From contig NZ_BDCC01000071.1 in assembly GCF_001613305.1 (NCBI RefSeq), positions 1 to 64,000 on the forward strand: 64,000 bases of DNA, in the 5' to 3' direction. The notes below the pieces were generated by a model. The model had not been told where the DNA came from. It searched no databases and saw only the letters and a program-made list of their open reading frames with translations. Each line of letters opens with the position of its first letter. The first letter of the stretch is position 1. Both the position numbers and the translations under genes were made by a program. Of the stretch, positions 1 through 64,000 are shown in pieces. This DNA is from Nocardia vaccinii NBRC 15922. GTDB lineage: Bacteria > Actinomycetota > Actinomycetes > Mycobacteriales > Mycobacteriaceae.

Positions 1-289
1 TTAGCGAGATAGTCCCACTGACTGAGCTGCGGCAATTGTCAGCATCGAGGACGGAGCGGTTGTGATCGGTGAGGAGCGTACGATCTGACCGATGTGTGCC
101 GAGCGCACGCCGGCATTGGCCGCACATCCTGTACTGGTACGCAACGAATGAGCGCTCCGGAGGAGGGGCCTTGGCTGGACTCGGTGTTGTCTGTGCCCTC
201 ATTCAGACACGAGTCATGGTCGGTGACTGCCGAGAATGACCGCGGTCGGCGAATGGGGAGTGGTCTGGCCACTGCGATGTATCCTCTGG

Positions 290-556
290 TCAGGTCTGTG
301 GCTGCGGCGCCGCAGACGGTAGCGAAACTGCGGAGACCTGCGCCGCACGTGAGAGTTTGCCGGTGCAGAACTGCCGCAGTCGAATTCGAGTCTGCGGTGT
401 GACGATATTGCTTGTCGTGCTCTCGACCAATCGCAGGACTCTCTGATAAAACACCGCGGGGGTGACTCCGAATTCGGGAAAGATGAACTCATCGCCTCCC
501 CCGAACCGATACCACTTGGCAGCGAATTCCAACATAGCCAGCTCGTCCGCGGTCAT
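290..556 (-). CDS. DUF3263-like small protein
   Basis: An 88-residue protein of unknown function. The N-terminal half has the pattern of the actinobacterial DUF3263 family: a helix rich in Phe/Ala/Trp (LEFAAKWYRFGGGDE), then a phrase like FGVTPAVFYQRVLRLVE, where the family normally has FG(M/L)...RYYQ.LN.L. The family is small, soluble and possibly DNA-binding; that is family knowledge, not seen here. The C-terminal 35 residues are low-complexity and not conserved. It stands alone, reading away from the E1/E2 operon. The 289 bases to its right in map order (1-289) show no convincing gene. Confidence 0.55.
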   Translation of the reverse strand: MTADELAMLEFAAKWYRFGGGDEFIFPEFGVTPAVFYQRVLRLVESTTSNIVTPQTRIRLRQFCTGKLSRAAQVSAVSLPSAAPQPQT

Positions 557-757
557 CGAGTCTCCCTATTCGATTGCCCGGCGAGCCGCCGCATCGGATC
601 GGCTGCGGTGAAACTGCATTCGGGCTCATTGATTGTCGTTGTCGCATCGCTGAGGTTATCTATGCCGATGGCTCTACGGCGTCTGGAGCGATCGATCATC
701 CTGCGTTTCCGGCCGGGCGCCGGTATGACTTGTTCAAATACGCCCGGCCCTGTCGGT

Positions 758-1875
758 CTATGTGTCCGATGCGGTGAATCCGGTTTCCAGCCGGCCTTTT
801 ACCGTGCCCAGGTATCGGGCTGCGTCGGCGCCGTCGATGATGCGGTGGTCGTAGCTCAGCGATAGGTAGGCCATGGACCTGACACCGATGTGTGTGGTGT
901 CGTCGAATCGTATCGGGACGACGCGTTCCACGACTGTGCCGACTCCGAGGATCGCGGATTGGGGCTGATTGATGATTGGAGTGTCGAACAATGCGCCCCG
1001 GCTGCCCGTATTGGTGATCGTGAACGTGCCGCCGCTGAGTTCATCGGCGCCAATGGTGTTGGCGCGCACCCGTTCAGCGAGATCCGCGATGCTGCGGGCC
1101 AATGCGGAGACGGTCTGGTTCTCGGCGTGGCGGATGACCGGCACCATGAGGCCCTTGGGGCTGTCGACGGCTATGCCGAGGTGGCATGCTTTGTGGTAGG
1201 TCACCTCGGTGGCGTCGGCGCTCAGTTCGGCATTGATGACGCGATGGTCGGAGAGTGCATCGATCGCGGCTTTGACGAAGTACGGCAGGAAGCTCAGTTT
1301 GAATCCGTTGCGCTGCAGGAATTCTGCCTTCTGCTGGTCGCGCAACGCCGCGATGGCGGTGACGTCGACTTCCACGACAGTGGTCAGCTGTGCAGAGACT
1401 CCATCATGCGCCGGGCGATGGTCTGTCGTATGCGAGGCAGCTTCTTGGTGACTCGGTCAGCGGATGTGGCGGTCGGCTGGACCTTGTTCGGCGGGGGACC
1501 CGGCGCCGGCGCGGGTTCGACGGGATCGTCCGCCGGTGCCGGTGCCGGGCTGGGGGTGGGTGCCTGTTCCACAGCGTATGGGGTTGGTACGGGTTCAGGC
1601 GTCGGCAGCATCGGGTGAGACGCGCCGATGACGGCCAAGGTATCGCCGATCGAGACGATGGTGTCCTCGTCGGCGATGATGCGCAGCAATATTCCTGCTA
1701 CGGGCGAGGTGATCTCGGTGTCGACCTTGTCGGTGGCCACCTCGAGGATCGGCTCGTCGATGGCTACCTCGTCGCCGGGTTGTTTGAGCCATCGGGTCAC
1801 GGTGGCTTCGGTGACGTTTTCGCCCAGGTCGGGCAGGGGCATGGTGGTTTCGTTGTGCGTGGTGGTCGAGGTCAC
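758..1875 (-). pseudogene. Lipoyl-domain acyltransferase E2, frameshifted
   Basis: E2 subunit of a 2-oxoacid dehydrogenase complex. The 5' part (1384-1875) encodes a lipoyl domain with the lipoylation motif ATDKVDTEI, a Pro/Ala-rich linker and the start of the catalytic domain (RIRQTIARRMMESLHS), then TGA. The rest of the catalytic domain continues in another frame (758-1375), including the active-site motif LSYDHRIIDGADAARYL. At the break, family members normally have about three more residues (SLHxSAQLTT), so bases have been lost. It starts with an ATGA overlap on the E1 stop, so it belongs to the E1 operon. If the indel is real, no full-length E2 is made. A sequencing error is possible, but the loss is larger than one base. 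Confidence 0.85.
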
Positions 1876-4247
1876 TGGTTCACTCGCTTCAGAAGGGTCT
1901 GGCCGGCGGTGCCGAGAATGTCGAGCGCGGCCGAGATGATGCTCTCGGTATCGATGCCGTGGTAGCGGTAGACCTCGTCCAACGATCCCACCTGCCCGTA
2001 CCGAGTCACGCCGAGGCCGATGTTGTGCACGCGGTTGATACCGGCCAGGAAGGCCAGGGTATGCGGGTGCCCGTCGAGCACCGTGACCATCGGGGTGGCC
2101 CGGTTGGCAGGGAACAGTTGATCGAGAATCCAGCTGTCGCTGCTTCCGCGGCCCTGCCTGGCCTGCATGGCTTCGAAGAGCAGGCCGGGGCTGGTGACGC
2201 AGACGACGTCGGCTGCGACACCGGCCGATTCCAGGCGCTCAGCGGCGGCGAGTGCCTCGGTGACAACCGCGCCCATTGCCACGATTGTGACGATGGCGTC
2301 GTTCCGCCTTTGCAGCGGGTATCCGCCTGCGACGACTTGTTTCCGGCGGCGTTCGCGTGCCGCGGCGTCGGTCGGGACTTCGGCGAGATGTTGTTCGACC
2401 GGTCTCGTGGACAATCGCAGATAGGCCGATGTGCCGTCGGGGCGACCCAGCTTGGCCAGACTGGCCAGCAGTGTCCATTCCACATCGAGCGCGAATGCCG
2501 GCTCATAAGAGATCAGGCCCGGGGTCTCGATCCCGATCGAGGGTGTCGTAATCGATTGGTGGGCACCGCCTTCGGCTGCGAGTGTGACGCCGGAGGGAGT
2601 TCCGATCAGAATCGACTGGCCGCCGGCGTAGATGCCGTAGGTCCACGGTTCCAGGGCGCGTTCGACGAAGGGGTCGTACATCACACCGATTGGAAACAGG
2701 GGCTGACCCCACCGGCTCCACGTCGCGCCGAGCTCGCCCATCAGCCCGACCAGATTCGTTTCGGCGATCCCCAGTTCGAGGTGTTGACCGGTAGGACGCT
2801 CACGCCAGCGCATGAGGGTCTCCGCATCGTCGGCGAACCAATCGTGGCGCTCGGCGGCCGACCACACACCGACCTTGTTGATCCAGCCTGCCAGGTTGGT
2901 GGTGGAGCTGACATCGGGGCTCACGGTGACCACACGGCGGGCTGCATCCGGCGCCGCGCGAGTCAAATCCAGCAGAACCCGCCCCAACGCTGCCTGCGTC
3001 GTCGCGGTGCCCTTGGGTGTGCGGCCGAAATCTGTTGGCACAGAAGGGGGTTCCGATTCATGAATCGGCTGACGAGACAGCCGTTGCGCGGTCTCCGAGC
3101 AGATCCGCCCGGCCGCTGTGTCTGCGCCGAACCGCTCCCACGGGCGTAGCGGATCCCGCTGGAGCCGCGCCGCCATCGCTTCGTACTCCGGCACCGAGAG
3201 CAGCGACGAGTGGTTCTGCGGATGCCCTTCTGTCGGCAGCCCATACCCCTTGACGGTGTAGGCGATGATGACCGTTGGGCGGGAGTCGTCGATGCGCGCG
3301 TAAGCGTCGATCAAGGCTCGCATGTCATGTCCGCCCAAATTTCGGATCGCCGCTGTGAGGGTCGAATCATCCAGGCTGGCAATCAGTTTCGCCAACTCCG
3401 CACCGCCGCGGCCGGTCCCCGGCAGTCGGCGGCGGAGTTCGTCGGCATCACACCGCAGCAGCCGCTGATATTCGGGATTCGACATTTCGAGTATCCGGGC
3501 GCGCAGCGCCTGCCCGCCAGGTTTGGCGAACAGCGACTCCAACAGCCGCCCGAATTTGACAGTGATCACCTGCCACCCCGCCGCGGCGAACATGGATTCC
3601 AGCCGGTCGGCGGCGATAGCGGGTACCACACGGTCGAGCGACTGGCGGTTCAGGTCGACGATCCACACGACTTCGCCGAGGCTTGCGGTGCCCGGATCGA
3701 CCAGGGCCTCCCACACCGCGCCCTCGTCCAGTTCCGCATCGCCCACGAGGGAGTACTGGCGACCGGTGCCGGCGTCCGCGCCGAGCACGGCATTCACGTA
3801 GCGGCGGGCCGTCGCGCCCCAGATCGGCGCGGTCGCTCCGATGCCGACCGAACCGGTCGAATAGTCCACGGTATCGGGATCTTTGGACCGGCTGGGGTAG
3901 GACTGCAGGCCACCGAACTGACGCAGCGTGGTCAGATACGACTCGTCCAGTTCGCCCAGCAGGTAGTTGATCGCGTGGAGCACGGGAGAGGCATGCGGCT
4001 TCACCGAGACTCGGTCCCCGGCCGCCAATTCGCTGAACCACAACGACGTCATGATCGTGACCATCGACGCGCACGAGGCTTGGTGGCCTCCGACTTTCAG
4101 CCCGGTCGGGTTCGGTCGCACACGGTTGGCGTGGTGAATCATCGCGGTCGACAGCCAGAGCGTGCGCTGCTCTATCTCGGACAGGGCGTCGAGATACTCC
4201 GCTTCGCCGGTACTGCTGTGGTCGTGTGCCTCCACTGCTGTGGCCAT
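1872..4247 (-). CDS. Homodimeric 2-oxoacid dehydrogenase E1 (AceE/MdeB type)
   Basis: A 791-residue thiamine-diphosphate-dependent E1 that decarboxylates a 2-oxoacid and passes the acyl group to lipoyl-E2. The TPP motif is GDAELDEGAVWEAL...VDLNRQSLD, the AceE/transketolase form. TVKGYGLPTEGHPQNHSSLL and EGGAHQS follow as in AceE. It is shorter than typical AceE (880-930), closer to the MdeB-like branch. I start it at 4247 because AGGAG lies just upstream and residues before that do not look like protein of this family; the open frame runs on to 4511. It is divergent from an Lrp/AsnC gene. In Pseudomonas, mdeB (2-oxobutyrate dehydrogenase) also sits beside an Lrp-type gene, so a branched or short 2-oxoacid substrate is plausible but unproven. 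Confidence 0.88.
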   Translation of the reverse strand: MATAVEAHDHSSTGEAEYLDALSEIEQRTLWLSTAMIHHANRVRPNPTGLKVGGHQASCASMVTIMTSLWFSELAAGDRVSVKPHASPVLHAINYLLGELDESYLTTLRQFGGLQSYPSRSKDPDTVDYSTGSVGIGATAPIWGATARRYVNAVLGADAGTGRQYSLVGDAELDEGAVWEALVDPGTASLGEVVWIVDLNRQSLDRVVPAIAADRLESMFAAAGWQVITVKFGRLLESLFAKPGGQALRARILEMSNPEYQRLLRCDADELRRRLPGTGRGGAELAKLIASLDDSTLTAAIRNLGGHDMRALIDAYARIDDSRPTVIIAYTVKGYGLPTEGHPQNHSSLLSVPEYEAMAARLQRDPLRPWERFGADTAAGRICSETAQRLSRQPIHESEPPSVPTDFGRTPKGTATTQAALGRVLLDLTRAAPDAARRVVTVSPDVSSTTNLAGWINKVGVWSAAERHDWFADDAETLMRWRERPTGQHLELGIAETNLVGLMGELGATWSRWGQPLFPIGVMYDPFVERALEPWTYGIYAGGQSILIGTPSGVTLAAEGGAHQSITTPSIGIETPGLISYEPAFALDVEWTLLASLAKLGRPDGTSAYLRLSTRPVEQHLAEVPTDAAARERRRKQVVAGGYPLQRRNDAIVTIVAMGAVVTEALAAAERLESAGVAADVVCVTSPGLLFEAMQARQGRGSSDSWILDQLFPANRATPMVTVLDGHPHTLAFLAGINRVHNIGLGVTRYGQVGSLDEVYRYHGIDTESIISAALDILGTAGQTLLKRVNQ

Positions 4248-4538
4248 CGAGCATGCTCCTCGGGTCGGATCCGGCGAGCGTCGCCGCCGATAGTCGATTG
4301 GCCGCCGAAACCTCGGCTGTGCGAGAGCGGGTACTCGAACATTCCAGGGCGGCGGTCCCTGATCGCAATCGGCAAAGTGGCCTTCCTTGCGTGCAGGTTG
4401 TACACGGAGTGCACCCCAGCACGGGCCGGTCGCGCAACCCGATAGCCTGAGATTGAACAATCTGCACACGCTGACCGAACTTTCGGGATGTTGGATAGGC
4501 GTAACGACCACATGCCCGACCTATATGAGGAAGATCAG
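4248..4538. promoter_or_regulatory. Divergent region between E1 operon and Lrp/AsnC gene
   Basis: About 290 bases separating the leftward E1-E2 operon from the rightward regulator. Both promoters and the regulator's binding sites must lie here, by analogy with other divergent Lrp/AsnC pairs. I see ribosome-binding sites at each end but no strong inverted repeat, so individual sites are not marked. Confidence 0.4.
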
Positions 4539-5012
4539 ATGACGCGCAGTTTCCGCGCCGACCGGATCGATGAGCGAATCCTCAGCGCGCTCATGGACGA
4601 ACCACGAGCCAGTGCCATGGCAATTTCGCAGCGAACAGGATTATCCCGCAACACGGTCCAGGCGCGGCTGGCCCGGCTCGAGGGTGAGGGTGCGTTGGAC
4701 TCGTTCCAGCGCCGTGTGGCCCCGGCGATTCTCGGCTATCCGCTGCAGGCTTTCGTTTTGGCGAATGTCACACAGCGCAAACTCGCTGTCATCGCGGCGG
4801 CCCTGGACGCCATTCCGGAGGTGGTCGAGGCGCAGGGACTCAGCGGTGCGGTGGACTTACTGATTCAGGTCGCCGCCCGCGATGCGGACGATCTGTATCG
4901 GATCGCCGGTCAAATCCTCGCGATCGACGGAGTCGATCGCACGGCGACGTCGCTGGTCATGCGTAACTTCGTGCCCTACCGGATCACATCGTTGCTGACC
5001 GCGCAGGATTGA
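4539..5012 (+). CDS. Lrp/AsnC family regulator
   Basis: A 157-residue regulator. The N-terminal HTH reads DERILSALMDEPRASAMAISQRTGLSRNTVQARLARLEGEGAL, the classic AsnC winged helix. The C-terminal half is an RAM-type sensor domain (VLANVTQRKL...IPEVVEAQGLSGAVDLLIQVAARDADDLYRI), ending with the TSLVMRNFVPYR strand seen in the family. The start at 4539 has AGGAAG upstream; 4512 is an alternative. It is divergent from the E1-E2 operon, the usual place for a regulator that responds to an amino acid whose oxoacid is the E1 substrate. Confidence 0.9.
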   Translation: MTRSFRADRIDERILSALMDEPRASAMAISQRTGLSRNTVQARLARLEGEGALDSFQRRVAPAILGYPLQAFVLANVTQRKLAVIAAALDAIPEVVEAQGLSGAVDLLIQVAARDADDLYRIAGQILAIDGVDRTATSLVMRNFVPYRITSLLTAQD

Positions 5013-5016
5013 CTAG

Positions 5017-5718
5017 ACGACACCCTCTGCCCGCCACGCCAGTGCCAGAGCCTCCAAGGAGGGGGTTACCCACCTCAACGGTGCGCCGACAGTCTTATCG
5101 ATGCTCGCCCACGCGCCGGAGGCTGCGCCGCTGGAGCGCACCATCCGGGTCGCCACCGGGGGAGCCCCGCCGTCTCCGGCGATCTTGCGGCGCATGCAAG
5201 GCCTCGGCTTCGAGGTAACTCATTTGTACGGCCTGACCGAGAGCTTCGGCCCTGCCATCGTCTGTGACTGGCGCCCGGAGTGGGACCGGCTCGACGAGGA
5301 CACGCGGGCTCGCTTCAAGGCGCGACAAGGCGTTGCCAACATCGTCTCGCTCACCGTTCGAGTGATCGGCGACGATGGCATCGAGGTGCCGCACGACGGA
5401 GTCACGACCGGGCAGATCTGCTTGCGGGGCAACAACCTGATGCTCGGTTATCTGAAGGACCACGCTGCCACCGCCGAGGCAGCACCCGATGGGTGGTTCC
5501 GCACGGGAGACGTCGGAGTCATCCACGCCGCCGGGCATGTCGAGCTACGCGATCGGCGAAAGGACGTCATCATTTCGGGTGGAGAAAACATCGCCTCCAT
5601 CGAAGTCGAACAGGTCATCGCCGATCATCCCGATGTACTCGAAGTGGCCGTCATCGGAGTTCCCAGTGCCCGGTGGGGCGAGGTACCCAGCGCCGCCGAT
5701 CCAAGGGCGCTGCGCTGA
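5017..5718 (+). pseudogene. C-terminal remnant of an AMP-forming acyl-CoA synthetase
   Basis: The frame is open from 5017 and keeps synthetase sequence: THLNGAPTVLSML, then HLYGLTES (A5 motif), LRGNNLMLGYLKD, DGWFRTGDVG (A7) and RRKDVIISGGENIASIEVE (A8). The N-terminal half with the P-loop-like A3 motif is missing. The sequence ends abruptly after VAVIGVPSARWGEVP, where normal proteins continue AFVVL, and the C-terminal lysine region is absent. It is therefore truncated at both ends. It directly abuts the AsnC stop on the left and a LysR remnant on the right, so both junctions look like deletion scars. Confidence 0.85.
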
Positions 5719-5885
5719 CCGATGCCGGGGCGACGGTGTTACAGACCGCGCGCCGACTGCTCGACGGGGCAGATGAGCTTCAGCAACTGGCTTCCACCAG
5801 GACGAGCCAGGTGAGCGGACTCCTGAATGTCGGCTGCTACAGCACCCTCTCACCACTGCTCATCCCAGCGCTACTGGACGTCGGG
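5700..5885 (+). pseudogene. LysR regulator remnant
   Basis: Directly following the synthetase remnant, in another frame, is a stretch that matches the end of a LysR helix-turn-helix linker and the first strand of its effector domain: LTDAGATVLQTARRLLDG, then ...QVSGLLNVGCYSTLSPLLIPALLD. The DNA-binding helix before it and nearly all of the effector domain after it are missing. I recognise nothing in 5886-6182, the bases between this scar and the next gene. Confidence 0.75.
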
Positions 5886-6182
5886 CACCTCGTCGAAGAG
5901 GGGACGCAGCCGATCGCCAGGCAGATCTGGCGTGCGGCCGAGGAGCGGGCCACCCGCAGGTGAACACGACTGAGTTCATGATCGACCGGCTCTCGCCGGT
6001 AGCGATCGCGCTCGAACTTCAACGTGCCGTTGATATTTCGGGCATCCACCGGCACGAGCCCATCATCATCGAACCTCGCCGAGTCCTCGGCGGACCTGTG
6101 GAACGATCGCACTGGAAGCCTCTCTCCGATCTGGTCCAGATTGTGCACCCAACCTGCGGCAGCCTCTGATGACCTCTGGCTT

Positions 6183-7676
6183 TCACGGCTTGTTTCCTCG
6201 GTTCTGGATGGGCCGTGCGGGGTAGAGCAGGCTTTTCTGAACCTTGCCCATCGCATTGCGTGGAAGGGATTCGACGTGGTGTATCTCTCGCGGCCGCTTG
6301 TGGATCGAGAGCGTCTCGGCGACGAAGTCGATCACGGTCCGTTCATCGGGTGGGTCGCCGACGACGAAAGCTACGATGCGTTGCCCGAGGTCAGGGTCGG
6401 CAACTCCGACGACCGCGGCCTCACTGATCCCGGGATGAGCCAGCAATGCCTGTTCGACTTCGCCAGCGCCGATTCGGTAACCACCGGATTTGATCATGTC
6501 CGTCGCCTCTCGCCCCGCTATCCGGTGGAAACCCTCTGCATCGATGGCCGCGATATCACCTGTCCGGAACCAGCCGTCGCCGGTCATCACCTCGGCGGTG
6601 CGTTGTGGGTTGTTCAGGTAACCGTCGAATAGAACGGTGCCGTAGATTTCCAGTTGTCCCAAAGATTCTCCGTCGTGGGGACACAGATCGCCCGATTCGG
6701 CGCGCAGCCGCGTCCGTACTCCGTCGAGTGGAAGCCCGACCCAGCCCGGACGGCGCTCACCGTCGCAGCGGGTGCTCACCGTGATCAGTGTCTCGGTCAT
6801 GCCGTAGCGCTCGACCGGCCGGGCGCCGGTAAGTTGGGCCAACTGCTCGAAGACCGGTACTGGCAGGGGTGCGCTCCCGGATACCAGTAGCCGGGCGGTG
6901 GACAGTGCCCGCGCCGAATCGCGATCCGCGCACACCCGCGACCAAACCGTCGGCACACCGAAGTACAGGGTGCCGGCCGCCGCCGCGTAGCGGTCGGGTG
7001 ACGGTCTCAGGGTGTGCACAAGGGGGGAGCCGACTCGGAGAGCACCCAGCACTCCGAGCACCAACCCATGCACATGGAACAGCGGAAGCCCATGTACGAG
7101 AACATCTTCGGAAGTCCATTGCCACGCCGCGGCGAGCGCGTCGATGTCGTCGGCGACCGCTTGGCGAGACACCACGACCCCCTTGGGTGCGCCTGTCGTG
7201 CCGGATGTGTACATGATCAGCGCGGTGGCGGACGGATCCCGCTCGGGGTAGACAGTGGCCGAACGCGCGGCGGTCTCGATCGGCACCGCAGGCAGATCGA
7301 GACCCTGTTGCGATTCGCCGAGCCACAGTTCCGCATTCGAGTCGCTGAGGATGTGCGCCCGTTCGGTCGGACCGGAGTCGGGGGGTACCGGAACGACCGG
7401 CACGCCAGCCAGCAGACAGCCGGCAACGGCGATCACCGTGGTCACGTCTGCCCGAGCGTCCATAGCTACGCATCGGCTGCCGGTGATGCGGTCGGCCAAC
7501 GCGGTGGCGGCGCCGTGCAGTTGCTCCCAACTCATCGACCGGTCGCCGATGGTCACCGCCGGGGTGGCCGAGTTTTCTCCCGCGTGCAGGGCGGTGAGGA
7601 GAGGCGCCGTTGTCCCCCTACCGAGCCTGTCCCCTTCGTGGCCCGAGCGGGCGTCGGATGTACCGGTTGGATTCAT
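6183..7676 (-). CDS. AMP-forming acyl-CoA synthetase, MatB-like
   Basis: A 497-residue adenylate-forming enzyme of the malonyl-CoA synthetase-like branch, activating a carboxylate to its CoA thioester in the cytosol. It is complete: A3 motif MYTSGTTGAPKGVVVS, LPLFHVHGLVLGVLGAL (strongly MatB-like), A5 ERYGMTETLI, A7 DGWFRTGDIA, A8 REATDMIKSGGYRIGAGEVE, and the catalytic lysine near RNAMGKVQKSLL. The start at 7676 has GAGAAGGGA just upstream; an in-frame ATG at 7694 is less likely. It reads in the same direction as the isochorismatase-fold gene 200 bases upstream. The substrate cannot be read from sequence; malonate or methylmalonate is only a family guess. Confidence 0.88.
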   Translation of the reverse strand: MNPTGTSDARSGHEGDRLGRGTTAPLLTALHAGENSATPAVTIGDRSMSWEQLHGAATALADRITGSRCVAMDARADVTTVIAVAGCLLAGVPVVPVPPDSGPTERAHILSDSNAELWLGESQQGLDLPAVPIETAARSATVYPERDPSATALIMYTSGTTGAPKGVVVSRQAVADDIDALAAAWQWTSEDVLVHGLPLFHVHGLVLGVLGALRVGSPLVHTLRPSPDRYAAAAGTLYFGVPTVWSRVCADRDSARALSTARLLVSGSAPLPVPVFEQLAQLTGARPVERYGMTETLITVSTRCDGERRPGWVGLPLDGVRTRLRAESGDLCPHDGESLGQLEIYGTVLFDGYLNNPQRTAEVMTGDGWFRTGDIAAIDAEGFHRIAGREATDMIKSGGYRIGAGEVEQALLAHPGISEAAVVGVADPDLGQRIVAFVVGDPPDERTVIDFVAETLSIHKRPREIHHVESLPRNAMGKVQKSLLYPARPIQNRGNKP

Positions 7677-7876
7677 GACAAGTCCCTTCTCCACGCCGGA
7701 CCCGAACAGGTCGTTCGGTCGGCCGATGCACTGGCAGACGAGTGCGTGGCTGTAATCGTTTCCGTTCGGGGTGACGAGTATGTGGGTATGACCCGGACCC
7801 CCGCGACCCGGGACTCGATCGCCGGTACCTCGACGGCTCGAGCGCGTTTTGCTCGACGCCTGATCCGGCTCGACGG

Positions 7877-8494
7877 TCAGGCGCCCTCAGCTGGTGGCGT
7901 GAACGCCGCCAGCAGCTCGTCGCTGGTCACGACCTCGGCGAGCAGGTCCATTGTCTCGAGCGACGCCTTGTGTGCGCTCTGCGAGAAAGTCGCGGACGCG
8001 TCGGAAATGATCAGCGTGCGGTAGCCGAGGTCGGCGGCCTCCCGCGCGGTCCCCTCAACGGTGAGGTTGGTCGCCACCCCGAAGATCGCGACGGTGTCGA
8101 CGCCCGCTCCGCGCAGCACCGCGTCGAGCAGGGTGCCGTGGAAGCCGGATGTCCGCTGGTGCGTCAAGATGAAGTCACTGGCTTGCGGCTTGACCTCATC
8201 GATGATGGCCGCGCCCGGCGTTCCCTCGACCAGCACGCCCTTGCGCTTGACCAAATCCTGGTGGGGTGCGTTCCCGACCATGTCGGGATAGCCTGGCTGG
8301 TACGCGATTCGCGTGTACACGACCTTCACGCCCGCGGCACGGGCGCCGTCGAGCACGCGCAGTATGGCGCCCTGGAAGCCGGCTCGTTGCGGCTCCGTGG
8401 GGAAAAAGGCGGCGAAGGGACGATCGGCTCCGACGATGTCGTTCTGCAGGTGCGCTGCCACGATCGCGGTGCGCGCAGGATCCAGCGGGGTCAT
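7877..8494 (-). CDS. Isochorismatase-fold protein lacking the catalytic triad
   Basis: A 205-residue protein with the cysteine-hydrolase/isochorismatase fold along its length. Normal members have Asp in (D)xQNDF, Lys in the K...SAF/GT segment and Cys in ATN(x)CVE. Here these places read AHLQNDIV, LTHQRTSGFHGTLLD and GVATNLTVEGTAREAADLGY, so Asp, Lys and Cys appear replaced by His, His and Thr. The scaffold is otherwise well kept with no frameshift, so this looks like a divergent or non-hydrolytic member and not decay. A TGTGATAT-type operator lies just upstream, linking it to the GntR-like sites at 35-44 kb. Confidence 0.85.
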   Translation of the reverse strand: MTPLDPARTAIVAAHLQNDIVGADRPFAAFFPTEPQRAGFQGAILRVLDGARAAGVKVVYTRIAYQPGYPDMVGNAPHQDLVKRKGVLVEGTPGAAIIDEVKPQASDFILTHQRTSGFHGTLLDAVLRGAGVDTVAIFGVATNLTVEGTAREAADLGYRTLIISDASATFSQSAHKASLETMDLLAEVVTSDELLAAFTPPAEGA

Positions 8495-8545
8495 GACGAA
8501 GTCCTCTCATCGGTGTGCCGTGGGGCGTCATCGCTCGGCCTCTAG

Positions 8546-8602
8546 TTGTGATATTTTATGGACTATCAAAAAACTACCCGATCCGCGATGTGAAATATCA
8601 CA
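8546..8602. promoter_or_regulatory. Operator pair of TGTGATAT/ATATCACA type
   Basis: TTGTGATATTTTA (8546-8558) and the near-palindrome TGTGAAATATCACA (8589-8602) lie between the leftward isochorismatase-fold gene and the rightward DUF3500 remnant. The same motif recurs at 8936, 35037, 35883, 38871 and 43810. GntR regulators of the FCD class often bind short AT-centred palindromes of this sort, and two such genes are in this window. Assignment to one of them is inference. Confidence 0.65.
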
Positions 8603-8604
8603 CT

Positions 8605-8800
8605 GGTACGCACACGATCGACCAGCCGACCAACGGTTCCGGCTTCTCCACCACGCTCGGCCTGTTCAGCGCGATGACGTTTGTTCGATGAGTTCACCAC
8701 CGAGCAGCGCGCTCGCGCGTTGATGCCGTTCGGTCACGAGGACCGGGACAACCGCGCGCACCTTCGCCTCGGCTGCCGCGGCTTACCAACGCCCACACCG
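8605..8800 (+). pseudogene. DUF3500 N-terminal remnant
   Basis: Translation gives TIDQPTNGSGFSTTLGLFSAMT, then after a one-base insertion FDEFTTEQRARALMPFGHEDRDNRAH. This matches the first ~45 residues of the intact DUF3500 protein at 44047 (TIDRPEDGSGFATTLALFSAMTLFDSFTAAQRERAVLPFDSEDRDNWDF) nearly position by position. The remaining ~320 residues are gone. It follows an operator of the same family as its intact paralogue, so the promoter-gene pair was once present here. The 130 bases after it show no gene. Confidence 0.8.
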
Positions 8801-8935
8801 GAGGCTGGAAGCCCGCCCCCTCCCGCAGCAGCCCCACCGCATTTCACCTGCTCACAGCATGATCAATCGTCACTCAAAACGAGCTACTCCCGTCTTGCAT
8901 CGTGCGACCTTCAAAGCTGACACAGTAGGGCAAGG

Positions 8936-8973
8936 TTGTGATATCTTAACTCAAGATACTTGAGATATCACAA
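8936..8973. promoter_or_regulatory. Inverted-repeat operator before VanB remnant
   Basis: TTGTGATATCTTAA (8936-8949) and TTGAGATATCACAA (8960-8973) form an inverted repeat with one mismatch per arm and a 10-base spacer. It is the best-formed copy of the TGTGATAT motif in the window, about 30 bases before the GTG start of the reductase remnant. Confidence 0.7.
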
Positions 8974-9000
8974 TGCTCGCTGCCATGGAGGAGGCTTGGA

Positions 9001-9560
9001 GTGGGTCAGGCACGTACCCCTGAGAGCCGAGGGGGATCTCGTTTTGTCCACGAGCAACTGTCGGTTGGCGATGTGATTTCGGCCCGAAGGCCGCAGAGTC
9101 ATTTCCAACTTGCGGAGGCGAGCAACTACTTGCTCACCGCGGGCGGCATCGACATAACTCCGATCATCACGATGGTTGCGCCCGTGGACCGACTCGGCGC
9201 GAATTGGCGCCTGGTGTACGAGGGCGGCAGCGGAGCAGCATGTCATTCGCTGCGGAGTTGAGCGTTGGCCATCGCGACAATGTGATGACTCATCCTCAGG
9301 ATGAGGAAGGTCTCATCGATCTCGACAGCATTCTCGGGCAGTCACAAGTCGTCGACACTTTGGTGTATGCCTGCGGACCGGCAGCGCTGCTCGACGCCGT
9401 TGCCGAGCGGTGCAAGAACTGGCAGCCGGACACTCTGCATGTCGAACGATTCACTTCGGTGTCGCTCGAGAAGGCGACCACTGGGAGATCATCCGAGGTC
9501 ACGCTTGCGCGGTCGGGCATGACGCTCACCGTCGCGGGTGAACAGTCCATTCTCTGTAGG
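9001..9560 (+). pseudogene. VanB-type oxygenase reductase remnant
   Basis: Remnant of the reductase of a two-component Rieske aromatic O-demethylase/dioxygenase (vanillate demethylase reductase, phthalate dioxygenase reductase family). The first frame has RGGSRFVHEQLSVGD, then SHFQLAEASNYLLTAGGIDITPIITM, where the family has AGGIGITP, so one glycine is Asp. After a frameshift near 9230 come SSMSFAAEL, DTLVYACGPAALLDAV and HVERFTS, then the start of the 2Fe-2S domain (LARSGMTLTVAGEQSIL). The N-terminal FMN part and the cysteine-bearing 2Fe-2S domain are missing. GGAGGAGG sits before the GTG. The 370 bases to the next gene hold no supported gene, only the palindrome at 9800. Confidence 0.85.
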
Positions 9561-9799
9561 TCCGACTGGATTCGTCACGGGGGGGCGCCACCGCCATCCC
9601 CGCGGGCCGCTCCCCCGAGGGCCTGCCAGTGTGCAGGTCAATGTCCGATGTTCGCGGACCGCACCCCGCTGCGGCTGGCCGAACTACTCGAGCAGAGTAT
9701 CAGCGGCTTCCAGCCACCGAAAATAGGTCCAACGCGTTCATGCCAGCGGCGCGGGCGGCCTCCCACTCCTCCCCCGACAGTAGATGCGCCCGCGGGTCA

Positions 9800-9820
9800 C
9801 GTCACCTCGACGAGGTGACG
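9800..9820. promoter_or_regulatory. Perfect palindrome upstream of Ni/Co permease
   Basis: Arms CGTCACCTCG and CGAGGTGACG flank a single A, a perfect 21-base palindrome about 110 bases before the permease start. There is no T-run after it, so a terminator is unlikely. A metal-responsive repressor site is one possible reading. Confidence 0.45.
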
Positions 9821-9931
9821 GCGAAGATATTGCGGTACTCGAGGTGTCGATGACACTGTTCCGACAGGCACGAAATGTAGGCGGCACGATCCACCGCTTC
9901 CACCGTAAGTGCTGGAAAGGCCGACCAACCC

Positions 9932-11062
9932 ATGGCTCCGCCCGAAAACCCTTCCCTCACACCGGCTGCCGCCGGTTCCGGATCGCCGCGGCCGGCCGTG
10001 CGCTGGGAGCGGCGTGACTGGATCCGCACCAGCGGTCTGTTCGCCACGATCACCGCCCTGCATGTGATCGCTTTCGGCATCCTCATCACACTGGTGGTGC
10101 CGCATCACTACACCGTCGGCACTCAGGTGTTCGGTCTCGGACTTGGCGTGACCGCCTATACCCTGGGCATGCGCCACGCCTTCGACGCCGACCACATCGC
10201 CGCCATCGACAACACCACCCGCAAACTCATGGCCGACGGCAAACGCCCCGTCTCCGTCGGCTTCTGGTTCGCCCTCGGCCATTCGACCGTGGTCGTGCTG
10301 CTGGCCGCGGGCACCGCCGCCGGGGCAAAGCTGGCCACCAACCTCACCAGCGACGACTCGGCCACCCGCCACGACCTGGGCATCGCCTCGACCGTGGTCT
10401 CTGGCGGGTTTCTCTATCTGATCGCGGCACTGAACCTGGTGGCGCTCGCCGGGATCTGGCGGGTGTTCAATGCCATGCGCGCAGGCGAATTCGACGAGCA
10501 CGAACTCGAGCGGCATCTGGACAACCGGGGGTTCCTCAACCGGATTCTCGGGCGGCTGACCCGCTCGATCACCCGTCCTGGCCAGATGTATCCGGTCGGA
10601 TTGCTGTTCGGCATCGGCCTCGATACCGCCACCGAGGTGGCGCTGATGGTGATGGCCGGGTCCGGCGCCGCGGCCGGGCTGCCGTGGTACGCGATCATAT
10701 GCCTGCCGCTGCTGTTCGCGGCCGGGATGAGCCTGTTCGACACCCTCGATGGAACGTTCATGAATTTCGCCTACCACTGGGCCTTCTCCAACCCGGTCCG
10801 CAAGGTGTATTACAACCTCACCATCACCGGCCTGTCGATCGCGATCGCGTTCCTCATCGGCTCGATCGAATTGGTCGGGATCCTGCACGACCAGCTCGAC
10901 CTGACCGACCCGGTCAGCGCGGGGATCTCCGGGATTGATTTGAACAACGTCGGATTCATCATCGCGGGCCTGTTCGTCGTGGTGTGGGCGGTCGCGCTCA
11001 CCTACTGGAAGCTGGCTAAGGTCGAACATCGCTGGCGGCCCGAACCCGACAGCATCGACTGA
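9932..11062 (+). CDS. Nickel/cobalt permease, NiCoT family
   Basis: A 376-residue integral membrane protein of the HoxN/NixA/NicT family that imports Ni2+ or Co2+. It shows the signature LGMRHAFDADHIAAIDNTTR in TM2, LGHSTVV, LFGIGLDTATEVALM and AAGMSLFDTLDG, with about eight hydrophobic segments and a charged loop after residue 170. Its length is normal. The ATG at 9932 has GGAAAGG upstream. It is a single-gene unit with a 21-base palindrome before it. Ni versus Co selectivity cannot be decided from sequence. Confidence 0.93.
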   Translation: MAPPENPSLTPAAAGSGSPRPAVRWERRDWIRTSGLFATITALHVIAFGILITLVVPHHYTVGTQVFGLGLGVTAYTLGMRHAFDADHIAAIDNTTRKLMADGKRPVSVGFWFALGHSTVVVLLAAGTAAGAKLATNLTSDDSATRHDLGIASTVVSGGFLYLIAALNLVALAGIWRVFNAMRAGEFDEHELERHLDNRGFLNRILGRLTRSITRPGQMYPVGLLFGIGLDTATEVALMVMAGSGAAAGLPWYAIICLPLLFAAGMSLFDTLDGTFMNFAYHWAFSNPVRKVYYNLTITGLSIAIAFLIGSIELVGILHDQLDLTDPVSAGISGIDLNNVGFIIAGLFVVVWAVALTYWKLAKVEHRWRPEPDSID

Positions 11063-11266
11063 CCCTCGCCCTGGTGTACGCGGCAATGTCAACCTGCCGG
11101 GGGTTGACGATACGCATGCGCCGCATGCAGATCGGCTACGGGCGCGTCTCGACGCTCAATCAGCGTGCATCGAGCGACCTACCACCGCACCCAGGGCGTG
11201 CGAAAGTGTTCGAATGCTGAATCGGTGCTTGCCACGCGGATCCGAGGAACCGTCCCTATAGCTCAG

Positions 11267-11286
11267 GCGTATGCCGAGGCATACGC
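11267..11286. promoter_or_regulatory. Perfect 20-bp palindrome before kinase-LuxR gene
   Basis: GCGTATGCCGAGGCATACGC is a perfect palindrome 75 bases upstream of the regulator gene at 11361. It fits a dimeric repressor or autoregulatory LuxR-type site. Nothing else is seen in the 300-base gap except a weak hairpin (GTCAACC/GGTTGAC, 11088-11108) after the permease. Confidence 0.5.
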
Positions 11287-11360
11287 TGGCTATCAGCGAT
11301 AGATGTTGACGCGCGTGCTACCCGTTGCCGGGGAACACGCCAACGGATGGTGCATAGCCG

Positions 11361-14300
11361 ATGAGCGAGGAAGACCCGTCCCGGACGCTCCGTGACGCAT
11401 CCACGCCTGTCACCGAGGAGCTGAGCGCGGCTGGGTTCGCCGATGCCGAGGAGATCGGACGTGGCGGGTTCGGTGTGGTCTATCGCTGCACCCAGTCCGA
11501 GCTGGACCGGACGGTGGCGGTGAAGATCCTCGCCGCCGAACCGGACGAGGAGAATCGGGAGCGGTTCTTCCGGGAACAGCGGGCGATGGGCCGACTGACC
11601 GGCCATCCCAACATCGTCACGGTCCTGGAGGTCGGTGTCACCGCGAGCGGGCGCCCGTTTCTGGTGATGCCATATCACCCGTTGGGCTCGCTGGATGCAA
11701 GGATCCGCGGGCAAGGCCCGCTGCCGACCGAAACCGTATTGTGGATCGGGGTAAAGATCGCCGGGGCGCTCGCGACCGCGCACCGGTTGGGCATCGTGCA
11801 TCGGGACGTGAAACCCGCAAACATCTTGCTCACCGATTACGGCGAGCCCGCATTGACCGACTTCGGCATCGCACACATACCTGGGGGTTTCCAGACAAGC
11901 GCGGGCACCGTGACTGGGTCGCCGGCGTTCACCGCCCCGGAGGTGCTCGAGGGCGAGGTTCCTACCCCGGCCGCGGACGTCTATGGGCTGGGTGCCACCC
12001 TGTTCTGCGCGTTGACGGGGCATGCGGCGTTCGAACGGCACAGCGGGGAGAAGGTGGTCACCCAGTTTCTGCGCATCACCACCCAGCCGGTACCGGACCT
12101 GCGTGAGCAAGACATCGCCGATGACGTGTCCGCCGTGGTGTCAACGGCGATGAGCCGCGACCCTGGCGAGCGGCCCTCCGCAGCAGCACTCGGGGAGGCG
12201 ATCCGGCAGGCGCAGCGCTGCCATGGGTTCGCGGTCGAGGAGATGGCACTACACATCGAACCGGCTCGCGAGCACCGCGGTCCGATGCCGCAGCCGCAGG
12301 AGTGGCGCCCGCCGACGGCACCGGTGGTGGTTCGGCACGGCGCTTTGCCACTCGAGTTGACCAGTTTCGTCGACCGCCGTACCGAGGTGGCGAAGGTGAG
12401 GAATCTGCTGTCCTCGGCCCGGCTGGTGACGCTCACCGGGGTCGGCGGGGTCGGCAAGACCCGGCTGGCGCTGCGGGCTGCGGCGAGCGTGCGCCAGAAG
12501 TTCGCCGACGGGGTGTGGCTGGTCGAGCTGGCCGACGTCTCCGACCCGTCGCTGCTGATCGACGTGGTGGCAGCCTCCCTTGGCCTGCGCGACGTGTCCG
12601 TGCGACCGTTGCAGGAGGTGGTGGCCGAGTTCCTGTCCGCGCGGGAATTGTTGCTGGTGCTGGATAACTGCGAGCAGTTGGCGGCCGCGGTGGCGAAGCT
12701 GGTCGAAACCTGGCTGCGGACCTGCCCACACCTGCGGATCCTGGCCACGAGCCGCGAACCTCTGAACATCGGCGGAGAGGCGGTGTTGCGGGTGCCATCG
12801 CTGATGGTGCCGGACCTGGATTGTGAGCCGTCACCGCGCGAGCTGCCGCGATACGACGCAGTCACATTGTTTGCCGACCGCGCGACCACGGTGGTGCCGG
12901 GTCTTGAACTCTCGGAGGCCGACAAGGTCATCGCGGCCCGGATCTGCGCCCGGCTGGATGGACTACCGCTGGCGATCGAGTTCGCCGCGGCCCGGGTGCG
13001 CACGATGTCTCCCGAGCAGATCCTTCAGCGCCTCGACGACCGATTCGCGCTGCTGACCCGCGCCAACCGCACCGCGCCCACCCGGCAGCAAACCCTGCGA
13101 TGGTGCATCGACTGGAGTTACGAATTGTGCACCCCGGCCGAGCAGCGGATGTGGGCGCGGCTGTCGGTATTCGCCGGCGGCTTCGAACTCGACGCCGCCG
13201 AACAGATCTGCGGCGCTGATCCGGCGCCGGACAGTCCGCTCGATGTGCTGTCCTCGCTGGTGGACAAGTCGATCCTGATCCGCAGCGAGTCCAATGGAGT
13301 GGTGCGGTTCCAGATGCTGGAGACGGTGCGCGACTACGGCCGGCAGAAACTGCGGAACTCCGGCGAGGACCAGCAGATACGGCACCGGCACCGCGACTGG
13401 TACCAGCGGCTGGTACTGGACGCCGAGGACGGCTGGATCAGCGACCGGCAATTCGACTGGATCGCCCGACTCGACCGCGAGCAACCCAACCTTCGCGTGG
13501 CACTTGAATACTGCCTGAGCCAGGATGGCCAGGAGGCGGCCGTAGCCGGCCTGCGCACCGCGAGCGGACTATTGGGTTTCTGGATGTTCCGAGGTCTGGT
13601 AGGTGAAGGTCGACGCTGGCTCGACCGCATTCTTGCCCGTCCGTGCGCCCGCTCGGTACCTGACCGCGTCAAGGCGCTGCACGCCAGCACCGTGCTGGCG
13701 ACGATGCAGGACGACCGCCAGGCGGCGACTGCCTTGGTGGAGGAAGTGCACGCGCTCGCGGAACAGGCTCCCACCCCCGTGAACAAGGCGCTCGCCGCCT
13801 ACGCCGATGGTATCCTGGCCATGGATCTCGGAGATCTTGCGCGCGCATCTTGTTCCCTCGAACGCGCTGTCGAGGTGTTCGGTGCGAATCGGCCAGTCTT
13901 TCTGCGCATTGCTGCACTTTCCCTGCTTGGTTGGGTACAGGCCATGCACGGCGATACACAACGGGCGATCGAGATCAACGAGCAAGTACTTTCGCTCACC
14001 GAAGCGTGCAGCGAAACGGGCTTTCGGGCGGCCGCACTGTGGGGTCTCGGCGTTACGGCGTGGCACCAGGGCGAGCGGCAACAGGCACGAAAGTTGCTCG
14101 AGGAAGCATTGCGGGTCAACCGGAAGGTACGCAACCCAATCATGGCTGCCTTCGGGCTCGAGGTGCTGGCCTGGACCATCGACGCTGACAGTGATGCCGA
14201 ACGCCGGGCCGTACTGATGGGAGCTGCGGAGCAATTGTGGCAGTCCGTGGGCAGTCTCGAGCGCAACCTCCCGGGACGATCGCACTATCACGACGACTGC

Positions 14301-14627
14301 GACCGGATGGCGCGTGTCTCCCTCGGTGCCCGCAGGTTCGAGGCTGCATTCCGACGCGGCCAGGCGATGGGGATGGACGCCGCACTGAGATACGCTCTCG
14401 GGGAGCAGCCCACAAACACCACTTCCACCGGTCCGTCCGTGGAGCTGACCAAGCGGGAGCGGCAGGTCGTCGACCTCATCGCGCAAGGCCTCACCAACAA
14501 ACAGATCGCCGCCAAACTGGTGATCTCCCAACGCACCGCCGATGGCCACGTGGAGCACATCCTCACCAAACTCGGATTCACCTCCCGCACACAGATCGCG
14601 GCCTGGACAGCGCAAGACGCCGAATGA
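11361..14627 (+). CDS. Ser/Thr kinase - NB-ARC-type ATPase - LuxR regulator (PknK-like)
   Basis: A 1088-residue three-part regulator. The kinase domain is about residues 30-285: glycine loop GRGGFGVVYR (33-42), Lys55 in VAVKIL, HRDVKPANILL near 146, DFGIAH near 168 and APEVL. An AAA/NB-ARC-like ATPase follows, with Walker A GVGGVGKTRLAL near 360 and LLLVLDNCEQL. A helical repeat region without clear motifs fills 650-1000. The C-terminal LuxR HTH (about 1026-1083) reads LTKRERQVVDLIAQGLTNKQIAAKL. The layout matches mycobacterial PknK, which couples phosphorylation to transcription control. It is complete, stands alone, and its targets are unknown. Confidence 0.92.
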   Translation: MSEEDPSRTLRDASTPVTEELSAAGFADAEEIGRGGFGVVYRCTQSELDRTVAVKILAAEPDEENRERFFREQRAMGRLTGHPNIVTVLEVGVTASGRPFLVMPYHPLGSLDARIRGQGPLPTETVLWIGVKIAGALATAHRLGIVHRDVKPANILLTDYGEPALTDFGIAHIPGGFQTSAGTVTGSPAFTAPEVLEGEVPTPAADVYGLGATLFCALTGHAAFERHSGEKVVTQFLRITTQPVPDLREQDIADDVSAVVSTAMSRDPGERPSAAALGEAIRQAQRCHGFAVEEMALHIEPAREHRGPMPQPQEWRPPTAPVVVRHGALPLELTSFVDRRTEVAKVRNLLSSARLVTLTGVGGVGKTRLALRAAASVRQKFADGVWLVELADVSDPSLLIDVVAASLGLRDVSVRPLQEVVAEFLSARELLLVLDNCEQLAAAVAKLVETWLRTCPHLRILATSREPLNIGGEAVLRVPSLMVPDLDCEPSPRELPRYDAVTLFADRATTVVPGLELSEADKVIAARICARLDGLPLAIEFAAARVRTMSPEQILQRLDDRFALLTRANRTAPTRQQTLRWCIDWSYELCTPAEQRMWARLSVFAGGFELDAAEQICGADPAPDSPLDVLSSLVDKSILIRSESNGVVRFQMLETVRDYGRQKLRNSGEDQQIRHRHRDWYQRLVLDAEDGWISDRQFDWIARLDREQPNLRVALEYCLSQDGQEAAVAGLRTASGLLGFWMFRGLVGEGRRWLDRILARPCARSVPDRVKALHASTVLATMQDDRQAATALVEEVHALAEQAPTPVNKALAAYADGILAMDLGDLARASCSLERAVEVFGANRPVFLRIAALSLLGWVQAMHGDTQRAIEINEQVLSLTEACSETGFRAAALWGLGVTAWHQGERQQARKLLEEALRVNRKVRNPIMAAFGLEVLAWTIDADSDAERRAVLMGAAEQLWQSVGSLERNLPGRSHYHDDCDRMARVSLGARRFEAAFRRGQAMGMDAALRYALGEQPTNTTSTGPSVELTKRERQVVDLIAQGLTNKQIAAKLVISQRTADGHVEHILTKLGFTSRTQIAAWTAQDAE

Positions 14628-15052
14628 ACCAGCCTGGGTCTGATAAGGGCGACTGCTTCCAAACAGCCTCCGGGACCGGATCCTGAGTAGGCGATAGAGA
14701 TGGTCGCTGACTTGGCCGGTCACAGTCCGGGTAAGAGTTACGAGGCGAACCTGTAATGAGCCACAACCGTTCCCGCGGTTGGACAAGCTTCTGACCAGTC
14801 CAGGCTGTCGTTCGCCTTTCCGACCCCACCACACGGTGACGTTCATGCCCTGGGAACACGACGACCGCGCCGCGGAGCTTTCACACTCGCCGGGCGGCTG
14901 CGCCGATAAAGGTACGCCGTGGCACGGGGCCGGTCGACGGCCCGTGCGGGCGTCGTGCGCCCCGGCTGCGCTCGATCAGTGGTGGTGCCGGGCGTAGCGG
15001 TGGTGTGGCAGGTTCTTACCGAAGTCGCCCAGCAGCTGGATCCGTCCAATGT
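14628..15052. other. Gene-free interval
   Basis: The 425 bases between the kinase-LuxR gene and the PadR gene contain only short overlapping open frames with no recognisable motif, and no clear terminator or repeat. Confidence 0.5.
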
Positions 15053-15688
15053 TCAGGCGCCGGGCCTGCTCGCGACAGCCTCGGCGACGGCCTCACTGTC
15101 GGATCGCTTGCGCGCCAGTCGATCGAGCAGTTCGAGCCCTTCGCGCGCCCACTCGACCTCCACCTGGGCCTTGCGCACCAGACCCGCGTAGGCGAAGGCC
15201 TTGAACTCGATGACCGCCTCCTGCTGGGCGACGGGAACGTGGGCGAGACGGTCTCGCAATAGGGGGACCTTGCGCGCCAGGATGAGATCGTGCTGCTGCT
15301 GGTGGAGGACCTGTGCTGCCTGGAAGAACTCGAGGTGGGCGGTGAGCTGCGCACGCGCCCGCTCCGGATCGGCCCACTCCATGTAGGCCGCCTTCAGTCG
15401 GTAGGGATCCCGCTCACGGCGCGGCTCCTCCACCTCGTCCATCATCGCGCGCAGCGCATCGACGCCGGCCTCGGTGATGCTGTACTGACGCTTCGTCCCC
15501 TTCTGTCCCCGCGGCAGGTCCTTGCCCGCGACCAGGCCTGACTGTTCGAGCTTGCGCAGCTCCGGGTAGATCTGAGTATGCGGAGCACTCCAGAGGTACC
15601 CGACCGAGGAGTCGAACTGACGCATCAAGTCGAAACCGGTCATCGGCCGCGCGGTCAGGAGTGCAAGCACCGCCATGCGCAGGGACAT
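15053..15688 (-). CDS. PadR-family repressor
   Basis: A 211-residue PadR/Vtr-type repressor. The winged helix is MSLRMAVLALLTARPMTGFDLMRQF...WSAPHTQIYPELRKLEQSGLVAG, then the wing KGTKRQYSITEAGVDALRAM. The C-terminal half is a coiled helical dimer domain of the long PadR class (Vir_act_alpha_C-like). The start at 15688 has GGAGG eight bases upstream. It is divergent from folP with an ATGT/ACAT inverted repeat in the shared promoter, and the same repeat precedes every unit up to 34 kb, so it is the likely regulator of the whole O-demethylation island. PadR proteins classically bind phenolic acids; the effector here is unknown. Confidence 0.9.
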   Translation of the reverse strand: MSLRMAVLALLTARPMTGFDLMRQFDSSVGYLWSAPHTQIYPELRKLEQSGLVAGKDLPRGQKGTKRQYSITEAGVDALRAMMDEVEEPRRERDPYRLKAAYMEWADPERARAQLTAHLEFFQAAQVLHQQQHDLILARKVPLLRDRLAHVPVAQQEAVIEFKAFAYAGLVRKAQVEVEWAREGLELLDRLARKRSDSEAVAEAVASRPGA

Positions 15689-15713
15689 CAAGGACCTCCG
15701 CTTTCTCCTGAGC

Positions 15714-15839
15714 AATGTATGTCAATACGCTCAGGATAACGTAGCGCAACAAACGGGATCTGACGCCGCGCTCCGACGGGACGGTGCGCTACTTCACGTC
15801 AAGTCGCGCCTTGACGAATAGTATGTAAATACAGACATA
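15714..15839. promoter_or_regulatory. PadR-type operators between padR and folP
   Basis: Two copies of the motif: ATGTATGTCAATA (15714-15726), just before the PadR gene, and TATGT-N8-ACATA (15822-15839), 45 bases before folP. The motif matches published PadR sites (ATGT-8N-ACAT) and recurs at 20941, 24164, 26467, 26648 and 34053. Confidence 0.75.
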
Positions 15840-15882
15840 ATAATGGCAATGTTCCGTCCCCCGCCGACGATCTGGATGCCGC

Positions 15883-16761
15883 ATGACCCATACCGTGACC
15901 GAACAGCAGCTCGTGCCCTCCACCAGCGGATCGCCGTCCACAAGCGCCCCGCAGCCCGGTGCTTGTGTGGTCATGGGGATCCTGAACGTCACCCCCGACT
16001 CCTTCTCCGACGGCGGGCTGTTCGCCTCGGTGGACCGCGCGATCACCCGCGGGCTCGCGCTGGCCCGAGCCGGCGCCGCCTACGTCGATGTGGGAGGCGA
16101 GTCGACCCGCCCGGGCGCGAAGCGGGTCGACCAGGCCGTTGAGCGGCAACGGGTGCTCCCGGTGGTCGCTGCGCTGGCCAGCGCCGGCGTCGCCGTCAGC
16201 ATCGACACGACTCGCGCGGCGGTGGCCGAGGCCGCCGTTGACGCGGGGGCGGTGCTGGTCAACGACGTCAGCGGCGGATTGGCCGATCCGGCGATGGCCT
16301 CCGTGGTAGCGAGCTTGGGCGTGCCCTGGGTGCTGATGCATTGGCGTGGGCACAGCCGCACTATGGACCGGGCCGCGCACTACGTCGACGTGGTGGCCGA
16401 GGTTCGTGACGAGCTGTCGGCGCGAGTCGAGGCTGCCGTCGCCGCGGGCGTCGACCCCTCCCGGCTCGTGCTGGACCCAGGCATCGGGTTCGCCAAGCGG
16501 CCGGAGCACGATCTCGCCCTGCTCGGCGCTCTCCCGTCTCTGGTCGGCATGGGGTTTCCGGTGCTGCTCGGAGCCTCTCGCAAACGGTTCCTGGGCCAAG
16601 TCATCGCTCGCGGCTCGGACGCTCCCCGATCCGCGGCGCAGCGCGACGCGGCGACCCTCGCGACGTCGGTGATCGCGGCTCGGGCCGGTGTCTGGGGGGT
16701 GCGGGTCCACGACGCCGCGGCAACAGCCGACGCGATGCGCGTCACCGCCGCCCTGGCTTGA
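15883..16761 (+). CDS. folP: Dihydropteroate synthase
   Basis: A 292-residue DHPS that joins p-aminobenzoate to dihydropterin pyrophosphate. Signatures: VMGILNVTPDSFSDGG (pterin site), GGESTRPGA, SIDTTRAAVAEAAVDAG, NDVSGG, LMHWRG, LDPGIGFAK and the LLGASRKRFLG loop. Length and motifs are normal apart from a ~27-residue N-terminal extension. It is the only rightward gene next to padR and has its own PadR-type operator, unlike housekeeping folP, which usually sits with folE/folB/folK. Its presence with pabBA in a catabolic island suggests it boosts tetrahydrofolate for the demethylases. Confidence 0.95.
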   Translation: MTHTVTEQQLVPSTSGSPSTSAPQPGACVVMGILNVTPDSFSDGGLFASVDRAITRGLALARAGAAYVDVGGESTRPGAKRVDQAVERQRVLPVVAALASAGVAVSIDTTRAAVAEAAVDAGAVLVNDVSGGLADPAMASVVASLGVPWVLMHWRGHSRTMDRAAHYVDVVAEVRDELSARVEAAVAAGVDPSRLVLDPGIGFAKRPEHDLALLGALPSLVGMGFPVLLGASRKRFLGQVIARGSDAPRSAAQRDAATLATSVIAARAGVWGVRVHDAAATADAMRVTAALA

Positions 16762-16802
16762 CAGGGGATCTGTTTCCAGCATCCCGGCTCCTCGTCGGGT
16801 CA

Positions 16803-17908
16803 TCACGGGCGTGAGGGCAGCTGGGTCAGTGCCTCGCCCGCTGTGACGACGCTCCCGGTCACGAGTAGCACGGTATCCCGCGCGACGGCGCTCGCTCTGG
16901 CTTCGTCGAGCGCCCGGCCCAGGTCGGGCTGAAGGCACACGCGAGCAGGACAGACGACTGTCGCGGCGCGGCTGGCCAGCTCGGCGGCCGGCAGGTGGCG
17001 CGACGACGTGTTCTCCGCGGCGATCAGCTGTCCGACGCCTGGGGCCAGGGCTCTGAGCAGACCATCGACGCCCTTGTCGGCAAAGACGGCCAGCACGACC
17101 ACGAGTTCCTTGCCCGGGAACGCCTCCCGTACCGCAGCCAGGCTGGTGCGGGCGCCGCTCGGGTTGTGTACGGCGTCCACGACTACGGGCGGGTCCGCGC
17201 CGAGGAGATCCAGGCGCCCTTGCAACTTCGTTCGGGCGAGCGCCTCGGACGTCCCCACGGGATCGACCGAGCGTCCCGCCCAGCCCACGAACGCCTCGAC
17301 GGCGCCAACGGCCGTGCGGCGTTCTGTGCCTGATGAGCGCCCAGCAGCGGCAGCAGGGTCTCCGGGTAGCGGCCCAGCCATCCGGCCGGGTGGAGCAGCT
17401 GGCCGTCCGGTCGAGGTGTCCGGCCGACAGTCCGAACTCCCTCCCTGGTCCCGGCGACGTCGGCGCCGACGAGACGGGCGCGCTCCACAAGCACCTCCAT
17501 GACGTCCGGACACTGCTCGGCGAGCACCACCGTCGCGGCGGGTTTGATGATCCCGGCCTTCTCGCGGGCTATGGAGATCTCGTCGGGACCGAGCAACTCG
17601 GTGTGGTCGAGTGAGATGGGCGTCACGACCGCGACTCGGCCGTCCGCAACGTTCGTAGCGTCCCAGCGCCCGCCCATTCCCACCTCGACGACAGCGACGT
17701 CAACCCGCTCCGCGGCGAACGTCAGGAACCCCAACGCGGTGACGGCCTCGAAGAACGACACCGGGGCGCCAGAGACGGCGTCGAGCAGCTCGATCGACGG
17801 GCGCATTCGTTCGCACAGCTCGACGAAGCGCTCGGCTGGTAGAGAGGCGCCATCGACGACGATGCGCTCCCGGAGCGAGGTGAGGTGAGGGCTCGTATAG
17901 CGCCCGAC
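16803..17908 (-). pseudogene. folC: Folylpolyglutamate synthase, 5'-truncated and frameshifted
   Basis: FolC adds glutamates to (dihydro)folate. The match begins at VGRYTSPHLTSLRERIVVDG, runs through FFEAVTALGFLTFAAERVDVAVVEVGMGGRWDATN and SLDHTELLG...IAREKAGIIKP, then HQAQNA. It shifts frame near 17335 and continues RTAVGAVEAFVGW...VVVDAVHNPSGA to the end. The first ~60 residues with the P-loop GTNGKGS are absent and replaced by fchA sequence. The 17335 shift can be repaired by one G in a G run, so it may be a sequencing error; the missing P-loop cannot. Confidence 0.85.
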
Positions 17909-18098
17909 GCGAAGTCTGTGCTCGGCGTACTTCGGGCCGGTCGTGGACGCGCGGTGACCATCGACAGCAATGCCGCAGCCTGGGCCGCCTGCAGCGCGGC
18001 GGTGGCGCCACCCCCGGGGGCGGGCAGCCTGGCGCCAGCGCGTCGAGGAACCGTCCGATGGTCTGCTGCTCGAGCCGTCGGTCGCCGACGTCGGCCAT
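17909..18098 (-). pseudogene. fchA: Methenyl-THF cyclohydrolase (FchA) N-terminus fused to folC
   Basis: Starting at ATG 18098 the product begins MADVGDRRLEQQTIGRFLDA, then, after a one-base shift, PAPGGGATAALQAAQAAALLSMV, and after another shift TTGPKYAEH. This is the start of the formiminotransferase-cyclodeaminase/FchA fold (TPAPGGGSAAAL...MVARxTxGxKYAEH). It breaks off at about 60 residues and runs straight into folC (VGRYTSPHL). FchA would hydrolyse methenyl-THF to formyl-THF, between the neighbouring folD and purU steps, so an intact copy would fit the operon. Both shifts could be repaired by one base each. Confidence 0.75.
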
Positions 18099-18169
18099 GA
18101 TGTCCTGCCCTCATGACACCTCTCGCCTGCGAGCGGGCCTCTCGCCCGTCGGCGTCAATTGAACGACGG

Positions 18170-19042
18170 TCACTGGAAGACGATCGTCTTCGTGTCGTTG
18201 ACGATGATCCGGTTCTCGCTGTGCCAGCGGACGGCGCGGGCCAGGGCCCGGCTCTCGGCCTCGCGGCCGCGGGCGGCGAGCTGGTCGGGGGTCAGCGAAT
18301 GGTCGACCCGGATCAGCTCCTGCTCGATGATCGGGCCTTCGTCGAGGTCGGCGGTCACGTAATGGGCAGTGGCGCCGATGAGCTTGACCCCGCGCGCGTG
18401 GGCCTGGTGGTAAGGCCTGGCGCCCTTGAAGCTCGGCAGCATCGAATGGTGGATGTTGATTGCCCGGCCCTCGAGCTGCTTGCACAGGTCATCGGACAGG
18501 ATCTGCATGTAGCGGGCCAGCACGACCAGGTCCACGTTCTCCTCGCGCACGAGTTCCAGGAGCGCGGCCTCAGCTTCCGCCTTGGTGGCACGGGTGACCG
18601 GGATGTGCCGGAAGGGCACGCGGTAGCTGTCGGCGAGGCGTCCGAGGTCAGGGTGGTTGGACACCACGGCGACGACGTCGAGGTTGAGCTCGCCGATCGA
18701 GTTCCGGAACAGCAGATCGTTCAGGCAGTGGGCGAACTTGCTGACCATCAGCACGACCCGCTGCCGGTCGGACGCGTCCACCAGACGCCACGTCATGCTG
18801 AAGTGGTCGGAGACCTCGCCCGTCCGCCGACGAAGGTCCACGACGTCGAGAGCGGTGCCGTCGATGCGGGCGAACTCCACCCGCATGAAGAACCGGCCCG
18901 AGCTCGGGTCGCCGAACTGCTGGCTCTCAACGATGGTGCACTCGGCATCCACAAGGAGCTCGGAGACCGCGTGCACGATGCCCGGGGCGTCCGGGCAGGA
19001 CAGGGTCAGCACGGCGCGCTGGGCGCCGATCGGCGGTGTCAT
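18170..19042 (-). CDS. purU: Formyltetrahydrofolate deformylase
   Basis: A 290-residue PurU that hydrolyses 10-formyl-THF to THF and formate. An ACT domain comes first (LTLSCPDAPGIVHAVSELL), then the formyltransferase-like catalytic domain with VSNHPD, LARYMQILS, NIHHSMLPSFKGARPYHQAH and GATAHYVTADLDEGPIIEQ, carrying the catalytic His and Asp. The start at 19042 overlaps the folD stop by ATGA. In demethylation clusters PurU regenerates free THF from the methyl group taken from the aromatic substrate, with formate as waste. Confidence 0.95.
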   Translation of the reverse strand: MTPPIGAQRAVLTLSCPDAPGIVHAVSELLVDAECTIVESQQFGDPSSGRFFMRVEFARIDGTALDVVDLRRRTGEVSDHFSMTWRLVDASDRQRVVLMVSKFAHCLNDLLFRNSIGELNLDVVAVVSNHPDLGRLADSYRVPFRHIPVTRATKAEAEAALLELVREENVDLVVLARYMQILSDDLCKQLEGRAINIHHSMLPSFKGARPYHQAHARGVKLIGATAHYVTADLDEGPIIEQELIRVDHSLTPDQLAARGREAESRALARAVRWHSENRIIVNDTKTIVFQ

Positions 19043-19977
19043 GATGTCTCCAGAAGTGTCGCCGGGAAGTCGGATACCGCGTCGCCGGCCTGCAGGCGGG
19101 CGGCGCGGACGGCGTTGCGCAACAGCCACACGTCGGTCACCGGTCCGACGCCGCCGGGCACCGGTGTGAGCGCGCGGACGCGAGGGGCCACCGAGGCGTG
19201 GTCGACGTCGCCGACCATGTGCACCTCGCCGTCGGCACCGAGCTGAGGATTGATCCCGACGTCGATGACCACGGCGTTCTCGCTGACATGCTCGGCCTTT
19301 ATCAGACCCGCCTTCCCGGCTGCCACGATGAGGACGTCCGCCCAGCGGGTGTGCCTGCCGATGCCGGTGGTGCGGTCGGCCCACTCGTCGACGGACTGGA
19401 CGGTGGCCTGTCGCTCGTACCCGAGGGAGATCGCCGGCTTGCCGACGTTGTTCGAGCGGCCGACGACGACGATCAGCGCGCGGTGGTAGAAATCCGCCCG
19501 GTCCTCCCCCACCGAGTCCAACCAGCTATCGAGGAGGTGAAAGCACGACGCGGCCGTGGACGGCACGAAGCGCGGCCGCCCCAAAGCCAGCAGGCCCGCA
19601 TTCTCCGGGTGGACCGCCTCGATGTCCTTGCGGGGGTCGATCGCCCGGAACACGACGGATTCGTCGATCGGCGCGGGCAGCGGCCGCAGCACCAGGCTCC
19701 CGGAGACCCGGGCGTCGGCGTTGAGTCGCTCCACGAGCGACACCACGTCGGACTCAGCGGCGGACTGCGGGAGGCGATGGGGGAGGTAGGGCACGCCCAG
19801 CCGCGCGGCCAGCCGTTGCAGGCGGCGCTCGTAGGCCACCGAGCTGTAGTCCTCCCCGACCATCACCGTGGCCAGGCCTATACCCAGCCCGTCTCCGCGC
19901 AGCCGCGCGACCTCACCGGTCAAGGTGTCCTCGAGCGCGCGGGCGCATGCCCGCCCATCGATGACCTGGGCACTCAT
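19039..19977 (-). CDS. folD: Methylene-THF dehydrogenase, FolD-like with altered cyclohydrolase residues
   Basis: A 312-residue FolD homologue that oxidises 5,10-methylene-THF. The Rossmann region is normal: VVVGRSNNVGKPAISL, ADVLIVAAGKAGLI, AVVIDVGIN and TPVPGGVGPVTDVWLL. The catalytic pocket is unusual. Aligned to E. coli FolD, YVASK(54) becomes YERRL, VQLPLP (Gln98) becomes VLRPLP, and KDVDG (Asp121) becomes KDIEA. Lys54 is essential for the cyclohydrolase step in classical FolD. So this protein may be a dehydrogenase only, with FchA expected to do the cyclohydrolase step. It is slightly longer than usual (about 285). Confidence 0.9.
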   Translation of the reverse strand: MSAQVIDGRACARALEDTLTGEVARLRGDGLGIGLATVMVGEDYSSVAYERRLQRLAARLGVPYLPHRLPQSAAESDVVSLVERLNADARVSGSLVLRPLPAPIDESVVFRAIDPRKDIEAVHPENAGLLALGRPRFVPSTAASCFHLLDSWLDSVGEDRADFYHRALIVVVGRSNNVGKPAISLGYERQATVQSVDEWADRTTGIGRHTRWADVLIVAAGKAGLIKAEHVSENAVVIDVGINPQLGADGEVHMVGDVDHASVAPRVRALTPVPGGVGPVTDVWLLRNAVRAARLQAGDAVSDFPATLLETS

Positions 19978-20009
19978 TCCGTTCCGCTCCTATCCGCGAA
20001 GGGCCGGGA

Positions 20010-20900
20010 TCAGGACAGCTTCTGCAGCCAGGCCTGCCGCCAGGCCTCGGTGCTGTCGAGCTCGTTGAAGGTGAATACGTGCAGCCCGGAAAGCCCCGTG
20101 TCGTCGCGCTCGATGGCCGGCGTCAGCCGCTCCACGAGCTTGTTCGGGCTGTAACCGCCGGGCAGGAAGAATCGCCAGAACATGTTCTGCTGCTTCTTCA
20201 GGAATCGCGCCGACTGGCCCAGCCCCAGCCCGGCCGATACCCGGATGAGCTTTTGTCGGCTGATCGCCCCTGGGATACCGACCCGGATCGGCAGGTCGAC
20301 ACCGGCGGCGCGGACCTTGTCCGCCCATGCGATGGTGGCGGGGGCGTCGAAGCAGAGCTGGGTGATGACCTGGGTGGCGTGCGGTGCCTTCGCGACGATG
20401 GCCTGCTCGATCAGGGCGTCGGCGATCAGGCCGTGGCCCTCGGGATAGCCGCCGATCCCGATGGTGTCGAAGGGATCCCCGATCGCCCTGAGCGCCTCGA
20501 GGAGCCCGAGAGCGTCGTGAAACTCCCCCGCGGGCTCGGAGGCGTCACCGGCGATGACGAAGATCCCCGTCACCCCGGCCGCACGGAGCTGGTCAACCAG
20601 GTCGGACAGGTGCGCCTTGTCCCGAACCAGGCGTGCGGCCAGGTGCGGCGCGGCGCGGTAGCCACTCCGACACAGCCTGCTCGCCAGCTCCACGGTCGGT
20701 CGGAGGCCTTTGGCCTCGGTCGTGGTGACAGTGAGCGCAACATCGGTGGGGACGTGAGCGAGCACGTTCTCCTCGGCGCTTTTGAAGGGCAGCACTTCGT
20801 AGGTCGCCTCACGCAGTGCCCGGGCCAGGGTGGCCTGACGCTGACTGTGGGGACCGATCCGATCCGCCGCGCGGAGGACGTTGGACTGGCCGTTCGCCAT
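20010..20900 (-). CDS. metF: Methylenetetrahydrofolate reductase
   Basis: A 296-residue FAD-dependent MetF TIM-barrel. Motifs: EVLPFKSAEENV (the Pro-Pro/Glu active-site edge), AAPHLAARLVRDKAHL, VTGIFVIAGDASEPAGEF, IGIGGYPEGHG and THATQVITQLCFD-like residues (here KAPHATQVITQLCFD). In demethylation islands it runs in reverse, oxidising 5-methyl-THF made by the demethylase to methylene-THF. It is first in the metF-folD-purU-fchA/folC operon, with a PadR-type operator just upstream at 20941. Confidence 0.93.
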   Translation of the reverse strand: MANGQSNVLRAADRIGPHSQRQATLARALREATYEVLPFKSAEENVLAHVPTDVALTVTTTEAKGLRPTVELASRLCRSGYRAAPHLAARLVRDKAHLSDLVDQLRAAGVTGIFVIAGDASEPAGEFHDALGLLEALRAIGDPFDTIGIGGYPEGHGLIADALIEQAIVAKAPHATQVITQLCFDAPATIAWADKVRAAGVDLPIRVGIPGAISRQKLIRVSAGLGLGQSARFLKKQQNMFWRFFLPGGYSPNKLVERLTPAIERDDTGLSGLHVFTFNELDSTEAWRQAWLQKLS

Positions 20901-20940
20901 CGTGGATTTACCGTTCCTTTACCTGCAGCCTCAACAATAA

Positions 20941-20956
20941 ATGTAAGAAGTTACAT
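20941..20956. promoter_or_regulatory. PadR-type operator before metF
   Basis: ATGTAA-GAAG-TTACAT is a perfect inverted repeat, followed by a further ACAT at 20957. It lies 40 bases upstream of the metF start. Confidence 0.75.
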
Positions 20957-21042
20957 ACATTCTTTGCGGTCCGTGTGAGCGGCATAGAGCGGGGGCGGCG
21001 CGGCGTGGGCCGCTCTGTCGTCGCGCCGGTCCCGGGTCCGAA

Positions 21043-22464
21043 TCAGCGCGCCGGATCGAGCTTCGAGTAGCCGGTCCGCCAACCCGCCTGGTACTCGGCC
21101 CGGGCGACCGAGGAGAACGGCGCAGGGCTGACCACGACGCGCACGGGGGTCTGCTCATGCGGCTCGACGTTGGTCTTTCCGGTGCCGCCGTCGGGCTCGC
21201 CCCAGATCAGGGTCAGCTCCGCACCCTCGGGCACATCGGCGTCGATCGAGCCCATGGACAGTACTCGGCGCGCGTTGGCGGTGTAGCCGACGTTGTTCAG
21301 CGACACCCCGACCTGGTTGCCGTCGGCGTCGAGCACGGTGTCGTAGCCCGCGAAACCGTAGTTGGCCAGCGGGAGGTCGAGGTACTTGTACCGCGGACCG
21401 TCGACGTCCACGACCGAGCCGAGGATCCGCGTGACGTCCTCGGCGTTCCACTCGAGCGTCACCTTGCGCCGGTGGGTCTGCCCGGCCGCTCGCTCCAGGG
21501 CCTCACGGCCGATGAAGTCGTGGTCGAACTTGATGAACGAGCCGTACCCGAGGTCCCACGGGGACAGGTAGTAGTCCTCGATATTGTCGGAAACGAAGCT
21601 GCCGGCCAGGGACAGCACCGCCTCGTAGCTCTGCGGCGAGAGCCACTCACGGTAGGCGCGCAGCTCGTCGCCGGTGTAGATCGCGGGCAGCGGCGCCGAC
21701 ACCCAGCCCGACTCCAGGGCCGCTGGGGGGTAGGCGCGGGCGCCGACGGGGACGATGCCGAACTCGGCACCGGCCTCCAGGATGGCCTCGCGGACCGGGA
21801 TGTACGAGTCGTAGGGGCCCCACAGCTCGAGTCCCGCGGCGCCTGCCATGCCGTGGCGCAGGGTCCGGGCCTTGACCCCGGCCACGGTCAGCCAGTCCTC
21901 GTGGAAGAACTTCAGCTTCTCGACCGGTCCACCGTTGATCTTCTCGATCACATCCCAGGCGCGCGGGCCCTGAATCTGGAATCGCCAGAAGGTGCGGGTG
22001 ACCTGCTGACCTAGCGGGTTCATCGGCGACCGGCGGTCCACGGTCACGTCGACGTCGTAGCCGCCGGTCTCGGCGTGGAACAGCAGCCAGTCGGCGGCGG
22101 CGGAGCGGCCAACGTAGATCAGCTCGTCCTCGGCCTCGCGGTGCATGATTCCGTCGCCGATCACGTGCCCGGCGGGCGTGGCGGGTATGTACTGCTTGGC
22201 GACGTTCACCGGGAACTTGACCGAGGTGAAGGCGGTCTCCGAGAACAGCCGGAACGCGTCCTTGCCCCGGACGAAGACCGAGTCCATGTGGTGGGTCTGA
22301 TCCATGAGCACGACCGCGTCGCGCCACGCAGTCTGCTCGTTGATCCAGTTGTGGTACTCAGCCGTGACGGCCGGGTAGTTGTACGGCCCGACCTGCGAGT
22401 TGCGCAGCAGCCCGACGATGTCGCCGGACTCGGCGAGGATCTCCTGCAGATTCTGAGCAGCCAT
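21043..22464 (-). CDS. THF-dependent aromatic O-demethylase, LigM/DesA family (copy A)
   Basis: A 473-residue protein of the glycine-cleavage T-protein superfamily, matching LigM/DesA and dicamba methyltransferase in length and pattern. It moves an aromatic O-methyl group to tetrahydrofolate. Visible features: NWINEQTAWRDAVVLMDQTHHM near the N-terminus, TPAGHVIGDGIMHRE, LRHGMAGAAGLELWGPY, AIYTGDELRAYREWLS, DLGYGSFIKFDHDFIGREAL and SMGSIDADVPEGAELTLIWG. I start at 22464 because AGGAGG precedes it; the open frame extends to 22545. It is second in an operon with copy B, 78 bases away. Substrate unknown; vanillate-, syringate- and dicamba-type acids are known for the family. Confidence 0.9.
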   Translation of the reverse strand: MAAQNLQEILAESGDIVGLLRNSQVGPYNYPAVTAEYHNWINEQTAWRDAVVLMDQTHHMDSVFVRGKDAFRLFSETAFTSVKFPVNVAKQYIPATPAGHVIGDGIMHREAEDELIYVGRSAAADWLLFHAETGGYDVDVTVDRRSPMNPLGQQVTRTFWRFQIQGPRAWDVIEKINGGPVEKLKFFHEDWLTVAGVKARTLRHGMAGAAGLELWGPYDSYIPVREAILEAGAEFGIVPVGARAYPPAALESGWVSAPLPAIYTGDELRAYREWLSPQSYEAVLSLAGSFVSDNIEDYYLSPWDLGYGSFIKFDHDFIGREALERAAGQTHRRKVTLEWNAEDVTRILGSVVDVDGPRYKYLDLPLANYGFAGYDTVLDADGNQVGVSLNNVGYTANARRVLSMGSIDADVPEGAELTLIWGEPDGGTGKTNVEPHEQTPVRVVVSPAPFSSVARAEYQAGWRTGYSKLDPAR

Positions 22465-22541
22465 GATGAAACCTCCTGGGGAAGCGACAAGGTTGGTGGA
22501 GTGTCCAGGCACCGCCGACCGGGCGGGCCACGGGACCGGGG

Positions 22542-23969
22542 TCAAGCAGAGGGCGATGAGCCCATAGTCGAGCGCTGCATCGCCTGCACCGCGACGGCGT
22601 AGGGCGCGGACGCAACGGTGGCGCGCAGTAGCAGCTGGCGGTGCTTCTCGACGCGCGGCTTACGTGATCCGCCGTCGGACTCACCCCAGAGCAGGGTGAC
22701 CTCGGTGCCGGGGGTCGCGTGCTCGACGTCGATCATCGCCAACGACAGGAACTTGCGTTCGTTGCCGCTGTAGCCGCAGTAGGTGGACAGTCCGATCGGC
22801 GTGCCGTCGAGCGTGCGCACCTCGTCTCGCTGCATGAGGCTGCCGTAGTCGGCGACTGGCAGCTCCAGGTACTTGTACGGGATGTCGTCCTCGAGCAGCG
22901 AGCGGAAGATGCTGACCACGTCGTCGCTGTTCCAGACCAGCGTGACCTTGACCCGCTTGGGCGATTTGGCCAGCTCCTCCAGGGCCGCACGGCCGATGAA
23001 GTCGTGGTCGAACTTCACGATGTGGCCGTAGCCGAGGTCGAAGGGGGTGGCGTAGTAGTCCTCGATATTCGAGGTCTTGAAGCTGCCGGCGATCTGGAAC
23101 CGGCCCTCCCACCCATCGGCGGGCAGCCACTCGCGGTAGGCGCGCAACTCGTCGCCGGTGTAGATCGCGGGCAGGGGGTAGGCCAGCCAGCCGCTCTCGT
23201 AGAGGGTGCTGAAGTATGCCTTGGTCCCGCCCTGCAGCAGGCCGTGTCGGGCGCCGGCCTCGAGGATGGCCCGCCGGACCCGCTCGCCTTCCTCGTACAC
23301 TCCGGACAGCTCAACGCCCTTGTGGCCGGCCATCCCATGGCGCAGGGCCAGCACCTCGACGCCGGCGATCTTCACCGTGGCCACGCGGAAGAACTTGATC
23401 TCCGGGGCGCCGCCCTCGACGACCTCGTCGAAGATCGCACTCGCGTTCGGGCCGTCGAGCTGGAACCGGAACTTCGTGCGCTTCCCGGTCGGGTTGTCCG
23501 ACGTGTTGTTGTCGCGCTCGAGCGTGACGTCCCACTCCCCCGCCTTCGCCTGATATTCGATCCAGTTCAGCAATGGAGTGCCGCTGACCAGCTCGAAGGT
23601 CTCCTGGCCGAGGTCGTAGAGGATGCAGTCGCCGATCACCTGCCCGCGCGGGTTGACACCGATGATCTGCTTCGCGCGGGTGGTGTCGAGGTTGGCCAGG
23701 CTGTTGACCGCGATCGTGCCGAGGAACCGGCGCGCGTCCGGCCCCTTCACGAACAGCTCGGGCATGTGGTGCGACTGGTCGAACAGGACTGCGGTCTCCC
23801 GCCATGAGCGCTGCTCGTCGCGCCAGTTCGTGAACTCCACCGGGACCGGTGACAGGTCGGCCCGCGTGCGACTGTGCGCACCCGGGGCGTCGTTGTACAT
23901 GTAGTCGACCAGATCGGGCTTGGTGTCGATCAGATCCTGGAGCGAGGTAGCCGTGGCGTCAGTGCCCAT
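22542..23969 (-). CDS. THF-dependent aromatic O-demethylase, LigM/DesA family (copy B)
   Basis: A 475-residue paralogue of copy A and first gene of the operon. The same landmarks appear: FTNWRDEQRSWRETAVLFDQSHHM, NPRGQVIGDCILYDL, LRHGMAGHKGVELSGVY, AIYTGDELRAYREWLP, DLGYGHIVKFDHDFIGRAAL, and TEVTLLWGESDGG near the end. The two copies share the frame of the fold but differ over much of their length, so they probably act on different methoxy positions or substrates. The start at 23969 follows AGAGGAA. A PadR-type operator is at 24164. Confidence 0.9.
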   Translation of the reverse strand: MGTDATATSLQDLIDTKPDLVDYMYNDAPGAHSRTRADLSPVPVEFTNWRDEQRSWRETAVLFDQSHHMPELFVKGPDARRFLGTIAVNSLANLDTTRAKQIIGVNPRGQVIGDCILYDLGQETFELVSGTPLLNWIEYQAKAGEWDVTLERDNNTSDNPTGKRTKFRFQLDGPNASAIFDEVVEGGAPEIKFFRVATVKIAGVEVLALRHGMAGHKGVELSGVYEEGERVRRAILEAGARHGLLQGGTKAYFSTLYESGWLAYPLPAIYTGDELRAYREWLPADGWEGRFQIAGSFKTSNIEDYYATPFDLGYGHIVKFDHDFIGRAALEELAKSPKRVKVTLVWNSDDVVSIFRSLLEDDIPYKYLELPVADYGSLMQRDEVRTLDGTPIGLSTYCGYSGNERKFLSLAMIDVEHATPGTEVTLLWGESDGGSRKPRVEKHRQLLLRATVASAPYAVAVQAMQRSTMGSSPSA

Positions 23970-24163
23970 GGTGGCAAGTTCCTCTCGGTGTCATGAGGTC
24001 ACGAACGTGGTCGGTTCCCCGGAAATCCGGTGCCACCTGGGGCGCACCGCTTCGCGACGGTCCGGTTCGGAAGCAGCGCCGCGGGAGCCGGGCGCTTTCG
24101 GCCCAGCCCCACTGCACGCCGCCGGTCACAACCGAACCTCAACTGCCTGCGGAAATTACTTGC

Positions 24164-24181
24164 GTATGTATCAACATACAT
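24164..24181. promoter_or_regulatory. PadR-type operator before the demethylase operon
   Basis: GTATGTA-TCA-ACATACA is an inverted repeat of the island-wide motif, between the leftward LigM pair and a rightward pabB remnant. Confidence 0.75.
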
Positions 24182-24236
24182 TCTTATGATGTGTGACGAT
24201 GGTGGACTTGTCAAGACTTGCGGATCCACAACCCCG

Positions 24237-24410
24237 CCGACGGGCGCGTCACCGCTGCGCGAACACGTCGACGCGCAGCGCCTCTACGCTGTGCTCGCCC
24301 ACACTCAGCGGGGCCGCTACAACGCGCTACTCGAGGTCGGCAACGACACGCCGGCCAGCGCCAATCCGGAGCTGTTCTTCGAGAGCGCTCTTCCCTTGCG
24401 GGTCGATCAC
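24237..24410 (+). pseudogene. pabB-like remnant
   Basis: A short stretch reads HVDAQRLYAVLAHTQRGRYN, then LLEVGNDTPASANPELFFES, the part of chorismate-utilising enzymes just before the P(I/M)KGT loop (saSPElFf). Everything before and after is missing. It faces away from the LigM operon, next to a PadR-type operator, so an earlier pabB copy probably formed a divergent pair with the demethylases. The intact, though frameshifted, pabBA is at 26753. Confidence 0.65.
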
Positions 24411-24474
24411 AGGGGCGCCGAAGCACGCACCATCCGACGGCCGTCGTCGAGAGTCGGTTCGGTGGCACCCTCGC

Positions 24475-25353
24475 TCAGCCGGACGTGCTCGCCGACCTCA
24501 CGGCGCTCCCGGGGCGCTGGTCGTAGGGACGCGCTGACGCACCGGTCACCCTCACCGCGAGCGTGCCGATGCCGCTGATCTCGACCTCGACACTGTCGCC
24601 GTCGTACACCTGTCCGACACCCGCCGGGGTGCCGGTGAGGATGACGTCTCCCGGCCACAGTGTCATCACCGAGCTGGTATAGGCGACGAGCTCGGCAACA
24701 TCGAAGATCAGGTCAGCGGTTGACGTGCGCTGGCGCACAGTCCCGTTGACCCGTGTCTCCAGCTGAAGGGAGCCCGGGTCTCCGAGCTCGTCGCCGGTCA
24801 CCACCACCGGTCCGAGCGGAGTGAAGGTGTCGAACGACTTGCGGGTGGAGCGGTCTTCGGACGAGCGGACGGTCATGTCCAGACCGCAGGTGTAGCCGAA
24901 GACGTGCTCGAGCGCCCGCTCGGCGGGCACGTCCTTGGCCGTTCGACCGATCACGAGAGTGAGCTCACCCTCCTGGTCGATTCGCTTGTCACCGTAGGGC
25001 AGGCGGACCTGCTCGCCGGGACCGATGACCGACGAGCTCGCCTTGAGGAAGACCCCGAGGTCGGCGATGGAGTGGGTCTCGGACATCTCGGCCTTGTGGT
25101 CGAGGTAGTTCACCGGGGCACCGATAATCTTCGGGGGCCGGGGGAACGGTGCGGCGACCGTGACCTCGACGAGGGCCTGTCGAGGCAGCCCTTCGAGCTG
25201 CTCGGGCCTCCACCCGGTCGCGGTGCCGGACTCGATGAGTTGATGCAGCGGGCCTGCCGGGCCGATGGGTCCCGGGACGAGGCCGGTCACGTCGACCACG
25301 TCGTCGCCCTGCACCAGGCCGAGGCGGTTCCCGGCGAACACTACGAAGCGCAT
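24475..25353 (-). CDS. FAH-family hydrolase (fumarylpyruvate hydrolase-like)
   Basis: A 292-residue fumarylacetoacetate-hydrolase-fold enzyme. The N-terminal ~75-residue domain is followed by the FAH core: IIGAPVNYLDHKAEM, FLKASSSVIGPGEQV, EGELTLVIGRTAKDV (metal ligands), FGYTCGLDMTVR, FDTFTPLGPVVVTGDEL and GDVILTGTPAGVG. The last ~20 residues look extra. It follows the ring-cleavage cupin by 12 bases, so it most likely hydrolyses the cleaved ring acid to central metabolites, as fumarylpyruvate hydrolase does after gentisate dioxygenase. Confidence 0.88.
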   Translation of the reverse strand: MRFVVFAGNRLGLVQGDDVVDVTGLVPGPIGPAGPLHQLIESGTATGWRPEQLEGLPRQALVEVTVAAPFPRPPKIIGAPVNYLDHKAEMSETHSIADLGVFLKASSSVIGPGEQVRLPYGDKRIDQEGELTLVIGRTAKDVPAERALEHVFGYTCGLDMTVRSSEDRSTRKSFDTFTPLGPVVVTGDELGDPGSLQLETRVNGTVRQRTSTADLIFDVAELVAYTSSVMTLWPGDVILTGTPAGVGQVYDGDSVEVEISGIGTLAVRVTGASARPYDQRPGSAVRSASTSG

Positions 25354-25365
25354 GCAGCACTCCTT

Positions 25366-26448
25366 TCAGGCTGGTCCGACATCGTCGGGCAGTTCCTCGC
25401 GGAAGAAGCCCAGTGCGCGCAGGACCGGCTCGTTGGTGAAGCTGAACAGGTAGGCGTCCTCGGTGTCGCTGGCGTTGCGGAGTTCGAAGCGCTGCCACGG
25501 CGGCACGGCGAAGACGTCTTTGTCGGTCCAGTCGAGCTGCGTCTCCCCGACCTGGGCGACACCCGACCCCTGCACGACGTGGTAGATCGCGCTCGAGGTG
25601 CGCCGGACCGCGACGCCCCGGAACCCGGGTCGCAGCCTGCTGACCCGGCACCCCATGGTGGGCAGCACCGGGCCGCCGGTGATCGGGTTCTTGTACTCCA
25701 GCAGCACCCCTTCGGCGGCGCTGCCCTCGGCGTCGTCGCCGATGGCGTCGAACGCCCGCCTGGTCTCCGCCCACGGGTAGTTGCCGACCGGAGAGGCATC
25801 GGTGTGTGCCACCTCCCAGGCCGGCGAGAGCTGGCCGTGGATGAACTGGCGGGAGGACAGGTCGTCGGGTACTGAGCTCTTCTGCGAGCGGTCGCCGTAG
25901 AGTTCGAAGAAGTTGACGTCCAGGCAGTTGGTCGTCAGCGGGTAGTCCAGCGCGTCGAGCCACACCATGGGCCCGTCGCCCTCGTGGTAGTGGTCGTGCC
26001 AGTGCCAGTTCGGCGTGAGCAGGAGGTCACCGGGGTGCATGTGCACCCGCTCCCCGTTGACCGTGGTGTAGGCCCCGGAGCCCTCGATGACGTACCGGAA
26101 GGCGTTCGAGGTGTGCCGGTGAGCCTGCGCGGTCTCGCCGGGACCGATGATCTGCAGGCCCGCGTAGAGAGTGGTCGTCGTGGCGGGCGGCTCCTGCAGG
26201 CCCGGGTTGATCAGCATCAGCACCCGGCGCTCGGCCTCCTCGAGCGAGAGCTCGTCGAGGAACCGGAGCAGATAGGGCCGCAGCGCGGCGTACCGCCACA
26301 GATACGGCACGGCCTGCGGCTCGGGCTCCTTGGGCAGCACGTTGCCGTAGTAGCGCCACAACGGCGCCGTCCCGAGTTGCTCGATCGCGGCATAAGGGTC
26401 CTCGACGGTGCCGCCGGCACCGGCAGGGACGTCCTGCTGAGTCGTCAC
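25366..26448 (-). CDS. Gentisate 1,2-dioxygenase-like ring-cleavage cupin
   Basis: A 360-residue bicupin. The first cupin has the iron site: AQAHRHTSNAFRYVIEG gives two His, and HPGDLLLTPNWHWHDHYHEG the third, very close to gentisate dioxygenase and its salicylate and 1-hydroxy-2-naphthoate relatives. GGPVLPTMGCRVSRLRPG and VVQGSGVAQVG belong to the second cupin. It opens a hydroxylated benzoate ring next to the carboxyl group. First gene of the cupin-FAH operon under a perfect PadR-type operator. As protocatechuate is not a usual substrate of this family, it hints that the demethylated product is a salicylate- or gentisate-type acid. Confidence 0.9.
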   Translation of the reverse strand: MTTQQDVPAGAGGTVEDPYAAIEQLGTAPLWRYYGNVLPKEPEPQAVPYLWRYAALRPYLLRFLDELSLEEAERRVLMLINPGLQEPPATTTTLYAGLQIIGPGETAQAHRHTSNAFRYVIEGSGAYTTVNGERVHMHPGDLLLTPNWHWHDHYHEGDGPMVWLDALDYPLTTNCLDVNFFELYGDRSQKSSVPDDLSSRQFIHGQLSPAWEVAHTDASPVGNYPWAETRRAFDAIGDDAEGSAAEGVLLEYKNPITGGPVLPTMGCRVSRLRPGFRGVAVRRTSSAIYHVVQGSGVAQVGETQLDWTDKDVFAVPPWQRFELRNASDTEDAYLFSFTNEPVLRALGFFREELPDDVGPA

Positions 26449-26466
26449 CCGGATCTCCTTTCTACA

Positions 26467-26486
26467 TTATGTATGAATATACATAA
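26467..26486. promoter_or_regulatory. Perfect PadR-type operator before the ring-cleavage operon
   Basis: TTATGTATGAATATACATAA has perfect 8-base arms and a 4-base centre, 19 bases upstream of the cupin start. It is the best copy of the motif in the window. Confidence 0.8.
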
Positions 26487-26647
26487 ATACTCCCCCGGTG
26501 TGGCGTACGTCAATGGCAAAGGACACGGGTTCATTGTTGAAGCCGAACAGGAACACACCCTCGGGCCGACCGGCATTGCACAGCCCGAAAGGGCGGGACC
26601 GAGGAAGGCCGCCGGGTTGATCTGTGCAGTACCGCCAAACGCACTAG

Positions 26648-26667
26648 TATGTAAGCATCTTCATACA
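26648..26667. promoter_or_regulatory. PadR-type operator before pabBA
   Basis: TATGTAAGCATCTTCATACA resembles the island motif with imperfect arms (TATGTA / TCATACA), about 85 bases before the pabBA GTG start. Confidence 0.65.
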
Positions 26668-26752
26668 GACTGAGCCGAGGAGTGCTACGAGGCCTCCGCA
26701 CGCACAGCGCGGCCGTTTCGACGCGTCGCCCCAGCCGAGAGGAGGACTCAGG

Positions 26753-28833
26753 GTGAGTGAGGTTCATCGACCGCCTCGCCTTCATGCGGCAACCAGGGTC
26801 TCACTCGACCTCGCCCTCACGCCCACCGAGCTGATCAGGGCCCTCCGCGACCGGGCGGGCCTGGTCGCACTCATCGGTGATGGCTGGGGCCATGGTGCAG
26901 CCCTGGTCGCCTTCGAACCGAGTCGCCGAGTGGCGTCGGCCGGCGACGCGTTCGCCGTCCTCGACGCCCCGCCTACGACGAGGTCGGCGACTGCTTCGCC
27001 GGCGGATGGATCGGCTACTGGGGCTATGAGCTACTTCATGGCCTCGAGAACGTCGAGCAGGGACAGGGCACGACCCCGCCGGGCCCCACGCATGTGATCG
27101 GGTACTACGACCGCGCGCTGCGGCTCCGGGAGGGTCGATGGTGGGCTGAGGGCGGCTGCGGCGAGTTCGAACTGCGCAACTGGGCCGACAGCGTCGTCGA
27201 TCTGATCAAGGCCCGCTCGGAGCGCCTACGTATCGGCACGCCGTACCTGCTGACTCCCTTCGTCCCGGAGCGCTCGGGACGTGCGCACCAGGGCGCGGTG
27301 AGACAGGTCCTCGAGCATCTTCGGCGTGGCGACGCGTTCCAGGTCAACCTGACCACTGCACTACGGGCGAGCTTCCGCGGTCATCCAGCCGAACTGTTCT
27401 GTGCAGGCGTGGATCGGCTGGCGCCCCTCTTCGCCGCCTACGTCGCCTGGCCGGGTGGCGCGGTGGTCAGCTTCTCCCCCGAGCTCTTCCTCCGGCGACG
27501 CAGCCGGCGGCTTCTGACCTCGCCGATCAAGGGAACCGCGTCTCGCGATCCCGACCCGGGCGTCGATCAGCGTCTCGCCGAGAGTCTGGCGCGGTCGGGG
27601 AAGGACCGTGCCGAGAACCTGATGATCGTCGACCTGATGCGCAACGATCTCGCCCGAGTGTGTGTGCCGGGGACCGTGGTAGCCGCCGAGCCACGTCCGG
27701 AGCCGTACGCGGTCTGGCATCTTGTCTCTGACGTCGAAGGCGAACTGCGATCCGATGTCACCGACGGCGACCTGCTGCGTGCGACCTTCCCGCCCGGATC
27801 GGTGACCGGTGCACCCAAGGTCCGAGCGCTCCAGCTCATCTCGGAGCTCGAGGCCAGCCGGCGCGCCGCCTACACCGGCGCGATCGGAGGTCTCCTGCAC
27901 GGGATCGGGCTGGAGTTGAACGTCGCCATTCGCACCTTCGAGATTGACAGCACCGCGAAGCGGATCTCCTTGGGGGTCGGCGGCGGGATCGTCATCGACT
28001 CCGACCCGGCCGCGGAGTGGGCTGAGTGCCTCACCAAGGCCGCGCCGCTGTTGGCCGCCGTGGGCGGTGCCCTGAAGGGTGGCATGGACGAGGCGGAGTC
28101 CTCGGCGTACCTCGGCTCGATCGTCGATCAGATGGATGACGGCGGTGCGCAGCGGCCTGCCACCCCGGGCGGGTTCGCGACCGTGTCGGGGTGGACGCGA
28201 GACCGCGGTCGCTCGAGGACCACCGACCTGTCGAAACCGTCCGCAGCGGGGCCCGCTCGTGTCCTCGTCGTCGACAACTATGACTCGTTCGTCTACAACC
28301 TGGTGGACTACCTACGGCGCCTGGGCGCCGCGTGCGAGGTCATCCGAAACGACGCGCCCGAACTGGACGACCCGATCCGTCTGCGAAAAGAGCTCGGGCT
28401 CAGCCACGTACTGCTCTCGCCAGGCCCCGGCAGTCCGGAGCAGGCCGGTGCGTGCATCGATCTGGTACGGGGTCTCGGCCCGTCCACCCCGATCCTGGGT
28501 GTCTGCCTTGGCCACCAGGCCATCGTGGAGGCCTATGGCGGTGAGGTCGTCCAGGCTCCCGAGGTCGTGCATGGCAAGGGGTCCGAGGTGTACCACGATG
28601 GCGCGGGGCTCTGGGCCGGGCTGCCGAGCCCGGTCATGTTGGGCAGGTACCACTCCCTAGTCGCCGACCCCCACACTCTGCCCGACGAGCTCGCGGTCAC
28701 CGCTCGCACAAGTAACGGACTCGTCATGGGAGTGCGACACAACACCCACCCCGTCATGGGCGTGCAGGCACATCCGGAGTCGGTCCTCAGCGCCTACGGC
28801 TTACCGTTGCTGGCGAACTTCCTTGCTACATAG
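26753..28833 (+). pseudogene. pabBA: Aminodeoxychorismate synthase PabB-PabA fusion, frameshifted
   Basis: Makes 4-amino-4-deoxychorismate for p-aminobenzoate. Starts at GTG 26753 after GGAGG. The PabB half has AGGWIGYWGYELLHG-like residues, FQVNLTTAL, SFSPELFLRR and PIKGTASRD, whose Lys marks ADC synthase and not TrpE (PIAGT). ENLMIVDLMRNDLARV and PPGSVTGAPKVRALQLI follow. The PabA glutaminase half has VVDNYDSFVYNLVDYL, LLSPGPGSPEQAG, LGVCLGHQAIVEAYGG (Cys) and HPESVLS (His/Glu). One base is missing near 26970, where the frame jumps at GACGCCCCGCC; adding a C restores LDAPAYDEVGDCFAGG. A sequencing error is likely, and the protein is otherwise intact. Confidence 0.88.
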
Positions 28834-28910
28834 GCGAATCGAGGCGATGGGCCGAAGAACGGTTGCAAGCGCGCGGCCCCGTGTCGCCTGGCGCCCGTCG
28901 CCGATGCGGA

Positions 28911-29678
28911 TCACTTCGCGGTCATCCGGATCGCGCCATCGAGGCGAATGGTCTCTCCGTTCAGGAATGGGTTGGTGACGATGTGCTCGACGAGCGCGGC
29001 GTACTCGTCGGGCCGGCCGAAGCGCTTCGGGTGCGGGATCTGCGCGCCGAGCGCTGCGCGTGAGGGCTCGTCCATGCTGCCGAGCAGGGGGGTGTCGAAG
29101 ATACCCGGGGCGATGGTCATGACACGGATCCCGGTGACGGCGAGGTCACGTGCTAGCGGCAGGGTCATGGCGGCGATGCCGCCCTTGGATGCGGAGTAGG
29201 CCGCTTGCCCCACCTGACCGTCGTAGGCGGCCACGCTCGCCGTGTTGACGATGACCCCCCGCTCGCCGTCGATGGGCTCGAGGGTGGCCATCTCCGCCGC
29301 GGCCAGTCTCGCCGTGTTGAAGCTACCGAAGAGGTTGAGCTCGACCACGCGACGGAACGCCTCCATCGGGAGAGGCGATCCGTCCCGCTTGACGGTGCGG
29401 CCCGCTGCCCCCCCGCCGGCGCAGTTGACCAGGACACGAACGGCACCCAGTTCGCGGGCACGCGCCACCGCGGCAGCGACATCCGCCTCATCGGTCACCG
29501 AGCCTGGTGAGAAGACGGCCCTGTTACCGAGCTCCGCGGCGACCGCGGCACCGGTCGATTCGGGCAGGTCCAGCAGCACGACCGCGGCACCTGCCGCGTG
29601 GAGTCGGGCCGCGGTGGCGCGTCCGAGTCCGGAAGCTGCTCCAGTGACGATGGCAACAGCTTGGTCGTTCAGGTCCAT
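28911..29678 (-). CDS. Short-chain dehydrogenase (3-hydroxyacyl-CoA dehydrogenase type 2-like)
   Basis: A 255-residue SDR with the NAD-binding motif [44 protein letters not shown] (Ser, Tyr, Lys triad intact) and the PGIFDTPLL loop typical of HSD10-like 3-hydroxyacyl-CoA dehydrogenases. Asp in LLDLPES suggests NAD. The start at 29678 follows AGGAGA. Last gene of the acyl-CoA synthetase - crotonase - amidohydrolase - SDR operon, where it would oxidise the 3-hydroxyacyl-CoA made by the crotonase, as CouN does in Rhodococcus hydroxycinnamate degradation. Confidence 0.88.
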
Positions 29679-29706
29679 GTGAGTTCTCCTCTGTACAAGC
29701 AAGCCG

Positions 29707-30606
29707 TCATGGGGTGAGCCTCAAGAGCTTCACGGCGTTGTCCTTGAGTACCTTGGGTCGCACGGAGTCCTTGATGTCGAGTGCGGCGAAGTCGGACAGC
29801 CAGCGGTCGGGGGTGATAGCCGGGTGGTCGGACCCGAACAGGACCTTGTCCTGGAGCAGGCTGTTGGCATAGCGCACCAGGTTCGGAGGGAAGTACTTCG
29901 GCGACCAACCGGACAGATCGATGTAGACGTTCGGCTTGTGCGTCGCCACAGCCAGTGCCTCGTCCTGCCACGGGAACGACGGATGCGCCATAACGATCGA
30001 CAAGTCAGGGAAGTCGATGGCGACACGGTCCAGCAGCATCGGATTGGACAGGGCCAGGCTCACTCCGCCGCCTCCTCGCATGCCTGCCCCGATGCCGGTC
30101 TGCCCGGTATGGAAGGTTGCCACCAGGCCGAGTTCCTCGGCCGCCTCCAGAAGCGGGTAGGCACTGCGGTCATCGGGCGCGAAGTTCTGCAGGCTGGGGT
30201 GGAACTTCAACCCTTTCACGCCGTGGTCCGTGGCGAGTCGACGCAGATGAGCCGCGCCGCGGCGGCCTTTGGCTGGGTCGATGCTGGCAAACGGGATCAA
30301 GACGTCGCCATTGCGTGCGGCACCCTCGGCGATCTCCTCGTTCGACAGCGCCGGGTAGCCGGTGAATGCTTCGATGTCGACGCTGAAGACAACAGCGGCA
30401 AGCCTGCGTTCGCGGTAGTAGGCGGCGAGATCGTCGATCCCGGGCGGCGCGTCACTGGTACCGAAGTAGTGCGCCATCGCGGCGTTGAACGAATCCGGTA
30501 GGGACAGCCGCCCAGACTCGTCGACCTCCACGTGGACATGAACGTCGATGGCGTCGGCGTCGACGGGGCTTCTCAGGGGCGCTGTGGGGGCGTCGGGGTT
30601 GTTCAT
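29707..30606 (-). CDS. Amidohydrolase-2 family hydrolase (CouO-like)
   Basis: A 299-residue metal-dependent TIM-barrel of the amidohydrolase_2 family: metal motif [49 protein letters not shown] and [16 protein letters not shown]. Family members include decarboxylases and C-C hydrolases. It lies between a crotonase and an SDR. In Rhodococcus jostii the same trio (couM, couO, couN) cuts the side chain of hydroxycinnamoyl-CoA, the amidohydrolase splitting the beta-keto thioester. I infer that role here. Its start overlaps the crotonase stop by one base. Confidence 0.85.
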
Positions 30607-31382
30607 CAGTCGCGGTTTCGGTTGAGGAAGGCGTCGATCCCCTGCTGTGCGTCGGCCGAGGTGAGTGTGAGGGCGGCTGAGACGGCTTCGGTGTACAGCG
30701 CGCTCTCTGCGGGCATGTCGTCGATGGCGGCGATCGCGTTGAGGATGAGGTAGTTCGAGATCGGTGCGTTCTGGGCCACCACACGCGCCAGCTCCATCGC
30801 CTTGGCGAAGGCGCCGCCGGGCTCGGCGAGGTAGTGGATGATGCCGAGGGAGATTCCTTCCTCGGCGGTGTAGCGGCGCCCGGTGAGCATCATTTCGACC
30901 ATCCGGCCCGCCCCGATGAGCCGGCGCACACGCAAGGTTCCGCCACCGCCGACGAAGATGCCTCGTCGGCTCTCGGGGAGCTGGAAGAAGCAGTCTGGCT
31001 CACCCACTCGGATGTGGGTGGCACACGCCAGCTCGAACCCTCCGCCGATGACGGCTCCGTGCATAGCGGTGATGACGGGCAGTCCGCAGAACTCGATGGA
31101 GTTGAAGGTGTCGTGGTGCCGGCGTGAGGACAGCACGCTGGGGAACGGGGCTTGGACCTTGTGCTCAGCAAGATCGAGGCCGGCGCAGAAGTGGTCGCCT
31201 TTCGCGGTGATGACCACGGCCTTGGCGTTCTCCGGTAGATCGGCGAAGACTTCGCGCAGGCGCTCGAGCACCGCCAAGGAGAACGCGTTTCGCTTCTCCG
31301 GGCGGTTGAGGGCGACGACGAAGATGTTCTCGTCCAGGTAGGTCAGCACCGTCTCCTCTGGTGCATTGGCCTCGGTAGTCAT
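30606..31382 (-). CDS. Enoyl-CoA hydratase/crotonase family
   Basis: A 258-residue crotonase: VVALNRPEKRNAFSLAVL, GDHFCAGLDLAEH (first oxyanion strand), MHGAVIGGGFELACATHIRV (oxyanion hole) and LPESRRGIFVGGGGTLRVRRLIG. The usual second Glu region is present in modified form. It would hydrate the alpha,beta-double bond of an aryl-acrylyl-CoA. FerB-type lyase activity, which releases the aldehyde directly, is an alternative that sequence cannot exclude; the neighbouring SDR and amidohydrolase favour plain hydration. Confidence 0.88.
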   Translation of the reverse strand: MTTEANAPEETVLTYLDENIFVVALNRPEKRNAFSLAVLERLREVFADLPENAKAVVITAKGDHFCAGLDLAEHKVQAPFPSVLSSRRHHDTFNSIEFCGLPVITAMHGAVIGGGFELACATHIRVGEPDCFFQLPESRRGIFVGGGGTLRVRRLIGAGRMVEMMLTGRRYTAEEGISLGIIHYLAEPGGAFAKAMELARVVAQNAPISNYLILNAIAAIDDMPAESALYTEAVSAALTLTSADAQQGIDAFLNRNRD

Positions 31383-31427
31383 GCTTTCCTCTCCAGCCCG
31401 ACGCGGGCAGGTAGCTCTCGGTCGGGG

Positions 31428-33575
31428 TCAGTGATCCGCAGAGATGACGAGAGCGTCGAGCGCGACGGCTCCCGAGGCAGTCGCCACGACCGGGTTCAAG
31501 TCGATCTCGGTGATCTCAGGATGCTCGCTCACCAGGTTGCTGACCGCGCGCACGACCCGCACGACAGCCGTCAGATCCACCGGATCGGCGCCGCGTGCAC
31601 CCTGCAGCAGGGCGGCCCCGCGCAGACTGGTCAGAGCCGTCAAGATGGCGGCGTGGGTGGCTCCAGGCACCAACAGCCGGACGTCGGCCAGCGTCTCGGT
31701 CCAGATTCCACCCAGGCCGAGCAGTACCACAGGTCCCCAGTCGGGATCTCGTCGCGCGCCGATGACGAGCTCGACTCCGGGTTGCGCCATCGTCTCGATG
31801 AGGTAGCCATCCAGTTCCAGCCCGGGCGCGTACTCGCTGACCCGCTGCTGCATCTCCTCGAACCTGGCGCGAAGCGAGGTTTCGTCGGGGATCCCGACCG
31901 CCACGGCGCCGGCCTCTGTCTTGTGGGCCAGGTTGCTCGACTGCGCCTTGAGCACGACCGGCCAGCCGAGCTTCGAGGCGAGCTCGACGGCCTCCTCGGC
32001 ACTGTTGGCAAGATCCCCGGCCGGGACGTCGACTCCGTACTCGCGCAGGAGCTTCTTGCCTTGCCACTCGGCGAGACTCCCGGCAGGCAGGGGTGAGGCA
32101 GCCCCGTCCGCCTGACGGCTGGAGGAGTTTGTCGCGGCCCAGGACTGGCCGACGTTGGTGAGTGCGGCGAGAGCCCGGATCGCTCGCTCGGGTGAGCGCA
32201 TGAGGACGGCGCCTTCCTCGATGGCGAGCCGCTCGAAGTCGGGCCAGAAGTCGTGGTCCTCGCACTGGATCACGAACACGGCGGGCTTCTCGCCGTGAAC
32301 GGCTGTCTTCACGAAGCCCTCCATGAGCCGTCGCGCCAGGACCGGGTTGACCAGTGGAATGCTCACCAGCAGGCTGCCGAAGGCGTCCTCGGCGGAAAAG
32401 ACCTCCAGGCCGAGGTCGAGCAGCTCGGGCTTGACCGCGAGCAACGTGCCGAGGTCCAGCGGGTTGCGGGAGGGCAGGAACGGGGGGAGGTCGGCTCTGA
32501 GTGTCTCGACGCCAGCCTCCGACAGCGCTGGCATGGCGAGGCCATGGCCGGCGGAGTAGTCCTGGGCGATCCCGCACACTGCGCCAGACGAGGTGATGAC
32601 GCCGATTCCTCCGACCGGTGCCTGCGGATATCTCAGGAGCAGCTGGCTCACGTCAAGGAGCTCCTCGAGGCTCTCGACCACGGCTACCCCGGCGGCCGTC
32701 ATGACGGTCTTGATGACCTCGTAGTCACCGGCGAGCGCGCCGGTGTGCGACTGAGTCGTCTCCTTGGAGGCAGCGCTGCGGCCCGAGTGCATCAGCGTGA
32801 CGTGCTTGCCGGCGGCGCGGGCACGCGTCACCGCCGCGAGGAACGCTGCGGGGTCACGCACCTGCTCGGCGTAGATCGCAACACCGCCGGTGTGGGGGTC
32901 GGTGGCGAAGAAGTCGACCATGTGGGAGAGACCGAGGTCGGCCTCGTTACCGGTCGTCACGGTGTAGGAGACGGGGACGCCGCGCTCGAGGAGCGACCCG
33001 GCGACGTGCGCGCCGATCGAGCCGCTCTGCGTGACGACACCGAGGCCTGGACCTAGGTCACGGCGCATCGGCGGCAGCTCCCCCATGTCCACGAGAGACA
33101 CGTGGAAACTGTCGACGTAGTTGAAGTAGCCGACCGTGTTGGGGCCGACGAGCCGGAGCGCGTGCGCTCGTACATACTCGGCGATCTCGCACTGGAGCTG
33201 GCTTCCTTGTTCCCCCATCTCAGCGAAGCCGGAGGCGAACACGACCGCGCCGCCCATCTGTTTGTCGGCGATCTGTTCCAGGGTGGGGAGTACCGCCTCG
33301 GCCGGTAGCGACAGGATCGCGAGGTCGATGCCGTCCGGTAGATCCTCGATGGATGTGAGGATGGGCCGTTCCCCGACGGTCCCCGGGGTGCGCCCGACGA
33401 GGTGGACCGTTCCCTGGTAGCCGTTCCGCTCCAGGTTGGCGATAATCGGCCCCGTCACCGACCCAGGCTTCGCGGACGCACCGATGACTGCCACCGACTG
33501 GGGGTTCAGGACTCGTCGAACCGACGAGTCGTCGGTCGGCGCGCCCGTTCGGGACGGGCGGTTACGGGTGTTCAT
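31428..33575 (-). CDS. ADP-forming acyl-CoA synthetase (FerA-like)
   Basis: A 715-residue NDP-forming acyl-CoA synthetase. Domain order: CoA-binding (SVAVIGASAKPGSVTGPIIANL, about 25-130), ligase-CoA domains with the LVGPNTVGYFN and VTQSGSIGAHVAGSLLERG loops and the phosphohistidine region near SHTGALAGDYEV, then C-terminal ATP-grasp (KKLLREYGVDVPAG...WPVVLKAQSSNLAHKTEAGAV, EIDLNPVV). Feruloyl-CoA synthetase FerA of Sphingobium belongs here. The start at 33575 follows GGAGG. It leads the four-gene side-chain operon, upstream of which is a transporter remnant and a PadR-type operator. Confidence 0.9.
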   Translation of the reverse strand: MNTRNRPSRTGAPTDDSSVRRVLNPQSVAVIGASAKPGSVTGPIIANLERNGYQGTVHLVGRTPGTVGERPILTSIEDLPDGIDLAILSLPAEAVLPTLEQIADKQMGGAVVFASGFAEMGEQGSQLQCEIAEYVRAHALRLVGPNTVGYFNYVDSFHVSLVDMGELPPMRRDLGPGLGVVTQSGSIGAHVAGSLLERGVPVSYTVTTGNEADLGLSHMVDFFATDPHTGGVAIYAEQVRDPAAFLAAVTRARAAGKHVTLMHSGRSAASKETTQSHTGALAGDYEVIKTVMTAAGVAVVESLEELLDVSQLLLRYPQAPVGGIGVITSSGAVCGIAQDYSAGHGLAMPALSEAGVETLRADLPPFLPSRNPLDLGTLLAVKPELLDLGLEVFSAEDAFGSLLVSIPLVNPVLARRLMEGFVKTAVHGEKPAVFVIQCEDHDFWPDFERLAIEEGAVLMRSPERAIRALAALTNVGQSWAATNSSSRQADGAASPLPAGSLAEWQGKKLLREYGVDVPAGDLANSAEEAVELASKLGWPVVLKAQSSNLAHKTEAGAVAVGIPDETSLRARFEEMQQRVSEYAPGLELDGYLIETMAQPGVELVIGARRDPDWGPVVLLGLGGIWTETLADVRLLVPGATHAAILTALTSLRGAALLQGARGADPVDLTAVVRVVRAVSNLVSEHPEITEIDLNPVVATASGAVALDALVISADH

Positions 33576-33619
33576 CGGTTCCTCCAATTTCGCTCTGTTC
33601 TCGAAGGTGCGGGTGGTCG

Positions 33620-33886
33620 TCATTCGCCGACTTCCCACTGCCCGTCGACGAACTGCTGGACCTTCGTCGTGCTGACCAGAGGCAGGGTGGGGCCGGTCCC
33701 ATCGACGCTCACGCCGGGAAGCAGCATCGCCACGCCCTCATCCTGGAGCCCGCGGATCGAGTCCATGGATCCCTTCCCGGTGAGCTCGTCCATCCCCTCC
33801 AGGGAGCGTACGAGCGTGCGGCCGGTCGCATAGCCCCAGATGGCGATGGGAACGGTCGGGTCGACGTCCGGACAGGTCGCCTCCAT
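33620..33886 (-). pseudogene. C-terminal remnant of an ABC transporter substrate-binding protein
   Basis: The last ~80 residues of a LivJ-type (branched-chain amino acid/aromatic acid) periplasmic-binding-fold lipoprotein: DPTVPIAIWGYATGRTLVRS, LTGKGSMDSIRGL, GVAMLLPGVSVDG, then QQFVDGQWEV. The rest is lost. Upstream to 34050 a frame with GTG at about 34014 after AGGAG encodes some 40 residues (ERIARSGPAEGHDDSHEG...) that I do not recognise. Position, same strand and the PadR-type operator at 34053 suggest this was the uptake gene of the island's operon. Confidence 0.75.
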
Positions 33887-34052
33887 CCGCTTCCGACGAA
33901 GTCAAGAAGCCCAACGGCACGCGCCCGAATCCGCCGTTCGTCGGCGGTGCACTGACCTTCGTGCGAATCGTCGTGCCCCTCCGCCGGGCCCGATCGAGCA
34001 ATGCGTTCCACGGAGTCTCCTAAGCAACAGTAGGCGGGGCAAGCACCACAAG

Positions 34053-34073
34053 GTATGAAGGAACATACATACA
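34053..34073. promoter_or_regulatory. PadR-type operator at right end of island
   Basis: GTATG-AAGGAA-CATACATAC, the seventh copy of the motif, in front of the remnant that leads the side-chain operon. The group II intron remnant begins just to its right. Confidence 0.7.
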
Positions 34074-34144
34074 GGCACGTCGGGCGTCAACGGACAGAGG
34101 CTCGGCCGGTCTCGAACCCTCGGGTCGACGACGGGCATCCCGCC

Positions 34145-34338
34145 TCACGACGTTCCCTGCGCGAAGAACTCAAACTCGAACTGTCCCAGGACAAGACGCT
34201 GATCACGCACGCCCGCACCCAGGCGGCGAAATTCCTCGGCTACGAGATCACCGTGCTACACAACGACGGCAAACTCACCCCGGCAAGCGCAGCGTCAACG
34301 GCGTTGCGAGCCTGCGGGTTCCGTCATCGGTGATCAAC
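34145..34338 (+). mobile_element. Group II intron reverse transcriptase/maturase remnant
   Basis: SRRSLREELKLELSQDKTLI-THARTQAAKFLGYEI matches the end of the RT palm/thumb border of group II intron proteins (LeLSeeKT, FLG). After a frameshift near 34280 comes GKRSVNGVASLRVPSSVIN, the RRSVNG.I.LRVP phrase that follows in actinobacterial maturases. No catalytic YADD box, X, D or En domain remains. It joins a ribB remnant on the right, so the intron or its deletion destroyed that gene. Confidence 0.8.
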
Positions 34339-34339
34339 C

Positions 34340-34499
34340 ACAGACGATTCCCCTGGTGCCGCGCAAGGAAGGCCATCTCGGCGGTGACGAGGTCGCCCTC
34401 GTTCTCACGATCCGCGTCGTCGGTCATGCCGATCATCCCGCCGGCGGCAAGTGCGCTGACCGCAGTACGGACGGCTTCGGCCGGGACCGCGGGCGTCAT
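34340..34499 (-). pseudogene. ribB (DHBP synthase) 5' remnant
   Basis: Starting at ATG 34499, which overlaps the flavin reductase stop by ATGA, the product reads MTPAVPAEAVRTAVSALAAG, then DDADRENEGDLVTAEMAFLARH. This matches the N-terminus of 3,4-dihydroxy-2-butanone-4-phosphate synthase, including the substrate loop DRENEGD, as in ribBA at 40147. It breaks off after about 48 codons at the intron remnant. A flavin reductase-ribB gene pair once existed here. Confidence 0.75.
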
Positions 34500-35020
34500 G
34501 CCGTCGCCTCCTCCAGCGCCGCGTGGGTGCCGAATTCGCGCGAGTGATAAGTCAGCGGTTGCCCGCCGGTGGGCTCCGTAAACCGGACGTGCCCGAGGAG
34601 GACGACGTGGTCGCCGCCGGCCACGGCCTCGGCCACGTCACAGGCGAGGAAGCCGCAAGTCCCGGGCAGCCGCGGCACGCCTGCCTCGAGGTCCCAGGCC
34701 ACGTCCGCGAACTTGGTTTCGCCCTTGCGTGCGAAGTTGACCGCGAGGGCCGACTGGCCGCTGCTCAGGACATTGAGCCCGAAGGCGCCGGTTTCCCGGA
34801 TGAGCGTCAACAGGTCGGAGTGGCGGTCGAGGGACACGAGCACCATCGGAGGGTCCATAGACAGCGAGGCGAACGCGCTTACCGTCGTGCCGTGCGGGCG
34901 GCCGCCCGCGACCGTGGTGACCACCGAGACCGGCGTGCACACGGCTGCCATCACGTGACGGAAGCTGGTCAGCAGATTCTGCGGTGCCGGAACTCCGAGC
35001 GGAGCGACTTCGTTGTTCAT
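34496..35020 (-). CDS. Flavin reductase domain protein
   Basis: A 174-residue NAD(P)H:flavin oxidoreductase of the HpaC/RutF type: FRHVMAAVCTPVSVVTTVAG, GTTVSAFASLSMDPPMVLVS (flavin site), SDLLTLIRETGAFGLNVLSS and the HVVLLGHV strand. It supplies reduced flavin to a partner monooxygenase, most simply the luciferase-like enzyme at 37718. An operator of the TGTGAAATATC type lies 17 bases before the start. Confidence 0.9.
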   Translation of the reverse strand: MNNEVAPLGVPAPQNLLTSFRHVMAAVCTPVSVVTTVAGGRPHGTTVSAFASLSMDPPMVLVSLDRHSDLLTLIRETGAFGLNVLSSGQSALAVNFARKGETKFADVAWDLEAGVPRLPGTCGFLACDVAEAVAGGDHVVLLGHVRFTEPTGGQPLTYHSREFGTHAALEEATA

Positions 35021-35036
35021 GGCTACCTCCCAGTAA

Positions 35037-35069
35037 TGTGAAATATCTCAAATGAATAGTGAAATGTCA
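35037..35069. promoter_or_regulatory. GntR-type operator before flavin reductase
   Basis: TGTGAAATATCTCA (35037-35050) and GTGAAATGTCA (35059-35069), spaced 22 bases apart on one DNA face, between the flavin reductase start and the GntR gene end. Confidence 0.65.
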
Positions 35070-35138
35070 ATGGTAGACAGACCGGTGCCCATCTGCGGCG
35101 ATGACGCTTATGTCAGCGTCCGCGCTGCTTGATGGATA

Positions 35139-35852
35139 TCAGGCGCGCGGGGAAGTGATCTCGCTGGCCGCGACCGAGGGCCACCGGCTGAAGATCCGGA
35201 GTGCGTAAGCGTGCACATCGGCGATCGCGTCGCGGACGGTCGCCGCCAGCGCCTCGCCGTCGCGACGCTCGAGCAGCCCCACCCATTCCTTGTCGACGCC
35301 GAAATCCGGCGTCGGGGTCTGGCCCCGCGCCAGGAGAACCCAGATGCGCCCCAGGTCGTTCTGCAGGCGGCGGAAGATGGTGATGAGGTAGTCGTTCTGG
35401 GTGGCGAGGGCCAGGGTGGTGAACGCTTCGGCGTCGAGCGCGAACATGCGGGACTGCGTACCGTCCACGCGGTGCCATGAGGTCTTGTCCGGCTGCGCGA
35501 TCTCCCGGAACGTGGCGACGAGCTGTTTGTGCTGGTCGGCGCTCGCGTCGCGAAGGCCGAGACGAGCAATCTCAGGCCCGACGATGCGCCACAGCGTGAA
35601 CAGGTCGTCGACGGACTTCAGCGTCAGCGGCGTGACCTGATAGCCCTTGCGGGGGAGCGTGCGCACCAGTCCCTCATGATCGAGCCTGGTCAGCGCGTCG
35701 CGAACCGGGGAAATCCCGAATCCTGTGTCCTCGGCGAGCGAGCGTTCGGTGAGACGCTGTCCAGGCGCCAGCCGACAAGACACGATATCCGACCGCAGTT
35801 GCCGGTATGCGGCCTCGCCGAGAGACCGGGGTTCGACAGAGGTGACCGACAC
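35139..35852 (-). CDS. GntR-family regulator, FCD class (1)
   Basis: A 237-residue regulator. The winged helix is AAYRQLRSDIVSCRLAPGQRLTERSLAEDTGFGISPVRDALTRLDHEGLVRTLPRKGYQVTP (split across residues 14-75), followed by an all-helical FCD effector domain with spaced Asp/His residues that usually bind a metal and a carboxylic acid. Separated from the second GntR gene by 50 bases containing TTGTGATATGCCA at 35883, probably its own operator. One of this pair is the likely reader of the TGTGATAT sites. Confidence 0.9.
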   Translation of the reverse strand: MSVTSVEPRSLGEAAYRQLRSDIVSCRLAPGQRLTERSLAEDTGFGISPVRDALTRLDHEGLVRTLPRKGYQVTPLTLKSVDDLFTLWRIVGPEIARLGLRDASADQHKQLVATFREIAQPDKTSWHRVDGTQSRMFALDAEAFTTLALATQNDYLITIFRRLQNDLGRIWVLLARGQTPTPDFGVDKEWVGLLERRDGEALAATVRDAIADVHAYALRIFSRWPSVAASEITSPRA

Positions 35853-35882
35853 TGATGCTCACCTTTCCACGCTCGTTCGCGT

Positions 35883-35895
35883 TTGTGATATGCCA
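35883..35895. promoter_or_regulatory. GntR-type half-operator
   Basis: TTGTGATATGCCA immediately before the first GntR gene; consistent with autoregulation. Confidence 0.5.
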
Positions 35896-35902
35896 GCGTG
35901 CC

Positions 35903-36652
35903 TCAGCGTAGCGTGTCGCGTACCGCTATGCGCATTTGGTGATCGAGCCGACACCCGTCCACATGGGTGGAAATCATCCCGAGTGCCGGGACGGACCGGC
36001 GAGCCCGTGCGTGGCACGCCTCGATGAATTCCCGTACGGTTTCCGCGGCCCGGTCCGGGGCACCGCGGTCGAGCTTCGGGCGTGAACCGAGGTAGGCCGC
36101 GCGAAGTGAGTCCGGGCCGTCGTCGGTCAACAGCACGGACCACATGAGTGCGAAGTCGTCCATGAGACTCCGGTATGCCTCGAGAAGCGGGGCGTTGGTG
36201 GCGGCCACAGCGAGCAGATCGAACAGCGCCACCCCGAGCTCGGGGAACCGGGCAATTTTCCGGTGAGTGGGATCCCCCGCGACTACACTGTCGACCTCGG
36301 AGACGAGCCGGTCTATCCGGTCGGCCTGGCTGTCTGTGGCCGCTCTCAGCCCAGCCCTGGCGATCTCCGGCCCGATCAGCTGCCAGGTCAGGAAGAAGTC
36401 GTCGAACGACTTCCGCGTGATCGGGTTGATCTGGTAGCCGCCGAGTGCCGTGCGGCGGACCAAACCGTCACGCGCCAGCCGTGAGAGGGCCTCTCCGACT
36501 GGAGGCAGCCCGATTCCCAGCCGGAGCGCTAGTTGCCGCGCGGTCACCATCTGCCCAGGGCGAAGCGCACCGCCGCGGACCTGCTCTCGCAGCAGGCGAT
36601 ACGCAATCCCGGCCAACGACGGCTCCGGCGTCGGCGGGTGCAATTGCGTCAT
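35903..36652 (-). CDS. GntR-family regulator, FCD-like (2)
   Basis: A 249-residue regulator similar in build to its neighbour: helix-turn-helix LAGIAYRLLREQVRGGALRP, then RQLALRLGIGLPPVGEALSR and LVRRTALGGYQINPITRKSF, then a helical effector domain (FLTWQLIGPEIARAGLRAA). Residues typical of the FCD metal site are less clear than in regulator 1. The start at 36652 has AGAGAGG upstream; the open frame extends to 37126 without family-like sequence. The two genes look like an old tandem duplication. Confidence 0.85.
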   Translation of the reverse strand: MTQLHPPTPEPSLAGIAYRLLREQVRGGALRPGQMVTARQLALRLGIGLPPVGEALSRLARDGLVRRTALGGYQINPITRKSFDDFFLTWQLIGPEIARAGLRAATDSQADRIDRLVSEVDSVVAGDPTHRKIARFPELGVALFDLLAVAATNAPLLEAYRSLMDDFALMWSVLLTDDGPDSLRAAYLGSRPKLDRGAPDRAAETVREFIEACHARARRSVPALGMISTHVDGCRLDHQMRIAVRDTLR

Positions 36653-36876
36653 GGTCCAGCCTCTCTGCCGACCGACGCCCGGGCGCGATGATCTGCGCCC
36701 GGGCTGCTTTTCTGCCATACTAGGGCAAGCAGACTGACATGTCATTCGTACCTTTGAGGCGGTCTCAGATTCGCGCGCCGGCAGCATGGCGGCGGGCGCG
36801 ACAACGGCGTGCTGCCGGGAATCCGAAATGAGGAGAACCGCATTCAGTTTCCCTTCGGATCGTGGACCGTGGACGG

Positions 36877-37674
36877 TTACGCGTGAGTCGTTGCGGCGAT
36901 GAATTCCTCGACCAATGCCACGAAGGCCTCGGGCACGGTGTTCTGCAGATCGTGGCCGCCCTCGGGCACGAAATGGAACTGGGCGTGCGGCAGCTGCTCG
37001 CGGAAGCGTATTTCCTGGCTGGGGCGGAGAAACTCGTCCTTGTCGCCGAGTAGCGCCAATACCGGGATCTTGCGGTCGGCGATGGTGGCGATCGCCGAGG
37101 TGGGCTGGAAATCGTAATCGACCCACTGGAACATCCGGAAGCGGTTTGCCATCTGTCGGGCGATATACTCCTTCGTGGCCCAGGGCTTGCGGGGGTCGGG
37201 ATCCGGCATCGGATACTCGACCTCGTCTGACGCAGTGTCGGAGCTCGGCGGCTCGCCAAGGTCCTCCGGCGGCAGGATCGGCGTCATCGACGCTTCCAGG
37301 ATCACGCCCCGCACCCGCTCGGGCAGCAGCGAGGCCACGTACTGCGCGTTGGCGCCGCCCGCCGACGTTCCGAGCAGGTGGAAGGAACCGGCGACGAGGG
37401 TGCTGATGGCTTCGACGAGCAGCGGTCCCAGATCGCTCTGGTGGTAGCGGGTGGTGACGTCGTCACGCTCGCCCCAGCCCGGCGGGTTGATCTCGACCAC
37501 GCGATGCCGCTGCGCCAGCATGTCCTTGGCGATCGACATTTCCAGTCCGGCCGAGCCGGGCAGGGACACGATCGTGGTGATCGGCTCGGCCGGCCCGGCT
37601 TCGGCGTAGTCGAGCGTGTACTGCCCGGCGACGACTGTTCCTCGGTGGAAGGGTGTTCCGGGGGCCTTCGACAT
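36877..37674 (-). CDS. Alpha/beta hydrolase
   Basis: A 265-residue alpha/beta-fold hydrolase: TIVSLPGSAGLEMS (oxyanion loop), VVEINPPGWGERDD, nucleophile elbow LLGTSAGGANAQYVASLLPE (Ser), acid strand PVLALLGDKDEFLRPS, and HDLQNTVPEAFVALVEEF with the catalytic His. ATG at 37674 has GGAG six bases upstream. It follows the luciferase-like gene by about 45 bases on the same strand, so the two form an operon; it may hydrolyse the ester or lactone produced by a Baeyer-Villiger-type flavin oxygenase. A decayed paralogue lies at 41591. Confidence 0.88.
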   Translation of the reverse strand: MSKAPGTPFHRGTVVAGQYTLDYAEAGPAEPITTIVSLPGSAGLEMSIAKDMLAQRHRVVEINPPGWGERDDVTTRYHQSDLGPLLVEAISTLVAGSFHLLGTSAGGANAQYVASLLPERVRGVILEASMTPILPPEDLGEPPSSDTASDEVEYPMPDPDPRKPWATKEYIARQMANRFRMFQWVDYDFQPTSAIATIADRKIPVLALLGDKDEFLRPSQEIRFREQLPHAQFHFVPEGGHDLQNTVPEAFVALVEEFIAATTHA

Positions 37675-37717
37675 GGATATCTCCATAATGCGCTACGAAT
37701 CGGGGTTGGTGATAGGA

Positions 37718-38791
37718 CTACGCGGGCACCGGGGCGAACCGCTGGACCTGTGGGAGGACGTGCTGGCCGAACAGGCGCAGCTGGGCGAGCGTTTCCTCGT
37801 GGGTGAGGTAGCCCATGTTGAAGCTGAGGTCGATAATGCCGACACCGGTCTTGGCCTGGAACTCGCGAAGCTCCTCCACCAGGTTGCCGGGTGTGCCGGT
37901 GAACTGCAGAAAACCGAACCCGAACGCCTTCATGTCCTCGACCGAGGTGCTGTCGGTGGACGGCGTGGACGGTGGCTTCTGGGCGTCTGCGAGTGTCGGG
38001 CCGGAAATGCGCGCGGCGAGGTCGGCGGCATGGTCCTCGCTCTCCCCGATCACCGCGAAGCAGCGGAACAGCTGCTGGTCGGGAGTCGGCTGCCAGCCAT
38101 GCTGATCGCAGAGCTCGCGATAGCGAGCCATATTCCTGGCCACCGCCCCTGGGCCGAAGAAGGACATGGCGGCGCCGAAACGGTGCTCGGCGATGAAGGC
38201 CGTCGACTCCTCGCTGTTGGCCGAGCCGTACAGCGGCGGGTGGGGCACCTGGGTCGGGCCAGGCCAGACGGAGACGACCGGGAAGTCGTAGTACTGGCCT
38301 TTCCAGGCAAACGGCTCGGGTTCGGTCAGTGCCTTCTTGATGAGGAGCATGGCTTCTTCGGTGCGGCCCCTGGTCTCCTCGGTGGGCACGTTGTAGTACT
38401 CGAACTCGTTAGGCGTGCCGCGCAACAGCAATGCGATGAGCCGGCCGCGCGTCAGCTGGTCGAGCATCGCGATCTCTTCGGCCACCAGCACCGGGTTTTG
38501 CATCGAGACCAGCGGTCCGAGAAGAGCGAGGTTGCCACGCGTGACCACGTTGCTCAGCGCCCCGGCGAGCACCGCCGGGTTGGGGTTGCACATGCCGGCC
38601 TGGTAGTGGTGCTCGGAGACGCTGACGAAGTCGAACCCGAGTGAGTCGGCGACGGCCGATTGCTCCAGCGCCCACGCGATAGCTTGCTTGCCCGACTCCG
38701 GATCCCAGAGCCCGCGGGGCGTCGCGCTGAAGCTCTGGTTCAGCGCCTCGGGTGAGTAGTAAGAGTTCATGCACGTGAACGAGACCTTCAC
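37718..38791 (-). CDS. Luciferase-like flavin-dependent monooxygenase
   Basis: A 357-residue bacterial-luciferase-family (LLM) monooxygenase that uses reduced flavin. Landmarks: DSLGFDFVSVSEHHYQAGMC, NPAVLAGALSN, GNLALLGPLVSMQNPVLVAEEIAMLDQLTRGRL (in parts), PPLYGSANSEESTAFIAEH, GTPGNLVEELREF and the C-terminal strand GIIDLSFNMGYL. Length is normal. The flavin reductase at 34496 is the likely partner. The promoter region to its right carries two operator clusters of the GntR type. The substrate is unknown. Confidence 0.9.
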   Translation of the reverse strand: MKVSFTCMNSYYSPEALNQSFSATPRGLWDPESGKQAIAWALEQSAVADSLGFDFVSVSEHHYQAGMCNPNPAVLAGALSNVVTRGNLALLGPLVSMQNPVLVAEEIAMLDQLTRGRLIALLLRGTPNEFEYYNVPTEETRGRTEEAMLLIKKALTEPEPFAWKGQYYDFPVVSVWPGPTQVPHPPLYGSANSEESTAFIAEHRFGAAMSFFGPGAVARNMARYRELCDQHGWQPTPDQQLFRCFAVIGESEDHAADLAARISGPTLADAQKPPSTPSTDSTSVEDMKAFGFGFLQFTGTPGNLVEELREFQAKTGVGIIDLSFNMGYLTHEETLAQLRLFGQHVLPQVQRFAPVPA

Positions 38792-38870
38792 AGGATCGTC
38801 CTCTCGTCGATGGGAGGGTAGTGCCGGAAGGCGGTTGACCCCGCCTTCGTGCTATGCGAGCGATATTATA

Positions 38871-39063
38871 GTTATACATCACTCACCGCAAGTGATATGT
38901 CACAGCGCAAAGCGGAGGGCGCCGTGCCGATCTCGAGTGACCGCCCCGCTGCCGGGGTCAGCTGATGACCACGGGTCGGCGCTACAGCTCGGGTAAGACA
39001 TCACATTGGGTTAGTGACATCACAAATGCAAGCATCGATCGCCCCGGCGACGAATCCGGAACC
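38871..39063. repeat. Duplicated promoter segment, copy 1
   Basis: About 190 bases closely similar to 43810-44003. Shared landmarks are TTATACATCAC...AGTGATATGTCA at the left, a GGTCAGCTG.TGACCACG block, GTAAGACATCACA...GGTTGGTGACATC-like sequence (here TTAGTGACATCACAA), and CGACGA.TCCGGAACCC at the right. In copy 1 it serves the leftward luciferase-like gene, but no DUF3500 gene follows on the right. Confidence 0.8.
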
Positions 39064-39264
39064 CCGGCCGCGTCACCCTAGAGGCCGGTTTGTGGTGACG
39101 GTGACCAGAATCGTTTCATCGGGGACCCGACACAACACCGGTCACCCGAGCCCCCGGAGACACAACTAGGTTGACCGGTATATCCCCATGCCACGACTCC
39201 CGAACGCCGGCCGGCTGCGGCGCGCGGTCGGCAGGTAAGCACCCGGCTGCACATCTTGCAGGGG

Positions 39265-39665
39265 GTACGGTGAGCGACGCGGACACGGCAGGAGTGGCGC
39301 TGGATGTGACATGGCCTGCGCTGCAACGCCATACGGCTTTGGATGGCGTGCCGGATCCGCGCTGATGGGTGCCCGAGGTGATCGTCGGGATTCTGCGCGG
39401 CGGCACGGTGCCCGCAGTGATGCTGGCATCACCTCGGGGTGCGCGGCGTGCAGGTCACCCACACCCTCAGCGACACGCCGAACGGCGCCAAGGCTCCGAT
39501 CCCGCACGGACGGGACAATATGCGCAGCCGTTCGCGACAGGCGCCGCTCCTGGCGTGCACTACGGATAGGGCGTCGCGGTGGTCGACGGTCCGTCCGACG
39601 ATGCGGCGCTGCCGGTGGGAAGTTTCGGCTTAGACGGTATCCGCACCCGGCGCTTCTGGGCGGTC
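39265..39665 (+). pseudogene. Phosphoribosyltransferase-like remnant
   Basis: Pieces in successive frames read VALDVTWPALQRHTALDGVPD, then VPEVIVGILRGGTVPAVMLAS, then GVRGVQVTHTLSDTPNGAK and VAVVDGPSDDAALPVG. The phrase with ILRGGxVPAV is typical of actinobacterial PRTase-domain proteins that follow DVTWPxxxRH. At least three frameshifts and stops interrupt it. Between it and ribBA (39666-40146) I see no gene. Confidence 0.55.
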
Positions 39666-40146
39666 CCCGCGTTGCGCGTACAGCGCTCGTTATGCTGATT
39701 CCGGGGATCGGCGCATGTGCCGACGCGACGCACCGGGAGATCGAGGCGCTGGTTGCCGGCTGCGAGAACGGCGCGGTGAGCTGTCCATCTTCGAAAGGCC
39801 GCCAGCCACGATGCAGGCGTTGCCGGATTCCCGTCATGAGCGGCCGAGCTCGAAGTGTCGTGCTATCAGGGCTGTTCTCCGACCTGAGCGGCCATCGCCG
39901 ACGTTTGCCCTGAAAAGTATCAGAAGCTATCGTGTGGTGTATCACTGCGGGAGCATGTCGACAAATCGCCGGCCTTGCTGGCCTCGCGGACCTCGCCTGC
40001 CGCGTTTGTATGCGCGAAATCGGATTGCGTTCATCGAGAGGAATAGCTGTGGTGGATCTGTCGACTTTCGATGACATTCGAAGCGTGTTCCGCTGTCGGT
40101 ACTTCGACACCGGCACTCATTCCGCCACGATCGGGGGCCTTGGGTG

Positions 40147-41370
40147 ATGTCTGTCAAGGGTGCCCGAGCGGTGCAGCAAGCAGTTGCGGCTCTCGCGGCG
40201 GGCCGGATGGTCGTGCTGATCGATGACGCGGACCGCGAGAACGAGGGTGATCTGGTCGCGGCTGCCGAGTTGATCACCGAGACGCAGACGGCGTTTCTCG
40301 TTCGCCACACAACCGGAATCGTCTGCGCTCCGATGCCCGCGCCGCGTGCCGATGCATTGCAGTTGCCGCCGATGGTTGCGGACAACACCGATCCGCATGG
40401 GACCGCCTTCACGGTGAGCGTGGACAGGGTCGGCACCGGGACCGGTGTTTCGGCCGCAGGACGCACCGCTACGCTGCGTGCGCTCGCCAGTGAGGATACT
40501 CGTCCTGAGAGTCTGCGCCGTCCAGGTCATATCTTTCCGTTGCGCGCGCGTGAAGGTGGTGTGCTGATCAGGGCGGGGCACACCGAGGCGACGGTCGATC
40601 TGCTCGAGCTGGCAGGCTTGTCGGGAGTCGGGGTCATAAGCGAACTCGTCAACGAGGGCGGCGGTATGCAGACACGGGCGGAGCTGATCGAATTCGCCTG
40701 TAGACACGAGCTACCGGTCTTGCACATCGCCGATCTGGTCAGGTACCGACGTGCCGGCGAGCAACTGGTCGAACCCGGGGTCGCTGTTCGGCTGCCACTG
40801 GAGGTGGGGAACTTTCGCGCGGTCGCATATCGAAGCATCCTGGATGGCACCGAGCATCTTGCACTGTTCATGGGGGATGTCGGTGCAGCGTCCCGCTCGG
40901 ACGATGGCGTGCTTGTACGCGTACACAGCGAATGTCTTACAGGAGACGTATTCGGCTCTCTGCGCTGCGATTGCGGAACCCAGCTCGAGCAGGCTCTGGA
41001 TATGATCGCGACCGAGGGCTGTGGCGTCGTGGTGTATCTGCGGGGGCACGAGGGTCGAGGTATCGGTCTCGCACATAAGATTCGCGCGTACGCGTTGCAG
41101 GAGGACGGCCTCGATACCATCGATGCCAACCTCGAGCTCGGTTTGCCGGTGGATTCACGGAACTACGGCGTGGGAGCGCAAATCCTGAGTGACCTCGGCG
41201 TTCGCCGAATCCGGTTGATCACGAACAACCCGGCGAAGTATGGCGGCTTGGAGGGATACGGCCTGGAGCTGGTGGGGCGGGTAGCCGTGCCGGCGGCGGT
41301 CAATCCGCACAATCTGCATTACCTCCGCACGAAGCGCGACCGTATGGGGCACGACCTCGTCGTGGGGTGA
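40147..41370 (+). CDS. ribBA: Riboflavin precursor enzyme RibBA
   Basis: A 407-residue bifunctional enzyme. Residues 1-200 are DHBP synthase (DDADRENEGDLVAAAELIT, RPGHIFPLRAREGGVLIRAGHTEAT, GGGMQTRAELIEFA). Residues 205-407 are GTP cyclohydrolase II, with zinc ligands in ECLTGDVFGSLRCDCGTQLEQ, VVYLRGHEGRGIGLAHKI and RNYGVGAQIL...RLITNNPAKYGGLEGYGLE. Both sites look intact. It is a single gene with its own terminator, away from any ribD/ribE/ribH genes, and lies in a region encoding flavin-dependent oxygenases. I saw no FMN riboswitch upstream. GTG 40144 is an alternative start. Confidence 0.95.
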   Translation: MSVKGARAVQQAVAALAAGRMVVLIDDADRENEGDLVAAAELITETQTAFLVRHTTGIVCAPMPAPRADALQLPPMVADNTDPHGTAFTVSVDRVGTGTGVSAAGRTATLRALASEDTRPESLRRPGHIFPLRAREGGVLIRAGHTEATVDLLELAGLSGVGVISELVNEGGGMQTRAELIEFACRHELPVLHIADLVRYRRAGEQLVEPGVAVRLPLEVGNFRAVAYRSILDGTEHLALFMGDVGAASRSDDGVLVRVHSECLTGDVFGSLRCDCGTQLEQALDMIATEGCGVVVYLRGHEGRGIGLAHKIRAYALQEDGLDTIDANLELGLPVDSRNYGVGAQILSDLGVRRIRLITNNPAKYGGLEGYGLELVGRVAVPAAVNPHNLHYLRTKRDRMGHDLVVG

Positions 41371-41432
41371 AAGGCCGCGCTGCGGCTCGGCGCGGGGCTG
41401 TCCGTCAGACCTCGTCGAGCATGGCGCAATGA

Positions 41433-41471
41433 GAAAGGCGGGAAGCGGGGTCTCCGCGCTTCCCGCCTTTC
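41433..41471. terminator. Strong hairpin after ribBA
   Basis: Perfect 15-base arms GAAAGGCGGGAAGCG (41433-41447) and CGCTTCCCGCCTTTC (41457-41471) with a 9-base loop. It can end transcription from both sides, ribBA from the left and the hydrolase remnant from the right. Confidence 0.85.
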
Positions 41472-41590
41472 AACTGCCGGCCCAGGGAGGTGTGGGAATC
41501 GGGCCGGAAGTATTCCGGAGGACCGGTCAACTACGGTGGGCAGACGGACTGCCCGTATCGCACGTGTCGGCGGCCCGGAGGTTCACCGCT

Positions 41591-42221
41591 TCAGGCCTGC
41601 AATGATCGGGATTTCGTGTCGGTCGAGACAAGAAAGTCTTCGACCAGGCTTACGAAGGTCTCGGGGACGGTGCTCTACAGATCGTGAGCGCCGCCCTCCA
41701 CGAGGTGGAATTCGGCGTGCGGAATCCGCTCGCGGATGCGCTGTTCCTGTGTGGGACGCAGGATTTCGTCGTCCGCTCCGAGCAACGCCAGCACGGGGAT
41801 CTCGTGATCCGCGATGGTCTCTATGGCGTCGGCGGCCTCCATGTCGAAGAACCCGAACATCCGGGTACGGTTCGCCATCTGCTGACCGACGAATTCCGCT
41901 GTGGCCCATGGCCTTACGAGGGCGCGGGTCCGGTATCGGGTATCCACCGTCGGCGGGTTGCCTCCGGCACAGGGGTACAGATCCTCCCCGGGCAGCGCCG
42001 GCGCCATCGACCCCTCTAGGACTACGCCGAGCACCCGCTCGGGAAGCAGGGAGCCCACATATAAGGCGTGGACGCCGCCCATCGGCGTCCCGAGGAGGTA
42101 GCAGGGTCCGCCGACCAGCTTCTCGACCGCCACGGCGAGTAGTGGTCCGAGCGTGCTCTGGTGAGTGCGTTCGGCGGTCACGGTGCTTTTGTGGAAACGG
42201 GGCACCGGGAGTCTGCGTCAT
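41591..42221 (-). pseudogene. Alpha/beta hydrolase pseudogene (paralogue of 36877)
   Basis: Begins MTQTPGAPFP, then a one-base insertion shifts to FHKSTVTAERTHQSTLGPLL. About 55 residues around the oxyanion loop have been lost compared with the intact paralogue. The elbow reads LLGTPMGGVHALYV where the paralogue has LLGTSAGGANAQYV, so the nucleophile Ser is Pro. ADDEILRPTQEQRIRERIPHA is kept. HDL is then followed by TAG where the paralogue has HDLQNTVPE, and the rest (STVPETFVSLVEDFL) is still readable. Four independent lesions mean an old pseudogene. Confidence 0.9.
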
Positions 42222-42467
42222 TGCTCATCTCCGAACGCTGACCGGTCGATGGGCAGAATTGGCGTCGCGCCCTCGAGGCTTCCACTTCTCGCCGCCGATT
42301 CCCAGCAGCTGTTCCGTCCTACGGAACAAGCCGCGCGCTGAAACATCCCATTGACTGTGTGTCACATCACAACTTATGCTCTGGCACATCATTCCGCGAA
42401 GCGGGTGACCGCCCGGTCGATGAGCCGTTCTGAGGCCCGGGATCCAACCAGTCGGAAGACGAAATCC

Positions 42468-43511
42468 ATGAAGATCCGTCGAACTTCCATTGCTCTCGCC
42501 GTCTTGGGAGCCCTGCTGATAGCCGGCGCCGTCGTGCTTCGATTCGTCGTCGCGCCATCGGCTTCGAAATTGCCGGCCAACCTCGACGCCGTCTCACATT
42601 TCAGTGGGACGGGAACGTTGATGAACCCGACCGCATTCCAATCGGGTGATCTCGCTCGGGCGATTGCCAAGGATGTGCCGGTCACTGTCGAGCAGCACAT
42701 CCGTGTCGCGCAGACGCGCGGCGACACGGCGGTGCTCGACGTGACCATCACGGTTCGCGGGCCGGGCGGGCTGGAGGTTCCCGCGAAATACACATATGCA
42801 TTGAACCGCTCGACCATGGACCCGGCAACTCCTCCTGACGGAGTGAAAGTCGACATGCACACGGGCTATGTCGGGGCATTTCCGCCCAACCTTGCCGCCG
42901 ACGGGAAGTACTCCTTCTACGACGCCTTCACCGCACGCGCGTATCCGATGAATTTTCTTGCGTCCAGCAGGGTCTCGGATCGGGACGCGCTCGTCTACAC
43001 CGTCGACGCTGCCGGGGCCGTTGCAGACCCAGGACTGTTGCGGGCATTGCCGCCGGCCCTGCCCAAGGCCGCGGTCGCGCAGTTGGCGGCCATGCAAGCC
43101 GGCGGCGGGTCCGCTCTTTCTCCGGAGCAGGTTGCCGGGATGCCCGACCTTGTTCCCGTGCAGTATCGGGCGCAGACCGACTACGGATTCTCGCTGGACA
43201 AGACGCTGTCGATGCCACTTGGTGGTTCCCTGAAGCAGCAGATCGTCGCGAATGTCGACGTCGCCGGACATCCCACGCCGTTACTGCCCGTCATGGCCGT
43301 CGACGTCCAGCTGGACCCCAAGGATGTGGCTCACGCTGTCGGCCAGGCGAAGACGGCAGCGCGGCTGCTCATGGCGATATCCGAGCTACTGCCCGCAGCG
43401 CTGGCGGTGGCCGGGCTCGTACTGATCGTTATCGCGGTCATCCGGCGGAAGCCTCGCGACGAGGGGCCTGTGAAGCCTGCTTCGTCGACTGCAGTCGGGG
43501 CGGAGGTGTGA
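42468..43511 (+). CDS. DUF3068 / PorA-family membrane-anchored protein
   Basis: A 347-residue protein of the DUF3068 (porin PorA family) group found in mycolic-acid bacteria. It has an N-terminal signal anchor (ALAVLGALLIAGAVVLRFVV), an extracytoplasmic beta-rich domain (SHFSGTGTLMNPTAF, DVTITVRGPGG, AKYTYALNRSTMDP, VGAFPPNLAADGKYSFYDAF) and a C-terminal helix LPAALAVAGLVLIVIAVIRR. The start at 42468 is chosen for GGAAG upstream and the signal; the frame opens at 42351. CATCAC-type motifs occur at 42361. A role in the outer envelope or solute entry is family-level inference. Confidence 0.85.
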   Translation: MKIRRTSIALAVLGALLIAGAVVLRFVVAPSASKLPANLDAVSHFSGTGTLMNPTAFQSGDLARAIAKDVPVTVEQHIRVAQTRGDTAVLDVTITVRGPGGLEVPAKYTYALNRSTMDPATPPDGVKVDMHTGYVGAFPPNLAADGKYSFYDAFTARAYPMNFLASSRVSDRDALVYTVDAAGAVADPGLLRALPPALPKAAVAQLAAMQAGGGSALSPEQVAGMPDLVPVQYRAQTDYGFSLDKTLSMPLGGSLKQQIVANVDVAGHPTPLLPVMAVDVQLDPKDVAHAVGQAKTAARLLMAISELLPAALAVAGLVLIVIAVIRRKPRDEGPVKPASSTAVGAEV

Positions 43512-43781
43512 TCGGCGAGCGCGCAGCACTCTAGATCGCACTGGGTATCTCTTGCTGCGCCGAAGTGGCGTCGGCTCGTACGCCGTGGCGGGATACCGCG
43601 AGGCGGTATCCGCGCCCGCGTGCTCGCCATCGCGCTGGTCCCGTGTTCAGCCATAGTGGCTACCGGGATCAGTGTGGTGGCGGTGCTGGCCGGACAAGCT
43701 CGGGATTCGCTGCGAGTGACGGACTTCGGGACCAGTCAGATGGGGCTGGTCACCGAAACCGTCACGGCACTTCGTGACTAA
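43512..43781 (+). pseudogene. Sensor histidine kinase N-terminal remnant
   Basis: In one open frame, ending at TAA 43779, the text RGGIRARVLAIALVPCSAIV-ATGISVVAVLAGQARDSLRV... matches the first transmembrane helix and start of the sensor domain of actinobacterial nitrate/nitrite-sensor-like histidine kinases (RxGIRARVLAIALVP). There is no good start codon and nothing of the kinase core. Confidence 0.6.
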
Positions 43782-43809
43782 CACTCAGCCAGCTGGACGC
43801 GGTACTACC

Positions 43810-44003
43810 GTTATACATCACACTATGCAAGTGATATGTCAAAGGTTTGCGTAGGCGTCATTCCAATCTTGAGTCACCGCCCAGTTGCCCAGGTCAGCTG
43901 TTGACCACGGTTCGGCGCTACCGCTACGGTAAGACATCACACGGGGTTGGTGACATCGCACGGGCAAGCACCGATGCACCCCGGGCGACGAGTCCGGAAC
44001 CCA
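43810..44003. repeat. Duplicated promoter segment, copy 2 (before DUF3500)
   Basis: The homologue of 38871-39063. It contains TTATACATCAC-ACTATGCA-AGTGATATGTCA (43811-43840) and AAGACATCACACGG...TTGGTGACATC (43931-43957), two inverted/direct repeats of the TGTGATAT family. Here it lies 45 bases before the DUF3500 gene and is its promoter region. Confidence 0.8.
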
Positions 44004-44046
44004 TGTAGCCATCTCTCCAGACCGTTCGTGAGGCAAAGGAGCCAGA

Positions 44047-45162
44047 ATGACGACAATCGACCGTCCTGAGGACGGATCCGGATTCGCGACGACCTTGGCC
44101 TTGTTCAGCGCCATGACGCTGTTCGACTCGTTCACGGCGGCGCAACGTGAACGAGCGGTCCTGCCGTTCGACTCCGAAGATCGCGACAATTGGGACTTCC
44201 TGCCGGCCTGCGGTCGCGAGGGCCTGCCGCTGCGCGACATGACCGTCGACCAGCAGATCATGGTCCACCAACTCGTCGGGGAATGCCTGCGGCCGGAAGC
44301 CTATGCGAAGGTCGCGACGACGATGAATCTCGAGCACGTCCTGCGCCAACTCCAGGCGAAGGTCTTCGGGCTGTCGACCAGCGCTTTCCGTGATCCGTTC
44401 CGCTACGTATTCAGCTTCTTCGGCAAGCCGGAGTTGGATCAGACCTGGGCATGGCGGCTGGTGGGCCATCACCTGTCGCTGAGCTTCACCTGCGTGCAAC
44501 AGCGCTGGCTCGCCTCGACGCCGATGATGATCGGCGCGGAGCCGGGTCGCTTCTCGACACTGCGGCACCTGTCGGAGGAGGAAGACCTCGGGTTCGAGCT
44601 ACTGGGCGCCCTGACCGCGACGGAACGCGATCAGGCGATCATTCATGATGTGTCGCCGACCGATTTCGTGACCAAAAGCGTGCGCACGATTTCGGACACC
44701 GAAGTACCGGGTTCACACCCTACGGGCCGATACGACCTCGTGATCGGTGACAAGGACCGCGAAGTACTCACGTTCTCCAAGGCACATCCCCGCGGAATCC
44801 CCTACGGCGAGCTGCCCGGCACGGCCCAGCGAGCGTTCAAAGACCTGCTCTCGTGCTACGTCGACCGGCTGCAGCCTGACCTGGCGGCTCAGGAGTGGAA
44901 ACGCATCGAGAAGCACGGCCTCGATGGTCTTCACTTCGCGTGGGCGGGCGGCACGGACCACAGCAAGGGGCACTACTACCGTGTTCAGGGCCCGGTCACC
45001 CTGATCGAGTTCGACAACAGCGAGGACAACGCGAACCACATCCACACCGTGTGGCGCGACCTCACGAACGACTTCGGCCGGGATCTGCTGATGGAGCACC
45101 TGCTGCACGACCACGTGGGAGCGGAGCACAACCACGTGGGAGCGGAGCACGACCATGACTGA
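44047..45162 (+). CDS. DUF3500 protein with histidine-rich C-terminus (copy 1)
   Basis: A 371-residue member of the uncharacterised DUF3500 family. Recognised by AYAKVATTMNLEHVLRQL, WAWRLVGHHLSLSFTCV, then FAWAGGTDHSKGHYYRVQG-type segment, FDNSEDNANHIHTVWRD and FGRDLLMEHL. Paired His in GHHLS, HYY and NHIH suggest a metal or redox centre; no function is known to me. The last 18 residues are a 7-residue repeat, HDHVGAE HNHVGAE HDHD, from a 21-base DNA repeat. It heads an operon with FAH, hydratase and SnoaL-like genes, so an aromatic or cyclic acid pathway is likely. Paralogues: 60557 (intact) and 8605 (remnant). Confidence 0.85.
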   Translation: MTTIDRPEDGSGFATTLALFSAMTLFDSFTAAQRERAVLPFDSEDRDNWDFLPACGREGLPLRDMTVDQQIMVHQLVGECLRPEAYAKVATTMNLEHVLRQLQAKVFGLSTSAFRDPFRYVFSFFGKPELDQTWAWRLVGHHLSLSFTCVQQRWLASTPMMIGAEPGRFSTLRHLSEEEDLGFELLGALTATERDQAIIHDVSPTDFVTKSVRTISDTEVPGSHPTGRYDLVIGDKDREVLTFSKAHPRGIPYGELPGTAQRAFKDLLSCYVDRLQPDLAAQEWKRIEKHGLDGLHFAWAGGTDHSKGHYYRVQGPVTLIEFDNSEDNANHIHTVWRDLTNDFGRDLLMEHLLHDHVGAEHNHVGAEHDHD

Positions 45163-45198
45163 CTCCGATGCGCGACGGCGACGAAGGAGTTTTTCGCC

Positions 45199-46062
45199 GT
45201 GCGGTTGACATCGTTCAGAATTGGCGACCGCGAGAGCTTGGGCATTGTGGACGGTGAGGGCGTGATCGATGTCGGCTCCAGGCTGGGATATTCCGATCTG
45301 CGCCGGCTGCTCCAGGATCAGCGGCTCGCCGACTGCGCGGACCTTGCCGGGGAAACGCCGGACCACGCGCTGCGGGATATCGTCTTCGATCCGGTCGTCC
45401 GCCGGCCGGCCCACATCTTCTGCGTGGGGGCGAACTATGCGGACCACCGCCGCGAAGTCGCCGATTCGGGAATTCCGCGAGCCGAGACCGGTCATCCCAC
45501 GATCTTCACCAGGTTCCCGGAAACGATCCGGGGTCACCAGCGAGACCTGGTCAGGCCACACGGCACCGACAGCTTCGACTTCGAGGGTGAACTCGCGGTG
45601 ATCATCGGAACAGGAGGTCGGCGTATCCGCCGGGACGATGCGCTGCGCCATGTCGCCGGCTATTCCTGTTTCAACGACGGGAGCATTCGGGAATGGCAGT
45701 TCCACACGTCCCAGATCACCGCCGGCAAGAACTTCGCCGACACCGGTAGCCTCGGGCCGTGGCTGGTGACGGCCGACGAGGTGGCCGATCCCCACCGGTT
45801 GGACATCCAGACCCGGCTGAACGACGCCGTGGTTCAACAGGCTTGCACGAGCCAGTTGATATTCGACATTCCCACGATTATCGCCTATGTATCCACGCTT
45901 GTTCCGCTCGAGCCGGGCGACGTGATCGCGACCGGTACGCCGAGCGGGGTGGGATTCGCGCGAAAACCCCAGCTGTTCATGCGGCCGGGAGATACCTGCG
46001 AAGTCACCGTGCAGGGAATCGGCACCCTGCGGAACACCATCGTCGACGAATGCCCGGAGTGA
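45199..46062 (+). CDS. FAH-family hydrolase/isomerase
   Basis: A 287-residue fumarylacetoacetate-hydrolase-fold protein: IFCVGANYADHRREVADSG, FTRFPETIRGHQ, DFEGELAVIIGTGGRRI, AGYSCFNDGSIREWQFHTSQ, AGKNFADTGSLGPWLVTADE and EPGDVIATGTPSGVGFARKP. GTG start with GAAGGAG upstream. It belongs to the acylpyruvase/HHDD-isomerase side of the family. The stop overlaps the start of the next gene (TGATG). With the following hydratase it resembles the lower half of a meta-cleavage pathway. Confidence 0.9.
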   Translation: MRLTSFRIGDRESLGIVDGEGVIDVGSRLGYSDLRRLLQDQRLADCADLAGETPDHALRDIVFDPVVRRPAHIFCVGANYADHRREVADSGIPRAETGHPTIFTRFPETIRGHQRDLVRPHGTDSFDFEGELAVIIGTGGRRIRRDDALRHVAGYSCFNDGSIREWQFHTSQITAGKNFADTGSLGPWLVTADEVADPHRLDIQTRLNDAVVQQACTSQLIFDIPTIIAYVSTLVPLEPGDVIATGTPSGVGFARKPQLFMRPGDTCEVTVQGIGTLRNTIVDECPE

Positions 46063-46877
46063 TGACTATGACAAGCAGTATGTCCACCGACGTGCCCGAT
46101 GAAGTGCTCGAGTTCCTGGACGGCCACGACATGTGGCACGAACCTTATCGCGATCTTCTGTCCCTTCGTCCGGACATGACCGCGGACGAGGCGTACTGGT
46201 GCCAGTTCGCCCTGATGGACCGGCGTGCCGCGAGAGGCGACGCGATTGTGGGCTACAAGGCCGCCGGTACCACGCGGTCGGCGCGGGAGTTGCTGGGCGA
46301 CGGCATTTCGCCGGTCGTGGGGACGCTGATGCGGTCTGTCCTGATGGATGAGGGCGCGACGTTCGCCGTCCGGCCGGGAAAGACCTTCATCGAGGCGGAG
46401 GTCGCCGTGCTCCTCGGACGTGACCTCAGCGGACCCGGGGTCACCTACTTCGACGCCATCTCGGCGATCGAGGGTTACCTCCCCGCGATGGAGATTTCCC
46501 CGTGGTCGCCGGCCGTACTGGCGAAGAAGCGCAGCCAGCAGCATCTGCTGGCCACGCAGAAGACCACCGGGAGCATCGTCGTCGGACGCTCCGTGGCGCG
46601 GCCGTCCATCGACCTGCGGTACGAGGGTGCGGTCGTCGAGGTGAACGGAGAGGTCGTCGCCACCGGCGCCGGCGCCGAGGTGATGGGCGATCCGATCAAC
46701 GTTGTGGTGGCTCTGGCGAACAACCTCGCGAAGTTCGGCCGCGCGCTGCGCGCCGGCATGATCGTCATGACCGGATCGGTCGCGGAGCCGCTGCCGGCCG
46801 AGAACCTTACCGACGCGCGAGTGACCTTTTCCCGGCTTGGCAGCCTCGGAGTTCGTTTCGTGGGAACCGATCGATAA
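46062..46877 (+). CDS. 2-keto-4-pentenoate hydratase / oxalocrotonate decarboxylase family
   Basis: A 271-residue enzyme of the DmpE/DmpH/MhpD family: IVGYKAAGTTRSARELLG, PVVGTLMRSVLMDEGATF, FIEAEVAVLLGRDLSGPG, FDAISAIEGYLPAMEI, IVVGRSVARPSIDL, and MGDPINVVVALANNLAKFGR with LRAGMIVMTGSVAEPLPAE. Hydrates or decarboxylates a 2-hydroxydienoate. Translationally coupled to the FAH gene. Confidence 0.88.
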   Translation: MTMTSSMSTDVPDEVLEFLDGHDMWHEPYRDLLSLRPDMTADEAYWCQFALMDRRAARGDAIVGYKAAGTTRSARELLGDGISPVVGTLMRSVLMDEGATFAVRPGKTFIEAEVAVLLGRDLSGPGVTYFDAISAIEGYLPAMEISPWSPAVLAKKRSQQHLLATQKTTGSIVVGRSVARPSIDLRYEGAVVEVNGEVVATGAGAEVMGDPINVVVALANNLAKFGRALRAGMIVMTGSVAEPLPAENLTDARVTFSRLGSLGVRFVGTDR

Positions 46878-46886
46878 GGATGGCAG

Positions 46887-47387
46887 ATGGACTGGCGTAA
46901 TCTGGTGGCGGCGTCCGGATCGGACGACGCGACGACCTTGTGGGCGCAACTGTGGGCGCTCGAATGCGCGTACTGGGATGACGTCGACTTCAACCACGGC
47001 GCACAGGCGCCGCAGTTCTATACCGAAGACGGCCTGTTCGACATCGGCGTAACCGGTTCACGCATGAAAGGCCAGGAAGCCATCACGCGCTTCTACAAGA
47101 ACAGGAAGGCACTCGGCAGCCGTACGACACTTCACCTCGTCGCCAACTTCACGCTGGTCGAATGGTCCACCGAACGGGCGCGAACCCGCTCGATCATGTC
47201 TCTCTACGGGGCCGATGGTCCCGCGCCGCGAAAGTCCGCGGCGCCCATCATGACAGCGGTATCGGCGAACGCTTACGTGCGTACCCGGGAGCGGCAGTGG
47301 CGAGTTTCGGAGCGCGTATTCGCGCCGTACTTCACCGACGATGAAGGATTGCCTCTCCAGCGCATTCGTGATCAAAGTTCGCCATAG
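46887..47387 (+). CDS. SnoaL-like / NTF2-fold protein
   Basis: A 166-residue NTF2-like protein: LWALECAYWDDVDFNHGAQA, FYTEDGLFDIG, MKGQEAITRFYKNRKALGSR, TLHLVANFTLVE and the C-terminal strand YVRTRERQWRVSERVFAPYF. This pattern is seen in SnoaL-like small hydrolases/isomerases and in small subunits of ring-hydroxylating oxygenases. It starts 9 bases after the hydratase gene and closes the operon. Function not known. Confidence 0.8.
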   Translation: MDWRNLVAASGSDDATTLWAQLWALECAYWDDVDFNHGAQAPQFYTEDGLFDIGVTGSRMKGQEAITRFYKNRKALGSRTTLHLVANFTLVEWSTERARTRSIMSLYGADGPAPRKSAAPIMTAVSANAYVRTRERQWRVSERVFAPYFTDDEGLPLQRIRDQSSP

Positions 47388-47399
47388 AAACGGGCAGCG

Positions 47400-47990
47400 A
47401 TGCCGGACCTGCACATCTGGTTCGATCAGCTGCGCCACGAGCGTGGCTGGTCACGCCAGATCACCGCCGCTCGCGCCCGGATCAGCACGGCCTACCTGTT
47501 CAAGATCGAGCACGACCGGTCCGTTCCCACCATCGATATCCTGGCCAGCATCGTGCGAGGCTACGACCTCGATCCCGCTCAACGTCGCCACACCTACGAC
47601 TTGCGGAACCCGCCCCAGCGGCTTCCGGCCGACGACGAACTACGGCGCCGGATCGCGACGCCGGAAGTCAACGCCCACCTCGCACATCTGGATGCCGCGC
47701 ACATTATCTACGCCTACACCACTCCCTGTCGACCGTGCTTGCTGCCAGCGACCGGCTCTGTATGACGCGCTGCCCGGCCTCTGTCAGGCCGGCAACAACA
47801 TCGCGCTTTGGTTCTTCCGCCCGCAGCACGTGAGCTGGTCGTCGACCGGGACGACGAAGCACCTCATGTGGTCGCCGCATTTCGTGCTGCCATCGGCCCC
47901 TACCGCAACAGCCACCACGCTCGCGCGCTGCTGCACACCCTGGCCGCCAACCCACGCGAACACCGGATAGCGATCCGCTTCGACCGATAG
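47400..47990 (+). pseudogene. XRE/MmyB-type regulator, frameshifted
   Basis: The HTH is readable: LHIWFDQLRHERGWSRQITA, then ISTAYLFKIEHDRSVPTIDI, LASIVRGYDLDPAQRRHTYD. The MmyB ligand-binding domain follows across two frameshifts: LYDALPGLCQAGNNIALWFF, then ELVVDRDDEAPHVVAAFRAA...ARALLHTLAANP, ending at 47990. No full product can be made as written. Confidence 0.8.
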
Positions 47991-48021
47991 CTGAGATACC
48001 AGCGGACTCTATTGCCGGCCT

Positions 48022-48690
48022 TCAGGATCCATAAAACTCGTCGAGCAAGGGCTGAATCGCGGTCTTCGCATCGAGAGTGGGGTCCAGAGTGACGGCTGAC
48101 CGCAGCGCCGCGCCTGCCAGCTCGATCAGACGTTCGACCACTGCCTGCACGGGGAAGGGCTCATCATTCTGCAACCAATACACGGCAGCCTCGTCGATCG
48201 CGCCGACAACCGACCGGAGCATCATGCGCAGCGCCTGGTTCTGCGGGTCGAGACCTAGCAGCGAGATCCAGGCTTCGATCGTTTGCCAGCGTCCTGCCTC
48301 GAGCATTTCCCAAGCCTCGGGATCTGCGCCCCGACCGCCGAGCACCAGACGCAATGCGAGCCCTCGATGGGCGGCCAGATATCGGAATTGCGCGGTAAAG
48401 GCACTGCGAAGCTGTTCGACCGGCGACATACCGGGACGCAGCACGTGGGTCTGCAAGACACGATTCGACGTCTCCCGTACCGCCTCCAGGTAGAGGCCAC
48501 GCTTGGTACCGAAGTAATGGAATACCAACCCGTGGGCAGCATCGGCAGCCTGGCAGATGTCCGCCACGGCAACCTCGTCGTAACTGCGTTCTGCGAACTG
48601 TTCGACCGCCGCATCGATGAGACGTCGCCGGGTTTCGGCAGCCTGCGCAGCCCGCGAGGTCAGCCGGCCCCCATCGGTCGTGCTTGTCAT
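48022..48690 (-). CDS. TetR-family regulator
   Basis: A 222-residue TetR repressor: TRRRLIDAAVEQFAERSYDE-VAVADICQAADAAHGLVFHYFGTKRGLYLEAV is the standard HTH; the C-terminal helical domain has ALRMMLRSVVGAIDEAAVYWL, like FadR/KstR-type fatty-acyl or acyl-CoA responders. Start 48690 has GGAGGG upstream; 48702 is possible. It is divergent from the FAD-monooxygenase operon and a TTGATTC/GAATCAA repeat in between covers that operon's -35 box. Confidence 0.88.
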   Translation of the reverse strand: MTSTTDGGRLTSRAAQAAETRRRLIDAAVEQFAERSYDEVAVADICQAADAAHGLVFHYFGTKRGLYLEAVRETSNRVLQTHVLRPGMSPVEQLRSAFTAQFRYLAAHRGLALRLVLGGRGADPEAWEMLEAGRWQTIEAWISLLGLDPQNQALRMMLRSVVGAIDEAAVYWLQNDEPFPVQAVVERLIELAGAALRSAVTLDPTLDAKTAIQPLLDEFYGS

Positions 48691-48754
48691 CGCGCCCTCC
48701 ATCGCCGAACACTCACCGAGCCCGATAGTGCCCCTCCACCTGGCAAAACACAAA

Positions 48755-48798
48755 TTGATTCTAAGTCATTGACACTGAATCAACGAACTGGCTAGGCT
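48755..48798 (+). promoter_or_regulatory. Promoter with overlapping TetR-type operator
   Basis: TTGATTC (48755-48761) and GAATCAA (48777-48783) form a perfect inverted repeat with a 15-base spacer. Inside it is TTGACA (48769-48774), followed 18 bases later by TAGGCT (48793-48798), a fair sigma-70-type promoter reading right. A repressor bound to the repeat would block it. Confidence 0.6.
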
Positions 48799-48884
48799 GC
48801 TACCGCAGAGATAATAACGGCAACACTGTTACCGACATGTTGGCTATGACGCACACCCCGTCCGGTGTCGAAATTGGAGGAGCG

Positions 48885-49016
48885 ATGATCCCTGACAGTC
48901 GCTTGCTACTGCATGACGGAAGCGCGCGCACGATGAACGAGTCGCGGATCGGCCATGTATTCGGCGATGCGCTCATCGAGGGAACCGCTTTCACGGGTCG
49001 TGGAGGCTTGTCATGA
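48885..49016 (+). CDS. Small ORF coupled to FAD monooxygenase
   Basis: A 43-codon frame with a strong ribosome-binding site (GGAGG) eight bases before ATG; its TGA overlaps the monooxygenase ATG (ATGA). The product (MIPDSRLLLHDGSARTMNES...) resembles nothing I know. It may be a translational-coupling leader, a real small protein, or the stub of a deleted gene; deletion scars are common here. Confidence 0.45.
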   Translation: MIPDSRLLLHDGSARTMNESRIGHVFGDALIEGTAFTGRGGLS

Positions 49017-50758
49017 CATTCGACGTTGCTGTGATCGGCCTAGGCCCGGTCGGAGAGTTGGCGGCACTTCTTCTGGCACGTGCGGGCTTGAAAGTCCTCG
49101 CATTGGAGCGGGAGAGCGATGTCTACTCCAATCCCCGGGTCGGCGTGCTCGACGGTGAAGCCCTGCGTACGCTGCAAAAAGCGGGAGTGTACGAACGCGC
49201 CGCCGGCGAAATGCTCCTCGGGGCGGGCGCCCAGTGGGTCTCGGCTCGTGGCAAGGTCGTCGCGACAACGCTGCCCACGGAGCAGCTTCAGGGACATCCG
49301 TGGATGTCGGCGATCTATCAGCCGTTGCTGGATGAGCAACTGCGGACAGCCCTTGCGGAGTACTCGGATGTCGATATCCGTCTGGGCCACCAGCTCACCG
49401 GTTTGACGCAGGACGACCAAGGGGTCGAACTGACATTTCGCCACGGTGACGGCGGCACTGCGAACGAGCGTGCACGCTTTGTCATCGGCTGCGATGGCGC
49501 CAAGAGTGCAACCCGCGACGCGGTCGGCGTCCAGTTGGTCGGATCCGAATACACGGATACCTGGCTCATCGTCGATGCGAAACTGCCGCAGCCGATTGCT
49601 CATATTCCCTATTTCCAGATGACGCTGAACCCGGCGGCACCTCGCCTGACAGGTCGACTCGCAGCCGGAGGGCACCGCTGGGAACGGAAGGTAATGCCGT
49701 GGGAGGATCGCGACGAGATCCTCACACCGGAGGCCGCGCGACGGGTGATCGCTGAGGACGCCGACCCCGACACTGCGGAGATCCTGCGTCATCTCATCTA
49801 CACCTTCCAAGCCAAGACCGCTGAGCACTGGCGGGTCGGGAGGGTCCTGCTGTGCGGGGACGCTGCCCATCTGATGCCTCCGATGATCGGACAGGGGCTG
49901 AACTCGGGAATCCGCGATGTAACGAACCTGACCTGGAAGATCGCGGCAGTCGTGAACGATGGTGCGCCCCTGCGGATCCTCGAGACCTATGAGGCAGAGC
50001 GTCGGCCGCACGCCGACGCGATAACCAAGATGTCGGTCCGGGCCGGCCGTCTGGTCACCATGCAATCGCGTTCGGCAGCGACGATTCGCGATGCGGGGGG
50101 CTGGGCGCTCCTGAGTATCCCGCCATTTCGAGAACGCGTTCGCCAAGGCCGGTGGCGCCCGCCCGCCCGGTACCGACGCGGTTTGCTTCTGGCATCGCCT
50201 TCGCTGCGTTCGCCGGTCGGCCGCTTGTTCCCCCAGCCGCTCATGCGAACCTTCAGCGGAACACAACATCGGCTCGACGACATCGCAGGCTCTGGCTGGC
50301 GCATCATCGGTTGGGAAGCCGATCCGCGCGAAGCGCTGTCGGCATTCGGCCGCCGCATCGCCGACAATGTCCTCGAGGCAACCTATGTAACACTGACCTC
50401 ACCAGGGCGACGCCCCGTCCATTGTGATGCGACACAGCAGATCCTCGAAGACCTCGACGAAGTTGCCCGCCCGTACTTCAAGCGACAGCCGTTCGTCGTG
50501 CTCCGTCCTGACCACTATATCTGCGCCAACCCCTCATCGACCGAGCTGGACAGCACTGTTCGGGAGTTGATGCAGCAGATATCGAATGAATCGGGAACCA
50601 GCCAGTTGCAGTCGCATACTGCGGCTTTCAGGCGAACCGGTCTCCGGGAATTGGACCCCGCCACCGCGGACATCGGCTTCCGCGCCCGCGGGCTCTGGGG
50701 GCTGCCCCCACTCGATCTCCACCGCTTGCGCAGTCTACTGAAAGTAGCCAGCTCATGA
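49013..50758 (+). CDS. FAD-dependent aromatic monooxygenase (MhpA-like)
   Basis: A 581-residue class A flavoprotein hydroxylase close to 3-(3-hydroxyphenyl)propionate hydroxylase. Rossmann motif AVIGLGPVGELAALLLARAG, ERESDVYSNPRVGVLDGEAL, VIGCDGAKSATRD (DG motif), GRVLLCGDAAHLMPPMIGQG (GD motif), GIRDVTNLTWKIAAV and a thioredoxin-like C-terminal part (FVVLRPDHYIC). Adds a hydroxyl to a phenol ring using NAD(P)H. First main gene of the TetR-flanked operon. The substrate is unknown. Confidence 0.9.
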   Translation: MTFDVAVIGLGPVGELAALLLARAGLKVLALERESDVYSNPRVGVLDGEALRTLQKAGVYERAAGEMLLGAGAQWVSARGKVVATTLPTEQLQGHPWMSAIYQPLLDEQLRTALAEYSDVDIRLGHQLTGLTQDDQGVELTFRHGDGGTANERARFVIGCDGAKSATRDAVGVQLVGSEYTDTWLIVDAKLPQPIAHIPYFQMTLNPAAPRLTGRLAAGGHRWERKVMPWEDRDEILTPEAARRVIAEDADPDTAEILRHLIYTFQAKTAEHWRVGRVLLCGDAAHLMPPMIGQGLNSGIRDVTNLTWKIAAVVNDGAPLRILETYEAERRPHADAITKMSVRAGRLVTMQSRSAATIRDAGGWALLSIPPFRERVRQGRWRPPARYRRGLLLASPSLRSPVGRLFPQPLMRTFSGTQHRLDDIAGSGWRIIGWEADPREALSAFGRRIADNVLEATYVTLTSPGRRPVHCDATQQILEDLDEVARPYFKRQPFVVLRPDHYICANPSSTELDSTVRELMQQISNESGTSQLQSHTAAFRRTGLRELDPATADIGFRARGLWGLPPLDLHRLRSLLKVASS

Positions 50759-51160
50759 GCATTTCCGTGCTCCGCACCAGGGACGCGTGGTGGGTGCAGG
50801 CACTCGCCGGCGCCGCCCGTATGGATACGTCCGCCACGACCACCAAGGAGCTACTCGCCGACCGTACGGCAGTCGAGGCGGCCCGCACCGCGACCGACCT
50901 CGTTCCCGTCGAGAGCCTTTCGCTGCTCTCACCGGTGACTGCGCCCTGCCGCATCGTTGCGCAGATGACCAATTTCGTGTCGCACGTGAAGGATTCCGGT
51001 TGTGATCCGGCCACCGGTCAGGCAAGACATGACCGTCGCCGACATGATCTACAAGCCCGCAGAAGCACTCCAGGCGCTCACTCGCTTTCAACGCCTCGAT
51101 GCCGGGGATCTGATCCTCACCGGAACCCCGGCCGGGACCGCGATCAGCGCACCACAGTGA
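50755..51160 (+). pseudogene. FAH-family gene with internal deletion
   Basis: Starts with an ATGA overlap on the monooxygenase. The N-terminal ~80 residues (ISVLRTRDAWWVQALAGAAR, ...CRIVAQMTNFVSHVKDSG) are joined, out of frame near 51015, to the last ~45 residues of the same family (VADMIYKPAEALQALTRFQR, LDAGDLILTGTPAGTA). The catalytic core with the metal ligands is gone. Confidence 0.85.
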
Positions 51161-51167
51161 GGTACAA

Positions 51168-53072
51168 GTGATCACCGACAATGCAGCGGCCACCGCCGAA
51201 TTGTGGCCTCGCTACGCCGAACCGGGCGACCTGTGCGCCATCGAATCCATCCCGCTGGCCGAGCGCGGCCTGCCAGAGTCGACGTACGCTCTGCTCGCTC
51301 GCGCCGCACACCTGTGGCCCGACCGGGTCGCACTCACTGTGCTGTGCGAGGCCGCCCGCTGGCAGGAACCGGTCCGGCGCACCTTCGGTGAGCTTCTCGC
51401 CGACGTGCATCGCTATGCGAACCTGCTGCGTCGACTCGGTGTCGGCCGCGGCGACGCGGTCGCGCTGATGGCACCCAACTGCGCGGAGCTCGTTCCCGCC
51501 ACCCTCGCCGCGCAGCTGGCCGGAATCGCCGCCCCGATCAATGCTGCCCTCTCGGGCACCCACATCGAGGAACTTCTGCGTCGCTCCGGCGCACGAGTTC
51601 TCATCGCGGCCGGACCTGATCTCTCACCCGAGACTTGGGAGTCCGCAGCGGCATTGGCGACCGACGGTCTTGTCGATGTCGTCCTCGTACTGCGCTCGAC
51701 CGACGCCGACGCGATCCAGACGCTGCCCGCGCTCGAGGCAGCACACACCGGATACCTGGATGCGCTCGCCTCCGACGAAACTTCGAGCAGCTTCTCCGGC
51801 GAGCCCCCCAGATCCGAAGACTTGGCGAGCCTGTTCCACACCGGCGGCACCACCGGTGTACCCAAACTCGCGGCCCACACCCACGGCGGTGAAGTAGCCA
51901 ATGCCTGGATGATCGCCGCCAACTCGCTCCTGGACACCGACGATGTCGTCTTCGCGGCACTCCCACTCTTCCACGTGAACGCTTTGGTGGTCACCGTGCT
52001 CGCGCCGCTGTTCAAGGGGCAGCAGGTGGTCTGGGCGGGCCCGCTCGGGTACCGAGATTTCGCGTTGTACGCCAACTACTGGAAGATGGTCGCGCACTAC
52101 CGCATTGCCGCCATGAGCGCGGTCCCCACCGTGTACGCGGTACTCGCCAACTGCCCGCTCGACGCCGATATCAGCACTCTTCGCTACGCAATGGTCGGTG
52201 CCTCGCCACTCCCACCGGCAGTCCGTGACAACTTCGAGCGCCATACCGGAGTCACGCTCGTGGAAGGGTACGGACTCACCGAGGCGACCTGCGCAACCGC
52301 GCGCAGCTTTCCCGAGCGGCCCCGTCCCGGCTCGGTCGGGCAGCGGATGCCCTACCAGCACGTGAAGGTGGTCAACGTCGGCGACGACGGCTCGCGCGAG
52401 GACCTGCCCCCGGGAGCCACCGGTGTACTGTGCGTCAGCGGCCCGACGGTATTCCCCGGATATGTCATCGACCGCAACGAAGACGGACATGTGCTCGACA
52501 GTCTCGGCAGCGTGGCGAACGGCTGGCTCGAAACCGGCGATTTAGCGCATATCGACAGCGACGGGTTCATCCACCTGCACGGGCGGGCGAAAGACCTGAT
52601 CATCCGCGGCGGACACAACATCGATCCCGCAACCATCGAAGACGCGCTGCTGTCGCATCCCACCGTCACCGCGGCAGGTGCGGTCGGCCGTCCTGACCCG
52701 CACTCCGGCGAGGTACCGATCGCCTACGTGGTCCTCAGCACCGGTGCCACCACCACCGAATCCGAGCTGCTCGAGTGGGCGTGTGAGCGGGTTCCCGAAC
52801 CCGCCGCCGCGCCGAAGGCGGTGCTCGTGTTCGACGCATTGCCGGTTACCGACGTCGGAAAGCCCTACAAGCTCGGACTGCGTGCCGACGCGACGCGACG
52901 CGCGGTCGCCGAAGCCCTCGCCCACATCGACGGAGTACACGTCGTCACCGCGGCGATCACTGACGGCGAGGTAGTCGCGACCATCGAAACCGATCGCGAT
53001 ACCGATCACGCCGCTGTCGAGACGGCATTGAATTCGTTCGCCCTGACCTGGAAGGCAGTGAGCCGGCCATGA
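51168..53072 (+). CDS. AMP-forming acyl-CoA synthetase
   Basis: A 634-residue ligase. GTG start after GAGG. Motifs: LFHTGGTTGVPKLAAHTHGG (A3; the second residue of the usual TSGTTG is Gly here), ALPLFHVNALVVTVLAPLF, VEGYGLTEATC (A5), LETGDLAHIDSDGFIHLHGR (A7/A8), IIRGGHNIDPATIEDALLSH and TDVGKPYKLGLR with the catalytic Lys. The ~55-residue C-terminal extension has alternating charged sequence. Resembles actinobacterial FadD-type ligases acting on aryl or short acids. Overlaps the DoxX-like gene by ATGA. Confidence 0.9.
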   Translation: MITDNAAATAELWPRYAEPGDLCAIESIPLAERGLPESTYALLARAAHLWPDRVALTVLCEAARWQEPVRRTFGELLADVHRYANLLRRLGVGRGDAVALMAPNCAELVPATLAAQLAGIAAPINAALSGTHIEELLRRSGARVLIAAGPDLSPETWESAAALATDGLVDVVLVLRSTDADAIQTLPALEAAHTGYLDALASDETSSSFSGEPPRSEDLASLFHTGGTTGVPKLAAHTHGGEVANAWMIAANSLLDTDDVVFAALPLFHVNALVVTVLAPLFKGQQVVWAGPLGYRDFALYANYWKMVAHYRIAAMSAVPTVYAVLANCPLDADISTLRYAMVGASPLPPAVRDNFERHTGVTLVEGYGLTEATCATARSFPERPRPGSVGQRMPYQHVKVVNVGDDGSREDLPPGATGVLCVSGPTVFPGYVIDRNEDGHVLDSLGSVANGWLETGDLAHIDSDGFIHLHGRAKDLIIRGGHNIDPATIEDALLSHPTVTAAGAVGRPDPHSGEVPIAYVVLSTGATTTESELLEWACERVPEPAAAPKAVLVFDALPVTDVGKPYKLGLRADATRRAVAEALAHIDGVHVVTAAITDGEVVATIETDRDTDHAAVETALNSFALTWKAVSRP

Positions 53073-53425
53073 GCATCCCGACAATTACGCTGACAGTGCT
53101 ACTGGCCGCGCAGTTCACAGTGTTCGGCATCCTGAAACTCGCCGCTGCGAAGCAAATGCGGGACCGCGCCGCCCACGTCGGTATGACGGTGACGGCTTAC
53201 CGAGTGATCGGGGCCCTCGAAGTTGCCGCTGCTGCCGGGCTGGTGACCGGGACCGTCTGGTGGCCGGCGGGATTGGCCGCGGGTATCGGTCTGGTTCTGC
53301 TGATGGTCGGTGCCATCGCGACGCACCTGCGAGTGCATGACAAGCTCTCGGAGGCGGCACCCGCGATTGTGACGTTCTTCCTCGCCATCAGCTACGTCGC
53401 ACTGGTCCTGACAGTAGATCGATGA
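53069..53425 (+). CDS. DoxX-like membrane protein
   Basis: A 118-residue protein with four hydrophobic helices: ITLTVLLAAQFTVFGILKLA, YRVIGALEVAAAAGLVTGTV, PAGLAAGIGLVLLMVGAIAT and VTFFLAISYVALVLTV. This is the DoxX/DoxX-like pattern. Membrane-embedded, role unclear; genes of this type often accompany oxygenase operons. ATGA overlaps on both sides. Confidence 0.8.
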   Translation: MSIPTITLTVLLAAQFTVFGILKLAAAKQMRDRAAHVGMTVTAYRVIGALEVAAAAGLVTGTVWWPAGLAAGIGLVLLMVGAIATHLRVHDKLSEAAPAIVTFFLAISYVALVLTVDR

Positions 53426-53907
53426 ACATCCACGATGCGCCGGTCGTCATCGTGGGGGCCGGCCCCACCGGACCGACCACCGCGATCCTGCTCTCCCAGT
53501 ACGGAATCGAATGTGTGGTGCTGGAACGGTGGGGAACCGTGCCCCCGCGGCCACGCGCGGTACGCCTCGGCGGTGACCGCGGCGACGTCGACGTCACCGC
53601 GGTCACCGCCGAGGGTCATGGTGCAGGTGTGGGTGCAGGACTGCGCGACGCGGCCAGCCTGTCCCGGAAACTCGCCGGTGTTCTCGCCGGCACCCTGCCG
53701 GCCAGCGTGCTCGACACCTATGAGACCGAGCGAAAACCACCTGCAGACGCCGTGCTGATCCGTCCGGACGGCATCGTCCAGCAGGCCGGCAGACGAGTCT
53801 CGGATCTGCAAGCTGTTCTCCCCCACTTCGATATTCGTACTCCGCCGCCATCCGCGAACGATGGCGCCGAGACCGACGATAGGAGCTTCGATGCCCAAGC
53901 GTGCTGA
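53422..53907 (+). pseudogene. FAD monooxygenase with internal deletion
   Basis: The first ~50 residues are the Rossmann start of an MhpA/PheA-like hydroxylase (VVIVGAGPTGPTTAILLSQY, ECVVLERW, PPRPRAVRL). They join in frame to a C-terminal part (HGAGVGAGLRDAASLSRKLA, LDTYETERKPPADAVLIRPDGIV). About 300 residues including the DG and GD motifs are lost. The join holds a 38-base near-perfect palindrome (53571-53608). It still has an ATGA overlap with the DoxX-like gene and an open frame, so a 161-residue product could be made, but not an active hydroxylase. Confidence 0.85.
53571..53608. repeat. 38-bp near-perfect palindrome at deletion join
   Basis: Outer arms CGGTGACCGCGG (53571-53582) and CCGCGGTCACCG (53597-53608) enclose the palindrome GACGTCGACGTC; only one pair (C/A) does not match. 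It sits exactly where the two halves of the monooxygenase remnant meet. Confidence 0.8.
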
Positions 53908-55075
53908 CGTTCCGGCCTATCAGCCGGACCTCTACTCCGAGGCGGCGATCCGCGATACCTACCCCCACTACACCCGTCTGCGCGAGCTCGGACCCGTGGT
54001 GTGGCTGGCCAGACAACGCGCATACGCACTGCCCCGCTATGCCGAGTGCAAGAAGGTACTTCTCGACGACGAAGCCTTCGTGTCCGGCGAAGGAGTGGGG
54101 CTGAACCCGATCACCAATCGCCTCTCCCGTGGGACCACGCTCAACAGCGACGGCGACGAACATTCGCGGCGCCGCGCTCTCCTGTCCCACCGGCTGACCC
54201 CACGAGCGCTGCGGTCGATGCGCGAAACCATCGATGAACAAGCCACCGCGGTTGTCGCGGAAGCCGTCGCACGCGGGAGCATCGATGGCGTCGACCTGGC
54301 CACCGCGCTGCCGATGTCGGTCGTGCCCGACCTCATCGGGTGGCCCGACCACGGTCGCGAACATCTCCTACGCTGGGCCGGAGCCACGTTCAATGCCCTC
54401 GGCCCACTGAATCTGCGGTCGGCACGAGCGGCGCCGTCCGGGTTGGAAATGATGCACTTCGCCCGGCGCATCTCCCGGGATCGCGATATAAAGCCCGGCG
54501 GCGCGGGACACGACGTGCTGCAAGCCGCCGACGAAGGCAAGCTCGCCCACGCGGAATGCCCAGCGCTGATGCTGGACTACCTGGCGCCGTCGCTGGACAC
54601 CACGATCGGTGCCATCTCCGCCTCGCTGTACCTGTTCGCCACCAACCCGGATCAGTGGAACCTGCTGAAGGCCGACCCCGGCCTGATCTCCAACGCTGTC
54701 AACGAGGCTGTCCGCCTCGCGTCGCCCGTTCGGGCCTTCTCCCGCAAGGTCACCCGCGATACCGAGATCGCCGGTACCAGCCTCCCCTCCGGCTCCCGAG
54801 TGGTGGTGATGTACGGGTCCGCCAACCGTGACCCCCTCGAGTGGGATGCCCCGGACACCTTCGACATTCGTCGTGACGCCTCGCGTCAACTCGGTTTCGG
54901 CCACGGGGCCCACGGCTGCGCCGGGCAAGGTCTGGCCCGCCTGGAAACCCAGGCCATCCTGCGCGCCCTGGTCGACCGAGTCGACCGCATCGAGATCACC
55001 GGCCCCACCGAATGGGCCATGAACAACATCATCCACCGCTTCAATCGCCTACCCCTGCAACTGATTCCCACCTGA
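53891..55075 (+). CDS. Cytochrome P450
   Basis: A 394-residue soluble bacterial P450. I-helix region MLDYLAPSLDTTIGAISASL (acid-alcohol pair DT kept, AG replaced by AP), ExxR in NEAVRLASPVRAFSRKV, and the heme loop QLGFGHGAHGCAGQGLARLE with the axial Cys. Start at 53891, ten bases after AGGAG. It is followed by its own ferredoxin and reductase, a complete three-component class I system. Similar trios demethylate or hydroxylate small aromatics and terpenes; substrate unknown. Confidence 0.92.
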   Translation: MPKRADVPAYQPDLYSEAAIRDTYPHYTRLRELGPVVWLARQRAYALPRYAECKKVLLDDEAFVSGEGVGLNPITNRLSRGTTLNSDGDEHSRRRALLSHRLTPRALRSMRETIDEQATAVVAEAVARGSIDGVDLATALPMSVVPDLIGWPDHGREHLLRWAGATFNALGPLNLRSARAAPSGLEMMHFARRISRDRDIKPGGAGHDVLQAADEGKLAHAECPALMLDYLAPSLDTTIGAISASLYLFATNPDQWNLLKADPGLISNAVNEAVRLASPVRAFSRKVTRDTEIAGTSLPSGSRVVVMYGSANRDPLEWDAPDTFDIRRDASRQLGFGHGAHGCAGQGLARLETQAILRALVDRVDRIEITGPTEWAMNNIIHRFNRLPLQLIPT

Positions 55076-55090
55076 CAGAGAGGTTCCCAG

Positions 55091-55288
55091 ATGAAAATCA
55101 CCGTTGATTACCACCGCTGCGAGGGTCATGGGCTGTGCGCCGAACAGGCACCGGCCGTATTCGGTCTCGACGACGAGGGTGAATTGATCTATCACTTCAA
55201 CGGCACAGATGTACCCGATGGGCAGATCGCCCTCGCACGGGCCGCCATCAATTCCTGCCCGGTCGCCGCTCTGCGAGAGCAGCGATGA
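55091..55288 (+). CDS. Ferredoxin of P450 type (3Fe-4S)
   Basis: A 65-residue ferredoxin: MKITVDYHRCEGHGLCAEQA and NSCPVAALREQ give the CxxHxxC...CP pattern, with His in place of the second cysteine of 4Fe-4S proteins, typical of P450-linked 3Fe-4S ferredoxins. It lies between the P450 and its reductase; the stop overlaps the reductase start (ATGA). Confidence 0.92.
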   Translation: MKITVDYHRCEGHGLCAEQAPAVFGLDDEGELIYHFNGTDVPDGQIALARAAINSCPVAALREQR

Positions 55289-56421
55289 GCCGATCCGCCG
55301 CAGTCGTCATCGTCGGCGATTCGATCGCCGGAGTGACCGCCGCACGTGAACTGCGGACCCTGGGACACGGTGGCCGGATAACTCTCATCGGAGCCGATCC
55401 ACACGGCGCCTACTCCCGGCCACCGCTGTCGAAGACCGTCCTCAAAGACGACTCCGCCGACACCACGCTCAGCTATCACCTGGACGGCCTCGACGTCGAG
55501 GAGGTACGTTCGGCAGCCGTCGGCGCGAATCTCGACCACAAGCGAATCACCACCGCCGGCGGACACATCGTGGGCTACGACGCGCTGATCATCGCGACCG
55601 GCGCGGAAGCAAGACGACTCGCCCGGCCAGACCAGGACGGTGAACTCGTACTGCGGACGCTCGAGGATGCACGAGCCCTGCGGACGCGGCTCGACACCGC
55701 CACTTCAGCGATCATTATCGGTGCGGGGTTCCTCGGCATGGAGGTGGCCAGCGCGTGCGCCGCCCGAGATATCCCGGTGACCGTAGTCGACGTCGACCGC
55801 CCACTCGAACGGGTCCTCGGGCCGTATCTGTCGGAGCTGATCGCCGAACGCGCTCAGCGAAACGGTGTTCGGCTCATTCGAACGCCGGGCTTCGTTTCCC
55901 TTTCCGGAAATCCGGTACGTGGTATAGCCCTGCCCGACGGTACCGAATTGCCGGCGGACCTCGTGGTGAGTTGCGTCGGAGAAACGCCCAACACGGCCTG
56001 GCTACACGGCACCGGCTTGGCCGATCACATCGGTATCGGCATCGATCACGCCCGTGCCACAGCCTTTCCGGATGTCTACGCTGCGGGAGACGTGTCCTAC
56101 CCGCGGAACACGGACCGTCGGTCCGCGTTCTGGTCCAATGCCGTCGCGCAGGGACGGGTCGCTGCCGCGTCAGCGCTCGGTCACACACAGACATCGGCAC
56201 CGAGCGATGACTACTTCTGGACAGAGATCCTCGGAATGAGCATCAAAGTCGTCGGGTCCCTGCCGTTGATCGGCACACCCAGCCACATCGACGGTGACCC
56301 GACCGCAGGGTCCGCCCTCCTCACCTGGAACCGCGCCGGCGAAGGCGCCGCGCTCGTCGCCTACGGCATCCGTAAGCCGGTCACCAAGCTCCGCATGATG
56401 GCTGCGTCGCTGGTTCCCTGA
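55285..56421 (+). CDS. Ferredoxin reductase (FAD/NAD-dependent)
   Basis: A 378-residue pyridine-nucleotide flavoprotein: AVVIVGDSIAGVTAARELRT (FAD), SRPPLSKTVL, DALIIATGAEARRLA, AIIIGAGFLGMEVASACAAR (NAD site), VYAAGDVSYPRN (second FAD motif), then AFWSNAVAQGRVAAAS. It passes electrons from NAD(P)H through the ferredoxin to the P450. Confidence 0.92.
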   Translation: MSRSAAVVIVGDSIAGVTAARELRTLGHGGRITLIGADPHGAYSRPPLSKTVLKDDSADTTLSYHLDGLDVEEVRSAAVGANLDHKRITTAGGHIVGYDALIIATGAEARRLARPDQDGELVLRTLEDARALRTRLDTATSAIIIGAGFLGMEVASACAARDIPVTVVDVDRPLERVLGPYLSELIAERAQRNGVRLIRTPGFVSLSGNPVRGIALPDGTELPADLVVSCVGETPNTAWLHGTGLADHIGIGIDHARATAFPDVYAAGDVSYPRNTDRRSAFWSNAVAQGRVAAASALGHTQTSAPSDDYFWTEILGMSIKVVGSLPLIGTPSHIDGDPTAGSALLTWNRAGEGAALVAYGIRKPVTKLRMMAASLVP

Positions 56422-56475
56422 GCCTCCTGGTGAATTACTCGAAGCGCCCTCATCTCCGCTTCCCCTTCGCCGTCG

Positions 56476-57381
56476 TCAGCAGCGCAACGCCCCTGCAGGA
56501 AGTGATGATGCGTCCAGAAGCGGGAGTTCTATACCGGCCAGCAGCTCGCGGTAGCGGTCCGCCAACTGCGGAGGAGCCTGGCGACTGTAGGCGACGATCT
56601 CGCGGAAAACTCCCGAGCCGATCCGGCGGGTGTGACGTGCCCAGCCGCCGGGTACCGCGTTCGCCGGCGCCAAGGTAACGCCCAATCCCTCGACGGCGAA
56701 GGACAACCCGGCGGCGACCTGGCCGGTACGGGCGACTACGCGCGGAGCGAAGCCGATGGTGGCCGCCAGCCAGTCGGCCACCTCGCTCATCCCCTGTTCG
56801 GGCTCGTAGAGAACCCAGTCCGCGACGGCGAGTTCCTGCGGGGCGGCGACGGTGCCGGGCACGTGCTCCTCCGCGCCGACGAGCACCATCTCCTCATAGC
56901 CGAGCGACACCACCGGTCCGTCCCAACCGACTGGGCGCGGCCCTACCGACAGATCGCCTCGACCGGCGCGTGTGGCCGCTTCGAGATCGCGACGGTGGGA
57001 GAAGTCATGTAAACGCAGCACCGTGTCGGGATACATCGCATGCCAACGCGCGGCACTGGGCGGCAAAACTCCCGCGGCCACCGACCGGACCGTGAGCACG
57101 TGTACATCACCGTTGCTTCCGTCGACCACGTGCCGAACAGCATCGGACGCGTCTTGGACCCCGTGGAGAATCCGACGCGCGATCGGCAGTAGAGCCCGAC
57201 CCGCAGGGGTCAGCGACAGGCCGTGGTGTCCGCGTTCGAGCAAGGGTGAACCCAACTCCTTCTCGAGAGCCCGAATCTGCTGCGACAGTGACGGCTGCGA
57301 CACATACAACCGTGTCGCCGCCGCACTGAAAGAGCCTGTGTCCCAGATCAAGACGAAATACTCAAGCTGTCGCAACTGCAT
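56476..57381 (-). CDS. LysR-family regulator
   Basis: A 301-residue LysR regulator: MQLRQLEYFVLIWDTGSFSA, AATRLYVSQPSLSQQIRALE, LGSPLLERGHHGLSLTPAGR, then the effector domain (VHVLTVRSVAAGVLPPSAAR...). Start at 57381 with GGAGG 12 bases upstream. It lies at the 3' end of the leftward SDR-DapA operon. The T-N11-A palindrome at 59343 between that operon and the rightward dehydrogenase is a fitting target. Confidence 0.9.
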   Translation of the reverse strand: MQLRQLEYFVLIWDTGSFSAAATRLYVSQPSLSQQIRALEKELGSPLLERGHHGLSLTPAGRALLPIARRILHGVQDASDAVRHVVDGSNGDVHVLTVRSVAAGVLPPSAARWHAMYPDTVLRLHDFSHRRDLEAATRAGRGDLSVGPRPVGWDGPVVSLGYEEMVLVGAEEHVPGTVAAPQELAVADWVLYEPEQGMSEVADWLAATIGFAPRVVARTGQVAAGLSFAVEGLGVTLAPANAVPGGWARHTRRIGSGVFREIVAYSRQAPPQLADRYRELLAGIELPLLDASSLPAGALRC

Positions 57382-57477
57382 CGCCGACAGCACCTCCTCT
57401 CCCCCGGTGACCGGTTGTAGCGGTGTAGGTCGCGTGGTGGCCGCTGGCACCGGCACAAGCGCGCCGACTCGGCACGA

Positions 57478-58413
57478 TCAGCCCACGAGCACGACGCGGG
57501 GGTCACGGCGAGCGAGCCGTTCGAGCAGGTAGTCCACCTCGGAGCGGGTGTGCTCCGACAGTACGCCGCTGGGCGTCCGCTGCGCATCACTGGTCAATAG
57601 CCCGCGACGTTTCATCACGTACTTGCGCACCGCCAAACCGATCCCCGGCTGCTGCTCGTAGCGGAGCAGCGGCAGGTGCGCGTCGAACAGATCATGACTG
57701 TCCTCACGACGCCCGGCTGCGGTCCGGGTAACGACATCGACGAGCAGTTCCGGAAAGCAATAACCCGTCATCGCACCGTCGGCGCCACGCTCGGTCTCGA
57801 AGTCCAGGAACAGTCCGCCATTGCCGCACAGGATCGACAAGCGAGGCATGTCCTGGTTGGCCTCGAGATGCCTCAGTGTGGTGATCTTGTCGAGTCCCGG
57901 CCAGTCCTCGTGTTTGAGCATTACACAGCTGGGGATATTGCGAGCAATCCGAGCGATGACCGAAGGCGTGATCACCACCGAGAACGACAGTGGATAGTCC
58001 TGCAGCACCAGCGGAGTCTCCGGCCCCACGGCCGCGGCTGCGCCTTCGTAATAGCCCACGATCTGGCTGTCGGCGCGCAAGGTGTTGGGCGGTGCGACCA
58101 TGACACCGGCTGCGCCGGCGGCCATGACTTCTTGCGCGAGCGAACGCATCGGCGCATAACCCGGCGCCGAGACTCCGACCACGACCGGAAGAGTGGTTTT
58201 GCCGAGAACGTAGGAAACTACGGAAACAGATTCGGTGTGCGAGAGCTTAGGAGCTTCGCCGAGCTGACCGAGCAAAGTCAACCCGGTCACGCCCGTCCCC
58301 TCGTAGAAATCGATCAGGCGGCCCAGGGAGGAATAGTCGATGTCGCCTCGGTCGTCGAATGGTGTCGGAGCGATGGCGAACACGCCGGAGGTTTCCCGGG
58401 TAACAACGGCCAT
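57478..58413 (-). CDS. Dihydrodipicolinate synthase-family aldolase/lyase
   Basis: A 311-residue DapA/NanA-fold enzyme: FAIAPTPFDDRGDIDYSSLG, LTLLGQLGEAPKLSHTE (GxxGE substrate loop), TLPVVVGVSAPGYAPM, LQDYPLS (Tyr position) and CVMLKHEDWPGLDKI (Schiff-base Lys). Catalyses aldol-type cleavage, condensation or dehydration of a 2-oxoacid; true DapA is unlikely in this context. ATG 58413 follows GAAGGGA. Co-transcribed with the SDR upstream. Confidence 0.88.
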   Translation of the reverse strand: MAVVTRETSGVFAIAPTPFDDRGDIDYSSLGRLIDFYEGTGVTGLTLLGQLGEAPKLSHTESVSVVSYVLGKTTLPVVVGVSAPGYAPMRSLAQEVMAAGAAGVMVAPPNTLRADSQIVGYYEGAAAAVGPETPLVLQDYPLSFSVVITPSVIARIARNIPSCVMLKHEDWPGLDKITTLRHLEANQDMPRLSILCGNGGLFLDFETERGADGAMTGYCFPELLVDVVTRTAAGRREDSHDLFDAHLPLLRYEQQPGIGLAVRKYVMKRRGLLTSDAQRTPSGVLSEHTRSEVDYLLERLARRDPRVVLVG

Positions 58414-58448
58414 GTGGGATTCCCTTCTCGTTTCTGTTCGTAGTCTCG

Positions 58449-59234
58449 TCAGATGCTGGCGATCAAGCCGCCGTCGACACGGAGGACCGAGCCGGTGATA
58501 TATGCCGCGTGTGCACTCGCCAGAAACGCCACCGCGGCGGCGTACTCGGCCGGTTCGCCGTAACGGCCGACGGGAATGGAGGCGACGCTCTCCGCGCGTA
58601 CCTGATCGACACTCTTGCCGTCGCGCTCGGCCTTGGCGCGGTCGAGATAGTCGGTGCGGCCGGTACCGATTCGTCCTGGCACGATCACGTTGGACGTCAC
58701 GCCGTCCGGGGCCACCTCGCGCGCGAGCGTCTTCGACCATCCCAACAAGCTTGCGCGCAGCGTGTTCGACAAACCGAGATTCGGAATGGGTGCCACGACA
58801 CCGGAACTCGTGCTGGTGATCACCCGGCCCCAGCCACGGTCCCGCATACCCGGCACCACCCGGTCGGTGATCGTGATGACCGACAACACCATCGACTCGA
58901 AGCTCTGCCGCCAGGCGGTAGCCGGCTGCCCGCCGATCGGCGACGGCAGCGGGCCACCGGTGTTGTTGATCAGGATGTCGATCGGACCGAGTTCGCTTTC
59001 GACGGACGCGACCCGTTCCTCGACTATTGACGGGTCGGAGATATCCCACTCCAGCGCCACCGCGCGTCCGCCGTCGGTGGTGATGGCGTCGGTGCGCACG
59101 GTGGCGGCTTCCGCCGCGATATCGGCCACCACCACCGCCGCGCCCTCGGAGGCGAGGCGCTCGGCGACCGCGCCGCCGATACCCCCACCCCCGCCCAGCA
59201 CCAGCGCATTACGCCCGGCAATCCCCAGGTCCAT
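58449..59234 (-). CDS. Atypical SDR oxidoreductase
   Basis: A 261-residue SDR: NALVLGGGGGIGGAVAERLA (nucleotide loop), DILINNTGGPLPSPIGG, VITSTSSGV, then PIPNLGLSNTLRASLLGWSK where normal SDRs have YxxxK; here the Tyr and Lys places read Ser and Arg (SNTLR). A known SDR subgroup has this SNxxR variation, so it may work differently. C-terminal YAAAVAFLASAHAAYITGSV is normal. ATG 59234 follows CGGAG; first gene of the leftward operon. Confidence 0.85.
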   Translation of the reverse strand: MDLGIAGRNALVLGGGGGIGGAVAERLASEGAAVVVADIAAEAATVRTDAITTDGGRAVALEWDISDPSIVEERVASVESELGPIDILINNTGGPLPSPIGGQPATAWRQSFESMVLSVITITDRVVPGMRDRGWGRVITSTSSGVVAPIPNLGLSNTLRASLLGWSKTLAREVAPDGVTSNVIVPGRIGTGRTDYLDRAKAERDGKSVDQVRAESVASIPVGRYGEPAEYAAAVAFLASAHAAYITGSVLRVDGGLIASI

Positions 59235-59342
59235 GAAACTGCTCCGTTCTCGTTCTCGGAATGACCAGAAACTCATTTGTTTTTCGCGTGACATTAACAC
59301 CGACAACTGACGGAGAACCAATAACAATTCCCGAACCACCCC

Positions 59343-59357
59343 ATAAGCTGAGCTTAT
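59343..59357. promoter_or_regulatory. LysR-box palindrome in divergent promoter
   Basis: ATAAGCT-G-AGCTTAT, a perfect 15-base palindrome of the T-N11-A LysR type, in the 256-base gap between the leftward SDR operon and the rightward zinc dehydrogenase operon. Confidence 0.7.
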
Positions 59358-59490
59358 ACGCGCAGCGTACCCAGGTAATCACACCATGGAAAGCGGGATT
59401 CTCCACTTCGATAGATTTGGACTCCAAGCATATTTTCGATCTACAGTCCAAGCCATGCCAATTACGGATTTTCCAGCGGAAGGGTTCGGA

Positions 59491-60570
59491 ATGTCTTTGC
59501 CGGAAACTATGACGGCAGCCGTACTCGGGGAGCCCGGTGTGATTACTACTCGCCACCTCCCTGTGCCCGAAATCGGGCCGGACGAGGTGCTGGTTCGCGT
59601 ACACCGAGCTTCACTCTGCGGTACGGATGTCAAGATTCGTAGTCGTCACTTCTTCGCGGACGGGGGCCCGGCTCCGGGCACCTTCGTCCCCGGACACGAA
59701 TACGCCGGAACGGTTGCCGCCGTCGGGGCGAGCGTCGACGAGTTTGCTGTTGGCGATCGGGTAGTCACCGAGGCCCACCGAGGCTGTATGCGGTGCGCCA
59801 ATTGCCTGGCCGGCGCGTACACCGACTGCCTGAACTACGGGAACCGCCGCAAGGGCCACCGCACCCAGGGCATGACCGTCAACGGCGGCTTCGCCGAATA
59901 CGTCGCCAACCACGTCTCCACGCTCACGAAGCTGCCCGACGCCGTCGACTTCGACGCCGCGGTCGTTCTGACAACCGCCGGCACGGTTATCCACGCCTTC
60001 GACGCCCTCGGGACGATCATCGCCGGTGCCAGCATCGCGGTCATCGGCCCCGGACCGATCGGGTTGCTCGCTGTGCAGCTCGCCCGGCAGCTGGGCGCAC
60101 ATCCGGTGACTTTGGTCGGGACCCGTCAAAGCCGCCTGGATATCGGCACCGACTTCGGCGCCGACCAGGTAATAAACTCCCGCGACGACGACGCGATCAC
60201 GGCGGTACGCGCCAGCACCGGCGGACTGGGCGTCGACATCGTCCTGGAGTGCTCGGGCGCGCCGACTGCCGTGGACGACGCACTGCGGATGACGAAACGC
60301 TCGGGCACGGTTGTTCTCATCGGGTTCTTCCAACAGCCGGTCACCGCCGACCTCAACCACGCGGTGATGAACGGGATCTCTCTGCTGTCGGTGCGCGGCG
60401 AGGGAACCGGATCGGTACGCCGAGCCGTATCGCTGGCCGGGCAGGGACGCTTGCACACCGATTCTCTTGTCACCCACCACTTTCCGCTGTACGAGATCTC
60501 CGACGCGTTCGAGACCTACACCACGCGCTCCGACAACGCCATCAAGGTGATGCTCGATGTCGTCGAATGA
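59491..60570 (+). CDS. Zinc-dependent alcohol dehydrogenase
   Basis: A 359-residue medium-chain dehydrogenase. Catalytic Zn ligand SLCGTDVKI (Cys), GHEYAGTVAAVG (His-Glu), structural-Zn loop HRGCMRCANCLAGAYTDCLN with four Cys, and Rossmann VIGPGPIGLLAVQLARQLGA. Similar to threonine/sorbitol dehydrogenase-type enzymes. Start at 59491 after GGAAGGG. Its 3' end overlaps the following DUF3500 gene by 14 bases. Confidence 0.9.
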   Translation: MSLPETMTAAVLGEPGVITTRHLPVPEIGPDEVLVRVHRASLCGTDVKIRSRHFFADGGPAPGTFVPGHEYAGTVAAVGASVDEFAVGDRVVTEAHRGCMRCANCLAGAYTDCLNYGNRRKGHRTQGMTVNGGFAEYVANHVSTLTKLPDAVDFDAAVVLTTAGTVIHAFDALGTIIAGASIAVIGPGPIGLLAVQLARQLGAHPVTLVGTRQSRLDIGTDFGADQVINSRDDDAITAVRASTGGLGVDIVLECSGAPTAVDDALRMTKRSGTVVLIGFFQQPVTADLNHAVMNGISLLSVRGEGTGSVRRAVSLAGQGRLHTDSLVTHHFPLYEISDAFETYTTRSDNAIKVMLDVVE

Positions 60571-61696
60571 GAACGAGGTAGCCGTCGCAATGAGTGCGGC
60601 CACCCAAGCCTGGCTCGAATCACTGACGCCCACCCAACTGGCCCATGCCCAATATGGGTCCCCGCTCGCGCCGGACGCGGAGGCCGAGCGGGTGCAGTGG
60701 TTCTACACTCCCACCGACCATGGCGGCCTGGCGCTACGTGAACAGAGTCCACGCCAGCAGAGTCTGGCCATGCAACTACTCGCAACCGGGCTCTCGGAAT
60801 CGGGTTACGCCACGGTGGCCACCGTCATGGGTTTGGAGAACATCCTCGATCAGGTAGAGGGCTGGAATGTTCATTGGGGACGAGAGCGCGGCCGCGATCC
60901 GGAGCTGTATTGGCTGAGAGTCTTCGGGAAGCCCGGCGGCACTGTCTGGGGATGGCGGATGGGTGGGCATCACATCTCGATCAACAATCTCATCGCCCGG
61001 GGCCGCGTGGTCGCCACGACTCCCAACTTTCTCGGTGCCGATCCTGCCACGACGACACTGCTCGGCTCGTCCTTGCGCCCACTGATGGGACTAGAGGAGC
61101 TCGCCCGTCGCCTGGCGCGGAGCCTCGATCCAGCGCAGTGGGAGCATGCACGGCTGCACTCTTCCGCGATCTCCGACATCGTGTCGGGAAACAGGTCCCG
61201 CGTCGCCCACGGCGACACCATGATGCACATGCAAGACCTCTGGCGAGGCCGATTCACCGACCCGGAACTCATCGCCTTGGTTGACGAAGTCGACCGACGC
61301 GCAGAGGCTGCCAGTGGATACACAGGCAGCGACCATATGACAATGGCGATCACCGCCCCACCCAAAGGCGTCGGCGCGAGTCGACTCGACCAACGCCAAC
61401 GCGATGAGTTGCGGCGGTTGATCAGCCTGTACACCGGACGAGCGCCGAAGCCGATTGCGGACCGACACACCGCGTACTACTCGCGCGACAGCACACTGGA
61501 CGAGGTGCACTTCGGCTGGGCGGGCAGCATCGACTTCGGGAAACCCCACTACTACCGGATCCAGGGACCGCGCCTGCTGATCGAATACGACAACACCCAG
61601 CGCCACGCCAACCACGCCCACTCGGTATGGCGCGACCCGGTCGGCGACTTCGGCCTCGACAGCCTTGCCGAACACCGGCACCACTCCGCGCACTGA
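60557..61696 (+). CDS. DUF3500 protein (copy 2)
   Basis: A 379-residue DUF3500 member: HGGLALREQSPRQQSLAMQL, LSESGYATVATVMGLENILD, FGKPGGTVWGWRMGGHHISI, LGADPATTTLLGSSLRPL, HFGWAGSIDFGKPHYYRIQG, LLIEYDNTQRHANHAHSVWR and FGLDSLAEHRHHSAH. Paralogue of 44047, with the same conserved His pairs (GGHH, PHYY, ANHAH), and also His-rich at the C-terminus. ATG 60590 is an alternative start. Overlap with the dehydrogenase gene implies a shared pathway. Function unknown. Confidence 0.88.
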   Translation: MSSNENEVAVAMSAATQAWLESLTPTQLAHAQYGSPLAPDAEAERVQWFYTPTDHGGLALREQSPRQQSLAMQLLATGLSESGYATVATVMGLENILDQVEGWNVHWGRERGRDPELYWLRVFGKPGGTVWGWRMGGHHISINNLIARGRVVATTPNFLGADPATTTLLGSSLRPLMGLEELARRLARSLDPAQWEHARLHSSAISDIVSGNRSRVAHGDTMMHMQDLWRGRFTDPELIALVDEVDRRAEAASGYTGSDHMTMAITAPPKGVGASRLDQRQRDELRRLISLYTGRAPKPIADRHTAYYSRDSTLDEVHFGWAGSIDFGKPHYYRIQGPRLLIEYDNTQRHANHAHSVWRDPVGDFGLDSLAEHRHHSAH

Positions 61697-61867
61697 CCGG
61701 CCCTGTGCCTCAGACCTGCCTGTGCAGACATCGCCGCGCCGCGAAAGCCAGGGGCGTCGCGCTCCACGGCCACCGGGGTGGTCATCGGTCACGCGTGTCC
61801 TGGAACGCGATGAGCGGAAAGAAGCTCGCGAGGATTCCAGCGCCATCGTCACCGCTACAGTGAACCA

Positions 61868-62611
61868 ATGTCCAGTAGGTCCCAGCCGATCCCAGAGACG
61901 ACGGACACCGCCCCGACCGACGAGGACGCGAAGCCCAAGCGGGGACGTGGCCGCCCCAGGGTCCCGTTGGAACGAATCGTCGCGGCCGCATTGGCTCTCG
62001 TCGATTCCGAAGGCGTCGGCGCATTGTCGATGCGCACCCTCGCGCAGCGGCTCGACACCGGAACTGCCGTTCTGTATCGGGCCGTGGCCAATCGATCGGA
62101 ACTGGTCTCACTCATTGTGGACCGAGTCTTCAGCGAGGTCGCCTTCGACAACGACCCCACTCGCACCGACTGGCAGGCGGCATGCCGCTCGACGGCACAA
62201 AGGTTGTTCGACACCCTCAACAACCATCGCGGAATCGCACCATTGCTCATCGAACAGGTGCCCGTCGGCCCGAGCGTGATGGCCCACCGCGAACAACTTC
62301 TGGCGATGCTGCTGGCCAACGGCTTCAGCCCGGAGGACGCCGCACGCACCTACACCACGGTGGCCCGGTTCGTGGTTGGCTTCGCCGCGCAACTGCAGGG
62401 TCAGGACTCGACCTCCAACCAGGACACCGCCCAGCTGGAGACACTCTTTCATCAGCTCGACCCGGCACACTTCCCGGCGACGATTGCAGTCGCGGACTGC
62501 CTGCCGCAGATGACCTTGGAGAAAGAATTCAGCTTCGGCCTGGACCTGCTCATCGCCGGGCTGGCCGCTCGCCACAATCCCGAAAAGGGAAGCACCGAAA
62601 AAGCACGCTGA
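61868..62611 (+). CDS. TetR-family regulator with TetR-C domain
   Basis: A 247-residue regulator with a charged N-terminal tail, HTH VPLERIVAAALALVDSEGVG-ALSMRTLAQRLDTGTAVLYRAVANRSELVSLI and a C-terminal domain like that of tetracycline-repressor relatives (LLIEQVPVGPSVMAHREQLL, FVVGFAAQLQGQ). Reads toward the amidohydrolase; the 186-base gap between them holds an operator-like repeat at 62687. Confidence 0.88.
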   Translation: MSSRSQPIPETTDTAPTDEDAKPKRGRGRPRVPLERIVAAALALVDSEGVGALSMRTLAQRLDTGTAVLYRAVANRSELVSLIVDRVFSEVAFDNDPTRTDWQAACRSTAQRLFDTLNNHRGIAPLLIEQVPVGPSVMAHREQLLAMLLANGFSPEDAARTYTTVARFVVGFAAQLQGQDSTSNQDTAQLETLFHQLDPAHFPATIAVADCLPQMTLEKEFSFGLDLLIAGLAARHNPEKGSTEKAR

Positions 62612-62686
62612 CCATACGACCCGACGGCGAAATCAGCCTCCGGTGAGGAGTACCTGGTCCGCGCGCCCTTGACACCCCACCATATT

Positions 62687-62707
62687 TTCGGACACAGTGT
62701 TACCGAA
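62687..62707. promoter_or_regulatory. Imperfect inverted repeat before amidohydrolase
   Basis: TTCGG-ACAC-A-GTGT-TA-CCGAA: arms match if two bases are bulged on the right. Possible TetR operator for the downstream gene. Confidence 0.35.
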
Positions 62708-62797
62708 TTAAGTTTTACCGTCGTCCCGCCCACCGGCTGTCCCGCCGCAGAGGCGGACATCGCGGACGGACGACCATGGACACAAAGTGGAGGCGAC

Positions 62798-64000
62798 ATG
62801 CGGCGGACGCTCCTGAAAGGAGCCCGGGTCATCACGATGGAACCGGGACGACCGCACCATGAACAACTCGACGTACTCGTCGAAGACGACCGGATCGTCG
62901 CCCTGGCAGAGCACATCGACGAAACAGATGCCGAGATCATCGACCTGGCCGGCCGGATCGTAGTCCCAGGCTTTGTCAACGCACACCTTCACACCTGGCA
63001 GACAGCTCTGCGGGGCACGGGCGCCGATTGGACATTGCACGAGTATCTGGCAAGAACTCACGGCGAAATTGCGCGCCGTTATACCCCCTCCGACGTGCAT
63101 ATCGGCACCCTTGCCGGTGCGCTGAACCAACTCGACTCCGGGGTGACGACGATCGGCGACTGGTGTCACAATTGCCGAACGCCGGACCACGCCGATGCCG
63201 CCGTCGAAGCCCTTGCCGAGGCAGGAATCCGCGCCGTCTTTCTGCACGGGACTGCGCACGGTGGCCAGAAAAAACCTCACAACATCCGCGAAGTAGACCG
63301 ACTTCTGTCCGGTCCGATCGCCGGGAACGAACTACTGACACTGGGAATGGCGATCAAAGGACCTCAGCTCTCGGCCAGCGAGACCGCGTTGACCGACCTC
63401 CGCGCCGGCGCAGAACGAGGTCTGCTCGTCTCTATGCACCAAAGTGTCGGCCACCCCAGCGCCGCCTGGACAAAGGTCGCAGACGCAGGACTGTGGGGCC
63501 CTCACACCAATATCGTGCACGGAACCGGTATTTCCGGCCAGATGTTGCGAATGATGGTGGAGGCCGGCGCGACCTTCACCTCTACGCCGGAAAACGAGCT
63601 CGCGCAGGGCCACTGCACCTCGATCGTCGAAGACTTGTTGTCCATGGGTGCGCAGGTGTCGCTGGGAACCGATACCGAGATCGCCGTGGCCGGCGACGTA
63701 TTGACCGCCGCCCGCATCTCGTTGGCACGCGTGCGGGCGCGTGCCCACGACCACTCCCGTTCCACCAGCGGGCTGGGCGCACCCGAGGTCGAGACCAGCA
63801 CCAAGCATGCGCTCAGTTGGGTCACCACCGAGGGGGCCCGGGCACTGGGATTGGATCACCGAATCGGGTCGATCAAGCCCGGTTTGCAGGCCGATATCGT
63901 TGTCATCGACGCCCGGTCGTTGAATCTCTGGCCTGCCCACAATCCCCTGGCGGCCGCTCTTCATGCCCATCCCGGAAACGTCGAGGCCGTGATGGTCGGC
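62798..64000 (+). CDS. Amidohydrolase, cytosine/triazine deaminase type (partial)
   Basis: At least 401 codons, open at the right edge of the window. An ATG at 62798 follows GTGGAGG. Product begins MRRTLLKGARVITMEPGRPH. Metal ligands: VNAHLHTW, VSMHQSVGHPS, NIVHGTGISG and LGTDTEI, the AtzA/TrzN/SsnA/cytosine deaminase subtype 1 pattern, also DSGVTTIGDWCHN. ARALGLDHRIGSIKPGLQAD and IVVIDARSLN form the return of the beta-sandwich. Expected to deaminate or hydrolyse an N-heterocycle or related substrate; which one cannot be told. Confidence 0.88.
   Translation, partial: MRRTLLKGARVITMEPGRPHHEQLDVLVEDDRIVALAEHIDETDAEIIDLAGRIVVPGFVNAHLHTWQTALRGTGADWTLHEYLARTHGEIARRYTPSDVHIGTLAGALNQLDSGVTTIGDWCHNCRTPDHADAAVEALAEAGIRAVFLHGTAHGGQKKPHNIREVDRLLSGPIAGNELLTLGMAIKGPQLSASETALTDLRAGAERGLLVSMHQSVGHPSAAWTKVADAGLWGPHTNIVHGTGISGQMLRMMVEAGATFTSTPENELAQGHCTSIVEDLLSMGAQVSLGTDTEIAVAGDVLTAARISLARVRARAHDHSRSTSGLGAPEVETSTKHALSWVTTEGARALGLDHRIGSIKPGLQADIVVIDARSLNLWPAHNPLAAALHAHPGNVEAVMVG

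Follow-up and report, generated by a model that had tools for sequence, protein, structure and literature searches.

The closest described systems are members of the isochorismatase fold. TrtA and RutB carry an Asp-Lys-Cys triad, according to the accessible portions of PMC7948467 and PMC12553813. The Cys nucleophile is not common to all known members: EntB, PhzD and YecD lack it and have Gly at this position (PMC12553813 and PMC10213629, accessible portions), and EntB and YecD keep the Asp and the Lys (PMC12553813, same portion). In CrcA (PA1677, PDB 8CIB), the Cys is replaced by Ser, the other active-site residues are reported to be kept, and the protein antagonises Crc (PMC10213629, accessible portion). 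The putative isochorismatase 3kl2 of Streptomyces avermitilis has Glu for Asp, retains the Cys and has its Lys shifted one residue further on. None of the titles and beginnings of abstracts surveyed describes a conserved clade in which all three residues are lost throughout.

The gene studied here lies in a 64-kb window (the whole stretch of Nocardia vaccinii DNA that was analysed). Its product resembles BiuH, RutB and TrtA in its fold, its similar length, its GxxTxxxV loop and the Gln two residues after the first catalytic position, and is 28% identical to RutB, but it has His-His-Thr where TrtA and RutB have Asp-Lys-Cys. It shares with EntB, PhzD and YecD the fold and the absence of the Cys nucleophile, but the clade to which it belongs has also lost the Asp and the Lys. 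The likeness to CrcA lies in the fold and in a replaced Cys, and 3kl2 is the best PDB match in both structure and sequence. The features of the locus are as follows.

5101..5718, acyl-CoA synthetase piece (NCBIfam/Pfam matches)
6183..7694, minus strand (same strand as the gene), acyl-CoA synthetase of the NF005858 subfamily, downstream neighbour (NCBIfam/Pfam)
7877..8494, minus strand, isochorismatase-fold gene with H15/H112/T145 replacing Asp/Lys/Cys (ORF, Pfam, PDB/structure matches, alignment)
8060..8062, minus strand, Thr145 codon, catalytic Cys position (sequence and alignment)
8159..8161, minus strand, His112 codon, catalytic Lys position (sequence and alignment)
8450..8452, minus strand, His15 codon, catalytic Asp position (sequence and alignment)
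8547..8602, no strand, inverted repeat TGTGATATTT / AAATATCACA with arms of 10 nt and a spacing of 36 nt, putative operator
8936..8973, no strand, second palindrome with arms of 14 nt, 93% complementary
9001..9818, plus strand, VanB/PDR-type reductase relic, broken and truncated (tblastn match, 54%)

The gene is an open frame of 205 codons with an ATG start and no internal stop, and its product is 94% identical over 205 residues to a protein of N. arthritidis, its nearest named relative. This agrees with the initial annotation, which had described an intact, unshifted gene, and rules out a frameshift or an annotation slip. The protein passes the gathering score of PF00857 (Isochorismatase; 129.3 bits for a cut-off of 27, residues 9-192 covering positions 1-174 of the 175 of the profile). 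No NCBIfam model scored above its cut-off; the nearest were the equivalogs of BiuH (biuret amidohydrolase) and RutB, at 78 and 73.2 bits against curated cut-offs of 370 and 377.95, respectively. The genome encodes eight Isochorismatase matches, with His at the Asp site in one, Asp or Glu in five, and two partial matches that do not include the residue. There was no RNA match in an Rfam scan of window positions 6000-12000, no defence match with PADLOC, and no viral relative in three scans of viral_contigs, one using the clade profile and two using other members of the fold.

In profile alignments with BiuH, TrtA and YecD, the three motifs are free of gaps, H15 pairs with the Asp and H112 with the Lys. 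T145 pairs with the Cys of TrtA in 6xix and with Gly in YecD; its partner is Ser in the two Cys-to-Ser mutants 6xjm and 6xj4. All three catalytic residues are thus replaced, as had been claimed. A triad that is displaced but present, which the initial annotation had named as refuting this claim, is ruled out for the nucleophile: none of the 205 residues is Cys, so it cannot merely have moved elsewhere in the chain. The protein lacks the Cys as well as the Asp and Lys of the Asp-Lys-Cys cysteine hydrolases, and it has His, His and Thr instead of the Asp, Lys and Gly of isochorismatase (EntB/PhzD). We predicted the structure with AlphaFold2 from an alignment of four sequences (mean pLDDT 65, weak at residues 65-97 and 115-117). 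The model matches 3kl2 (Z 19.3 over 190 residues, rmsd 3.1, with the alpha/beta fold), RutB (19.1), VibB with isochorismate (18.2) and PhzD (18.0), and the best Foldseek E-value is 8.3e-13. Together with the PF00857 score, these matches to solved members confirm the isochorismatase fold. In this predicted model, the overall fold is clear, whereas loops and side-chain geometry are of low confidence.

A search for homologues, which the initial annotation had proposed, found relatives that share the His at the Asp site: they make up 46 of the 93 rows of our alignment, the other 47 being without it. The alignment began with 132 ORF rows, five loci known to be copies having been left out beforehand; 42 rows were dropped (fragments, divergent rows, wrong ORFs, near copies, and repeats of one gene taken from a wider region), and three of these loci (L023, L025 and L032) were restored from an extraction made earlier. 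Within the clade, His15, Ala141 and Thr142 are invariant (46/46), and Arg62, Asn75 and His175 are each found in 45 of the 46 rows. The window protein has the His at the Asp site together with R62, N75, A141 and H175. By comparison, the two other catalytic positions vary: position 112 is His in 25 rows, Asn in 17, Ser in two and Gly in two, and position 145 is Thr in 21, Ser in 19, Ala in three, Val in two and Cys in one. Since His15 is present in every row and position 145 is variable, the fixed element is the histidine, and the family pattern does not require a Thr nucleophile. A clade member of A. tumefaciens (L102, 5977-6585) is H/H/C, with Cys at its usual site and His at both other sites.

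A quick tree of the 93 rows was built without the three catalytic columns and without bootstraps, with a midpoint root for drawing only. On the free-search tree the 46 His rows require two changes, and a tree constrained to unite them has a log-likelihood 24.6 above that of the free search (p-AU 0.822); the sequences are compatible with a single origin of the His. The clade groups with six Asp/Lys proteins that lack Cys (D/K/V, D/K/A and, for YecD, D/K/G; support 87, not starred), which fits a loss of Cys before that of Asp if the root lies outside. An order-wide search gave a match at E<=1e-15 in 171 of 397 genomes, and the best 30 loci have His at the Asp site in 16 cases, own gene included. 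Within the genus, a match at E<=1e-28 occurs in 3 of 150 genomes, again including our own, and one Nocardia genome has three copies. A class-wide search with a profile of nine relatives matched 17 of 394 genomes at E<=1e-38, some of the matches being non-His, and in a sample of the phylum the 29 loci read, which are among the best by E-value of 129 matches, all had Asp at position 15. Sixteen pairs of Rhodococcus or Prauserella relatives have dN/dS values of 0.14-0.28, the substitution pattern of purifying selection. The His-type clade is real, conserved and non-canonical, and the window gene is not a one-off.

Other combinations occur in the fold. Fifteen of the 46 clade rows form an H/N/T subgroup (L023, L025-L028, L032, L050-L055 and L058-L060; one row is H/G/T), most of which have a DNQ(K/R)LSGLA-type motif and GVATNLTVEQTAR. 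Seven loci (L005 from our genome, L030, L031, L033, L034, L035 and L040) have Glu/Arg/Ala at the Asp/Lys/Cys sites, with a RxHGxGPMxGT motif in six of the seven.

The neighbourhoods of clade members point towards the degradation of aromatic rings. In Prauserella (L010 and L011), the order is GntR regulator, LLM gene, clade gene, hydratase, FAD monooxygenase, hydrolase, extradiol dioxygenase, acetaldehyde dehydrogenase and aldolase, the dioxygenase being a 3-carboxyethylcatechol 2,3-dioxygenase (496 bits for a cut-off of 291). In plasmids of Rhodococcus and Gordonia, the GntR-LLM-clade gene set lies at most 10 kb from a 3-carboxyethylcatechol dioxygenase gene in seven of the eight regions read, and in five of these seven an alcohol dehydrogenase gene directly follows the clade gene; R. 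opacus DSM 44186 has a different layout with two clade copies. Clusters of this dioxygenase type are presumably linked to 3-(2-hydroxyphenyl)propionate. A DNA search with the pair of LLM and clade genes matched at least 80% at one place in 13 of 15 matching plasmid records (the strain of the query being counted twice). The LLM protein resembles models of F420-dependent LLM proteins, with every score below cut-off, and is not close to RutA (BLASTP E 0.056), which rules out a pair of the RutA-RutB type. The organisation is different in pCAR1 and A. tumefaciens, where the clade gene lies between a Rieske beta subunit gene and an SDR-type dehydrogenase gene and overlaps both; entB likewise overlaps an SDR-type gene, entA. 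The two H/H/V members (pCAR1 and Variovorax) both adjoin Rieske oxygenase genes. In B. arboris, the clade gene and the Rieske beta subunit gene share an ATGA overlap and are in different frames, so a fusion of the two is ruled out. Two plasmid regions (L063 and L070) each encode two divergent copies.

We quantified these associations by scoring a region as positive if a Rieske/VanB gene, or three or more of six meta-cleavage genes, could be recognised in it at one common threshold, with proteins from seven plasmid loci and the window as references. Ring-cleavage or Rieske-type genes were found in 17 of the 29 case regions (clade members outside H/N/T), in none of the 20 control regions, which come from three genomes and surround other genes of the fold, and in none of 11 H/N/T regions. 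The contrast between cases and controls has a Fisher p of 9e-6, and of 2e-5 (13 of 22 regions positive) when the six case loci that supplied references and the window are removed; both values overstate the contrast because the case regions include close relatives and are not independent. The H/N/T subgroup, with none of its 11 regions near aromatic clusters, probably has a different role. The aromatic, LLM and alcohol dehydrogenase genes sought were absent at the threshold from L066, L077, L078, L079, L081, L082 and the window, and Pfam scans of some neighbours in L077, L078, L079 and L081 named no ring-cleavage gene. In L066, the Streptomyces plasmid relative (10001-10606) is H/G/A and lies beside a haloalkane dehalogenase gene. 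Taken as a whole, the neighbourhoods suggest an enzyme that is altered but working, rather than a dead one.

The window copy itself may be orphaned, i.e., an intact gene in a decayed catabolic island. The reductase relic falls below the stricter limit of the neighbour count, and its two pieces in the window have no Pfam match, while its counterpart in N. arthritidis keeps the Fer2 domain. The LLM gene of the clade has no match at E<=1e-40 in the genome. Compared with N. arthritidis, the 115 bases by the start codon are 96% identical, the sequences then diverge, and later blocks are 83-97% identical. The Nocardia pair differs in no more than 19 codons, which give a dN/dS of 0.30-0.58; of the genes nearby, the acyl-CoA synthetase has a lower value (0.25) and NicT a similar one (0.26-0.53). 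TGTGATAT occurs five times in the window when 0.30 occurrences are expected, a number reached in none of 100 shuffles, and four of the five copies sit at 8547-8602 and 8937-8972. The first repeat lies 53-108 nt upstream of the start codon; N. arthritidis has almost the same sequence in this region, the distal arm differing by a single change. Across the 9.2 Mb genome, TGTGATATN(4-34)ATATCACA matches nowhere but at the palindrome at 8936..8973, which is degenerate in N. arthritidis. These palindromes look like putative sites of a dedicated regulator, for which the AsnC-type protein encoded at 4488-5012 is one candidate.

We propose that the clade consists of active accessory catabolic enzymes that would work by acid-base catalysis through His, with no intermediate bound covalently to a Cys, a reading to which we give a probability of roughly one half. 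His15, where the Asp used to be, would serve as the acid-base residue, and the retained backbone of the GVATN loop and Gln17 would keep the substrate in place or stabilise an oxyanion or an enolate. Water would attack directly, or a proton would be shifted, with no covalent adduct to Cys. The scheme would resemble that of isochorismatase proper (EntB, PhzD), with His for Asp and His or Asn for Lys; it is because isochorismatase also works without this Cys that the absence of the covalent step seems plausible. An oxygenase of ring degradation probably supplies the substrate, in the form of an ester, lactone, enol or hydrated intermediate. One guess is a lactone, ester or enol of a pathway that ends in cleavage of the 2,3-dihydroxyphenylpropionate type, and a dihydrocoumarin/indanone pathway can be guessed at as its source. 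The literature searched contained no activity for any clade member. Of the enzyme with a new His/Thr centre that the initial annotation had offered as one option, the new centre remains the best supported reading, but the centre is one of His and not of His/Thr, given the constancy of His15 and the variation at positions 112 and 145. A hydroxyl at position 145, which 40 of the 46 rows provide as Thr or Ser, may still contribute.

Several alternatives compete with this proposal. Having lost all three catalytic residues, the protein could be a pseudoenzyme with a binding or regulatory role, in which the old pocket senses a ligand or the surface binds a partner. CrcA, a regulatory member of the fold with Ser for Cys that antagonises Crc (PMC10213629, accessible portion), is a precedent for such a pseudoenzyme or ligand sensor, and the TGTGATAT repeats make tight regulation plausible. 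However, His15 and a number of other residues hardly vary, the genes that it overlaps in two Rieske operons encode an oxygenase and a dehydrogenase rather than regulators, and there are divergent copies in L063 and L070 and three copies in one Nocardia genome, so that we regard this role as rather unlikely. A hydrolase in which Thr/Ser145, activated by His15 or His112, is the attacking residue would account for the Thr or Ser found in 40 of the 46 rows at the very site of the Cys nucleophile. Such a mechanism seems unlikely given the Ala, Val and Cys of the six other rows, the Rieske oxygenase genes that adjoin both members with Val, and the inactivation of TrtA by a Cys-to-Ser change (PMC7948467, accessible portion).

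The two His at pocket positions could also bind a metal, together with the nearly invariant His175 or another residue. We consider this very doubtful: position 112 is Asn, Ser or Gly in 21 of the 46 rows, His175 is also common outside the clade (25 of 47 rows), and the low-confidence model shows no readable metal site. Finally, the window copy might be the remnant of the decayed island, with no present function. The fragmentary neighbours (the acyl-CoA synthetase piece and the broken reductase) are in line with such a relic, as are the rarity of matches in the genus and a stretch that is missing from the window and in which N. arthritidis has a weak FAA-hydrolase fragment (23.1 bits for a Pfam cut-off of 23.9). 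Yet the reading frame is intact, and N. arthritidis has almost the same repeat-bearing region by the start codon although the sequence further upstream differs, which makes a functionless remnant highly improbable.

Returning to the catalytic reading, we tentatively extend it, at somewhat less than even odds, to an enzyme class, absent from the literature surveyed, that would have discarded Asp, Lys and Cys, would rely on an invariant His, and would have entered ring-degradation operons on more than one occasion, namely the meta-cleavage clusters of Actinomycetota and the Rieske operons of Pseudomonadota. A lactone or enol hydrolase feeding pathways of the 3-(2-hydroxyphenyl)propionate type would be an example. 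In each of the 11 annotated plasmid regions read with a clade member, "cysteine hydrolase" forms part of the product name, although a Cys occupies the catalytic position in just one of the 46 clade members. If these proteins are enzymes, this name would be wrong for the whole clade, the isochorismatase fold would accommodate another kind of chemistry, and a step that is still unassigned in several plasmid-borne pathways of aromatic degradation would become testable.
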